Source: Pseudomonadota bacterium (GTDB taxonomy: Bacteria; Pseudomonadota; Gammaproteobacteria; UBA5335). From it: DNA of 37,505 bases. The notes under the pieces were generated by a model that saw nothing but the letters and a program-made list of their open reading frames with translations, was not told where the DNA came from and ran no database searches. Below are positions 1-37,505 of this stretch, one piece after another (within the stretch, counting starts at the first letter, position 1; each line of letters begins with the position of its first letter). The stretch is taken from assembly GCA_034189865.1 (NCBI GenBank), contig JAXHTV010000018.1, positions 9,801 to 47,305 on the forward strand. Direction: 5' to 3'. Made by a program: the position numbers and the translations under genes.

Positions 1-675
1 GTTTTTCAGCAGGTGGGGTCGTTGTCTGAGGCGGTGCAAGCCATTGCGGTCGGGGTTGATGCGCTCATTGTCCAGGGAATCGAGGCCGGCGGGCATATCC
101 GTGGGCATCAACGCCTTGAGGAACTGCTCATCGACGTCGCGGAGCCAACCACCGATGTGCCTGTCTTCGCCGCCGGAGGAATATATTCCGCTGAAGATGT
201 TCGGCGTGTCGTGAGTCTTGGGGCCTGTGGCGTCTCGACGGGGACACGCTTTGTGCTTGCGGACGAAAGTGGCGCACATGCGGCTTACAAGGCGCGCTTG
301 ATTCAAGCCAGCGAGACGGTTGTGACGACATTGTTCGGGCTGGGGTGGGCGACACCGCACCGCGTGGCCGTCAATGCGGCGACCAAGCGATGGTGTCGAG
401 CCGACGGTTCGGTGGCGTCCTGGTTGCAAGGGTTCAATACGGCATTCAGCTTCACGCGAAAAATATTGCCGCTTAAACCGGACCCGGCGAAGCGGCAGCG
501 GGCGGCGATACCTGTTTTTTCCAATGCGGTGGTGGATGAAAGCTTGCCGGGTTCCCTGGTCGATGCGGCTGCGCTGTATGCGGGGGAAAAGATCGGGCAG
601 CTGGATTCCATCCTCACGGCCGAACAGATTGTCCTTGAGTTGGCCGCTGGTTTCTCGGGCGAGCGTTCCGCGTAG
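1..675 (+). CDS. nitronate monooxygenase family protein, 5' truncated by window edge
   Basis: The frame is open from base 1 and ends at TAG 673-675, so the N-terminal part of the gene lies outside the window. The visible C-terminal part (about 224 residues) carries features of the FMN-dependent nitronate monooxygenase / 2-nitropropane dioxygenase TIM barrel: the GIEAGGHIRGH segment with the conserved His, then VPVFAAGGIYSAEDVRRVVSLGA and GVSTGTRF, which form the flavin phosphate-binding strands. Family members oxidise alkyl nitronates using O2. The GTG at 13 is an internal codon, not a credible start. The 164 bases after the stop, up to the next gene, hold no obvious terminator. The family call is secure; the substrate is not known. 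Confidence 0.88.
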   Translation, partial: VFQQVGSLSEAVQAIAVGVDALIVQGIEAGGHIRGHQRLEELLIDVAEPTTDVPVFAAGGIYSAEDVRRVVSLGACGVSTGTRFVLADESGAHAAYKARLIQASETVVTTLFGLGWATPHRVAVNAATKRWCRADGSVASWLQGFNTAFSFTRKILPLKPDPAKRQRAAIPVFSNAVVDESLPGSLVDAAALYAGEKIGQLDSILTAEQIVLELAAGFSGERSA

Positions 676-839
676 CTTGGCCCTTGAGTGAGGCTTGTCT
701 CAAGATGCCTTTCCGTTCCAGTAGGGTGAACGCGCAGTGGCTATTGAGAGTCTTTGGAATCGCCCGTCATTAACGAAAACATCGTTGCAGGTGGTGCGCC
801 GCCGGGGAGATGTGCCGATAAAAACGATTCTTTCAGGCG

Positions 840-1127
840 ATGGTGCGTAAAAGAATGGCAAATAATGACAGTCAGGCCGGACCGATAGAAGCACGAGTGA
901 TCGGGCTTTTGGCCTCGCTGATATTTTCAATTCCTACCGCTGTTCTGCTCTGGGTCGGGGTTAACAAAGAACTGGCACATTGGGGCGGTTTTCTCGGCAG
1001 TTCTTATCTTCTGGGCTGCATGGTGGCCTTTGCCGTGTTGGCGCTGTTGCTGCCGCGACTCTTTCCGGCCATTCTCGGTGGCGTTTGGCGATGGATGATG
1101 AAGATCGAGCGGTATTGGGGGTGGTGA
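840..1127 (+). CDS. small hypothetical membrane protein with two predicted TM helices
   Basis: This is a 95-codon ORF whose product has two hydrophobic stretches, about residues 21-42 (GLLASLIFSIPTAVLLWVGV) and 53-77 (FLGSSYLLGCMVAFAVLALLLP). A basic N-terminus and a short aromatic tail ending WRWMMKIERYWGW flank them. I do not recognise the family. ATG 840 and ATG 855 (MANNDSQ) are both possible starts and neither has a strong Shine-Dalgarno; 855 would still keep both helices. It is convergent with the M48 protease gene, whose stop is only about 65 bases away. Reality is supported by the clean hydrophobic pattern, not by homology. Confidence 0.55.
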   Translation: MVRKRMANNDSQAGPIEARVIGLLASLIFSIPTAVLLWVGVNKELAHWGGFLGSSYLLGCMVAFAVLALLLPRLFPAILGGVWRWMMKIERYWGW

Positions 1128-1191
1128 GCGGAGGCGGGCGCGGCAGGCAGAAAAAACCTGCCAGCCGCACCCGATTCCCGGAGTCTTTGGA

Positions 1192-2493
1192 TTAACCACT
1201 CTTTTTGGGTTGCTCAACGGCTACGCCCAAACGCTTCAATGTGGCGCGAGCCTCGTCACCCGCCGGGCTTTCGGATTGGGCCGCGAGCTTAAGGTTCTCG
1301 ATTGCCTTGTCGCGTGTGCCCTGTTTCAACAGGATCTGACCGATTCCATTGTGGGCGGTGGCGGTGGGCAGAAGTTCGACGCTTTGCTCCAGATAGCCCA
1401 GAGCTTTGTCATCCTGGCCCAGTTGCCGGGCCGATTCTCCGGCGCCGACCAGGGATTGGTAATACCCGTCGTATAGCGCCAGCGCTTTCTCGTAGTTTTT
1501 CAATGCCTCCTGCCAATTGGACTGCTGCAGGTGAACAAAGCCGATCAGTCCATGGAACAGATGCTCTTTGGGCTGTAACTGGACGGCTTCTTGCGCTTTG
1601 GCCAGGGCCGTTGTCGTATCTTCGTCTTGCACCAGTGCTTTCACGCCTTCGTCGTAAGCGGCATACGCCGGTTGATCTTTGATGATTTGGGCGATCTGCT
1701 CGCGGTAGGCGGACTCTTCGACTTTTCCGCCCTGTTTCAATTCCTTGGCGTGCTGTGTGTTGGCATCGACACGTTTTTGAGACGGCGGATGGGAGGCGAA
1801 CAAGCCCTGCAGCCAATTGCTCTCTCGCCCCTCCGAAAGACGTACGAAAGTCTCTTGCAGCGTGACGGCCGCGTGGGGGTCGTAACTGACTTTGTCCATG
1901 TACTGCATGCCGTAGTAGTCCGCTTCCAGTTCGGCTTCTCGACTGTAACGCTGGCCCAGGAAGGCAGCCGCAACGGATGCTCCCCCAACCCACAAAGGCG
2001 CATACCGACCCTCGCCACTGGAGGCTGCGACAGCGATCAGGGCGACGCCGGCTTGCAGGACCATGGCCCGTTCCATGGCTTTGGCGCTGTGACGAGCCGC
2101 GGCATGGGTGATTTCGTGACCAATCACCGCAGCAAGCTCCGCTTCGTTTTCGAGCTCAACCATCAGTCCCCGGTTAATCGCGATCTTACCCCCTGGCATG
2201 GCCCAGGCGTTGGGCACGGAATTGTTCAGAACCACAAATTCGTAGGGCAGTTCCCGTTCGCTATGGACCGCGAGTTGTTGACCGATACCATTGACATAGG
2301 CCGTGACCTCCGGGTCGACTGTGTAGAGACCACCCTGCATTTGTTGCGCCGGCACGTAGTTCTGTTGGCCGATCAGGATTTCCTGTTCCGTCGAAATGAT
2401 GTTGAACTCGCGTTCGCCGGTGACCGGGTTGACAGCGCACCCTGTCAGACCGACGAAAACGACCAGAATAAATGCACGGACGACATGAGCCAT
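1192..2493 (-). CDS. M48 family metalloprotease with C-terminal TPR repeats, lipoprotein (BepA/YfgC-like)
   Basis: The start is placed at ATG 2493 because GGAG (2503-2500) lies 6 bases upstream; the longer ATG at 2505 has no ribosome site. The product (433 aa) begins with a lipoprotein signal peptide ending LTGC (Cys about residue 19), so it should be a lipid-anchored periplasmic protein. The zinc motif HEITH is at about 126-130, with the downstream EAELEAD segment giving the third ligand, as expected for M48. The second half (about 255-433) consists of TPR-like helical pairs such as LFHGLIGFVHLQQSNWQEAL. Family members act in outer-membrane protein quality control. The gene is divergent from the chalcone-isomerase-like gene, across an AT-rich 147-base spacer. 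Confidence 0.9.
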   Translation of the reverse strand: MAHVVRAFILVVFVGLTGCAVNPVTGEREFNIISTEQEILIGQQNYVPAQQMQGGLYTVDPEVTAYVNGIGQQLAVHSERELPYEFVVLNNSVPNAWAMPGGKIAINRGLMVELENEAELAAVIGHEITHAAARHSAKAMERAMVLQAGVALIAVAASSGEGRYAPLWVGGASVAAAFLGQRYSREAELEADYYGMQYMDKVSYDPHAAVTLQETFVRLSEGRESNWLQGLFASHPPSQKRVDANTQHAKELKQGGKVEESAYREQIAQIIKDQPAYAAYDEGVKALVQDEDTTTALAKAQEAVQLQPKEHLFHGLIGFVHLQQSNWQEALKNYEKALALYDGYYQSLVGAGESARQLGQDDKALGYLEQSVELLPTATAHNGIGQILLKQGTRDKAIENLKLAAQSESPAGDEARATLKRLGVAVEQPKKSG

Positions 2494-2640
2494 TGAGATC
2501 TCCATCGAACTGTTTGTTAGCTGCCTATGTCAACGATAGGTGTTTTAGGATACAGTTTTTTTCTTGTACAATACTGATACAACATTATCGGCCAGATAAT
2601 TTTTAGAGCCGTTGCATTACAACCGAGAGGGCTTGGTTTC

Positions 2641-3207
2641 ATGTTATTACCAGACCATTACTTTAAACGCTCGGTTCCGGCCGCATGGATGCTGGGGTTT
2701 TTTTTGACCTTCAGTTCGCCCGCATTTGCGGTCGATCTGATTCCCTTACCGGAACCGGTTTTGCAAGTGGTCCCGAAGCTTGAACTTCGGGGTGCGTCGC
2801 GTTTCAAAAAATACTTCTTTCACGTTTACGATGCACGGTTATGGACCGTTGACCGGTCCGACTGGCGCATAGATCAACCCTATGCCTTGGATTTATCCTA
2901 CGAATTCGACTTCGCAGCTTCCGCTTTGGCGGACCGATCGGTGGTCGAGATGGAACAAATCGGAGAGGCTTCCGCCGCGGAGCGTTTGAAGTGGCGCCAA
3001 GAGATGCTCCGGGCATTCCCCGATGTGAAGGCGGGCGATCGGCTCGTCGGTTTGTATATCCCGGGGGAGGGCACGAGGTTTTTTCTCAATGGCGAGCTCT
3101 ATTCGGAAGTGTCGGATCCGGCGTTTGCAGAAGATTTCTTCGGTATCTGGTTGGATCCGCGCACCAGTGAGCCTGATCTCCGTCGCGATCTGTTGGCTCA
3201 GCAATAG
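2641..3207 (+). CDS. chalcone isomerase-like periplasmic protein
   Basis: The 188-residue product starts with a Sec signal peptide (hydrophobic AAWMLGFFLTFSSPAFA, likely cleavage after the second AFA Ala). The mature part matches the bacterial chalcone-isomerase-like family: LELRGASRFKKYFFHVYDARLW near the N-terminus, a YALDLSYEFDF strand, and the typical ending FFGIWLDPRTSEPDLRRDLL. Plant chalcone isomerases cyclise chalcones; the bacterial exported relatives have no established reaction and are best treated as small-ligand-binding or fold homologues. A GAGAGGG ribosome site lies 9 bases before ATG 2641. The next gene (Hsp15) starts about 50 bases downstream on the same strand and may be co-transcribed. 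Confidence 0.82.
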   Translation: MLLPDHYFKRSVPAAWMLGFFLTFSSPAFAVDLIPLPEPVLQVVPKLELRGASRFKKYFFHVYDARLWTVDRSDWRIDQPYALDLSYEFDFAASALADRSVVEMEQIGEASAAERLKWRQEMLRAFPDVKAGDRLVGLYIPGEGTRFFLNGELYSEVSDPAFAEDFFGIWLDPRTSEPDLRRDLLAQQ

Positions 3208-3257
3208 CGCAGGCGAGGCGTTGGGATGGCGTTTTTCTCTCAAGGTTTGATTGTCTG

Positions 3258-3656
3258 ATGAATACAGACGCGCCGGACCGTATTCGACTCGACAAATGGT
3301 TGTGGGCGGCACGTTTTTTCAAAACCCGTGCCGTGGCAACCGATGCCGTGAAAGGCGGCAAAGTCCACGTCAACGACCAGCGGGTTAAGCCCAGCCATCC
3401 CATCAAAGTGGATGATCGGCTCGTCATCACCAAAGGCGCGCTCATCTTTGAGGTCTGTGTGCGGGGGCTGACGGATCGACGAGGACCGGCGAAGCAAGCC
3501 GCATTGCTCTACGAGGAAACGCCTATGAGCATCCGTCGCCGAGAGGAAGCGGCTGCGGTATCGCGTGCTGAACGTGTCTCTCGGCCACTACCGCCCAACG
3601 GGCGTCCGGATAAGCGGGCTCGGCGTCACCTGATCCGGCTGAAATCGGATCAATAG
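3258..3656 (+). CDS. hslR: ribosome-associated heat shock protein Hsp15
   Basis: This is a 132-residue basic protein with an N-terminal S4 RNA-binding domain: RLDKWLWAARFFKTR, then GGKVHVNDQRVKPSHPIKVDDRLVI. The Arg/Lys-rich tail (RREEAAAVSRAERVSRPLPPNGRPDKRARRHLIRLK) and the total length match Hsp15. In E. coli this protein binds free 50S subunits carrying a nascent chain and helps recycle stalled complexes. It follows the chalcone-isomerase-like gene by about 50 bases. Identification rests on the S4 motif, length and tail composition, and is strong. Confidence 0.93.
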   Translation: MNTDAPDRIRLDKWLWAARFFKTRAVATDAVKGGKVHVNDQRVKPSHPIKVDDRLVITKGALIFEVCVRGLTDRRGPAKQAALLYEETPMSIRRREEAAAVSRAERVSRPLPPNGRPDKRARRHLIRLKSDQ

Positions 3657-3778
3657 TTCTCACGTCATCGTTTTCTGCCACTATTACTGTATGAACGGCG
3701 TACGGGCGAATTTTTTATTGATTTCATGCGGCTGCGAGGCGAGCGTGAAGCCCGCGCGGTATTTTGGAAGGCCAAAGT

Positions 3779-4219
3779 GTGACGGATAAACCCAGACCTC
3801 AAACGCCCTTGTTAACGGTGGATGTCATTATCGAGATGGGTGAGCCGGATGTCTCCGGGGTCATCCTCATTGAGAGAAAATATCCGCCCTCAGGTTGGGC
3901 TTTGCCCGGTGGGTTCGTGGACGTAGGTGAGTCCGTTACGGCGGCCGCACGTCGTGAAGCGGCCGAAGAAACCGGGCTTGAGGTGGAGCTTGCCGCGCTG
4001 CTCGGATGCTACTCAGATCCCCGTCGTGACCCGCGTGGCCATACCGCCAGTGTGGTCTATGTGGCGAGAGGGCGAGGCGAGCTGCAAGCGGGTGATGACG
4101 CTGGCGACGCGAGGGTCTTTGCGCTGGACAGCCTGCCGGTCTTGGCCTTCGATCATCCGCTGATTTTATCCGACTACGTGCAGTACTATCGTCGCGGTCG
4201 CCCCGTCCCATTACGTTAA
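3779..4219 (+). CDS. NUDIX hydrolase
   Basis: The start is placed at GTG 3779 because GGAAGG (3766-3771) lies 7 bases upstream; an in-frame TTG at 3764 would overlap that site. The product (146 aa) contains a full Nudix box: GG-FVDVGES followed by AARREAAEETGLEVEL, with the REx2EExG catalytic glutamates intact. The body resembles ADP-sugar or (d)NTP pyrophosphatase-like NUDIX proteins: ALPGGFVD, then a strand with RDPRGHTASVVYVARG. The substrate cannot be assigned. It stands about 120 bases after hslR and 250 bases before icd, on the same strand. Confidence 0.9.
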   Translation: MTDKPRPQTPLLTVDVIIEMGEPDVSGVILIERKYPPSGWALPGGFVDVGESVTAAARREAAEETGLEVELAALLGCYSDPRRDPRGHTASVVYVARGRGELQAGDDAGDARVFALDSLPVLAFDHPLILSDYVQYYRRGRPVPLR

Positions 4220-4473
4220 CGCTCTTCGGCGCGGTGTTCGATCGTTTTGCGCCTTGCTGCGTAGGGTTTTTAACCCCGCGATTTGCGCCCGTAGCCAATT
4301 TTACCTGTTCGTATCAGATCAGCGTGCCATCTCGTTTTTGAGAGCAATGAGCGAAACGGGTGAGATCCAAATTGTTGCCAGCCGATTCCGCGGCCAAATT
4401 GCCGTAAAATGTTTAGCGGCTGACGTGCATAGCTGGCTTTGCCGGCGGAACCTGAATTAGGAGAATCAGGACG

Positions 4474-6246
4474 ATGACCTACCAACATATTCGCCTACCC
4501 GAGGCAGGCCAGAAAATTAAATGTGCGGACGACGGACGCTTGGCCGTGCCTGACCATCCTATTCTTGGGTTTGTAGAAGGCGACGGGATCGGTCCGGATA
4601 TCACGCGCGCGTGTTTGCGTGTTTGGGACGCGGCAGTCGCGCAAGTTTACGGAGGGGCCCGCAAGATCCATTGGTGCGAGCTGTTCCTCGGGGAGAAAGC
4701 GGCCTCGATCTACGATGGGAATTACTACCCGCCAGAGACATTGGAGGCGATGAAAGAGCTTTTGGTGTCGATTAAGGGTCCTCTGACCACACCGGTTGGT
4801 GGTGGTTTCCGGTCTTTGAACGTGTCTTTACGGCAGGATTTGGATCTCTATGCTTGCGTGCGACCGGTGCGCTATTACGATGGTGTGCCCTCGCCGTTGC
4901 GTAATCCGGAGTTCGTCGATGTCGTGATCTTCCGCGAGAACACCGAGGATGTCTACGCGGGTATCGAGTACGCCTCGGGATCGGAGGAGAACGAAAAACT
5001 GGCGGGGTATTTGCGACAACAGATGGGCGCCGAGTTCTTCGAATCCGCCGGATTAGGCGTCAAACCCATTAGCCCGTTTGCGAGCAAGCGTCTGGTCAGA
5101 AAGGCCATTCAATATGCCATCGACAACAATCGGGAGAGTGTGACCCTGGTCCACAAGGGGAACATCATGAAGTTCACCGAAGGGGCTTTCCGTGGTTGGG
5201 GCTATGAGGTCGCGCGGGATGAGTTCCCCGAGCAAACCATCACCGAGACGGAAGTCTACGACCTTCACGGCGGGAAGGTTCCGGACGGGAAAATCGTCAT
5301 CAAAGACCGGATTGCGGACATCACCTTTCAGCTGATGTTGCTCCGTCCGCAAGAGTTTGACGTGCTGGCCACCATGAACCTGAACGGTGATTATCTCTCC
5401 GACGCGATTGCCGCCCAGGTTGGCGGTATCGGGATTGCACCGGGTGCCAACATCGGCGATGCCGTGGCGGTTTTCGAGGCAACCCACGGAACCGCGCCGA
5501 AATATGCCAACCAGGACAAAGTGAATCCCGGATCGCTCTTGTTCAGCGGCTTGGACATGCTTGAATACATCGGCTGGAAGGAAGCTGCCGACGTTGTCCG
5601 GGAGGCATACCAGGACGTGGTACGGGATAAAGTGGTCACTTACGATTTCGCCAGACAAATGGAAGGTGCGACAGAGGTCGGTACCAGCGCCTTTGCCGAC
5701 GCGTTGATTCAGCGTATCGAAAGCGGCATCGACGCAGCAGAGCGTCGTGCGGCGCGTGCTAGAGCCTTGGAGGCAGAGCGTCGGGCCCGTGAGCAACGGC
5801 GCATGAATGAACCGATGGAAGAAATGCTGGCCAGTGGCCGTAAACCTACCGCGATCGGGCACATCATGACCCGCAAACTGGTGACGGTTTCCGCTGAGGC
5901 GACTGTGGATGATGCGGTGAAAACCATGCGCGAGCGCGGGATCAGCTCCCTGGTTGTTGAGCCCGGTACGGAAGACGATCAGTGGGGCATCATCACCCGG
6001 CATGACGTTCTGTCGCGAGTGGCCCAGGTCGGCCGCAGCTCGTCGGAAACCCGAGTCGGGGAGGTGGCGACGAAACCCGTCATCTCCGTACCGATGCACG
6101 AACCTATCAGTGGCTGCGTCGATTTGATGATGAAACATGACATCCGACGCTTGCTGGTGGAACTTGATGGCCGAATCGTGGGCATTGCGACGGAGACCGA
6201 TCTGGTCAATGCGGTTCAGCAATTCGGTTGGGTTCGCGCCGAGTAG
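4474..6246 (+). CDS. icd: NADP-dependent isocitrate dehydrogenase fused to a C-terminal CBS domain pair
   Basis: Residues 1-415 are a complete dimeric bacterial NADP isocitrate dehydrogenase (isocitrate to 2-oxoglutarate, CO2 and NADPH in the TCA cycle). Visible active-site residues include Ser114 in GFRSLN (the position phosphorylated by AceK in E. coli), Arg120, Arg130, Arg154, Lys228 in HKGN, Asp282, Asp306 and Asp310. NADP-type specificity residues Lys343-Tyr344, Tyr390 and Arg394 are present. A charged Ala/Arg/Glu-rich linker (about 417-455) leads to two CBS motifs (about 459-520 and 526-585; [21 protein letters not shown] and [19 protein letters not shown]). Ordinary homologues end near residue 415, so the extra 175 residues are the unusual part. 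The start is ATG 4474, with AGGAG upstream. The CBS pair suggests control by an adenylate ligand, which is inference. Confidence 0.95.
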
Positions 6247-6267
6247 GCGCTATGGAATCTGCGATTG

Positions 6268-6292
6268 CCCCGCGTTATGTCATAGCGTGGGG
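6268..6292 (+). terminator. hairpin after icd, possible terminator
   Basis: The arms CCCCGCGTTATG (6268-6279) and CATAGCGTGGGG (6281-6292) pair over nearly 12 bp with two G-U pairs, about 20 bases after the icd stop. The loop is very small and no T run follows, so it is a weak intrinsic-terminator candidate or an RNA 3'-end stabiliser. Confidence 0.35.
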
Positions 6293-6325
6293 GCGATCGG
6301 CCGGGCAGCCTAGGGAGATAGAAAG

Positions 6326-6346
6326 CCGGCCCGCAAAGCGGGCCGG
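6326..6346 (-). terminator. intrinsic terminator of the outer-membrane barrel gene
   Basis: This is a perfect 9-bp stem, CCGGCCCGC (6326-6334) with GCGGGCCGG (6338-6346), and a 3-base loop. Read on the minus strand it is followed by CTTTCT, a short T-rich tail. It lies about 70 bases past the stop of the minus-strand barrel gene at 6415. Confidence 0.6.
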
Positions 6347-6365
6347 AGTTCCACGTGGAGAGGTC

Positions 6366-6391
6366 AAGTCGCCAGTGGGCGCTGGCGACTT
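6366..6391. repeat. 10-bp perfect inverted repeat between converging genes
   Basis: The arms AAGTCGCCAG (6366-6375) and CTGGCGACTT (6382-6391) pair perfectly around a 6-base loop. It is the third hairpin in 125 bases between the converging icd and barrel genes. No clear T run follows on either strand. Confidence 0.5.
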
Positions 6392-6414
6392 ATTTGGGCG
6401 ATGGGGGATCGCCG

Positions 6415-7068
6415 TTAGAACGTGAATAAAAGACCGATATCAAGGTTGTGAGAGGCCCAATCGAATTCCACATCACCACCGGCTTCGTCGGTGAATTCGG
6501 TATCTTCAGTCGCTTGGTAACGATAAGCGGCGGTCAGCATCACGTTCGGTGATAACTCGAAACCGAGGCCCGCGGTGAGCTGATAAGCGAACACCGTGGC
6601 ATCATCATCGATGATATCGATGTCGCCGAGGTTCACGTCTGCGCTGAGCTGGACTCCGCCGATGCCGGCGCCGATGTATGGCATGACGCTGCCACCGGTG
6701 TTGAAGTCGTAGTATGCGTTACCCATGAAGCCCCATTGACTTACGTCGCCGTTCAGGGTGTCCAGTTCCACAGCACCCAGCCTGCCGTCATCGATGTCGC
6801 TGGTTTGGTAGATCACTTCGCCTTCAACGCGGAAACCACTTGCGGTACCACGGCCGATCGCCAGGGCGACGCCGTAACCCGTGTCGTAGTCCGACTCGAC
6901 GGTGCCATCAACGGGAACAGGACCAAAGCCGCTCAGGAACGTCCAGTCCGAATCATCAGCGAAGCTGACAATTCCTTTGGCGCTCACGTAGGGCCCTTCG
7001 ATGGCCATCGCGGCCGGGGCGGCGGCGAATGAAGCAACGGCAATGCCAGCGATTATTCTACGATCCAT
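6415..7068 (-). CDS. outer-membrane beta-barrel protein (OmpA/OmpW-like fold)
   Basis: The 217-residue product has a clear signal peptide (MDRRIIAGIAVASFAAAPAAMA, cleavage after AMA). The mature chain is a small eight-strand-type barrel with alternating aromatic/hydrophobic strands: YVSAKGIVSF, GYGVALAIG, FRVEGEVIYQ, VMPYIGAGIGGVQLS, FAYQLTAGLGFELSPNVMLTAAYRYQ. The last strand ends in LLFTF, with a terminal Phe typical of Bam substrates. Acidic loops (DDSD, DIDIIDDDAT) suggest adaptation to salt or cations, which is inference. The ribosome site AAGGAG is 7 bases upstream of ATG 7068. The specific porin family is not recognised. Confidence 0.85.
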   Translation of the reverse strand: MDRRIIAGIAVASFAAAPAAMAIEGPYVSAKGIVSFADDSDWTFLSGFGPVPVDGTVESDYDTGYGVALAIGRGTASGFRVEGEVIYQTSDIDDGRLGAVELDTLNGDVSQWGFMGNAYYDFNTGGSVMPYIGAGIGGVQLSADVNLGDIDIIDDDATVFAYQLTAGLGFELSPNVMLTAAYRYQATEDTEFTDEAGGDVEFDWASHNLDIGLLFTF

Positions 7069-7462
7069 CTGAATACTCCTTGACTCACAAAATTACAGTG
7101 TAATGAATAATTCCGGTTAAGGCTGAAAAACACCAGCGCCGAGCTTGACGTGTCGACCGGGCAGCCAGTGATACAAAAGTTATACAAAAACTCTTCGTGG
7201 TGCAATGATTTCTTTTTATCGAACGAATAGTTTCTAGCTATCAACCGGTTGCAGTCTGGTTGCAACCGTGGAAACTATACCCGACTTGTGCGTGACTCAA
7301 TACTGTGCGCGTGGCATTGGGCGCCTCGCGCCGCTGCGAAATGACACATCGTCAACTTAGACCTGACAGACCGAGAAACGATTTCATAAGCGATAAAATT
7401 GGACGCGGCCACTTGGTTTGGATGTGTCACACAGTCTCGGAATGCCTTTGCCCACGGGATGT
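7069..7462. other. 394-base AT-rich intergenic region upstream of the barrel gene
   Basis: No credible gene is present. The open frames at 7053-7265 and 7275-7466 on the minus strand lack a ribosome site and have random-looking composition. The interval holds two neighbouring palindromes, CAACCGGTTG (7242-7251) and GGTTGCAACC (7258-7267), and the 12-mer CTTGACGTGTCG (7144-7155), which recurs upstream of the RNA ligase gene. It presumably contains the barrel promoter and the 3' end of the bacterioferritin mRNA. Confidence 0.5.
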
Positions 7463-7927
7463 TCACATCTGGGACTGGAGGTAGTTCTGTAAGCCGATTT
7501 GGCTAATCAATTCCAGCTGAGTTTCCAGCCAATCGATGTGCTCTTCTTCACTTTCCAGAATGGATTCGAACAACTCCCGAGACACATAATCGCCGACGGA
7601 TTCGCAGTACGCGATAGCCTCTTTAAGGCACGGGTGGGCTTGTTGTTCCAGCGTCAGGTCTGCACGCAACGTTTCTTCGGGGTTCTCGCCGATGAGCAAC
7701 TTGCCAAGGTCCTGCAGATTAGGGAGCCCATCAAGGAACAGGATACGCTCGATCAAGGCATCGGCGTGTTTCATTTCATCGATGGATTCCTTGTGAGTGT
7801 GCTCATAGAGCCGCTGGAATCCCCAGTTGTCGTGCATGCGGGCGTGAAGAAAGTACTGATTGATGGCCGTCAGTTCATTCTTAAGTACCCGATTGAGATG
7901 TTCGATGACTTTCGCGTCACCCTTCAT
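7463..7927 (-). CDS. bfr: bacterioferritin
   Basis: The 154-residue protein has all ferroxidase ligands of Bfr at canonical numbers: Glu18, Glu51, His54, Glu94, Glu127 and His130. Met52 (in DEMKHAD) would bind heme between subunits. The four-helix pattern and length match 24-meric bacterioferritins, which oxidise Fe(II) and store it as a mineral in the cytoplasm. It reads toward the barrel gene. No bacterioferritin-associated ferredoxin gene lies next to it in this window. No Fur-box-like site was obvious upstream. Confidence 0.96.
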
Positions 7928-8116
7928 GGCAGCTGACCCCTTGGTGAGTAGCGAGAAGGAGAATTTGTCAGCCGATAATGGAACCTTGGCTCGGGCCGGA
8001 TCGAAAGTATCGGCTGGGCGGTCCGCTGATCACAGCGCCCGTCGGCGTTGAGACCGGAGAAATAGAATCATTCCTAGGGCGTCTAAATGCAAGTGCTTGC
8101 AGCGGTGAATCGAGGT

Positions 8117-8147
8117 GAGGGGATCCCTCGCTTTCAGGAATCCCCTC
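8117..8147. repeat. inverted repeat after the PhoD gene, weak terminator candidate
   Basis: The arms GAGGGGAT (8117-8124) and ATCCCCTC (8140-8147) pair perfectly and can extend inward by three pairs, one of them a wobble. It sits just past the stop of the minus-strand phosphatase gene at 8159. No T run follows on the minus strand, so a terminator role is uncertain. Confidence 0.4.
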
Positions 8148-8158
8148 CGACAAGCTTG

Positions 8159-9649
8159 TTAAGGCGTGGGGGGAATGGCTGTCGTATAGACCGGCTGACC
8201 TTCGACATCACGGACGGTCAACGTCAGTACACCATTGGGGTCGATTTCGACCGCGCCGAAATTGAACCAGTCCAAAGCGTCTTCGTAGCTCGTCACCGCA
8301 TCGGCACTTTCCGGTCCAAAGAACAACAACCGTTCCGGATTGAACGTGGTGTCGAATTCGTCTTTCGGGAACAAACCGGCATTTAGGGGGCCGACGACGG
8401 CTTCGTGAGCCGTAAATTCCGGCGAGTCCCCAAAAGGCGTGTAACGGAAGACCGACGCGAAATGCACATCGGTCGTAATCCATAGGTTGTTGTGGATGTC
8501 ATTGTCGCGAAGGAACTCTAGGATTTCCCGCAGCTCGTTCTCGAAGCCGCCCGATTCGGTGAAATCGGCCCAGCCGTCACGACCGGCGGCGCCAGACGAA
8601 CCGGTGGGAATAGATATTGGAACTGACGAAATGATGACTTTCCAGGTGGCGTCGGATGCCGCCAAGACTTTTTTCAACCAGGTCAGCTGTTCACGTCCCA
8701 GTGCGGATTTAATGGCCTCGGTACTGTCCGCCTCGAAATTCGGGTCTCGGTACTGGCGGGTGTCGAGTATGAATAACTCGAGTTGTTGACCCCAGCGCAG
8801 GTTGCGATAAAGCCGCTTGGGGGTGTTGTTCGCCACAGCGATGGGGTTGTAATCAAAAAACGCTTGTAGTCCTAATGGAAGCAAGTGTTCACCCGCGGTA
8901 TAGGGCGGGGTATCGCGCGTGTCGTGCAACGGTCCAAAATCGTTGACGACTTCGTGATCGTCCCAGATGGCAATGTAGGGTGTCTCGTCTAACAGGTCAC
9001 GCAGTCCGGGTGCGGCCCAATTGTAATGCCAGTGTTTCCAGAAATTTTCCAGATCGGCGGACTGGGTAAAATCACCGGGTAGTTGGATATTGCCGTAACG
9101 CCCGGTCTCTTCGCAGACGCCATCGGCGTAGATCATATCGCCCAGCCCGATGAAAAAGTCCGGCTCGAAGCGCTTGATGCCATGAAAAATGGGGTAATCG
9201 TCAGCGGCGTCTCGGCATACATTCTGGCCACCTAAGTCGCCTCCCCAGGCAAACCGGACGGGTTTGACCGACTGAGGCGATGGTGCGGTGCGGAAATGGC
9301 CGACCACTGCCTCCTCCACCGCAGCGGATAGAGGGACTTCGCCCGCCCATACGGCGTAGAAGTAGATGGTATCGGGGCGCAGTCGGTTCACTTCGAAATG
9401 GGCGGCATAGTCGTGATCAGCGGTCAGCATCTGCTGCTTTTTTATGGGCAGGGCCGGCGCGCCGAACAATAACAAGTTCAGGGTAGTTTCGCCTTCTGCG
9501 CGAGACCAGATCACTGCGCTGCGATCACTGACGTCACCAACGAGGGTGGTGGCATCGACCGCGGCCCAGGTTGGGGTGCTGAACGTCAACGCCAATGCCA
9601 GCAGCGTGGTTCGAACAGTGGGGGGTGTATATAGCGTATTGGGGTACAT
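8159..9649 (-). CDS. exported alkaline phosphatase D (PhoD)-family metallophosphoesterase
   Basis: The 496-residue product has a signal peptide (TTLLALALTFSTPTWAA) and an N-terminal beta-sandwich of the PhoD type (VDATTLVGDVSDRSAVIWSRAEG). The metal-binding segments of the PhoD/PhoD-like family follow in order: FAWGGDLGGQNVCRD, FIGLGDMIYADG with CEE, IAIWDDHEVVNDFG, and WITTDVHFASVF. PhoD enzymes hydrolyse phosphodiesters and monoesters outside the cytoplasm. There is no twin-Arg motif, so Sec export is likelier than Tat. GGAGG lies 8 bases before ATG 9649. The exact substrate is unknown. Confidence 0.88.
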   Translation of the reverse strand: MYPNTLYTPPTVRTTLLALALTFSTPTWAAVDATTLVGDVSDRSAVIWSRAEGETTLNLLLFGAPALPIKKQQMLTADHDYAAHFEVNRLRPDTIYFYAVWAGEVPLSAAVEEAVVGHFRTAPSPQSVKPVRFAWGGDLGGQNVCRDAADDYPIFHGIKRFEPDFFIGLGDMIYADGVCEETGRYGNIQLPGDFTQSADLENFWKHWHYNWAAPGLRDLLDETPYIAIWDDHEVVNDFGPLHDTRDTPPYTAGEHLLPLGLQAFFDYNPIAVANNTPKRLYRNLRWGQQLELFILDTRQYRDPNFEADSTEAIKSALGREQLTWLKKVLAASDATWKVIISSVPISIPTGSSGAAGRDGWADFTESGGFENELREILEFLRDNDIHNNLWITTDVHFASVFRYTPFGDSPEFTAHEAVVGPLNAGLFPKDEFDTTFNPERLLFFGPESADAVTSYEDALDWFNFGAVEIDPNGVLTLTVRDVEGQPVYTTAIPPTP

Positions 9650-9828
9650 GCCGGGGACCTCCGTCGGGGTGGATGAGGCCTCACCTTAAAGTGCCGGTAT
9701 TGACATTCATTCGGTTGTTCGCTGACGAAAATATGACGGTCTTGGACCAGCCGGTCGGGAGGGCATCGGTTGATCCGTGGCGGGTACCGGGGAAGGGATT
9801 TATAGCCGGCAAGTGATGGTCAAGGAGG

Positions 9829-10338
9829 TTATATTTCTTTGTGGGCGAAAATTCGAAACGGCAAGTAACCGAGGTGAGTCCACGCTTTTTGGGCGACTGT
9901 GTTGCCGGCCATATACGACAGCTCCACGCGGGACACACGCTGTTGCCGAAACCAGTGTTCCGCGTGTTCGACAAGGTCGGATGCGATACCGTGATTTCGA
10001 TAAGCCGGCTCCACCCAACAGCCGGCGATGTGGCCCACCTCGCCGAATCCGGTGGCTGGCATGTTGGTTTCCGAGATCGTTGCCAACAGACAGCCGGCCG
10101 GCGCGTCTTCAATCTCCGCGAGCAAGGCGATACTTCGCGGGTTTTCTATAAATCCTTTCACCCATGCCAGGGTGGGCGCGCCGACTGTTCCGGGCAAGGC
10201 GGCTGTGTAGACATCGTGGGGAACGTTCTGTTGCAGATATTGAACGATTCGCACGCAAGCTTGTGCACAGTAGGGGGCGTCATTTAGGTCCGCTTCGCGG
10301 ATGACCAAGGCAGAACGGTTCACGCCCCACAACTCCAT
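9829..10338 (-). CDS. GNAT family N-acetyltransferase
   Basis: The 169-residue product has GNAT landmarks: an N-terminal IREADLNDAPYCAQ strand-helix, the core strand EVGHIAGCWVEPAYRNHGIASDLVEHAEHWF with the acetyl-CoA-binding RNHGIA loop (Q/RxxGxG/A type), and the C-terminal AQKAWTHLGYLPFRIF strand. It transfers an acyl group from acyl-CoA to an unidentified amine. The start at ATG 10338 has only a distant GGAG, so it is not firm. It lies between the PhoD and diguanylate cyclase genes, all on the minus strand, but spacing of 60-180 bases argues against one tight operon. Confidence 0.85.
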   Translation of the reverse strand: MELWGVNRSALVIREADLNDAPYCAQACVRIVQYLQQNVPHDVYTAALPGTVGAPTLAWVKGFIENPRSIALLAEIEDAPAGCLLATISETNMPATGFGEVGHIAGCWVEPAYRNHGIASDLVEHAEHWFRQQRVSRVELSYMAGNTVAQKAWTHLGYLPFRIFAHKEI

Positions 10339-10395
10339 TGGGTTGTTTGCGCTCCAAATTTTAACTCAATTCCGGTCGCACTTTCCGGGCAAGTT

Positions 10396-11565
10396 TCAGG
10401 TGGCCGTAGGAGAGCACGTGTGGTCGGCCTGTGGTTCCGGGACCGGAACCACTTGGTTTTTGCCTTGGCGCTTGCCTTTGTAGAGCCGCTCGTCGGCTGC
10501 GGCGATACAACGATCCAAACCTTCGCTCGGGTTGTACTCGCATAATCCGAAAGTCATGGTGACCGTCAGAGGTGACGCCGACAGTGCCAGTTGTTCTGTC
10601 TCCAGCTTCTTCCGCAATCGTTCGATGCTCTGATAGGCGCAGTGTAAATTCGTGTTGGGCAGCATCATCAGGAATTCTTCGCCGCCCCAACGACTGATTT
10701 GGTCGGATTTTCGAGCGTGAGTACCAATCATCTGGGAGACGTGTTTCAGTATGGCGTCTCCGGTTTTGTGACCGTACCGGTCGTTAACGCGTTTAAAGTT
10801 ATCGATGTCAGCCAGGACGATCACAAACGGATGCCTATAGCGATCATAACGATGAACTTCTTCGGTCATCAGTTCGGTGATGGCGCGCCGGTTCAGCAGG
10901 CCGGTCAAAGGATCGGTTCGCGCCAAGCGCTGGAGTTCAGTCGTCAGCGCGGAGACCTTCTCGTCGGCGTCCCACGCTCCCCGTTGGTAAAAGAAAGAAA
11001 TGTAGGTCAGCGCGAATACCGTTGACACCAAGTTGAATTCATAGAGTAGTCGCGTGGTCGCTTCTGCCAATTCATATTTGGGCGTCATAGTGGCTGAGAA
11101 CTGATGCAAAGCCACCAATACGACGGCTGACAACGAAGGCACGCTGAGTCTCGCCACAAGGTGCCAGCGCGGACTCAGTAACACGACCGGGCTTGGAACC
11201 AAGATGTAGTAGAAAAACCCGGATTCCCAGCCCATCAGCGTAACGGCCAGTATGGCATGGGTGGTGACTTCTACCACCGCGATGATCAGTGCAGGCGTTT
11301 CATGGCGCCGTTTATTCAGCACCAGCGCAACGAAAAAAGCCCCTATGCTGACCAAGTTGAACGTCGCCAACTCCCAGGCAGCCAGTGTCCAGAAGATGGG
11401 GAAAAAACAAAGGTGAAGAATCAAACCCAATAGCAAGACATGCTGCGACGTGACGAAAAACCGGAAATCGCCGGGCCTCTCGTAATCGTTGCGGAGCAAT
11501 TCAAGTACCCAATGCAGGCGTTTGGTTTGTAGACGGGGTGCGTCGTTCTCAGGGATTTGTTTCAC
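10396..11565 (-). CDS. membrane-bound diguanylate cyclase (GGDEF domain)
   Basis: The 389-residue product has about six hydrophobic helices between residues 40 and 195, then a GGDEF domain from about 212 (LARTDPLTGLLNRRAI). The signature reads GGEEF (294-298), an active variant. An intact inhibitory I-site RxxD (Arg285-Asp288) sits five residues before it. Such proteins make cyclic di-GMP from two GTP and show product inhibition. The sensory input through the membrane part is unknown. GTG 11565 is the start used; its ribosome site is weak. No phosphodiesterase (EAL/HD-GYP) lies nearby. Confidence 0.9.
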   Translation of the reverse strand: MKQIPENDAPRLQTKRLHWVLELLRNDYERPGDFRFFVTSQHVLLLGLILHLCFFPIFWTLAAWELATFNLVSIGAFFVALVLNKRRHETPALIIAVVEVTTHAILAVTLMGWESGFFYYILVPSPVVLLSPRWHLVARLSVPSLSAVVLVALHQFSATMTPKYELAEATTRLLYEFNLVSTVFALTYISFFYQRGAWDADEKVSALTTELQRLARTDPLTGLLNRRAITELMTEEVHRYDRYRHPFVIVLADIDNFKRVNDRYGHKTGDAILKHVSQMIGTHARKSDQISRWGGEEFLMMLPNTNLHCAYQSIERLRKKLETEQLALSASPLTVTMTFGLCEYNPSEGLDRCIAAADERLYKGKRQGKNQVVPVPEPQADHTCSPTAT

Positions 11566-11950
11566 GCTGGCTTACACCAGTTATTTATCATTTGATGTCA
11601 CGGTGTATAGATTGTTATCGGCGACTTGTGGGTGGGCTGCAGTTTCAAGCAGCGGCCCTTGCGGCCACTGTGTTTTAGCCGAGAAAAACGCGATGGGGTT
11701 GTCCAGCCCGGCAGGTTGGCGGATGTGATCGGGTCGCTATTCGATGACGGGCGAAGGACCGAAATTTCCCGGGCGGAGACGGCCGGACTGCACTTGTGAC
11801 GAACTGATGTGGTGCCGGATGATGAAAAATATGTGATGACCATCCTGATCGAACCGTGTGCAGTTGCGCACCCGATCACAGACCACGCGGTTGCTTTTCG
11901 ACCGACGCGAGTGAATGGCCCGTCCCGTTCGCTCGAACGGGAGAATTACA
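11566..11950. other. 385-base interval without a gene; contains a hairpin after exbD
   Basis: No ORF here has a plausible start and composition. The only clear structure is CCCGTTCG (11924-11931) with CGAACGGG (11934-11941), an 8-bp inverted repeat just past the exbD stop. No T run follows on the minus strand, so it may mark the end of the TonB operon mRNA without being a classical terminator. Confidence 0.4.
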
Positions 11951-12376
11951 TCATTCCGGCGGAGTATTGTCCGACGATGCCTGGGTTGCAAAGGCGAGGC
12001 GTTCGCCGCCCCCGGCCTGTATCGCCGATATTGTCTCGGCGACACGCGCATAGCGGACCGCCTGATCGGCATCCAGACGTATGACGGCATCCGGTTGTTC
12101 GTCAAGGGCCTGGCTGATCGCACGGGGTATCTGCTCCAGTGGGACCGAGGTGCCGTCGACGGCCAAAGCGCCATCAGCTGCAAGCGTGACCTCGACGACC
12201 ACCGGTTCGGCCAGCGGTGGCGCATCCGCCGCCGGCAATTCCACGCGAAGAGCCTGAGAGAATAGGGGCGCCAGCACAATGAATATCACGAGCAAGACGA
12301 GCATGACATCCACCAGAGGCGTGATATTGATATCGGCGACCGGTTGGCCGTGGCTTTTGTGCGTCCGACCTGCCAT
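11951..12376 (-). CDS. exbD: biopolymer transport protein ExbD/TolR
   Basis: The 141-residue product has a short cytoplasmic N-terminus followed by the family signature ADINITPLVDVMLVLLVIFIVLAP. This is one transmembrane helix with the essential proton-carrying Asp in PLVDV. The periplasmic domain follows (VVVEVTLAADGALAVDG; PDAVIRLDADQAVRY). With ExbB it converts proton motive force into TonB movement. Its ATG overlaps the exbB stop by one base (TAATG at 12378-12374), which indicates translational coupling. It is the last gene of the five-gene operon. Confidence 0.94.
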   Translation of the reverse strand: MAGRTHKSHGQPVADINITPLVDVMLVLLVIFIVLAPLFSQALRVELPAADAPPLAEPVVVEVTLAADGALAVDGTSVPLEQIPRAISQALDEQPDAVIRLDADQAVRYARVAETISAIQAGGGERLAFATQASSDNTPPE

Positions 12377-13002
12377 TAGTCTTTTTTCTCCGCGAAGACC
12401 AAATCAACGATATCCATTGCATTCTCGGCGGTGAGGGCATTGAGGCCGACTAAGGCCCGGGCCAGCAGATTGTAGGCGACCAATGCCGGAATAGCGGCCG
12501 CCAGACCGGCTGCAGTGGCAACCAGAGCCTCTCCCACTGGTCCGGCCACGGCGTCCAGCGTCAGGGCTTTCCCGGTGAGCGTCTGTAGGGCGTGCATGAT
12601 GCCCCAGACCGTGCCGAGTAAACCGATGAAGGGCGCGGTGCTGCCGATGGTGGCCAGCATGGTCAGCCAGCGCTCGTGACCAAACCGGATCGGTTCCTGT
12701 GCCTCTCCCAGACGCTCTCGTAGCTCCGCCGGGGTGAAGTTTCGTCGCCGAATCAAGGTTCCGGTCACGGCCGCCAGTTGGCGGCTGGGACATTCCGCGG
12801 GAAGGTCGTCCAATGCGGACAGATCGTTGTTCTTGAGGTGACCGGCCGCTTTCTTTTCTTGTCTCCGCCAGGCCTGCAGTTGAAGCAGTTTAATCAGCGT
12901 GATCACCCACGTGACAAAGGACATGGCCGCCAGGGTAACGAATACCGAACGCACGACGAAATCGCCATGTGTCCACCAATCCATGAGGCTTCCATAGTTC
13001 AT
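12376..13002 (-). CDS. exbB: MotA/TolQ/ExbB proton channel family protein
   Basis: The 208-residue protein has three hydrophobic helices (about 17-37, 113-136 and 155-182), with the family core LATIGSTAPFIGLLGTVWGIMHAL and GPVGEALVATAAGLAAAIPALVAYN. It forms the inner-membrane proton channel with ExbD and energises TonB. Its start lies 13 bases after the tonB stop and its stop overlaps the exbD start. ExbB is preferred over TolQ because the partners here are TonB and a receptor rather than TolA/TolB. Confidence 0.93.
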   Translation of the reverse strand: MNYGSLMDWWTHGDFVVRSVFVTLAAMSFVTWVITLIKLLQLQAWRRQEKKAAGHLKNNDLSALDDLPAECPSRQLAAVTGTLIRRRNFTPAELRERLGEAQEPIRFGHERWLTMLATIGSTAPFIGLLGTVWGIMHALQTLTGKALTLDAVAGPVGEALVATAAGLAAAIPALVAYNLLARALVGLNALTAENAMDIVDLVFAEKKD

Positions 13003-13015
13003 CTACTGTCTTTCC

Positions 13016-13843
13016 TCAACCGGTTTCGAGGCGAAATTGAATGGGTACGCGGACGGTGGATTGACGCGCCCGACCGTCAACCGTTGCGGGTCGGAAACGC
13101 CATTGGCGTACCGCCCTGAGCGCGGTCCGGTCCAGTACGGATCGTCCGGAACTCTCCTCGATCTCCACACGGATGGGCTTGCCCTGAGCATCCACGACGA
13201 CGGAGAGCATGACCACACCCTCCCAGCCAAAGCGTCGCGCCGCCGACGGGTAGGGAGGCAGCGGGTTTTCACGGTAGGCGGCTGCCAGATCGATGGGCCG
13301 GTTTTCGGCTTGTGCGGGAGCTTCTGCGGCACGGGTTTGTTCCAATTCAGCGGGCGGACCCGGCGCGACGGCCGGTGGCGTTGCGGTCGCTGTTGTGTCT
13401 GATACCCCGGAGGTGTCTTCTGCCGGGGGCGGCACGTTGGGAACGGGATCCAGCGTCGGTTTAGGCTTCGGTAACGCCTTCTTCGCAGTCGGTTTCGGTG
13501 GCGGCGTTTCGGGCGTGATGGTTTTGTCGACGGGCGCCGGAGGCGCCGGTCGTGCTGCGGGCGTGATTTTAGCCGGTTGGCTGGGCGACTGCTCTATGGT
13601 TGGTGGTGACGGCAGGGTGACCAGCCGGACCGTTTGGAGCGCATCGATTGCGGGGGGTGTGGTTGGGCTGTCGAGCCACGCCATGGCGAACACGTGAACC
13701 GCCAAACTGACAAGCACGGCAGCCATGACGCGTCGGGCACTGACGGCGCTCGGAATCTCAACGGGTTCCGGTAAGTCCTTTTCGCTTAAGGAAAATTTTG
13801 GTTTCGGCGGATTTTCGATCGGAAAAGGTATTGCAGATGACAT
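13016..13843 (-). CDS. tonB: TonB energy transducer
   Basis: The start is placed at ATG 13843 (MSSAIPFPIENPP): the frame-extended ATG 13882 would run into the upstream gene, whose stop is at 13852, 8 bases from the chosen start. The 275-residue product has an N-terminal anchor helix (RRVMAAVLVSLAVHVFAMAWL). A long Pro/Lys/Ala-rich periplasmic spacer follows (repeated PPKP, PKPKP). The C-terminal TonB domain has YPSAARRFGWEGVVMLSVVVDAQG and the ending LRAVRQWRFRPATVDG. It carries energy from ExbB/ExbD to outer-membrane receptors. A private TonB in the same operon as its receptor suggests a dedicated uptake system. Confidence 0.93.
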   Translation of the reverse strand: MSSAIPFPIENPPKPKFSLSEKDLPEPVEIPSAVSARRVMAAVLVSLAVHVFAMAWLDSPTTPPAIDALQTVRLVTLPSPPTIEQSPSQPAKITPAARPAPPAPVDKTITPETPPPKPTAKKALPKPKPTLDPVPNVPPPAEDTSGVSDTTATATPPAVAPGPPAELEQTRAAEAPAQAENRPIDLAAAYRENPLPPYPSAARRFGWEGVVMLSVVVDAQGKPIRVEIEESSGRSVLDRTALRAVRQWRFRPATVDGRARQSTVRVPIQFRLETG

Positions 13844-13851
13844 GGATCGGC

Positions 13852-15348
13852 CTAGGGTAATCGCAGCCGGATAAAGTGCCACGCGCCCATCGTGGCGACA
13901 AGCACTAACAATACAGCGGCGGAGGCCATCAGGATATCGCGTAGGTCTTTTCCAAATCCATCAAGGAAATGCCATTTGTGGATGTAGCCGAAAACCCATC
14001 CTTCCATTCGTGCCAAGGGACCGACATGTGCTGCCAAGGCACCGCTTCGGGTTTCGACGTACCAGTCATGCCCCGGGAGGTCTGTAAAACTGACCGAATA
14101 CACCGGTAGGCGTTTGAAAATAAAGCCGTAGTCACCACCGAAAGCGCTGACCAATCGGGTCTGGGACGGATCATTCGCGGAGATGCCCGCGTAGCGAGCG
14201 GCCAGTTCGAGGGCGTGTGTGACGGCTGCGTCGGCTCGCAACGCAGCAGTGCTGGCGTCCAGATATTGATCCGCCTGCGGTGGCGGGCTTGTACCGGCAC
14301 CGTGATGGCCATGGCCGCCGGCGGCTTGGGTCGGCCGGTTCTGAACTTGCCAATACGCCTTGCCGTCCATCCGGATCAGTTGGGCTTTGGTGATTGTGTC
14401 ACGGTCCAGATGTTGACCGAGCATCGACCAATCCGCCGTGATTTCGGAAACGTGAAAGCGCTCGGGGGAGGGCAATTCCACCTCCGTCGCCCCGAGATGT
14501 TTTGCAGTCAGATGAAACAATCCGCTGAGCGCGAAGCCAAGGGCAGCCACAGAGATTAGTGCACCGAGGGAGCGATGCCAGCGCACGCTGACAGGTTTGT
14601 TGTCCGACAAATGGTTTCGGCGCCAGAGTACGCCGTAAACCAGCATTCCGGCGCTCGCGGTGAAGGCGCTGCCCAGCAGCAGTATCGCCATTAGCAAAAA
14701 GCTCCAGTGTTCGCCGGCCACCGGGCCCCAAGAATGCAGAAGTCGGAATAGTCGTCCGGTCAGCGCCTTGCGATCATCCGTTAAGGTTGCCAAGCGACCG
14801 CTGGCGGTTTCTACGTAGGCGCGCATCCCGTCGGGCCGCTGAAAATCCACGCGGTAAACGGGCAGTAAGCGATCGATATATAGGTAGTCCGAATCGAACG
14901 CCGTGATCAGACGGGTTTCGCCGACGCTGCTGAGTTCGTCGCCCAAATAATATCTGGCCAACTTCACGGCAAAAGCGTGCTCACCGTTCTCTCGAACTCG
15001 GCCGGTGGCCGCATCGAGCCATAGCACGCCCTCGTCGGTTTCGACCCGATAGTAGGGTTTGTGCTCGAAACCCAGCAATTGGAGAGACCGAAAAGTCTTG
15101 ATGTCCAATGCGGAGAGAGCCGCACCAGGCGCCGTAACATCCGATAAGCGAACTGTCTCCGAAGGCGGGACAAATGCCGCTGGTTTCGGGTTGAGGCGAC
15201 TGATGATGGGATGTGCCAGACCGCTCAGTCCCCACGCGATAACCGCCAAGCAGACAAAGATCCCCACCTTCTGATGCCAGCGGTGGAGCTTGGCACTGAG
15301 CGGTTCTCGCGCCTCAATCGCGTTAGTCGGAGGTTCCACACCGCTCAT
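13852..15348 (-). CDS. PepSY-associated inner-membrane protein (PiuB-like)
   Basis: The 498-residue product has an N-terminal helix after the typical LHRWHQKVGIFVCLAVIAWGLSG start. Two periplasmic PepSY-type repeats follow (YRVETDEGVLWLDAATGRVRENG and YSVSFTDLPGHDWYVETRSGALAAH), then paired helices near 215-240 and 265-285 and a last helix at the C-terminus (ILMASAAVLLVLVATMGAWHFI). A His-rich loop GGHGHHGAG lies at about 343-352 and could bind metal. Proteins of this type occur beside siderophore or metal receptors; some are inner-membrane reductases. Its start overlaps the receptor stop by 4 bases (ATGA), so the two are translationally coupled. Confidence 0.85.
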   Translation of the reverse strand: MSGVEPPTNAIEAREPLSAKLHRWHQKVGIFVCLAVIAWGLSGLAHPIISRLNPKPAAFVPPSETVRLSDVTAPGAALSALDIKTFRSLQLLGFEHKPYYRVETDEGVLWLDAATGRVRENGEHAFAVKLARYYLGDELSSVGETRLITAFDSDYLYIDRLLPVYRVDFQRPDGMRAYVETASGRLATLTDDRKALTGRLFRLLHSWGPVAGEHWSFLLMAILLLGSAFTASAGMLVYGVLWRRNHLSDNKPVSVRWHRSLGALISVAALGFALSGLFHLTAKHLGATEVELPSPERFHVSEITADWSMLGQHLDRDTITKAQLIRMDGKAYWQVQNRPTQAAGGHGHHGAGTSPPPQADQYLDASTAALRADAAVTHALELAARYAGISANDPSQTRLVSAFGGDYGFIFKRLPVYSVSFTDLPGHDWYVETRSGALAAHVGPLARMEGWVFGYIHKWHFLDGFGKDLRDILMASAAVLLVLVATMGAWHFIRLRLP

Positions 15349-17498
15349 AGGAAGTCATACTTCATGCCAACGAACAGGGTCCTTGGTCGGCCGGGTGTGT
15401 AGGTTGGCCCCCATTTCGATGTGGTATCAGCGTAGAGCTCGTCGGTTGCGTTTAGGAGCTGGGCGTACAATTCCAGGCCGGTGTTGATCAGATAATAATT
15501 GGCCCGGAGATTCAGCAGATCGTGGCCTTCGTAAGTGCCCGTGTTGGCTTCATCCAGATACCATTCGCCGGTGTGCGCCCATTCCACTTCGAGTCGGCCA
15601 CCGTTGAGAAAATCGGGCCGATAGCTCAGGCGTAAGCTGCCGAAGTCCTCCGGCGCGTCCGGTTGCGTGTTGCCGGAATAGTCGACCGTTGAAGAGACGG
15701 TCCATTCTTTGAACTTGTGTTCCGAGCGGGTGTAAGCCAGACCGAGCAAGAGCGTGTCGGTGATGGCCAGGTCTGCGCCGAGTTCCACGCCATAGTGTTC
15801 CGTTTCACCAGCGTTGACGTTTCGTCTTGCGCCCGTTTCATCGGTGATGTTGATAATGTCATCACGCTTTAGCAGGTAATATGTCGCGACCTCCCAGGCC
15901 AAACGATCGAACGACTGTCCACGTAACCCCAGCTCGACACTGTCGGCTTTGACCGGCTCGAGGTCGGTGGAATTGTCGTTGCTACCGGAGCGGAATAACT
16001 GACCGACGGTTGGAATGCGAAAGGCGTGTCGATAGCTGGCGAAACCGTTGAGGTTATCCGAAAACTGATACACCAGTCCGAGCTTGGGGCTGAAATGATC
16101 CAGGCGCAACGTCGTGTCGGCCGGCCGGCGATGGATGGCCTCGTTCGATGGCGTGCTTGGGTCGTCCAGGTCTCCGGCTTCTACGGTGGGTAGGTTGTTT
16201 TGGTAGTCGTAGCGCACCCAGTCGTAGCGCACGCCCCCGTTGAAGCGCAGTCGTTCGGTCAGCTGCCATTCGCTGTGCAAATAGGGTGAAACCGATTGGA
16301 AATCGACGTCGAAGTCGTACAGCTGATCGACGGCCGAATAAGCGAGCCAATAGGGGCCGGGGTCGCTGTCCGTACGGATGATATAGTCCTGAATGACGTA
16401 ACCTTGGGTGTAGTCGAGGTCCACGCCCGCAATCCAGAACCCGTCCCGTTGGGCGAAATCCTGGCGGTATTTAAAAGCTAAACCGAGAGAATCGTGGCCG
16501 CTTTCGTTGACGTGGGCGTCCTGAGAGTCCAGAGCCGTCGTTCCAAGCCAGGGGATAAAGACTTCACGCCCTGTGTTCAAGGTCCAAGTGGCCAGATATT
16601 CCAGATCGTTGCTGCGCAAATACGGCGTCAGGCTGATCCGACCCGCTCCGGCCTCCCACTCGAATGCGGATGAAAGCCGCACGGCCGATACGTCCCGAAA
16701 TCCGATGAGATTACCGGCCTGAGCGGGATCTTCGATGTAGTCCTCGAAACGAAGGCCCGATCCCCCGGTATCCATATCCAACTGGGTGGCGGTTAGCACG
16801 GTGTTCACGGTTGCGGCTCCGGCGCGGGTATTCCAGGCGCCGGTGAACGATTGTCGGTCGAATGCCGTATTCTCGCGCCACCCGTCGCTGTCGATCACAT
16901 CCAGGTTGCCGCTGAAGCCCTGTTCGCCCACGCGCTTCGCACCCCGTATTCGGGCTCTACGCCAGCCGTACTCGCCAGCTTCCAGGCCGATTGCCAAGTC
17001 ATCGGTCTGTTGTGGTTGACCGGAAAGGACATTGATCACGCCACCGATTGCATCACTGCCATAGAGCGCTGAACCCGGGCCCCGAAGGACTTCGAGTCCG
17101 TCCGCGCCTGAGACATTCACCTCGTAAAGCGAATTGTGATTGAAAAAGGCAGGCGATCGGATGGGAATACCGTTTTCCAGATAGAGATAGACCGGATCAT
17201 AGGAGATGGGTTGACGAATAGCGGCCGCGACCCCTTGTCCCGTGCTGCCGAGTTGCACGATGTTGACGCCGGGAATTCGGTTGAATGCATCCGCCGGGTG
17301 GGTCGGGTTGATCTCCTCGATGTCCTCGCCTTGTACCACACCGATACTGGCGTCGGTGTCCGCCAAGGACGCTTCCTCACGCGTCGCGGTAACCACCACC
17401 GTGCCGAGCTTGTCTGTTTTGTTCTCCTCGGCCTGGATACCGCCCATGAACACAACCAGCCCCACCGCCATGCCGAGTGGGCCGCGCGCGTTTATCAT
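15345..17498 (-). CDS. TonB-dependent outer-membrane receptor
   Basis: The start is ATG 17498 (MINARGPLGMAV), with a strong AGGAG 6 bases upstream; the longer ATG 17540 is not needed. The 717-residue product has a signal peptide ending GGIQA, a TonB-box-like segment (LGTVVVTAT), and a plug domain (about 40-160) with LRGPGSALYGSDAIGGVINVLSG. A 22-strand-type barrel follows, ending in a terminal YDFL strand. The sequence alone does not fix the substrate: iron chelate, heme, copper or another large ligand are all possible. It is the first gene of the receptor-PepSY-TonB-ExbB-ExbD operon. No Fur-box-like inverted repeat was seen in the 180 bases upstream. Confidence 0.93.
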   Translation of the reverse strand: MINARGPLGMAVGLVVFMGGIQAEENKTDKLGTVVVTATREEASLADTDASIGVVQGEDIEEINPTHPADAFNRIPGVNIVQLGSTGQGVAAAIRQPISYDPVYLYLENGIPIRSPAFFNHNSLYEVNVSGADGLEVLRGPGSALYGSDAIGGVINVLSGQPQQTDDLAIGLEAGEYGWRRARIRGAKRVGEQGFSGNLDVIDSDGWRENTAFDRQSFTGAWNTRAGAATVNTVLTATQLDMDTGGSGLRFEDYIEDPAQAGNLIGFRDVSAVRLSSAFEWEAGAGRISLTPYLRSNDLEYLATWTLNTGREVFIPWLGTTALDSQDAHVNESGHDSLGLAFKYRQDFAQRDGFWIAGVDLDYTQGYVIQDYIIRTDSDPGPYWLAYSAVDQLYDFDVDFQSVSPYLHSEWQLTERLRFNGGVRYDWVRYDYQNNLPTVEAGDLDDPSTPSNEAIHRRPADTTLRLDHFSPKLGLVYQFSDNLNGFASYRHAFRIPTVGQLFRSGSNDNSTDLEPVKADSVELGLRGQSFDRLAWEVATYYLLKRDDIINITDETGARRNVNAGETEHYGVELGADLAITDTLLLGLAYTRSEHKFKEWTVSSTVDYSGNTQPDAPEDFGSLRLSYRPDFLNGGRLEVEWAHTGEWYLDEANTGTYEGHDLLNLRANYYLINTGLELYAQLLNATDELYADTTSKWGPTYTPGRPRTLFVGMKYDFL

Positions 17499-17681
17499 GT
17501 TCTTCTCCTTGGATTCGCGACAAATTTTGCCATCCGGCAACGCACAAAGCCCGGCAGTATAGCCATGGCATTTTGAGGCCGGGAATGCGACATGTTGTCG
17601 CAGCGTTTACCTGGGATGAAGGGTTTTGGCGAGCGATTAATGCGATTGGGGGCGCCGCGACGGGCGACGTGATGGCGTTGC

Positions 17682-18131
17682 TCAGGTTGCCCCGTCGGGT
17701 GTGACGGCATTGCACCGCACCAGGTAACGAGCCAACGCCACCGCGTTGTTTCGGCGCGCATCTTTGGCGGCATAGAGCAGGGTAATACAGTCTTGAGTTG
17801 CCAACTCGAGCAGTGGGGCCAGGGTTTGGCGGCGTTGGTCGAGTTCGGCGAAATACCGCCGGACGAACTCGCTCCAACGAGATGGATCGTGTGAGAACCA
17901 GCGTCGTAGTGAGGGCGTCGGGGCTACGTCTTTGAGCCAGAGGTCGACGACCCCGGCGTCACGTTTCATACCTCGTGGCCACAGTCGATCCACGAGGATC
18001 CGCGTTCCGTCCTCATCAGAAGGTGTGTCGTAGACCCGTTTGATTCGCAAGCATGGCGAGTTTTCGGTCTGGACGGTCGAGTACTCCAAGGGCGCGCTCT
18101 CCGGTGGCCGTCGGAGTGCCTGTGTCGGCAC
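17682..18131 (-). CDS. DUF488 family protein (YeaO-like)
   Basis: The 149-residue product shows the DUF488 core: IKRVYDTPSDEDGTRILVDRLWPRGMKRD, then LKDVAPTPSLRRWFSHDPSRWSEFVRRYFAEL, and a C-terminal ITLLYAAKDARRNNAVALARYL. The family is widespread in bacteria with no established biochemical role. The first 25 residues before LRIKRVYD are not conserved, so the true start may be further in; no strong ribosome site decides it. It follows the receptor operon promoter region and is transcribed in the same direction. Confidence 0.85.
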   Translation of the reverse strand: MPTQALRRPPESAPLEYSTVQTENSPCLRIKRVYDTPSDEDGTRILVDRLWPRGMKRDAGVVDLWLKDVAPTPSLRRWFSHDPSRWSEFVRRYFAELDQRRQTLAPLLELATQDCITLLYAAKDARRNNAVALARYLVRCNAVTPDGAT

Positions 18132-18336
18132 GTTTGTTTTCGTGAGTTTATAACAGTGCTCGGACGATTGAGGGGTTCAATGATCGGTGCGGCAAAGCGG
18201 CTTGGTTATCTTCCATTCGGTCTGTTTCAGGTTCTCCGGGAACGTTTGTTGGCAATCGTATAGGCCGATGCCGTTGCCAGCAGTGAGCTGCGGTTTCGCA
18301 AGGAGCGGATGGATACAACCAGAAGGGAGTACGGAA

Positions 18337-18468
18337 ATGAGTTATTGGGTGATCAAGACGCTGTCCTCGGTTGAAAATCCTCAATGGGTGGGAACCAGTG
18401 CCCAATTGGATCGATCAGCTTATTGGTCAGTCGCATATACCCTGGTCGGGCAAACCGTTTCGTCCTAA
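18337..18468 (+). CDS. candidate small protein, 43 residues
   Basis: An ATG at 18337 is preceded by GGGAG (18325-18329) at 7 bases, one of the better ribosome sites in this stretch. It opens a 43-codon frame beginning MSYWVIKTLSSVENPQWVG and ending TLVGQTVSS. The composition (several Trp and Tyr, no long basic or Pro runs) looks more like a protein than the shadow frames around it. I do not recognise it. The frame stays open upstream to 18187, but that part looks random. Treat it as tentative. Confidence 0.35.
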   Translation: MSYWVIKTLSSVENPQWVGTSAQLDRSAYWSVAYTLVGQTVSS

Positions 18469-18595
18469 ATGGACCGTCGCTGCGGCGGGGATAGCACGTG
18501 GACCGCTGGAAACGGAGCGTTACAATCGCCGGTGCGATGGGTTGCGGAAACAATGGGGTTGGGCGCGCGGGACAGAAGCGGTTCACCATAAAACA

Positions 18596-18618
18596 TAGGG
18601 CCTTCTGAGAAGGCCCTA
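18596..18618 (-). terminator. intrinsic-terminator-like hairpin facing the minus strand, with no gene assigned
   Basis: The arms TAGGGCCTTC (18596-18605) and GAAGGCCCTA (18609-18618) form a perfect 10-bp stem with a 3-base loop. On the minus strand it is followed by TGTTTTATGG, a T-rich tail; on the plus strand there is none. No recognised minus-strand gene lies immediately upstream (18620-19200). Confidence 0.55.
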
Positions 18619-18713
18619 CAATCGATATGGCTTGCTGGTAGCCACTTCTTATTGTTGTGACCGATTGGGCGATCGGCGTATTTGCCACGGAGATGACTGT
18701 TTCATGCCCAAGT

Positions 18714-18772
18714 TCCGGATACCCATCTTTTTTAGTGACTCGGAAGAAGGATGGGTGCGACGAGTATCCGGA
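18714..18772. repeat. imperfect long inverted repeat
   Basis: The outer arms TCCGGATAC (18714-18722) and GTATCCGGA (18764-18772) pair over 9 bp. Inside them CCCATC (18722-18727) pairs with GATGGG (18750-18755), sharing base C18722 with the outer left arm, and 8 bases bulge on the right side. The fold is long enough to be an RNA structure. Confidence 0.5.
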
Positions 18773-18975
18773 TCAATGAACGACCGACTTGTGACCCCAA
18801 GAGACCGTTCTGTCGGATGGTTTAGTTCTTATAGGTTCTCCTCCCGCTTTTTTGCCATGCATTTTAATTGATTGCTTGTTTAGGCGGCTGCAGGATCTGC
18901 TTGATTCGATGTGAATTTATTGTTGTCTTAGATCCGTTGCCTTTCGGTATGGTTAGATGCAGATAGCGTGCCAGA

Positions 18976-19017
18976 AATGTAAGCCAGCGCCTTAATGCAA
19001 TGTAAGCCTTGGCTTAC
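18976..19017. repeat. repeated AATGTAAGCC element with an inverted GTAAGCC copy
   Basis: AATGTAAGCC occurs at 18976-18985 and again at 18999-19008, 23 bases apart. The second copy is followed, after two bases, by the inverse GGCTTAC (19011-19017), giving a 7-bp dyad. The arrangement resembles a multi-site operator about 215-255 bases before the RNA ligase start. Confidence 0.5.
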
Positions 19018-19072
19018 GTGGAGTGTACGCGTAGGCGGACGGACTATCATCCGTTGCTGACAGCCGCGAAAG

Positions 19073-19120
19073 TGACGCGTTTGGTCAAAAACTGCCGGCC
19101 AATTGTGACGTGTTGCGTCA
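19073..19120. promoter_or_regulatory. two TGACG-N5-(C/G)GTCA dyads upstream of the RNA ligase
   Basis: TGACG-cgttt-GGTCA at 19073-19087 and TGACG-tgttg-CGTCA at 19106-19120 share one architecture. They are spaced 33 bases apart (about three helical turns), 110-160 bases before the ligase start. A further TGACG half-site follows at 19125. The same dyad, with an N5 spacer, recurs at 21611-21625 beyond the PIN gene. The regulator is unknown. Confidence 0.4.
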
Positions 19121-19230
19121 GCCTTGACGTGTCGGTTCGGGTGGAGACGATTGAAACAGTGGCTTGATTCGCGCCCGGCCACTGGATTGAATCCGCACAC
19201 GGGGTGCGCGAACGATCATTGGAGTTTCAC

Positions 19231-20334
19231 GTGAATTCTGACAACCAAGGGGCTAAGTCCAACGTCAGGCTCAGTGCCGAGCGATACGACGACATGACCT
19301 ATCAGCGTGCCTTGGACGATTCAGAGGGTTTCGTTCGCGGTAGCGCCCATTTTGATAATGGCGAGTTGACGGTGCCCGGCTATCCATCCATCGGCCGAAT
19401 TTTGAATCTCGAGCGCGGCTTGTCCGAACAAGTGGGTGAGCGTTTTTGGATGGAAGAAAAAATTGACGGCTATAACGTTCGGATTTTCCGCCATCACGAC
19501 CGCGTCTTGGCGCTCACTCGCGGTGGGTTCGTTTGTCCGTTCTCCACTGACCGGCTCGCGGACCTGTTCGATCTGTCGTTTTTCGACGCCCATCCGGAGA
19601 TGGTGGTCTGTGCCGAGATTGCTGGTCCCGGAACGCCATATCTCGAGGGTTCACCGCCATTCATCCCAGAGGACGTGGGCCTTTACGTGTTCGATTTCAT
19701 GCGCCTCAATCGGCCGGGGTTTGTTGATCCGCAGGAGAAGGATCGACTGATGGCGGCGCATCAGCTCAATGCCGTTCCCGCTTTGGGGTATTTCTCGGTA
19801 GCGGATATCGACCGGATTCGATCGATTATGGTCCAGTTGGACGAGTCGGGACGCGAGGGCGCCGTGTTTAAAGAGGACGGTGGGCGGAATCGTCGGGCGA
19901 AGTACGTCACTGCCCAGTCGAGTATTGCCGATATTCGATGCACCGCCGGCGGTATGTTGGAGCTTCCGGCGGAATACTTCACCGGGCGCATTCTGCGAAT
20001 GGTCACTTTTCTGGAGGAACAAGGCCTGCAGGCTAGCAGCGATATTCCACAAGCGCTGGGATCTGCGTTTCTGGATGGCTTGAACGAAGCCGTTGCTCAG
20101 TATCGAGAGGTACACCAAGTTTTCCACCGCTTCCGCTGCCGTTTTCGCAGCCGGGCCGCGGCGGAACAGTTGATCGAACACTTCTATCACACCCAAGGTA
20201 AGCAGCAGCGTACTCAGGTGGAATCGCTCACCCAACAAGCGGATGGCTACTGGTTGCTTGTGTTTGATCGCGTCTATCCGGGAATGACGGGTCTGCTGGG
20301 CCACGTTCTGGGTGGCGGCGCGGTATATGACTGA
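19231..20334 (+). CDS. ATP-dependent RNA ligase, Pab1020/Rnl3 family
   Basis: The start is placed at GTG 19231, with GGAG (19221-19224) 6 bases upstream; the frame-extended GTG 19204 has no such site. The 367-residue product carries the nucleotidyltransferase motifs in order: motif I EEKIDGYNVR with the adenylated Lys77, LTRGG near 96-100, motif III CAEIAG (Glu129), motif IIIa YVFDF, motif IV EGAVFK (209-214), and motif V AKYV (Lys224). The EKIDGYNVR form and a C-terminal helical domain point to the mainly archaeal Rnl3 ligases, which join or circularise RNA ends through ligase-AMP and RNA-adenylate. It is convergent with the PIN-domain partner gene 71 bases away. The RNA substrate is unknown. 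Confidence 0.9.
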   Translation: MNSDNQGAKSNVRLSAERYDDMTYQRALDDSEGFVRGSAHFDNGELTVPGYPSIGRILNLERGLSEQVGERFWMEEKIDGYNVRIFRHHDRVLALTRGGFVCPFSTDRLADLFDLSFFDAHPEMVVCAEIAGPGTPYLEGSPPFIPEDVGLYVFDFMRLNRPGFVDPQEKDRLMAAHQLNAVPALGYFSVADIDRIRSIMVQLDESGREGAVFKEDGGRNRRAKYVTAQSSIADIRCTAGGMLELPAEYFTGRILRMVTFLEEQGLQASSDIPQALGSAFLDGLNEAVAQYREVHQVFHRFRCRFRSRAAAEQLIEHFYHTQGKQQRTQVESLTQQADGYWLLVFDRVYPGMTGLLGHVLGGGAVYD

Positions 20335-20405
20335 GAGCGGCGGGTGTTTTTGCGCCTGTGAGTTCGCCCGCGCACGCGAAAAGCCGGCAACTTGCTCGGT
20401 TGTGG

Positions 20406-20984
20406 CTATACCCCCGAGAGATTCTCCATTATCGAACGCAGATTGGCCGGATCCACTAACTTGACGCCGAACTTATCGGCCCATATACGCATACCATAAT
20501 CGGCGGAGACCAAGGTTGCGTCCAACTCCAACGCGAGCAATACGGCATCCAGATCTTCCGTCGAATCCAATAATCCCTGTCGAAGCGCTTCCCGGTAGCG
20601 CTGCCGGAGCCGGTGCACGAGTTGTCCCACGTTCTCCGGTGTGCCCTCGCCCGCCAGCTTGGTATGTTCTTCGGCGATTCGCAGGCCCTGATCGATTCGC
20701 ATTCGGACTTCCTCGACGAACTCGTAGAGCATTTGGCTGGGGACCTGGAGCTGGTGTTTGCGGGGCGAGCGGACACTGACCCAGGTCTGGAAACTTGCGG
20801 CTACGTTACTCATCTCGCGCATTTTGCCCAGTTCCTGGTAGGTGCTACTCGGCATGTAGAATCGGCCTTGCGCGTTCTTGGCCAGTTCAATGAAATCGCT
20901 GAGTGCCTCGATCGCATCTTCGCCGAACTGTCTGAAAATTTCGGGGTTGGTGAATACACTGGTATCGACGACGTAGCAGTCCAT
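20406..20984 (-). CDS. PIN-domain RNA ligase partner protein (MJ_0950/UPF0278 family)
   Basis: The start is placed at ATG 20984 (MDCYVVDTSVFTNPEIF), with AAGGAA 9 bases upstream; the 22 residues before it in the open frame look random. The 192-residue product is a PIN fold with early acidic VVDTSVF (Asp7), mid acidic residues and the late STEDLDAVLLALELDATLVSADYGMRIWADKFGV block, giving the metal-binding Asp cluster of PIN ribonucleases. Length and the VVDTSVFTNP / MRIWADKFGVKLVDP segments match the family known as RNA ligase partner, which co-occurs with Pab1020-type ligases in genomes. Its location tail to tail with such a ligase supports the call. Whether it cleaves RNA here is untested. 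Confidence 0.88.
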   Translation of the reverse strand: MDCYVVDTSVFTNPEIFRQFGEDAIEALSDFIELAKNAQGRFYMPSSTYQELGKMREMSNVAASFQTWVSVRSPRKHQLQVPSQMLYEFVEEVRMRIDQGLRIAEEHTKLAGEGTPENVGQLVHRLRQRYREALRQGLLDSTEDLDAVLLALELDATLVSADYGMRIWADKFGVKLVDPANLRSIMENLSGV

Positions 20985-21095
20985 GCTCAGGTGTTCCTTG
21001 GATAGCGATGAAGCGCCGTGCTGACCTTGGGTCGCACGTGGGCGGCGCAACTAGTGTATAGCATGTCGTTCCCCGCCGGGGCGGTTTTCTGAGCG

Positions 21096-21128
21096 GATAA
21101 AAAAAGCCTTCTCTGGTGGGAGAAGGCT
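21096..21128 (-). terminator. strong intrinsic terminator facing the minus strand, with no clear gene upstream
   Basis: The arms AGCCTTCTC (21105-21113) and GAGAAGGCT (21120-21128) pair perfectly around a 6-base loop. On the minus strand the hairpin runs directly into seven T residues, a textbook Rho-independent terminator. It lies just upstream of the PIN gene, so it ends a different minus-strand transcript originating to the right. Confidence 0.8.
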
Positions 21129-21608
21129 GAAGGGCCGAACACCCCGCTTCACGCGGAGATGGGTTTGCCGAGCAAGAAACTAACCGGTCAAATTGCGATT
21201 CACCGGAATGGCCGAGCGGTGTCGCGCCGCTCGGGCGAAAAGGGGGGGGGCGTACGTCGCCAGGGCGGGCGACGTACGGACACGCGGTCGTGAACTGGCT
21301 ATGGTCTGGGTAGTCAGGGAGAAGCCGAGCGGTTGACCAAGGGCTTGGATCGCACAGGGGATTGATCCAATCAGAATTGCCCGAGCCATGGCGGATTGGG
21401 TAAACCGAATGATCGGGCAAAGAAACAACATAGAAAAATCCACTTCAAAATCGTTGAGTCGGGTTTCGTTTGATCGGCCAAACAGGAGTCGTTTTGGCCG
21501 TCTTGTCCTAAACAGAGCAGGAATTGTGCCACTGAAGGATATTTAGTTCTATATTGTTGATTTCTTTTGATATGTTGGGGTTTCTCTCCGCTTTTGGTAT
21601 CCCAAAAA
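21129..21608 (-). ncRNA. candidate structured noncoding RNA or long leader ending at the 21096-21128 terminator
   Basis: The interval has no recognisable protein. The minus frame 21180-21443 (87 codons) has no ribosome site and reads like noise. The sequence is strongly structured: an 11-bp perfect hairpin CGTACGTCGCC/GGCGACGTACG (21251-21261 with 21268-21278) and an 8-bp one CCGAGCGG/CCGCTCGG (21212-21219 with 21227-21234). Both lie before the intrinsic terminator on the minus strand. The promoter is unknown; the TGACG dyad at 21611 could regulate it. The alternative is a long 3' UTR of the methyltransferase-like gene at 21747. No known ncRNA family is recognised. Confidence 0.35.
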
Positions 21609-21627
21609 TGTGACGTTTATCGTCACA
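21609..21627. promoter_or_regulatory. 19-bp perfect dyad TGTGACG-N5-CGTCACA
   Basis: TGTGACG (21609-21615), TTTAT, and CGTCACA (21621-21627) form a perfect dyad. A third TGTGACG half follows at 21629-21635. The half-site resembles CRP-type TGTGA, but the spacing (N9 between TGTGA and TCACA) is wrong for CRP. It matches the dyad upstream of the RNA ligase. Confidence 0.5.
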
Positions 21628-21746
21628 TTGTGACGGCGTGGGTGACCAAAAATGGCGATTAGTGCCGCCCGGCGTCAGTAGTCACGTCTCGATCCGTGCG
21701 AAAGCCCGTTGATCGTTGAGTCAATGAATAGTTGGACGGTCGCGGA

Positions 21747-22565
21747 CTATGCCGGCCCGGAAGATGTGGCGTGATTTTCCGGCATACCGATGAGATAGGT
21801 GATCCGATACGGAAAGCCGAATGGACCACGGGCTCTAATTTGACCGATGTCCCAATGGTAGTGGGGGCTGTCGATATCCCTGACCAGGTCAGCCAGTTCG
21901 CGGACGGAATAGGTCCGTAAGCAGGAGACAAAGCCATCCCAGGCGTACACCAGCGGACACAGTGGTATCAGGTAGGTGAACAGAAAACGCGAGAGGGTCA
22001 TCCGCCCGGCAAACGGCGTGAACAGCAAGCTGCTGAAAAACACGGCAAACGGCACGAGTAGGATCGTCGTCAGACGCCGTTCTTGGGCTTCGAATGCGCC
22101 GATACCCACGCCTTTTTGCGCAGCGTCCTCAAGAATCTTTCGCGCCCCCTCCGGCCGAAAGTGATGCAGCCCCGTGAAAATGGTCCGAAACGCACCGAGG
22201 TCAGCCGGTGCGTCGAAAGCGCTCGTGGGTTCTATTCGCCCACGGACCTGTCCGCTAGTTTTCTGGGCAAGGCGGCTAAAAGCCAGTTCGTTGGGATAGA
22301 GGTCTGTCAGGAGCACTTGCGGTGTGGCGTCGAAGTCGTTTCGTAACTCATCCATCAGCGCCGGCAGTGGGCCGCCACCACCGGAACACAGATCCACAAT
22401 CTGGTCGGCCCGAAGACGCTGCAAGCAGTCGTTGATCATTCCCGCGACGGGGTTGAACAAGCCGAAGGCGGTAAACAAGAAATGTAGGTTATCGGTAATG
22501 AAGTCGCGGAAGACCTTCGGTACCCACGGCAGGTCTTCCCATTCCCATAAATGAACCCGTGCCAT
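21747..22565 (-). CDS. class I SAM-dependent methyltransferase-like protein with membrane helices
   Basis: The start is placed at ATG 22565 (MARVHLWEWEDLPWVP), with GGAG 5 bases upstream. The 272-residue product has a Rossmann-type motif I (IVDLCSGGGGPLPALMDEL), an acidic segment after strand 2 (VLLTDLYPNELAF) and a later strand FRTIFTGLHHFRPEGARKIL. Together these fit a SAM methyltransferase in which a folding-state check precedes HH/F. About residues 165-210 are hydrophobic (TTILLVPFAVFFSSLLFTPF; FLFTYLIPLCPLVYAW), so it is probably membrane-associated. The substrate is unknown. It is transcribed toward the structured interval and PIN gene, with no terminator seen at its own 3' end. Confidence 0.78.
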   Translation of the reverse strand: MARVHLWEWEDLPWVPKVFRDFITDNLHFLFTAFGLFNPVAGMINDCLQRLRADQIVDLCSGGGGPLPALMDELRNDFDATPQVLLTDLYPNELAFSRLAQKTSGQVRGRIEPTSAFDAPADLGAFRTIFTGLHHFRPEGARKILEDAAQKGVGIGAFEAQERRLTTILLVPFAVFFSSLLFTPFAGRMTLSRFLFTYLIPLCPLVYAWDGFVSCLRTYSVRELADLVRDIDSPHYHWDIGQIRARGPFGFPYRITYLIGMPENHATSSGPA

Positions 22566-22887
22566 TGTCTCTCCAAGGCATTGTTTTAACGCTCGCATCC
22601 TTGCGAAAGCGAACTGTAATTAATAGTCAGGGCAACCTATCAGGTCAAGCCGACGTCGGCAGCGCGAATCGAGGGCTAGACGTAACGTGAAGCGGTTCTT
22701 TGCGAGCGGTGCGCGAGGCTCTGCGGCGCGGGCCGGCGCAATCGATAATCCTCTAATCTTGCCGTTAGAGTGTTTGTCAGCTCGGTCGGTGGGTTGTACG
22801 GTTACAAGTTGGTGCCGATAACCCCGGACAAGCGTGTTGGTATTGCTCAACACACCGAGACCGAACTGATTCAGGAACACGAGCGCT

Positions 22888-23715
22888 ATGAGCAGTCTGC
22901 GAAAGCAACTCCGAGAACACTACCAAGTGCCCCCCGACAAAAAACTGCGCCTCTCGGCACGGGATCCGGACAATCTCTACGGTGTCCCAGATGGCAAAGA
23001 CCAGGGGCTGGAACTCCGAGATACCCTGACGGAACGACTGGGTGAGCTGCAGAATCTGTTGTATGCGCAACAAAAGCATCGCGTACTGGTGATCCTGCAA
23101 GGGATGGATACCAGCGGTAAGGACAGCACCATTCGCCGTGTTTTCCGGGTTGTCGATCCGCTGGGCGTGCGCGTTGCCAGCTTCAGAGCACCTAACAAAG
23201 ACGAAATAACGCGAGACTATCTTTGGCGTGTTCACCGCCGGGTACCGAGCAATGGTGAGTTGGTGATTTTCAATCGCAGCCACTATGAGGACGTTCTGGT
23301 GGCACGGGTTCGCCGATTGGTCCCGAAGAGACAGTGGAGGAAGCGTTACGACCACATCAACGACTTCGAGCGGATGTTGACGGACGAAGGCACCACCATC
23401 CTCAAGTTTTTCTTACATATCAGTCACGAAGAACAGAAACGGCGATTGCAGCGACGCTTAGAGGATCCCACCAAACATTGGAAGTTCGATATCAGCGATA
23501 TCAACGAGCGGTCTTTCTGGCCCGAATATGTTCGGGCTTATGAGGAAGCGATTTCCCGGACCAGCACCCCATGGGCACCGTGGTACGTTATTCCGGCAAA
23601 CCACAAGTGGTATCGGGACGTGGCGGTGGCCGGCATACTGGTCGACACGCTCAACGCCTTGCGCATGCGTTTTCCGCCGCCGCCGCCCGGGCTGGATGAG
23701 ATTGTTCTGGAATAA
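22888..23715 (+). CDS. PPK2 family polyphosphate kinase / polyphosphate:nucleotide phosphotransferase
   Basis: The 275-residue product has PPK2 hallmarks: Walker A QGMDTSGKDSTIR (residues 71-83), Walker B IFNRSHYEDVLVARV (about 128-142), the lid region KRRLQRRLEDPTKHWKFDISD, and the ending TPWAPWYVIPANHKWYRDVAV. Single-domain PPK2 enzymes use polyphosphate to phosphorylate nucleoside mono- or diphosphates in the cytoplasm. An AGGAA lies about 10 bases before ATG 22888. It is divergent from the methyltransferase-like gene and convergent with the aldehyde dehydrogenase (35 bases between stops). The nucleotide class (AMP versus ADP/GDP) cannot be read reliably here. Confidence 0.94.
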   Translation: MSSLRKQLREHYQVPPDKKLRLSARDPDNLYGVPDGKDQGLELRDTLTERLGELQNLLYAQQKHRVLVILQGMDTSGKDSTIRRVFRVVDPLGVRVASFRAPNKDEITRDYLWRVHRRVPSNGELVIFNRSHYEDVLVARVRRLVPKRQWRKRYDHINDFERMLTDEGTTILKFFLHISHEEQKRRLQRRLEDPTKHWKFDISDINERSFWPEYVRAYEEAISRTSTPWAPWYVIPANHKWYRDVAVAGILVDTLNALRMRFPPPPPGLDEIVLE

Positions 23716-23750
23716 CGCGCGCCGCGCTTGGCGGGAATCCAGACAGGCGA

Positions 23751-25187
23751 CTAGGCTTGTCCGGCATCCCGGACGACCAGAAGCCTTAATTCGGTCATTT
23801 CTTCCATGGCGAATCGCAGTCCCTCGCGTCCGAACCCGCTGGCCTTAACCCCGCCGTAGGGCATATTCTCCACCCGCCAGGAGGGGATGTCACCGATGAT
23901 GACGCCCCCCACTTCCAAACGGTCCCAGGCCCGCTGGGCTTTGTAAAGGTCACGGGTGAATACGCCAGCCTGAAGACCGAACGGGCTGGCATTGACTTCG
24001 TCCAACGCTTGTTCGAAATCGGCGAACTTCGAAAGGATGGCCACGGGCCCGAAGGCTTCCTCGGCCGCCAGCGGCAGATCCGGCGGCACCTCTTCCATCA
24101 CCGTTGCCGGGAACATCACGCCCTGACGATAGCCGCCGCACAACAGGCGCGCGCCGTGCTCCAGCGCCGCGCCGATCCAAGATTCCAACCGAATCGCTTC
24201 GTCTTCGGAAATCAGGGGTCCGATAAAGGTCTCCTCCGCCTTCGGATCACCCATGGTTAGAGCCTGGGCGGCCTCGACGAAGCGGGCTCGAAACTCGTCG
24301 TAAAGGTTTTCGTGGATCAGAACTCTTTGCACGCTGATGCAACTTTGACCGGACTGATAAAAGGCGCCGGTGGTGATGCGATCGACCGCATCGTCGAGAT
24401 CGGCATCTTCATCTACCACACAAGCGGCGTTGCCACCCAACTCCAGCGATACTTTCTTTCGCCCCGCTTTATTTTTGAGTTCCCATCCCACGTCTGAGGA
24501 ACCGGTAAAACTCAAGAGCTTTAAACGCTCATCGGTGGTGAGTTGTTCGGCCGCGGCTCGGGAACTGGGCAAAATCGAGAAGCTGCCGTCCGGCAGATCT
24601 GTTTCCGCCAAAATTTCTGCCATGAGCAGGGCGCTGACCGGGGTCCGACTGGCCGGTTTTAGAACGAAAGGGCAACCGGTGGCGATGGCCGGCGCCACCT
24701 TGTGGGCCGCTAGGTTGAGAGGAAAATTGAAGGGGGAAATAAACGAGCAAGGCCCGATCGGTACCCGCTTGTACACGCCGTGATAGCCACGGGCGCGGGG
24801 TGATATCTCCAGGTTAAGGAGTTCACCGGCCGGACGTACCAACTCCTGTGCGGCCAACTCGAAGGTGTCGATCAATCGGTCCACCTCGACCCGACTGTCT
24901 TTGATCGGTTTGCCCGCCTCGATACAAACTGCCATGGCCAGGATTTCGCGCTTTTGTTCGAACCGGCCGGCACAGTGGCGCAGGATGGCCTGGCGCTCGT
25001 AGATCGGCATCTCACGCATTGATTTGCTGGCACGGACGGTGGCGGCGATGGCGCGGTCGATAGCGGCCTCATCGGCCAGGGCGACTCGGGTGGCCACCTC
25101 GCCCGTGTATTTGTCGGTTACCACCAAATCGGCATTGGCGTATTCGGCGCGGTTGCTCAAATAGTAGGGGTAGCAATCCTGGAGCAC
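23751..25187 (-). CDS. NAD(P)-dependent aldehyde dehydrogenase
   Basis: The start is GTG 25187, with GGAGG 7 bases upstream. The 478-residue product is a full ALDH: Asn154 in FISPFNFPLN, Lys177 in FVLKPAS, the SFTGSSDVGW cofactor loop, catalytic Glu249 in LELGGN and nucleophile Cys283 in YQSGQSCISVQRV. The bridging motif AAEEAFGPVAIL and the end MPYGGVKASGFGREG are also present. It oxidises an aldehyde to a carboxylic acid; the SGQSCISVQR form fits lactaldehyde, phosphono- or sulfoacetaldehyde-type branches, but no neighbour fixes the substrate. There is no operon partner on its strand. Confidence 0.92.
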   Translation of the reverse strand: MLQDCYPYYLSNRAEYANADLVVTDKYTGEVATRVALADEAAIDRAIAATVRASKSMREMPIYERQAILRHCAGRFEQKREILAMAVCIEAGKPIKDSRVEVDRLIDTFELAAQELVRPAGELLNLEISPRARGYHGVYKRVPIGPCSFISPFNFPLNLAAHKVAPAIATGCPFVLKPASRTPVSALLMAEILAETDLPDGSFSILPSSRAAAEQLTTDERLKLLSFTGSSDVGWELKNKAGRKKVSLELGGNAACVVDEDADLDDAVDRITTGAFYQSGQSCISVQRVLIHENLYDEFRARFVEAAQALTMGDPKAEETFIGPLISEDEAIRLESWIGAALEHGARLLCGGYRQGVMFPATVMEEVPPDLPLAAEEAFGPVAILSKFADFEQALDEVNASPFGLQAGVFTRDLYKAQRAWDRLEVGGVIIGDIPSWRVENMPYGGVKASGFGREGLRFAMEEMTELRLLVVRDAGQA

Positions 25188-25477
25188 GGGTTTTCCTCCG
25201 TGTAAGGGATGAGCGCGCGCTGGCGCAGGCGATACCGCTTAGCCGGTCATTTTGGGGACAAGGTTTAGGCAAACAGTTGTGTTATCGGTCTGGCCGCCGT
25301 TCGTTCGCTCAATTGTCCCAACTTGAAGTGATGACTCGCAACATTCCATGAGTGGCCCGATCGCTGGACAGCTTGTCTGCGGGCGATCTCCGGTTTCGGT
25401 CACAGAAGTGATGGTCACGCTGTCCAAACAATTGTTGAAGCCATTCGCTTCACGCAACAATCATTTGGAGAAACGAA

Positions 25478-25879
25478 ATGCTTGCACACACCGAATCCGT
25501 TACCTTAGAAGCCCCGGCCGCAATCGTCTATGCGTACTTGGCCGATCCCGGAAACCTCCCGAAATGGGCCAACGTTTTCTGTCAGAGTATCGAACATGAT
25601 GGGAACGGCTGGCGAGCTCAAACCGTCGCGGGGCAAATCGGTATTCGCTATGAATGCCACGAAGTCTGCAGGACGATCGACATCGTCTCGCTCATTGAAC
25701 CTGGCGTTGAGGACACCGCCTACACGCGAGTTATGCCAAATGGTGCCGGATGCGAGTTCACCTTCACGTTCTATCGTGATCCCGATATGAGCGATGAGCT
25801 GTTCGATTCCCAGCGTTGGGGTCTTAGGGAAGAGTTGCGAACACTTCGCGCGATCATCCGACAGCTTTCCGAAGGCTAG
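25478..25879 (+). CDS. SRPBCC (START/Bet v1-like) family protein
   Basis: The 133-residue product begins MLAHTESVTLEAPAAIVYAYLADPGNLPKWANVF, the usual opening of SRPBCC lipid/hydrophobic-ligand-binding domains. A curved-sheet core and a long C-terminal helix (FDSQRWGLREELRTLRAIIRQL) follow. GGAG lies 7 bases before the ATG. The next gene, the sigma factor, starts 19 bases after this stop, so the two are almost certainly one transcript. The ligand is unknown; such proteins next to ECF-type sigma factors may act as effectors or signal sensors, which is inference. Confidence 0.85.
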   Translation: MLAHTESVTLEAPAAIVYAYLADPGNLPKWANVFCQSIEHDGNGWRAQTVAGQIGIRYECHEVCRTIDIVSLIEPGVEDTAYTRVMPNGAGCEFTFTFYRDPDMSDELFDSQRWGLREELRTLRAIIRQLSEG

Positions 25880-25898
25880 AAAGCACAGGGGTAACAAG

Positions 25899-26732
25899 AT
25901 GACGAAACCTCTGCTGGAGGAGAACGTTCTGCTTGCGCAACAGGGCGATGCGGTCGCACTCGAAGCGGTTGTTCGTGCGGTACAAAAAGACATCTACAAT
26001 TTGGCTTTGCGCATGCTGTGGTGTCCCGATGATGCGGCTGATGCCACTCAGGAGATACTTCTGAAACTCATCACCCGCTTGGCAAGCTTCGAGGGGAGGA
26101 GTGCATTTCGAACTTGGGCATATCGAGTGGCGCTCAACCACTTGCTCAATCAGCGTAAGAGCCGGGTGGAAGCCGAACAACCCTCGTTTGAACAGTTTGC
26201 CGACGACCTTGCCCAAGGTCTGTCGGAGCCGACTTCGCGGGAATCTGATCCTGAGTATGCATTGCTGGTTCAGGAGGTTAGAGTTGGCTGTACCCATGCG
26301 ATGCTGATATGCCTGGATCGTGAGCACCGCGCGGCGTTCGTATTGGGCGAAATCCTGGAGCTCTCCAACTCGGAAGGCGCCCAGGTATTGGGCATATCGG
26401 ATGTCGCCTATCGCAAGCGTCTTTCGCGTGCGAAGCGCCGGCTTGTCGACTTCATGGCGGGACACTGCGGGTTGGTTAACACCGAAGCTGCGTGCCGTTG
26501 TCACCGGCGTATCGACTGTGCCGTGGAGCAGGGTGTTGTTAGACACGAAAAACTGCTGTTTGCCGGTGATTCGAAAGATGCTGAGGCGGCCAACGCCAGC
26601 GTTGCAGAGCTTTCGGCTCTGCAACGCGCGGTGGCGGTTTATCGATCTAATCCGCAGTTCGATGCACCAAAAGAACCACTGGAAACACTCAAACCGCTGT
26701 TTAACGGACAGGCGCTGAAGTGCTTGCAATGA
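25899..26732 (+). CDS. ECF-type sigma-70 factor with Cys-rich C-terminal extension
   Basis: The start is ATG 25899, with AGGGG 7 bases upstream; the longer frame to 25794 overlaps the SRPBCC gene and is rejected. The 277-residue product has region 2 (YNLALRMLWCPDDAADATQEILLKLITRLASFEGRSAFRTWAYRVALNHLLNQRKSR) and region 4 (CLDREHRAAFVLGEILELSNSEGAQVLGISDVAYRKRLSRAKRRL). About 90 residues follow that ordinary ECF factors lack: a cluster CGLVNTEAACRCHRRIDC, possibly a metal or redox site, then a helical tail. No anti-sigma gene is adjacent, so control may be built in. It is likely co-transcribed with the SRPBCC gene. Confidence 0.86.
   Translation: MTKPLLEENVLLAQQGDAVALEAVVRAVQKDIYNLALRMLWCPDDAADATQEILLKLITRLASFEGRSAFRTWAYRVALNHLLNQRKSRVEAEQPSFEQFADDLAQGLSEPTSRESDPEYALLVQEVRVGCTHAMLICLDREHRAAFVLGEILELSNSEGAQVLGISDVAYRKRLSRAKRRLVDFMAGHCGLVNTEAACRCHRRIDCAVEQGVVRHEKLLFAGDSKDAEAANASVAELSALQRAVAVYRSNPQFDAPKEPLETLKPLFNGQALKCLQ
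26599..26627 (+). repeat. 12-bp perfect hairpin inside the sigma-factor coding region
   Basis: GCGTTGCAGAGC (26599-26610) pairs perfectly with GCTCTGCAACGC (26616-26627) around a 5-base loop. It lies in the codons for the helical tail, about 105 bases before the stop. No T run follows. It may be incidental or an mRNA element. Confidence 0.5.
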
Positions 26733-26853
26733 CAAGACTTCAGGCCGCCGGTTCCGGAATCGCTACGTGTTGATGCGTGACCCGAGTGGTGTTTGTTTCT
26801 ATTAGCCGCGGCGGTGTTCGGATGAACGTAATCGATCAAGAGGACAGTACAAG

Positions 26854-27540
26854 ATGCGAAAGGCGGATCGTCTTTTCCAGGTCGTGAACATCATTCGGGC
26901 TCATCAACCCGTTACGGCTACCGCGCTCGCGGAACGGCTCGGTGTTTCGATTCGAACGATTTATCGCTATATCGACGATCTTTCAGTGAGCGGGATACCG
27001 ATCTATGGGGAGCCAGGGGTTGGATATTCAATGCAAGAAGACTTTGAGCTGCCGCCTCTAACGTTGACTGCGGATGAGCGCGATGCACTGAGCGTCGCCG
27101 TCAGCATGCTCTCGCGATCGACCGGCGACGCATTCCACTCCGCCGCAAGATCGCTGCTTTCGAAAATCGACGCCGTGATACCCCGTAAGATCCCGTCGTT
27201 GGACGACCAAGCAATTCGCTCTCTGGCGGAGCCGTTGTCCAGTGGGCAAATGTCCCGTTGGGATCAATTGCGTGAGGCCATTCGAGCGGAACACGCTGTT
27301 CGTATTGACTATGTCAGCCTTCGCGGCGTGTCATCACAACGCGACATATTCCCGTTGGGTTTATTCTACTGGGGTGGGAAATGGACGCTGGGCGCATGGT
27401 GTTTCTTACGCGGAGCTTATAGAGACTTTCGTGTCGATCTCATTAACGCCATCGAATCGGTTTCAACCCCGCTTCCGCCGAAGCACGCGATCAATCTCGT
27501 GGCCTACATGGCGCATCAAGCTGGCGATAGGGTGGCGTGA
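26854..27540 (+). CDS. HTH/WYL-domain transcriptional regulator (YafY-like)
   Basis: The 228-residue product starts with a helix-turn-helix of the HTH_11 type (LFQVVNIIRAHQPVTATALAERLGVSIRTIYRYIDDLSVSGIPIYGEPGVGY). A linker helix region and a WYL-type ligand-binding domain follow (about 140-215; AVRIDYVSLRG, REVDPLGLFYWGGKWTLGAWCFLRG-like layout, YRDFRVDLINAIE). WYL regulators usually sense nucleotides or small ligands. GAGG lies about 10 bases before the ATG. It follows the sigma gene by 121 bases and precedes the small barrel gene by 76 bases on the same strand; it is a plausible local regulator of that cluster. Confidence 0.9.
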   Translation: MRKADRLFQVVNIIRAHQPVTATALAERLGVSIRTIYRYIDDLSVSGIPIYGEPGVGYSMQEDFELPPLTLTADERDALSVAVSMLSRSTGDAFHSAARSLLSKIDAVIPRKIPSLDDQAIRSLAEPLSSGQMSRWDQLREAIRAEHAVRIDYVSLRGVSSQRDIFPLGLFYWGGKWTLGAWCFLRGAYRDFRVDLINAIESVSTPLPPKHAINLVAYMAHQAGDRVA

Positions 27541-27616
27541 ACTTCTTACTGACAAGTCGTTGTCAGTAGACCGGGTGGAAACTGGCGCTCCTCAGTCATT
27601 ACATAGGAGCGCTGAT

Positions 27617-27919
27617 ATGGAAAACACCCACGTATTAGAAGTTGCCATTTTCAAGGTTAAGCCGGAATACGCCCCGGATATGCCGCGTCTTCGGGAAGAC
27701 TTACGCGAGGCCCTGAAAGGCTTTCCCGGAGTGATCGAGTTTTGTGGATACAGTCCCATCGATTCGGATTCGTATGCTGATATCGTCAAGTGGGATGCCC
27801 ATGAAAACGCACTGGCTGCAGCCGAGGCGTTTGAAAACGGCGATCCCAGATTTCTTCCCTACATGACGGCCATCGAAGAAATCACGTTCATGGGCCATTT
27901 TGTGCCGCAGAGAAGCTGA
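27617..27919 (+). CDS. small dimeric alpha/beta-barrel (ABM/Dabb-like) protein
   Basis: A strong ribosome site AGGAG (27605-27609), 7 bases before ATG 27617, defines a 100-codon gene; the much longer open frame back to 27242 is the shadow of the WYL gene. The product begins ENTHVLEVAIFKVKPEYAPDMPRL and continues GFPGVIEFCGYSPIDSDSYADIVKWDAHENALAAAEAF. This is the strand-helix pattern of antibiotic-biosynthesis-monooxygenase-like ferredoxin-fold dimers. Such proteins include heme-degrading or quinol monooxygenases, but key residues for either are not evident. It is probably a target of the preceding WYL regulator. Confidence 0.78.
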   Translation: MENTHVLEVAIFKVKPEYAPDMPRLREDLREALKGFPGVIEFCGYSPIDSDSYADIVKWDAHENALAAAEAFENGDPRFLPYMTAIEEITFMGHFVPQRS

Positions 27920-28009
27920 CGATCATGCGGTCGGAAGATCTCTTTTTGGAGCCCGACTGACCAAGGCGTCAGTCGCTATCCGGGACGGGCCGGGCGGTGC
28001 GTTGCTTCA

Positions 28010-28999
28010 CTAGCCTGTGCCCAAATCCCGTGCCGCTGGAGTGGGAGCCTCGGACCGGACCGCGCTATCTTCGGTAGCGTTTGTCTCGCGAGCTCGCCAC
28101 AGCCCGGCTAACAAACTACCGATGAGACAGTGAAACACGCTTGAGATCGCGCTGGGTATCGCGGCCGCCGGGTCAGTGAGATTGTTCTTTGCCAGTACGG
28201 CACCCAAGCCGGAGTTTTGCATGCCGACTTCCACCGAGATCGTTCGCGTCGCCTGGGTGTTTTTGGTCAACGCCGCCGCCAACACGTAAGCAACGCCAAA
28301 CCCTAGCACGTGCAGGCTCAGCACGGCTGCCACCAAGCTCGCGCCCGAGGTCAATATCATCTCCCGCCCGGAGCCGATGATGCTGGCAACGATCAAAACG
28401 ATAGCGACCACCGCGATGGCCGGGGCGATGGGCTGAACACGGTCGGTTACGCGCGATGCATATCGGTTGAGAATCACCCCGAGGGTGACCGGCAGCAACA
28501 CCACCTGCACGGTGTTTACAAACAAGCCCCAGGCGCTGATGTCGACGCGAGCCCCCACCAATATCGAAGTTAATGTCGGCGTTAGAACCACGGCCGCAAG
28601 GGTGGAGAGCGCCGTCATCGTGACCGATAGCGCCACATTGGCTCGGGCGAGAAAACAAATTACGTTAGAGGCTGTGCCCCCAGGGCAGCACGCGACCAAA
28701 ATCAACCCCGCCGCCAGGAAAGACGGTAGATCGAACACGTAGCCCAATCCCCAGCCAAACGTCGGCATCAGGCCGAATTGCAAGAGGATGCCTAAAAGCA
28801 CCCACCCGGGAAAGCGCGCGATGTTTTTGAAATCCTCGAGCCGGAGAGTAAGGCCCATGCCCAGCATAATGACTCCAAGCCCAGCGGTGATATAAAACCC
28901 ACTGAACCAGGTGAACAGTTCGGGTTTGATGAGCGCTAAGCCGCTGGCCGTTAAAACCCACAGCGGAAACGCATTGGTGAATAGGCTCATCCAACGCAT
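28010..28999 (-). CDS. BASS family (bile acid:sodium symporter-like) transporter
   Basis: The start is placed at ATG 28999 (MRWMSLFTNAFPLWVL), preceded by GAGAGAG; the frame-extended start at 29041 adds 14 residues with no membrane character. The 329-residue product has about nine to ten helices and the family signatures GLGVIMLGMGLTLRLEDF, LVACCPGGTASNVICFLARANVALSVTMTALSTL, and ISVEVGMQNSGLGAVLAKNNL. BASS proteins carry sodium-coupled organic anions (bile acids, pyruvate, pantothenate and others). The substrate is not assignable here. It is divergent from the chemotaxis receptor gene. Confidence 0.92.
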   Translation of the reverse strand: MRWMSLFTNAFPLWVLTASGLALIKPELFTWFSGFYITAGLGVIMLGMGLTLRLEDFKNIARFPGWVLLGILLQFGLMPTFGWGLGYVFDLPSFLAAGLILVACCPGGTASNVICFLARANVALSVTMTALSTLAAVVLTPTLTSILVGARVDISAWGLFVNTVQVVLLPVTLGVILNRYASRVTDRVQPIAPAIAVVAIVLIVASIIGSGREMILTSGASLVAAVLSLHVLGFGVAYVLAAALTKNTQATRTISVEVGMQNSGLGAVLAKNNLTDPAAAIPSAISSVFHCLIGSLLAGLWRARETNATEDSAVRSEAPTPAARDLGTG

Positions 29000-29351
29000 A
29001 AAACTCTCTCTCGATGCGATGTCCGGGGGGCATCTTAGCAAGACGAACCCCAGTCAACAGTCTTCATCTTGTCATTTTCGATGCCCGAAAACGGAGCCGG
29101 AGTCGTTGCACTTGCTCGTCGCGGTGAATTCGGAGTCGGTTCCCCATGCGCGCGGTAGCGGCTTTTGAGATTCTCGATTCCCCAACCGGACGATGGCTCT
29201 GACCGGTGATACCCGCGTGTCAATGTCGAGTAAAAGTTGACGAAATTCGACGCGTCCCGGGGAATGATGGATTCAAACCAGAGGTTCTCCACTCTTCAGC
29301 CGATATAAAAAGCTGGCTAGAAAAAATTGAGTCTGTCTCGAGGCCGGACGC
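29000..29351. other. 352-base divergent intergenic region between the transporter and chemotaxis receptor genes
   Basis: No gene is visible. The open frames 28911-29168 and 29035-29292 are shadows. The right end contains a possible sigma-28 promoter for the receptor. The left end should hold the transporter promoter, which I cannot pinpoint. Confidence 0.5.
29280..29306 (+). promoter_or_regulatory. possible sigma-28 (FliA) promoter of the chemotaxis receptor
   Basis: GCCGATAT (29299-29306) matches the sigma-28 -10 consensus GCCGATAA in 7 of 8 positions. The element 11 bases upstream, AGAGGTTC (29280-29287), matches TAAAGTTT in 4 of 8. It lies about 45 bases before the receptor start. The weak -35 makes this tentative; the gene type is the usual target. 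Confidence 0.4.
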
Positions 29352-31700
29352 ATGAAACTCAAGACCAAATTGATCACTGTTTCGATTGTCTTAGCAATTG
29401 CTCCTTTGATCACCGCTGTGATTCTTCTTTGGTCGGTGACCACCAGCACGGCGAGCGACGCCTTGGAGGAGGCGGCTAAGAAACAACTATTTTCCATTCG
29501 CGACGCCAAAAAATCGGAGATTGAAGATTACTTCGCCACTATCCGCAACCAAGTGCTGACTTTTTCCAACGACCGAATGATCATTCAGGCCATGCGGGAA
29601 TTCAAAGTGGCCTTTCAAAACATCACCAGCGACAGCGTAGCCGACCAACCGATCGACGAAATGCGTGCCAGGGTGGCGGCATACTATCAGGACGGCTTCG
29701 GCCGCGAGTATCAAAGACAGAATGCCGGTAAGCCCATCGATGCCGCCGCCCTTATTCGGCGATTGGATACCGAATCGGTGTTTCTACAGCACCACTATGT
29801 CGCCGCCAATGCCCATCCGCTCGGCAGCAAACATGAACTGAACGATGCCGGCGATCGCTCGGAATATAGCTGGCTGCACGCCCAATACCATCCCCACATT
29901 CGCGACTACATGGAAAGGTTCGGATACTACGATATCTTCCTCGCCGACCCGGATACGGGCGACATTGTGTATTCGGTCTACAAAGAGCTGGATTACAGTA
30001 CGTCGCTGATCGATGGGCCCTATGCCGCAAGCGGCATCGGCGAAGCATTTCGTGCCGCCAATCGGATGGATCGGGCCGACGGCGTGGCGCTCATCGATTT
30101 CAAGGCCTATACGCCCTCGTATGAAGCAGCGGCGTCGTTCATCGCCTCCCCCATTTTCGATGGCAGCGAAAAAGTTGGAATTCTCATCTTCCAAATGCCC
30201 ATCGGTAAGATCAACCAAATCATGACCCACCAGAACAAATGGAGTGAGGTCGGGTTGGGGGCCTCGGGTGAGACCTATCTGGTTGGGTCGGATTTTAAAG
30301 CCCGCAGTGTCAGCCGCTTTTTGGTGGAAGATCAGGCAGGGTACATCGCGCTCATGCGACAAGTGGGTGTCCCGTCAGAAATCCTCGCGGAAATGAGCGC
30401 CAAGGGCAGCGATATCGGTTTGCAGTCGATCAGGACACGCGGTACCGAGGCTGCCATCGCGGGCGAAAAAGGCTTTGCGATTTTCCCGAATTATCGCAAT
30501 GTCAAGGTGTTATCGGCGTATACACCCCTTGATATTTCCGGGTTCAATTGGGCGTTGATGAGCGAGATCGACGAAGAAGAAGCGTTTGCCGCCAAACGCG
30601 TTCTCTCTCGCAAGATTTTAACGACTGCCGTGGTGCTGACCGGGATCATCGCTGCGGTCTCGATAGCGATTGGGTTGTTTTTCGCGTTGTCTATCACTCG
30701 GCCGATTATCCGTTTGAGCCGCGCGATGGGACGGATTGAAGCGGATAACGACCTGACTGTACGCACTGATGTGGCCTCGAAAGACGAGATTGGCGTCATG
30801 GCTGACGCGCTTAACGCCATGTTGGACAAATTCGAGTCACTCATTCGGCGAGTGACCAGTTCAACCACGCAATTGGCAACGGCTGCCGAGGAAGTATCGT
30901 TTGTTGCCAAAGACAGCGCCCGCAATGTGGAATCGCAGCGCAGCGAAACCGATTTGGTGGCGACCGCCATCAATGAGATGACCGCTACCGTGCGGGAAGT
31001 GGCCAGAAACACCAGCAGCGCCGCCGATGCAGCTCAAAACGCCGATCATGATGCGGACAATGGGAAGGATGTCGTCGGGAATGCCTCGGAGGCGATCGCC
31101 CAACTCGCGAGTCAGATCGAGAATGCGGCAAGCGTCATCAAATCGGTAGAACAAGACAGCGAAAGCATCGGCGCCATTCTGGACGTGATCAAGGGCATTG
31201 CCGAGCAGACCAATCTCCTGGCTTTAAACGCCGCAATCGAAGCCGCGCGTGCAGGCGAGCAGGGGCGAGGCTTTGCCGTGGTCGCCGACGAAGTGCGCAC
31301 CCTGGCATCGCGGACCCAACAATCAACTCGAGAGATCGAGGAGATGATAATCAAGCTGCAGTCCGGGGCCCAAGGGGCGGTTAATGTGATGGAGCAGAGC
31401 TGTGTACAGGCCCAAGTCAGTGCGGAACAGGCCGGTACGGCCGCACAGGTTCTAAATGCGATTGCCGGTGCGGTGGCCACGATCAAAGAGATGAACACGC
31501 ATATCGCCAGTGCGGCCGAACAACAGTCGGCGGTGTCGGAAGAGATCAACCGCAATGTCGCTACGATCAATCAGATTTCGGAGCAAACGGCGGCTGGCGC
31601 CGAGCAGACCACTGAGGCGGCCAACGAGTTGGCCCGCTTAGGCTCGGAACTGCAGCAGTTGGTCGGCCAGTTCAAAATCCAAAACCGATCAGCCAGCTAG
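29352..31700 (+). CDS. methyl-accepting chemotaxis protein with large periplasmic sensor
   Basis: The 782-residue product has an N-terminal helix ([21 protein letters not shown]) and a periplasmic sensor of about 390 residues that looks like a double-Cache type. A second helix follows at about 420-447 ([27 protein letters not shown]), then a HAMP domain ([20 protein letters not shown]) and a cytoplasmic signalling coil. The hairpin tip [38 protein letters not shown] is intact at about 614-651. It signals to CheA/CheW. It ends [10 protein letters not shown], without the NWETF-type CheR-binding pentapeptide. GAGG lies 8 bases before the ATG. The ligand is unknown. Confidence 0.95.
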
Positions 31701-31785
31701 TCCGTCGTCATTACTTTGCGCTGAACGGCGATCCCGCTTGCATATCGGATATCGCGCCATCAATACCGAGAAAACTCAAAGCCGG

Positions 31786-32286
31786 TTATTTGGGCGATTC
31801 CAGGAGCTTTCTGATCTCGACATCGTCAAATGGGCGTTGAAAATACGGCAGGCCTTCCAGTGTGCTGCGAATATCGGCAGGTAGTTCGCGATACTTTTTC
31901 TTAAATGCCCAGTTGTTTTTATTGAAGATCAGTTCTTTAGATGCCTCAATCGATTCGCGGGTCAACGCCGAGATTTCAGCATCCTCGAGAATCAGAATGG
32001 TATAGGCCAAATCTCCCAGAGCGGGCTGTTCACATTGTTCTCTAAGGTCGATACTCCGCGCCATGAGGAAGATTTCGACTTGGGGGTATGGGTACCTGCG
32101 CAAGGCGATCTGTGTTTCTTCATCTGGTAGCTCTCGCTCGTTCGCAATCCGGTTGCACTTTTCGAAAGCATCCATGTAGTGCCCAATCTTCATCCCCACA
32201 TATTGCTGATCGTTGGCTATTGGCTCGGCCAAACAATCGGCGGATAGAAGGACGCAGAAAACCAGTGCTAGAAAACTTCTCGGCAT
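31786..32286 (-). CDS. exported hypothetical protein
   Basis: The 166-residue form starting at ATG 32286 (MPRSFLALVFCVLLSADCLAEP) gives a clean signal peptide, with likely cleavage after CLA. Upstream starts (ATG 32310, TTG 32316) would overlap the preceding gene's stop at 32294. The mature part is helical and charged, with two later Cys (KCNRIANERELPDE; REQCEQPALGD). It has an AT-rich codon profile unlike the GC-rich genes elsewhere in the window. I do not recognise it. It is 7 bases downstream of the small membrane-protein gene on the same strand, so the two form a pair. Confidence 0.6.
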   Translation of the reverse strand: MPRSFLALVFCVLLSADCLAEPIANDQQYVGMKIGHYMDAFEKCNRIANERELPDEETQIALRRYPYPQVEIFLMARSIDLREQCEQPALGDLAYTILILEDAEISALTRESIEASKELIFNKNNWAFKKKYRELPADIRSTLEGLPYFQRPFDDVEIRKLLESPK

Positions 32287-32293
32287 TTGTCGC

Positions 32294-32554
32294 TTAGTCC
32301 CCGCATCCATAGTCAATCGCTTTCCAGAACTGCCTTTGCTGATCGGTTAGGCCAGGCCTCAGCTGTTGAAATTTGGCGATTTGTCTGATTCTGTATCGGA
32401 CGAGTTCGGGAACCGCTGTTATTGCCGTGGCAAAAAGAACCCAGTCTGTCGAATAGATGTTGTAAACCGCTTCCGGGGCATGACTGCCAAGGAAAATAGT
32501 GGCAAGGACTCCGGATGATAGAGCGATCTGCAATGTGTTGCCCGCTTGTTGCAA
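32294..32554 (-). CDS. small membrane protein, 5' end probably disrupted by a frameshift
   Basis: From TTG 32554 (GAAGAG about 9 bases upstream) the frame encodes 86 residues with two likely helices (LQIALSSGVLATIFLGS and TDWVLFATAITAVPELV). Coding character continues upstream of the TTG: LDREDELALEEIRRLQQ in the same frame, until an in-frame TAG at 32599-32597. In the neighbouring frame an ATG at 32630 (AGG 6 bases upstream) reads MDGMPQHLEPVA and stops at TGA, exactly where the other frame takes over. One extra base in GCT-TGACC would join them into a protein of about 110 residues. It could be a pseudogene, a sequencing error or a late-start gene. Confidence 0.5.
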   Translation of the reverse strand: MQQAGNTLQIALSSGVLATIFLGSHAPEAVYNIYSTDWVLFATAITAVPELVRYRIRQIAKFQQLRPGLTDQQRQFWKAIDYGCGD

Positions 32555-32729
32555 CCGTCGAATCTCTTCGAGCGCTAGTTCGTCCTCTCGGTCAAGCTAC
32601 AGGTTCGAGATGTTGGGGCATACCATCCATTGAAGACCTATCGTTCAGAATTAAGTGGTCAGTTTTACACGGTCATTCTGGAAATGGCACAGGCGTGCAT
32701 GAAACCGATGACAATCGGGGCTCTATCAT

Positions 32730-34103
32730 TCAGGAGCGCTCGCTTTCAAACAACGCCCCTGGCTCCAAATCAGGTTGTATCTCAGCTCCGAAATCAACGG
32801 TTTCGGTTGTTTTCTTGGACTTTGGTGGCGGTGCTTGCCAGGGTACCAAGTTTTGCCCGATGGTTTCATAGAATTTGGTTACGCATGCGACGAGTTCAGG
32901 AACGAAATTACGTCGCTGGGTGAATTTTCCACCCAGATCAGACACCGTTTTGATCTCAAATCCCCGCGGCAACAAACCCTTTCGGTTGGCTAGTAACACG
33001 TCTACGTCATTCCTGATCGTGCTTAGGTCGGCGCACGAATCCGCGGTTCGACCTGGCCACTTTGCAACAATCAGTACCGTACCGTTTTCCGTTTTCGCTA
33101 ACTGGCGTAAAAGCCACGTGACAGTGGCTGAAGCGCGCTTTTTGTCCCTTGGCGCATCTAATGACATTGATACCGTGACTGAGCGGCGCGTCAGGTCGGC
33201 TTCGACGGAGATGGGTGAGGCTGCGTCAGGTACATCAAGACGACTTAGGAGCTCACCAGTGCTGATGAACGAGTGTTGCATGGCTTCTAGGCGAGCTCTC
33301 GGGTCCTTGCGTTCCTTTGCGCTTAAGACGGTGGTGACGTTGGTTTCGAGCGCTCTGCTCATGAGCAACGCGGTGCACCGCATTAACTCATCCCAATCGC
33401 TGACAACGGCCGCTCCGATGGACGACCTCTTGTCCAGCTTGGACTTTGCGAAATAGAGCTTACACGCCTCTACCCATTCTTTACGCATCTGCTCGAATTC
33501 GGTGACCCCTGAGGAATCGTGTTCCAAATACCGAACATATTCTTCAAGCATATAGGCTTGATCGGGATCGGAAACGACGCTTTTCGACAGTTGGATTTTC
33601 GCTTCAGTTTCGAGGTGAGACCACGACCAGTGATAGAGAGAAACCTTTTTCAGCTTTTGTTTGTTAATTTCGCAAGGCGATTGAGAGGGGGTCGCGACAA
33701 ATTGATTGGATATCGTCACCACCGCGTCGATGCCATGAGCTTTCGCGATGTCCAGATAACGCTCGATCTGATCTGAATGGAGATCGACTTTCTTCGTTTT
33801 CACTTCGACGAGTGCTCGCCAGACTCGCCGACCGTTATCGACGATGATGAGAGCATCTGGACGATCGTTCGAGTTACTCTTTTCGCCCTTGAAAATCGGC
33901 TCTAACCAAGCTTGGATTTTGGCGCGCTTTCCGGTGGGTGCTCCTAGAGGTGAAAGTAGTACCTCGGCGAACTCCTGTACGGCTGATAACATCGCGCAAG
34001 TTACGCAAGTGTTTCGTAGTTCCGGTTTTGTGACTACAGGAATGAGCCGCGCCAATTCACCAGAGATCAAGTAATCTGGTCGTTTCATTATTTCGCCCGT
34101 CAT
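32730..34103 (-). CDS. PD-(D/E)XK nuclease-like protein of unknown function
   Basis: The start is placed at ATG 34103 (MTGEIMKRPDYLISGELARLIPV); ATG 34088 is an alternative, and residues read from the TTG at 34268 look non-coding. Neither ATG has a strong ribosome site. The N-terminal third carries a PD-(D/E)XK-like core: Asp83 in RPDALIIVDN, Glu100-Val-Lys102 in ALVEVKTKK, then QIERYLDIAKAHGIDAVVTISNQF (numbering from ATG 34103). The rest (about 135-457) is alpha/beta and helical, with no motif I recognise. I recall similar proteins, often labelled 'stress response protein', beside defence genes, but no restriction partner is present here. It is AT-richer than most of the window. Confidence 0.72.
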   Translation of the reverse strand: MTGEIMKRPDYLISGELARLIPVVTKPELRNTCVTCAMLSAVQEFAEVLLSPLGAPTGKRAKIQAWLEPIFKGEKSNSNDRPDALIIVDNGRRVWRALVEVKTKKVDLHSDQIERYLDIAKAHGIDAVVTISNQFVATPSQSPCEINKQKLKKVSLYHWSWSHLETEAKIQLSKSVVSDPDQAYMLEEYVRYLEHDSSGVTEFEQMRKEWVEACKLYFAKSKLDKRSSIGAAVVSDWDELMRCTALLMSRALETNVTTVLSAKERKDPRARLEAMQHSFISTGELLSRLDVPDAASPISVEADLTRRSVTVSMSLDAPRDKKRASATVTWLLRQLAKTENGTVLIVAKWPGRTADSCADLSTIRNDVDVLLANRKGLLPRGFEIKTVSDLGGKFTQRRNFVPELVACVTKFYETIGQNLVPWQAPPPKSKKTTETVDFGAEIQPDLEPGALFESERS

Positions 34104-34339
34104 TTCTAACAACCCGAAAGATAGTCGGTCACTACAAAAATGGCTACAGTCAAACTTATCGACTGATGGTTCTAATCCTGTTAGATCGCGGTATTTCGTT
34201 TGCGTATTTCCAAACGTATTAGGTATCCCGGAGTGCCGTGCTATCGTCTTCAAAAACTGCACTGACAACGACTTTTTCTGTTCGGCTAAACGTCTCTATC
34301 GGGAACTTAGCGCGGACGGCTTTCGATTCGAGTCGTTGA

Positions 34340-34376
34340 AAAACAACGCACTCCGCTGGGCAACCAGCGGAGTGCG
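34340..34376 (-). terminator. intrinsic terminator of the DUF1772-NmrA transcript
   Basis: The arms CGCACTCCGCTGG (34347-34359) and CCAGCGGAGTGCG (34364-34376) form a perfect 13-bp stem with a 4-base loop. On the minus strand it is followed by TTGTTTTTC. It lies about 45 bases past the DUF1772 stop. Confidence 0.85.
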
Positions 34377-34422
34377 AGACGGGATTGCCAGATCTGATCG
34401 AGCTTTTTAGTCTTGTCTCCGG

Positions 34423-34914
34423 TCAATGGATGGCGGGCTGGGCCAGACCTATGGCGAATAACAGCGCTGCAGTGATGGCGGCCAGTGTGCGAACGTGGTT
34501 CCACAAGGTCCATCGGGTCACGTAGTGGCGCCAGAACGGATGACTTTCGGCGTGGGTAGGTGACGCGGCGGCCAGCCGATTGTTCAGAGGTACATTGGCC
34601 CACAGCGTGACCAAAAATGTGCCCAGGATGTAGGCAAACGCTCCCGCGACGAACCACGCTGTCGACGCCCCGTTTCCGAATACCAGTGTGGTGACGACCA
34701 AGCCGAATGACAAAGCGGCGGTTCCCATAAACGTGCCGAGAAACGAGCGGTTGATGACCACCACGTTGATCGACTGCATCGCGGCGATGCCCTGTGGCGC
34801 CGGTACCCGGGCGAGAGCTTTCATCACGAAGCTTGAGAATGCGAAGAACACCCCGCCGATCAAAGCAGAGCCCATCAGCGCCGCGGTGGCGATCATCGTG
34901 GTGGCGAGATCCAT
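34423..34914 (-). CDS. DUF1772 domain membrane protein
   Basis: The start is placed at ATG 34914 (MDLATTMIATAALMGSALIGG), which overlaps the upstream stop as TGATG, so translation is coupled. The 163-residue product has four predicted helices. The family pattern is GGVFFAFSSFVMKALARVPAPQGIAAMQSINVVVINRSFLGTFMG early, then TFLVTLWANVPLNNRLA and WTLWNHVRTLAAITAALLFAIG late. DUF1772 includes fungal anthrone oxygenases; bacterial members are unassigned membrane proteins, often beside NmrA-like oxidoreductases. The pairing here repeats that theme. Confidence 0.9.
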   Translation of the reverse strand: MDLATTMIATAALMGSALIGGVFFAFSSFVMKALARVPAPQGIAAMQSINVVVINRSFLGTFMGTAALSFGLVVTTLVFGNGASTAWFVAGAFAYILGTFLVTLWANVPLNNRLAAASPTHAESHPFWRHYVTRWTLWNHVRTLAAITAALLFAIGLAQPAIH

Positions 34915-35789
34915 CACGCCACCACCGATTGTTTTCTTGGCGCAGCGTGCCAAACGCCGGTGGCCAGAGTCCGGCGCACGTAAGCAGTGAAATCAGTCGG
35001 CGCCCGGCCCAGCGCCCGCTGCACGCCGTCGCTCAGGTAGGCATTGCGGCCATCGAGCACGGTGGAAAAGAGGTAGTCCAACAACCATGCGATGTTGTCC
35101 GGTGCACCGGAGGCCTCGATGGCGGCGGAAAAAGCTTCGTGCGGGATGTGGACGTATTGGATTTCGCGATCGGTGGCCAGGGCGATCTCCGCCACGGCCT
35201 GCTTGAAGGTCAGCAGCCGTGGTCCGGTGACCTCGTAGATCTCGCCCGCGTGGCCACTTTCCGTCAATGCCGCCACGGCCACATCGGCGATGTCATCCGC
35301 GTCGATGAATGGTTCCGGGATGTCACCTGCCGGTAGCGTGACTTCGCCCGTCAGTACCATGTCGAGAAATTCGCCCTCGGAAAAGTTCTGATCGAACCAG
35401 CTGGCGCGGACCACCGTCCATTCTACGCCCGAGTTCTGAACAATCCGCTCACAACGTTGGGCTTCTTCCTCGCCGCGGCCGGATAAGAGCACCAAGCGCT
35501 TGACGCCTCGTTCCACGGCCTTTTTGACGAACACACTGATTGAATCGGTGGCGCCGGGTATGGCGAGGTCGGGTGCATAACTCACATAAGCGGCAGTGAC
35601 ACCCTCCAATACGGCATCCCAACCGTGTGGATTGTCCCAATCAAAGGCAGGTCGGGCGGACCGGGATGCCACACGCGTTGGGATTCCGCGGCTTTTCAAC
35701 CGGTCCACAATGCGTCGTCCCGTCTTACCGGTTGCGCCGAGAACAAGGGTGAGTCCATTGGAAACGTGGGTGTGGTCGTGATTTTTCAT
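34914..35789 (-). CDS. NmrA-like NAD(P)-binding oxidoreductase
   Basis: The 291-residue product has an N-terminal Rossmann fold with GATGKTGRRIVDRL (about 18-31), a following arginine (ASRSARPAF) that suggests NADP(H), and a conserved segment WTVVRASWFDQNFSEGEF. FIDADDIADVAVAAL and TGPRLLTFKQAVAEI follow, typical of NmrA/YtfG-like quinone-oxidoreductase or redox-sensor proteins. A strong GGAG lies 6 bases before ATG 35789. It is followed directly by the coupled DUF1772 gene and is divergent from the TetR gene, across a spacer of about 70 bases containing three operator-like dyads. It is probably repressed by that TetR. Confidence 0.9.
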   Translation of the reverse strand: MKNHDHTHVSNGLTLVLGATGKTGRRIVDRLKSRGIPTRVASRSARPAFDWDNPHGWDAVLEGVTAAYVSYAPDLAIPGATDSISVFVKKAVERGVKRLVLLSGRGEEEAQRCERIVQNSGVEWTVVRASWFDQNFSEGEFLDMVLTGEVTLPAGDIPEPFIDADDIADVAVAALTESGHAGEIYEVTGPRLLTFKQAVAEIALATDREIQYVHIPHEAFSAAIEASGAPDNIAWLLDYLFSTVLDGRNAYLSDGVQRALGRAPTDFTAYVRRTLATGVWHAAPRKQSVVA

Positions 35790-35807
35790 GGTGATCTCCT
35801 GCTAGTG

Positions 35808-35841
35808 GCTTGACACTGTGTCAATTGACACAGTGTCAAGC
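35808..35841. promoter_or_regulatory. perfect 34-bp palindrome made of two adjacent TetR operator-like dyads
   Basis: TTGACACTGTGTCAA (35810-35824) and TTGACACAGTGTCAA (35825-35839) are each near-perfect 15-bp dyads and exact reverse complements of one another. With two flanking bases on each side they make a perfect 34-bp palindrome. It sits between the divergent NmrA and TetR genes, 19 bases from the NmrA start. Confidence 0.85.
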
Positions 35842-35852
35842 TTGCGGTAACG

Positions 35853-35867
35853 TTGACACCATGTCAA
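35853..35867. promoter_or_regulatory. third operator-like dyad, overlapping the TetR start codon
   Basis: TTGACAC-C-ATGTCAA (35853-35867) repeats the same half-site with one mismatch. It contains the ATG (35861-35863) of the TetR gene. Binding here would block the regulator's own expression. Confidence 0.75.
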
Positions 35868-36454
35868 GCGAGGCCGTCGAAACACGCAAACGCATTCTGG
35901 ATGCGACTATCCGGATTCTTGAGGCGCGCGGGGGGCGTGGTGTGCGCATGGGCGATATCGCCAAGGCGGCGGACATCTCACGCCAAGCGGTTTACCTGCA
36001 CTTTGCTTCGCGCGCGGAATTATTGGTGGCGGCGACCCGATATTTGGATAAGGCGTTGGAATTGGATCGGCGGCTGGCGCCCTCACGCGCCGCCCGGTCG
36101 GGGAACGAACGCTTGGCGCGCTATATCGATTTTTGGGGGCATTACATTCCGGAAATCTATGGCGTCGCTAAAGCGCTCATGCTGGCGCAGGACACCGATG
36201 ACGCCGCGGCAACCGCCTGGAACGAACGGATGCAGGCGATGAGGGCGGGCTGTCAAGCCGCCATCGAGGCATTGGACGGGGATGGTCAGTTGGCCGGGGA
36301 GTGGACGGTTCAAAGCGCCACGGATGCCCTGTGGACCTTGCTGTTGGTACCCAATTGGGAAAACCTCACCCGGCAATGCGGTTGGTCGACCCGGCAGTAC
36401 GTGGATCGGATGACCATCCTGGCCCGGCGAAACTTTATCGATCAGGGCAAGTGA
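35861..36454 (+). CDS. TetR family transcriptional repressor
   Basis: The start is ATG 35861 (MSSEAVETRKRILDATIRIL), which aligns with the normal TetR beginning; the frame-extended start at 35810 lies inside the operators. The 197-residue product has the TetR helix-turn-helix (GVRMGDIAKAADISRQAVYLHFASRAELLVAATRYL) at about 28-64 and a helical C-terminal ligand-binding domain. No good ribosome site precedes the ATG. A TTGACA at 35825-35830 with a 17-base spacer to TAACGT (35848-35853) could drive a nearly leaderless transcript, which is tentative. It is expected to repress itself and the divergent NmrA-DUF1772 pair. Confidence 0.93.
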   Translation: MSSEAVETRKRILDATIRILEARGGRGVRMGDIAKAADISRQAVYLHFASRAELLVAATRYLDKALELDRRLAPSRAARSGNERLARYIDFWGHYIPEIYGVAKALMLAQDTDDAAATAWNERMQAMRAGCQAAIEALDGDGQLAGEWTVQSATDALWTLLLVPNWENLTRQCGWSTRQYVDRMTILARRNFIDQGK

Positions 36455-36472
36455 GATCCTGCTGGCCGGAGT

Positions 36473-36742
36473 TTAAGGATTCAGCAGTTGTGTCTTGAGC
36501 GCCGCCTTTCGGGCCTGGCCAATGTCGTTCCAGTGCTTGTCTTGAAGCGCGCCTTCGAATGCATAGAGGTAATAACACACGGCCAACGTCTCGTCCGGGT
36601 GCTTTTCTTTGATCATTCGATGGGTTGCGGCGGGACCGTGAAAGCGCAGGTCCGCTTCCGAGAAGATACCGACCTCGTTCAAGCGGCTGGCGATCTTGCT
36701 CCCGATGTTCTTAAGATCCGTCAGTTTTCTATTCGGTGTCAT
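36473..36742 (-). CDS. TfoX C-terminal domain protein
   Basis: The start is placed at ATG 36742 (MTPNRKLTDLKNIGSKIASRLNEVGIFSEADLRFHG); upstream residues in the open frame are the shadow of the overlapping gene. The 89-residue product is the stand-alone TfoX C-terminal helix-hairpin-helix-like domain, with the typical LKNIGxKIAxRLNEVGI and VCYYLYAFEGALQDKHW segments. It lacks the N-terminal domain of the competence regulator TfoX/Sxy, so a competence role should not be assumed. It overlaps the VOC gene by 14 bases, indicating co-translation. Confidence 0.88.
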   Translation of the reverse strand: MTPNRKLTDLKNIGSKIASRLNEVGIFSEADLRFHGPAATHRMIKEKHPDETLAVCYYLYAFEGALQDKHWNDIGQARKAALKTQLLNP

Positions 36743-37145
36743 AGTCGCTTTGGTACGCTTCGGTCGGCTCGATGGCCTGTACGATGTCCAAATGGACGCC
36801 GTTGGGGTCTTCAATGCAAAAATGCCGTTGCCCCCAGTCTTCTGAGCGCAATTCAAGCACGATGTCGAGCGAGTTCGATGTGGCTTCCCGGTAGGCGCTG
36901 TCCGCGTCATCGACCTCCAGGCTAAAAATCACCCCTTTGCCGTTGTATGCCTGCTGAAAGAAAGGCGGCTGAGTGGGTTGTTCGGGTAGCAGAAAGCCGA
37001 GTTGAACGCCGCCGTCAGATACCAAGTGCAGGTACCATTCGCCCGAGAAAGCCACATTGAAACCAAAATACTGGGTGTAAAAAGATTCGGCTGCTTTAAG
37101 ATCTTTTACCGTAAAGACGGGGAACGAACTTTTCGCTTCGATCAT
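36729..37145 (-). CDS. VOC (glyoxalase/bleomycin resistance) family protein
   Basis: The start is placed at ATG 37145 (MIEAKSSFPVFTVKDLKAAESFYTQYFGF), with GGAG 9 bases upstream; ATG 37160 has no ribosome site. The 138-residue product has the paired beta-alpha-beta-beta-beta modules of VOC proteins: FYTQYFGFNVAF, LHLVSDGGVQLGFL, GVIFSLEVDDADSAYREA, and HFCIEDPNGVHLDIVQ. Family members bind a metal and an organic or electrophilic ligand, or bind drugs. The precise role is unknown. It overlaps the TfoX-domain gene, with which it probably forms a two-gene transcript. Confidence 0.88.
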   Translation of the reverse strand: MIEAKSSFPVFTVKDLKAAESFYTQYFGFNVAFSGEWYLHLVSDGGVQLGFLLPEQPTQPPFFQQAYNGKGVIFSLEVDDADSAYREATSNSLDIVLELRSEDWGQRHFCIEDPNGVHLDIVQAIEPTEAYQSDYDTE

Positions 37146-37213
37146 CTCGGTCAGCTCCATGTGTTGAAAAAGCGACGCACCGCAGAGCGGTCTTGGTGAT
37201 ACAAAACGTTATA

Positions 37214-37505
37214 TCACATACCCATTTTCATGATGTTTCGAATCCGCGCTTTAACCGATGCCGCTTCGTCCCTTAACGCCATCTCGAATAATTGCCCGGT
37301 CTCCTGACGGTATTCCGGGTACTGGCGGCTCAATTCATAGAAGCCGTTGTAAGCCCAAGCCCGTACGAGCTTGTTAGGATCCGTCAGACGGGCTCGGAGA
37401 AACGCCTCGACTTGATTTTTCTCCGGTTCATTGACGGGCACGTACCGCAGGCATTGTAGTACGTGTAGTTTTGCCTCCCAATGTTCCAGCACAGGCAGCG
37501 AGGCG
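37214..37505 (-). CDS. HEAT-repeat-like protein, N-terminal part beyond window edge
   Basis: The frame stays open to the right edge, so the gene is truncated. The first visible in-frame start, GTG 37492, is not necessarily real. The visible part (about 97 residues) has paired amphipathic helices of HEAT-like character: EHWEAKLHVLQCLRYVPV, KNQVEAFLRARLTDPNKLVRAWAYNGFYELSRQYP, and LFEMALRDEAASVKARIRNIMKMGM. Such proteins scaffold protein interactions. No function can be given from this fragment. Confidence 0.65.
   Translation of the reverse strand, partial: ASLPVLEHWEAKLHVLQCLRYVPVNEPEKNQVEAFLRARLTDPNKLVRAWAYNGFYELSRQYPEYRQETGQLFEMALRDEAASVKARIRNIMKMGM

What the first reader, a model, noticed from the sequence alone, without database searches (positions are those of the whole stretch)
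19231..20984. Archaeal-type RNA ligase paired tail to tail with its PIN-domain partner in a proteobacterial genome
The sequence shows an Rnl3/Pab1020-type ligase with all nucleotidyltransferase motifs (Lys77 motif I to motif V), convergent with a PIN protein matching the 'RNA ligase partner' family. Established knowledge: both families are mainly archaeal and their co-occurrence is noted in family descriptions, but no bacterial substrate or pathway is known. A nuclease-like protein beside a ligase suggests an RNA cut-and-join or repair module. Inference: the tail-to-tail placement may allow antisense 3' ends to balance expression of the two.
Basis: partly seen in the sequence, partly recalled or inferred. 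Interest (0 to 1): 0.8.

Follow-up and report, generated by a model that had tools for sequence, protein, structure and literature searches.

The report
Protein-only RNase P beside RNA ligase

Summary
Window 19231-20334 (+) encodes a complete Rnl3/Pab1020-type RNA ligase (TIGR01209, 299.8 bits; cutoff 136.9). 20406-20984 (-) encodes the 'RNA ligase partner' PIN protein (TIGR03875, 218.2 bits; cutoff 95.3). They are tail to tail, 71 bp apart. The HARP-Rnl3 link was published in 2025 (PMC12153264), so this is a new member of a known kind. 'Archaeal-type' is misleading: both proteins score far higher against bacterial than archaeal homologues.

Beyond the paper: all 53 linked pairs in a scan of bacterial genomes are convergent (25 overlap at their 3' ends), two haloarchaeal pairs are divergent, and HARP and ligase trees co-diverge (r = 0.91). 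The host has rnpB, rnpA, RtcB and 43/43 tRNA genes with encoded CCA, but no fibrillarin. So HARP is unlikely to be its housekeeping RNase P, and the published C/D-box circularisation model cannot apply as written. Most likely: an accessory RNA cleave-and-seal (repair or circularisation) module, substrate unknown. No computed feature supports the proposed antisense balancing.

The parts
19231..20334 (+). Rnl3/Pab1020-type ATP-dependent RNA ligase, 367 aa, GTG start, Lys77 as the adenylated lysine
   Evidence: TIGR01209 299.8 bits, Pfam RNA_ligase and Lig_C; PDB 3qwu 358.6 bits, 2vug (PAB1020) 210.6 bits; invariant motif residues
20406..20984 (-). HARP (homologue of Aquifex RNase P; 'RNA ligase partner', PIN_5), 192 aa; D7/D140/D144/D162 and R127/R131 present
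   Evidence: TIGR03875 218.2 bits, PIN_5; all significant PDB hits are RNA-free ribonuclease P, best 235.9 bits; invariant residues
20335..20405 (.). 71-bp intergenic gap between the two stop codons; no terminator-like site, no unusual folding
19221..19224 (+). GGAG, Shine-Dalgarno-like, 6 nt before the GTG start of the ligase
   Evidence: read from the sequence
20995..20999 (-). AAGGA, Shine-Dalgarno-like, upstream of the HARP ATG
   Evidence: read from the sequence

Best explanation
The locus is a bacterial HARP-Rnl3 pair: a protein-only RNase P-type endonuclease and an ATP-dependent 5'-phosphate/3'-hydroxyl RNA ligase, inherited together as a two-gene unit. Most likely mechanism: HARP oligomers cut a tRNA-like or leader-bearing RNA, leaving a 3'-hydroxyl on the upstream piece and a 5'-phosphate on the downstream piece (established RNase P chemistry). 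Rnl3 self-adenylates at Lys77, adenylates that 5'-phosphate and seals it to a 3'-hydroxyl, either intramolecularly (circularisation) or by rejoining broken RNA. It would act beside, not instead of, the housekeeping RNA-based RNase P. Shown here: gene identities, intact catalytic residues, linkage and co-divergence, presence of RNA-based RNase P. Inferred: catalytic activity, action on a common RNA, circularisation or repair as the outcome. The substrate is unknown.
For: Family and structure matches; catalytic and tRNA-binding residues invariant (HARP residues defined in PMC8266387). Ligase only where HARP is: 14 of 14 in the class sample. 53 of 53 linked bacterial pairs convergent and mostly abutting, while none of the window's outer neighbours is shared with any of the 80 other loci. 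HARP and ligase distances co-vary, r = 0.91 over 50 bacterial pairs, r = 0.63 (P = 0.001) over 12 deep Pseudomonadota lineages. Adjacency in haloarchaea is in another orientation, which argues for functional coupling over mere hitch-hiking. The host has rnpB (331.9 bits) and rnpA; 13 of 15 other HARP-positive genomes of the class have rnpB. 43 of 43 recovered tRNA genes encode CCA, which slows the one HARP tested about tenfold (PMC12153264). The 2025 paper reports 89% co-occurrence.
Against: No activity, interaction or shared substrate has been shown for any bacterial pair. Four recombinant bacterial HARPs did not process pre-tRNA in vitro (cited in PMC12153264), though misfolding is possible (PMC10941002). 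Archaeal HARP knockouts and the Thermococcus ligase knockout grow normally (PMC12153264). Co-divergence could reflect vertical or joint transfer of linked genes without functional coupling; no species tree was used as control. The host also has RtcB, which could cover part of RNA repair.
Confidence: 0.5

Rival explanations
1. Back-up RNase P plus independent RNA repair: both genes are kept for stress (salt, alkali, heat) and do not act on the same RNA. HARP substitutes for the RNA-based enzyme when that fails, and the ligase repairs broken RNA.
For: HARP can rescue RNase P-deficient E. coli and yeast (PMC12153264); holders are mostly extremophiles in that paper; rnpA and rnpB present here.
Against: All 14 ligase genomes in the class sample are HARP-positive; tight linkage in 53 pairs and co-divergence suggest more than a shared habitat. 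All recovered tRNAs carry encoded CCA, a poor HARP substrate form.
Confidence: 0.25
2. Toxin-antitoxin-like pair: HARP as a tRNA-cutting PIN nuclease, the ligase as the protective partner that repairs the cut or restrains HARP.
For: HARP falls in the VapC-like PIN group (PMC10941002); two-gene linkage; chemistry of the ends is compatible.
Against: No VapC or PADLOC family hit. HARP occurs without an adjacent ligase in 27 of 80 loci (some are cut by contig ends) and in three haloarchaeal plasmids. No viral, phage or bacterial plasmid carriage seen. Ligase knockout in Thermococcus is viable (PMC12153264). A convergent layout is unusual for toxin-antitoxin pairs (general knowledge).
Confidence: 0.07
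3. C/D-box RNA maturation and circularisation as proposed for archaea: HARP trims the 5' end of C/D RNA precursors and Rnl3 circularises them.
For: Rnl3 circularises C/D RNAs in Pyrococcus and Thermococcus (PMC12153264).
Against: No fibrillarin in this 99.4% complete genome, while archaeal controls ring. Bacteria have no C/D guide RNPs (established knowledge).
Confidence: 0.02
4. Antisense balancing: overlapping 3' ends of the convergent transcripts adjust expression of the two genes, with no necessary biochemical cooperation.
For: Convergence in 53 of 53 bacterial pairs; coding 3' ends overlap in 25 of 53. No terminator-like site in the window's gap, so transcripts may overlap.
Against: No structure signal in the window gap. 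Some Thioalkalivibrio gaps contain long inverted repeats that could act as two-way terminators (sequences). By a crude count 70 of 132 other convergent neighbours in the same loci also overlap, so overlap is not special. Haloarchaeal pairs are head to head.
Confidence: 0.12

Closest known systems
HARP (homologue of Aquifex RNase P), TIGR03875 / PIN_5, e.g. Aq880 (7f3e), Hhal2243 (7og5), Hth1307 (8ssf)
   Same: Full-length match of 220-236 bits, catalytic aspartates and the two critical spike-helix arginines conserved.
   Different: The host has RNA-based RNase P, unlike Aquifex; the protein sits on a long branch (0.82) of the bacterial cluster without strongly supported close kin.
Rnl3 RNA ligase, Pab1020 family, TIGR01209 / Lig_C
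   Same: Full length, all nucleotidyltransferase motifs, Pab1020 C-terminal domain.
   Different: Closer to the structure 3qwu (358.6 bits; from general knowledge an Aquifex protein) than to PAB1020 (210.6 bits); no C/D-box system in the host.
Published HARP-Rnl3 co-occurrence (Seshadri and Gopalan, mBio 2025, PMC12153264)
   Same: Same two families, adjacent, opposite strands, as in other bacteria that also have RNA-based RNase P.
   Different: The paper's main text calls the layout 'typically bidirectional' without separating the two forms; here bacteria are convergent in 53 of 53 and two haloarchaeal plasmids are divergent. This lineage is one more holder; five sampled genomes of its family lack HARP.

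Membership tests
HARP (protein-only RNase P) | TIGR03875 / PIN_5 match above curated cutoff | tested here: met
   218.2 against 95.3 bits; PIN_5 216.3 against 27 bits
HARP (protein-only RNase P) | Catalytic aspartates (Aq880 D7, D138, D142, D160/161) | tested here: met
   D7, D140, D144, D162 present and invariant in 16 sequences (residues from PMC8266387)
HARP (protein-only RNase P) | Spike-helix arginines R125 and R129 needed for pre-tRNA cleavage | tested here: met
   R127 and R131 at the aligned positions, invariant
HARP (protein-only RNase P) | Oligomerises and cleaves pre-tRNA 5' leaders | not testable with these tools
   Needs biochemistry; four related bacterial HARPs were inactive in vitro (cited in PMC12153264)
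Rnl3 (Pab1020-type RNA ligase) | TIGR01209 above cutoff plus Pab1020 C-terminal domain (Lig_C) | tested here: met
   299.8 against 136.9 bits; Lig_C 64.8 against 25 bits
Rnl3 (Pab1020-type RNA ligase) | Nucleotidyltransferase motifs I to V with the motif I lysine | tested here: met
   K77 in EEKIDGYNVR, TRGGF, CAEIAG, VFDF, EGAVFK, RRAKYV
Rnl3 (Pab1020-type RNA ligase) | ATP-dependent RNA ligation or circularisation | not testable with these tools
   Needs an enzyme assay
ATP-dependent DNA ligase or mRNA capping enzyme | Match to DNA ligase or capping-enzyme families | tested here: not met
   No such Pfam or NCBIfam hit at E up to 0.01; 'DNA ligase' is only a depositor's name for 3qwu and 8uce-8uci
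VapC toxin | Match to a VapC family with an adjacent antitoxin | tested here: not met
   No VapC model among the NCBIfam and Pfam hits; no PADLOC hit
C/D-box RNA circularisation pathway | Fibrillarin-containing C/D RNP in the host | tested here: not met
   No fibrillarin in G000, while all four archaeal control genomes ring

The most novel reading that the evidence does not exclude
In bacteria HARP and Rnl3 form one two-gene RNA cleave-and-seal pathway, always laid tail to tail, that makes circular or repaired RNAs from a substrate other than C/D-box RNA or housekeeping pre-tRNA: a bacterial RNA maturation or repair pathway that has not been described.
Probability: 0.35. Interest if true: 0.75.

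Novelty: new member of a known kind. Interest (0 to 1): 0.42.

Why it matters
Why some prokaryotes keep a protein-only RNase P beside the ribozyme form is an open question, and the ligase link is the best clue. Bacteria lack C/D guide RNPs, so a bacterial pair separates the general function from the archaeal-specific proposal. Thioalkalivibrio strains with the same layout (for example AKL19, ALJ16, ALE14) make it testable.

Tried and rejected
Housekeeping RNase P replacement: rejected, rnpB and rnpA are present. C/D-box model: rejected for this host, no fibrillarin. tRNA splicing or permuted tRNAs as substrate: 43 ordinary tRNA genes; of the usual set only Ile-GAU and Ala-TGC were not seen, which usually lie in rRNA operons that drafts lose. 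Mobile element, phage or plasmid carriage: no viral contigs relative of the ligase, no phage match for HARP, only haloarchaeal plasmids for the ligase. Defence system: no PADLOC hit for either protein. Known RNA element in the window: no Rfam match. Terminator or structured RNA in the 71-bp gap: none. Conserved third gene: none of the window's neighbours recurs beside other pairs. Clean empty site in sister genomes: the neighbouring methyltransferase-PPK2 pair is conserved in two sister genomes that lack HARP, but other flanking genes do not line up, so no insertion boundary was defined. A wider archaeal survey was not possible.

Full report
What is there. The window holds a complete Rnl3-type RNA ligase at 19231-20334 (+) and, convergent with it, a 192-aa PIN-domain protein at 20406-20984 (-), with 71 bp between the stop codons. 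The ligase scores 299.8 bits to TIGR01209 (cutoff 136.9) and also matches Pfam RNA_ligase and the Pab1020 C-terminal domain Lig_C; no DNA-ligase or capping-enzyme family appears. Lys77 and the other nucleotidyltransferase motifs are intact, and the key residues are invariant across 14 gammaproteobacterial sequences. The PIN protein scores 218.2 bits to TIGR03875 (cutoff 95.3) and 216.3 to PIN_5; no VapC model matches.

What the partner is. All significant PDB sequence matches of the PIN protein (158-236 bits) are entries called RNA-free ribonuclease P, that is HARP. Aligned to Aq880, the catalytic aspartates D7, D138, D142 and D160/161 and the arginines R125 and R129 (PMC8266387) correspond to D7, D140, D144, D162, R127 and R131, all invariant in 16 sequences.

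What is already known. Seshadri and Gopalan (mBio 2025, PMC12153264) reported that 89% of HARP-positive genomes carry Rnl3, that all Rnl3-positive genomes are HARP-positive, that 80% of bacterial pairs are co-localised, and that the genes are 'typically bidirectional'. They proposed repair, toxin-antitoxin, C/D-box RNA circularisation, and removal of adenylated leaders. The present pair is therefore a further member of a described association.

Context in this genome. G000 (2.9 Mb, 99.4% complete) has RNA-based RNase P: rnpB at 331.9 bits and rnpA at 72.5 bits. Of 15 other HARP-positive genomes of the class, 13 also have rnpB; the two without are drafts of over 400 contigs. All 43 recovered tRNA genes encode CCA, which slows Hydrogenobacter HARP about tenfold (cited in PMC12153264). 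Fibrillarin is absent and RtcB is present. HARP is thus unlikely to be the housekeeping enzyme here, and the C/D-box model cannot hold in this host. The host is a gammaproteobacterium by inference: one genome in its class sample, G223, has a HARP contig whose length and position match a Thioalkalivibrio sp. ALJ16 record.

Distribution and layout. In a class sample of 369 genomes, 16 have HARP and 14 have the ligase above cutoff; all 14 are among the 16. Where both lie on one contig (11 genomes including this one) they are convergent, by the coordinates. A genome-collection scan with the HARP alignment gave 80 loci, mostly Aquificota and Gammaproteobacteria, with a few Zetaproteobacteria, Verrucomicrobia and others. 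The ligase lies in the locus in 53, and all 53 are convergent; 25 of these overlap at the coding 3' ends by 4 to 54 bases. In the same loci convergent neighbours make up about 20% of gene pairs by a crude ORF count. The 53 are not independent, and a single ancestral layout kept in all is the simplest reading. The class sample and the scan share some genomes. One Acidobacteria-labelled MAG falls inside Aquificaceae and may be a mis-bin. In haloarchaea, two plasmids carry the pair head to head and three carry HARP without an adjacent ligase. Different adjacency layouts in the two domains favour a functional link, though only two archaeal pairs were seen.

Inheritance. HARP and ligase trees co-diverge: r = 0.91 over 50 bacterial pairs (0 of 5000 permutations as high) and r = 0.63 (P = 0.001) over 12 deep Pseudomonadota lineages. 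The window's proteins sit on long branches (0.82 and 0.86) within the bacterial cluster, without strongly supported close kin, well apart from the haloarchaeal sequences. By PDB scores they are closer to the bacterial types (3qwu, which from general knowledge is the Aquifex enzyme, 358.6 bits; Aquifex HARP 7f3e 230 bits) than to the archaeal ones (PAB1020 210.6 bits; 7e8j, Thermococcus celer HARP, 158.4 bits). Five sampled genomes of the same family and three others of the order lack HARP, so the pair was gained in this lineage or lost in its kin; which of the two is not settled. None of the window's other neighbours recurs beside other pairs, so the two genes alone are the conserved unit.

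Mechanism. Shown: identities, intact active sites, tight linkage, co-divergence, presence of RNA-based RNase P. From established chemistry: RNase P-type hydrolysis leaves a 3'-hydroxyl and a 5'-phosphate, which are the ends Rnl3 seals (RtcB, also in this genome, uses a different end chemistry). Inferred: HARP cuts and Rnl3 seals the same RNA, giving circular or repaired RNA. This step is not shown for any bacterium. Antisense balancing is not supported by the window's gap, and overlap of 3' ends is about as common among other convergent neighbours by the crude count (70 of 132).

Limits. No wide archaeal survey could be run. The ORF picks behind the background counts are crude. Absence of the ligase in 27 loci includes some cut by contig ends. 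No species tree controls the co-divergence test. The trees were quick searches without bootstrap.

Noticed in passing
L081, between 6567 and 7434: In a Methylothermaceae MAG an apparent MNT-type nucleotidyltransferase gene (read by eye from the sequence) sits between HARP and the ligase; another pair (L060) has a 1070-bp insert.
   Followed up: no
L087, L091, L098: In Verrucomicrobia the HARP and ligase genes overlap by 54 nt at their 3' ends, the largest overlap seen.
   Followed up: no
L039: A HARP-ligase pair in a MAG labelled Acidobacteria falls inside Aquificaceae in both trees and shares their neighbours; possibly a mis-binned contig.
   Followed up: partly
L088, L092, L097 intergenic gaps: Some Thioalkalivibrio gaps between HARP and ligase hold long near-perfect inverted repeats (about -52 to -63 kcal/mol) that could be two-way terminators or repetitive elements.
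   Followed up: no
window 21747-23715: A methyltransferase-like gene without a Pfam hit and a PPK2 polyphosphate kinase form a divergent pair conserved in two sister genomes.
   Followed up: partly
window 12376-17540: Apparent TonB-dependent transport cluster: receptor, PepSY_TM protein, TonB, ExbB/TolQ-type protein.
   Followed up: no
window 32730-34268 (-): 512-aa ORF with only a sub-threshold VRR_NUC nuclease hit (19.8 bits).
   Followed up: no

Follow-up and report, generated by a model that had tools for sequence, protein, structure and literature searches.

CrcZ and CrcY of Pseudomonas are described as long noncoding RNAs that depend on sigma-54 and CbrB and are expressed from promoters of the GG-N10-GC form (PMC6296734), and the CbrAB system has been described as exclusive to pseudomonads. 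The binding sites of PilR, in the part of the report drawn on here, are described as NifA-like, with the form TGT-N11-AGA (PMC6058289). The co-occurrence of the protein-only RNase P HARP with Rnl3-type RNA ligases, mostly in a facing arrangement, was published in 2025, and the same source, in the portion cited here, reports that Rnl3 circularises RNAs and proposes that HARP and Rnl3 jointly mature archaeal C/D box RNAs (PMC12153264). The locus described here has points of likeness to, and of difference from, each of these systems.

The locus lies in a stretch of DNA of 37,505 nucleotides, which we refer to as the window. Its main feature is unit B, a predicted 408-nt noncoding RNA on the minus strand (21098–21505), the end of which is set by an intrinsic terminator and the start of which, near 21505, is placed by the usual spacing between a sigma-54 promoter and its transcription start. 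We think it probable that B is a stand-alone, sigma-54-dependent noncoding RNA gene with a regulatory function, co-expressed with type IV pili. The prediction that B specifies a noncoding RNA with extensive structure is well supported, with promoter, operator, fold and terminator all in line. The sigma-54 promoter, the operator and a twin unit, A, are additions to the initial annotation, which was made from the sequence alone.

The structural features of B are clearly defined. First, the minus-strand terminator (21128–21098) has a perfect 9-bp stem, a 6-nt loop and a run of seven T, with an energy of −14.4 kcal/mol (z −5.6). Secondly, there are perfect hairpins of 11 bp (21251–21278) and 8 bp (21212–21234), and a further hairpin at the predicted 5′ end (21475–21500), all on the minus strand. 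The initial annotation had pointed to the terminator and to the 11-bp and 8-bp hairpins, and each proves exact. Perfect hairpins with stems of at least 8 bp number 18 in the window compared to a shuffle mean of 4.65, and five of the 18 fall within 21105–21629. Thirdly, the predicted B transcript (21098–21505) has a fold z of −4.5 against 60 shuffles, compared to a lowest value of −3.3 among 94 control windows of equal length, for each of which 25 shuffles were used. The slightly longer stretch 21098–21535 has a z of −3.4. Much of the excess folding is carried by the 3′ hairpins, and the 5′ 222 bases taken alone have a z of −1.7. The longest perfect hairpin of the window lies elsewhere, at 35808–35841, and has a 15-bp stem and a loop of 4 nt.

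No Rfam family reaches its gathering score in the window, no tRNA or tmRNA was detected, and there is no tRNA-like element in B. The terminator end of B aligns with RF02278, a toxic small RNA family of Betaproteobacteria, at 23.1 bits compared to a gathering score of 50, and we rejected this match; the model reads ordinary terminators, since 62 of 95 genomes and 8 of 14 controls contain matches to it at E ≤ 1. Two gammaproteobacteria have higher-scoring RF02278 matches, of 48.5 bits (L102/G063) and 47.2 bits (L103/G064), against the same gathering score of 50. The B sequence is unmatched in the other 55 of the 56 relatives searched, and there is no second copy of 21000–21760 in its own genome, such that a repeated element is rejected. 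The five family relatives lack both units as well as the exact operator.

Upstream of B is an exact match to TGGCAC-N5-CTGC (21531–21517, minus strand), which we take to be a −24/−12 sigma-54 promoter. A perfect operator, TGTGACG-N5-CGTCACA (21609–21627, minus strand), is centred at −100, and we propose that it is an upstream activating site; two further operator-like sites on the same strand are at 21629–21647 (three mismatches, centred at −120) and, more weakly, at 21661–21679 (four mismatches, centred at −152 from the −12 element). Between the operator and the promoter there is an IHF-like element, AATCAACAATATAG (21549–21562, minus strand), an imperfect match to the consensus, and no exact IHF pattern was found. 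The exact pattern TGGCAC-N5-YTGC occurs twice in the window (21531–21517 and 18973–18959), both times on the minus strand, while shuffled sequences contain a mean of 0.19 per window, with at least two copies in only 6 of the 300 shuffles. The only places in the window with the exact operator core, TGTGACG-N5-CGTCA, are 19104 and 21609 (shuffle mean 0.007); each is paired with a different sigma-54 promoter downstream of it on the same strand, and a terminator follows each promoter.

The second of these arrangements is unit A, a predicted noncoding RNA of about 360 nt (18587–18947, minus strand) that contains AACAATAA twice (at 18924 and 18656). Its exact sigma-54 promoter, TGGCACGCTATCTGC, is at 18973–18959, its operator sites are at 19104–19122 (two mismatches, −153) and 19071–19089 (three mismatches, −120), and its intrinsic terminator (18618–18589) has a 10-bp stem and a loop of 3; all are on the minus strand. 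The fold z of A is −3.9, compared to the −3.3 that is the lowest of the 94 control windows, and its longest reading frame is no more than 29 residues. A is unmatched in the other 19 of the 20 relatives searched. Homology between A and B was considered and rejected, the alignments being limited to operator-like stretches and short stretches attributable to chance. The two units flank a ligase/PIN gene pair, one on either side.

We derived the operator motif by eye, from B and A, ahead of any testing, and because it was taken from B and had already been noticed in A, independent support for it comes from the pilA site and units C and D only. The exact operator core occurs at four places in the 2.9-Mb genome compared to none for a reversed control pattern, and with one mismatch allowed there are 25 matches compared to 8 for the control, palindromic places being counted twice. 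At three of the four exact operators (those of A, B and contig 8) an exact sigma-54 site is present about 90–155 bp away on the expected side. A cluster of operator-like sites at contig 8:180–255 contains an exact core (at 236) with no sigma-54 site; this cluster is near a contig end and precedes a gene for a secreted-looking protein. Exact sigma-54 sites taken alone are weak evidence, with 25 in the genome compared to 19 for the reversed control. When the two elements are considered together, however, an operator with at most three mismatches is centred between −170 and −80 at five of these 25 sites, compared to 5 of 738 control windows. The five are pilA, A, B, C (contig 1:129364) and D (contig 1:137839), and the genome contains rpoN.

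The pilA site lies in a locus on contig 8 (77670–80828) with genes for a histidine kinase and a receiver-AAA-Fis regulator, the operator, the sigma-54 site and a type IV pilin gene, an order that we take to be that of PilS-PilR-PilA. The score of the regulator falls short of each of the NCBIfam equivalog cut-offs shown, and we refer to it as PilR-like because of this gene order. Units C (contig 1:129200–129378, minus strand) and D (contig 1:137839–138010, plus strand) are predicted orphan transcripts of about 150 nt, each with a sigma-54 site, an operator and a terminator, and neither contains an open frame longer than 14 residues. The two resemble each other at the 3′ end (74% across 50 bases), with a TTGACCCCT hairpin followed by a T-run, and both contain AACAACAA-type runs, which B does not. 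Searching the loci of A, C, D and E against Rfam gave four matches with E-values of 0.5–0.71, all below gathering. Possible conservation of D was dismissed as chance, with best matches of 18–23 bases at E-values of 0.03–0.08 in four other genomes. A further exact sigma-54 site, at contig 1:130609–130623 on the minus strand, has a weak operator with four mismatches, and a terminator about 157 bases on with no long frame before it.

We infer transcription of B, the identity of its activator and its regulatory action from these arrangements, and the sequence of events would be as follows. An NtrC-class activator, probably the PilR-like protein encoded next to the pilin gene, would bind TGTGACG-N5-CGTCACA about 100 bp upstream and remodel the sigma-54 polymerase at 21531–21517; the transcript would start near 21505, fold into several stable hairpins and end at 21098. 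B would thus be made when pilin is made, with the terminator and hairpins conferring stability on the RNA, and sister unit A, beyond the ligase gene, would follow the same promoter plan. By analogy with other sigma-54 small RNAs such as CrcZ and CrcY (PMC6296734), B is likely to act by base pairing or by protein capture. Because AACAATAA is present in A and AACAACAA-type runs in C and D, and neither is present in B, the four RNAs need not act alike.

The genes between A and B must be considered in evaluating other explanations. The PIN protein (20406–20984, minus strand; TIGR03875 and PF08745) is a HARP, a protein-only RNase P, with a TIGR03875 score of 218.1 bits compared to a cut-off of 95.3, and it matches solved RNA-free RNase P chains with an E-value of 2.6e-69. 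The ligase (19204–20334, plus strand; TIGR01209 at 299.9 bits, PF09414 and PF18330) is of the Rnl3 type and convergent with HARP. Of the 274 genomes sampled from the class, 10 encode PF08745, the present one among them. For comparison we assembled 89 PIN loci outside of the window (nine together with the best 80 of 304), with at least five contigs present twice, and a ligase is encoded in the fetched flank of 64 of the 89, convergent in all 64. Gap estimates at the PIN loci are rough, as at some of them the neighbouring genes are masked by long frames on the opposite strand. One locus was dropped from the upstream comparison, its upstream sequence being too short, leaving 89 HARP regions, including that of the window; for the ligase, 58 regions were used. 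Among the fetched loci, all-against-all comparison of the regions upstream of HARP and of the ligase revealed nothing resembling the window sequence, and a same-strand terminator within 300 nt upstream of the ligase is found in none of the 58 regions.

The main rival explanation is that B is a regulated 5′ leader of HARP, with HARP expressed from the sigma-54 promoter and the terminator serving as a partial stop or attenuator. B and HARP are transcribed in the same direction, the HARP gene starts about 114 bases past the B terminator, and a scan of the intervening bases for sigma-70-like promoters with 8 or more of 12 matches gave none. However, the terminator hairpin has a pairing probability near 1 both in full-length B and in the other stretch folded, with no competing structure, and A has the same plan with neither ligase nor HARP behind it, the next minus-strand gene being about 465 bases from its terminator. 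Other HARP loci also argue against a leader: a HARP-strand terminator within 300 nt upstream is present in only 2 of the 89 regions, the window and one other (the loci including the best 80 of 304), and at none of the 89 other loci (nine and the best 80 of 304) is the pair accompanied by an exact sigma-54 site within 1 kb. We therefore regard a HARP leader as unlikely, and favour B as a stand-alone RNA gene.

There is also only a small chance, in our estimate, that no dedicated RNA is made, with the terminator ending read-through from the gene at 21750–22565 and the promoter and operator sites arising by chance. That gene does lie upstream on the same strand, and genome-wide the exact sigma-54 matches barely exceed the control, but the operator and its flanks (21629–21607) form a 9-bp hairpin followed by T5 that is already in place behind the gene, the pairing of operator and promoter is far above chance, and homologues of the gene in three relatives have no such region behind them.

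A co-regulated small protein is improbable. The frame concerned (21183–21443, 83–87 residues) takes up the greater part of the transcript and stops about 50 bases short of the terminator hairpin, and at contig 1:58275 a one-mismatch operator together with a one-mismatch sigma-54 site precedes a gene for a small secreted-looking protein (MRKLTCTFAFLSALMVLPFAANA...). However, coding signal is absent from the 600 bases upstream of the B terminator. The codon score of the 21183–21431 frame is 0.004 per codon, below 97% of 71 pieces of real genes, although it ranks in the top 18% among 355 wrong-frame pieces; GC at the second codon position is 0.60 in this frame compared to 0.43 for real genes; and a sense frame of equal length is present in 245 of 1000 shuffles. 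It has no relatives in the other 94 of the 95 genomes searched and no Pfam or NCBIfam match, and none of the units A, C and D contains a frame longer than 29 residues. The absence of a gene before the terminator, noted in the initial annotation, is thus borne out, and the noncoding reading of B is preferred.

The proposal that A and B are the missing bacterial substrates of HARP and Rnl3, made from sigma-54 promoters, with HARP cutting or trimming at a hairpin and Rnl3 joining the ends into circles, would tie the formation of circular RNAs to surface or pilus signalling, and it draws on the position of the two units around the pair, on HARP being a nuclease and on the circularising activity of Rnl3 and the joint archaeal C/D box maturation proposed (PMC12153264), but it is highly improbable, with no recurrence of a promoter or related sequence beside the pair in the 89 other loci (including the best 80 of 304), no tRNA-like element, and a common operator that links A and B to the pilin gene and not to the ligase. 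A tie between B and the HARP/ligase pair is thus not supported by the sequence evidence. The gene at 21750–22565 adjoins PPK2 in two relatives (G002 and G005), neither of which has a match to B, and because both keep the gene and PPK2 without the RNA, we regard the spacer and the pair as probably arranged in this way only locally. The proposed control of B by a regulator of the pilin type points to a role other than as a substrate of the ligase and PIN protein. Of the candidate RNA first suggested at this site, the structured noncoding RNA is therefore well supported and its role as ligase/PIN substrate is not, and we note that gene neighbourhood by itself says little about the substrates of a HARP-ligase pair. 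If the RNAs are made, they would be small RNAs of no known family that share a switch with the type IV pilin, and would provide an RNA arm for the pilus regulator.

Comparison with known systems shows several patterns. The convergent HARP and Rnl3 genes are arranged as published, although the portion of that report cited here proposes archaeal C/D box substrates and describes no bacterial noncoding RNA neighbour (PMC12153264). The units A and B resemble CrcZ and CrcY in having several spaced upstream subsites for an activator (PMC6296734, in the part cited). They also resemble them in being two sister units with one promoter plan; however, both the operator and the regulator here are unlike theirs, and B has no Rfam match, with no CrcZ/CrcY-type family up to an E-value of 10. 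The motif for Crc/Hfq is AANAANAA, and repeats of this A-rich (CA) motif were not found in B, whereas A, C and D carry AACAA-type runs. Among the literature matches listed there was no PilR-controlled small RNA. The operator has the form TGT-N13-ACA, different from the TGT-N11-AGA given for PilR in the passages cited (PMC6058289), but as in the PilR regulon an operator and a sigma-54 promoter separate a PilR-like gene from a pilin gene.
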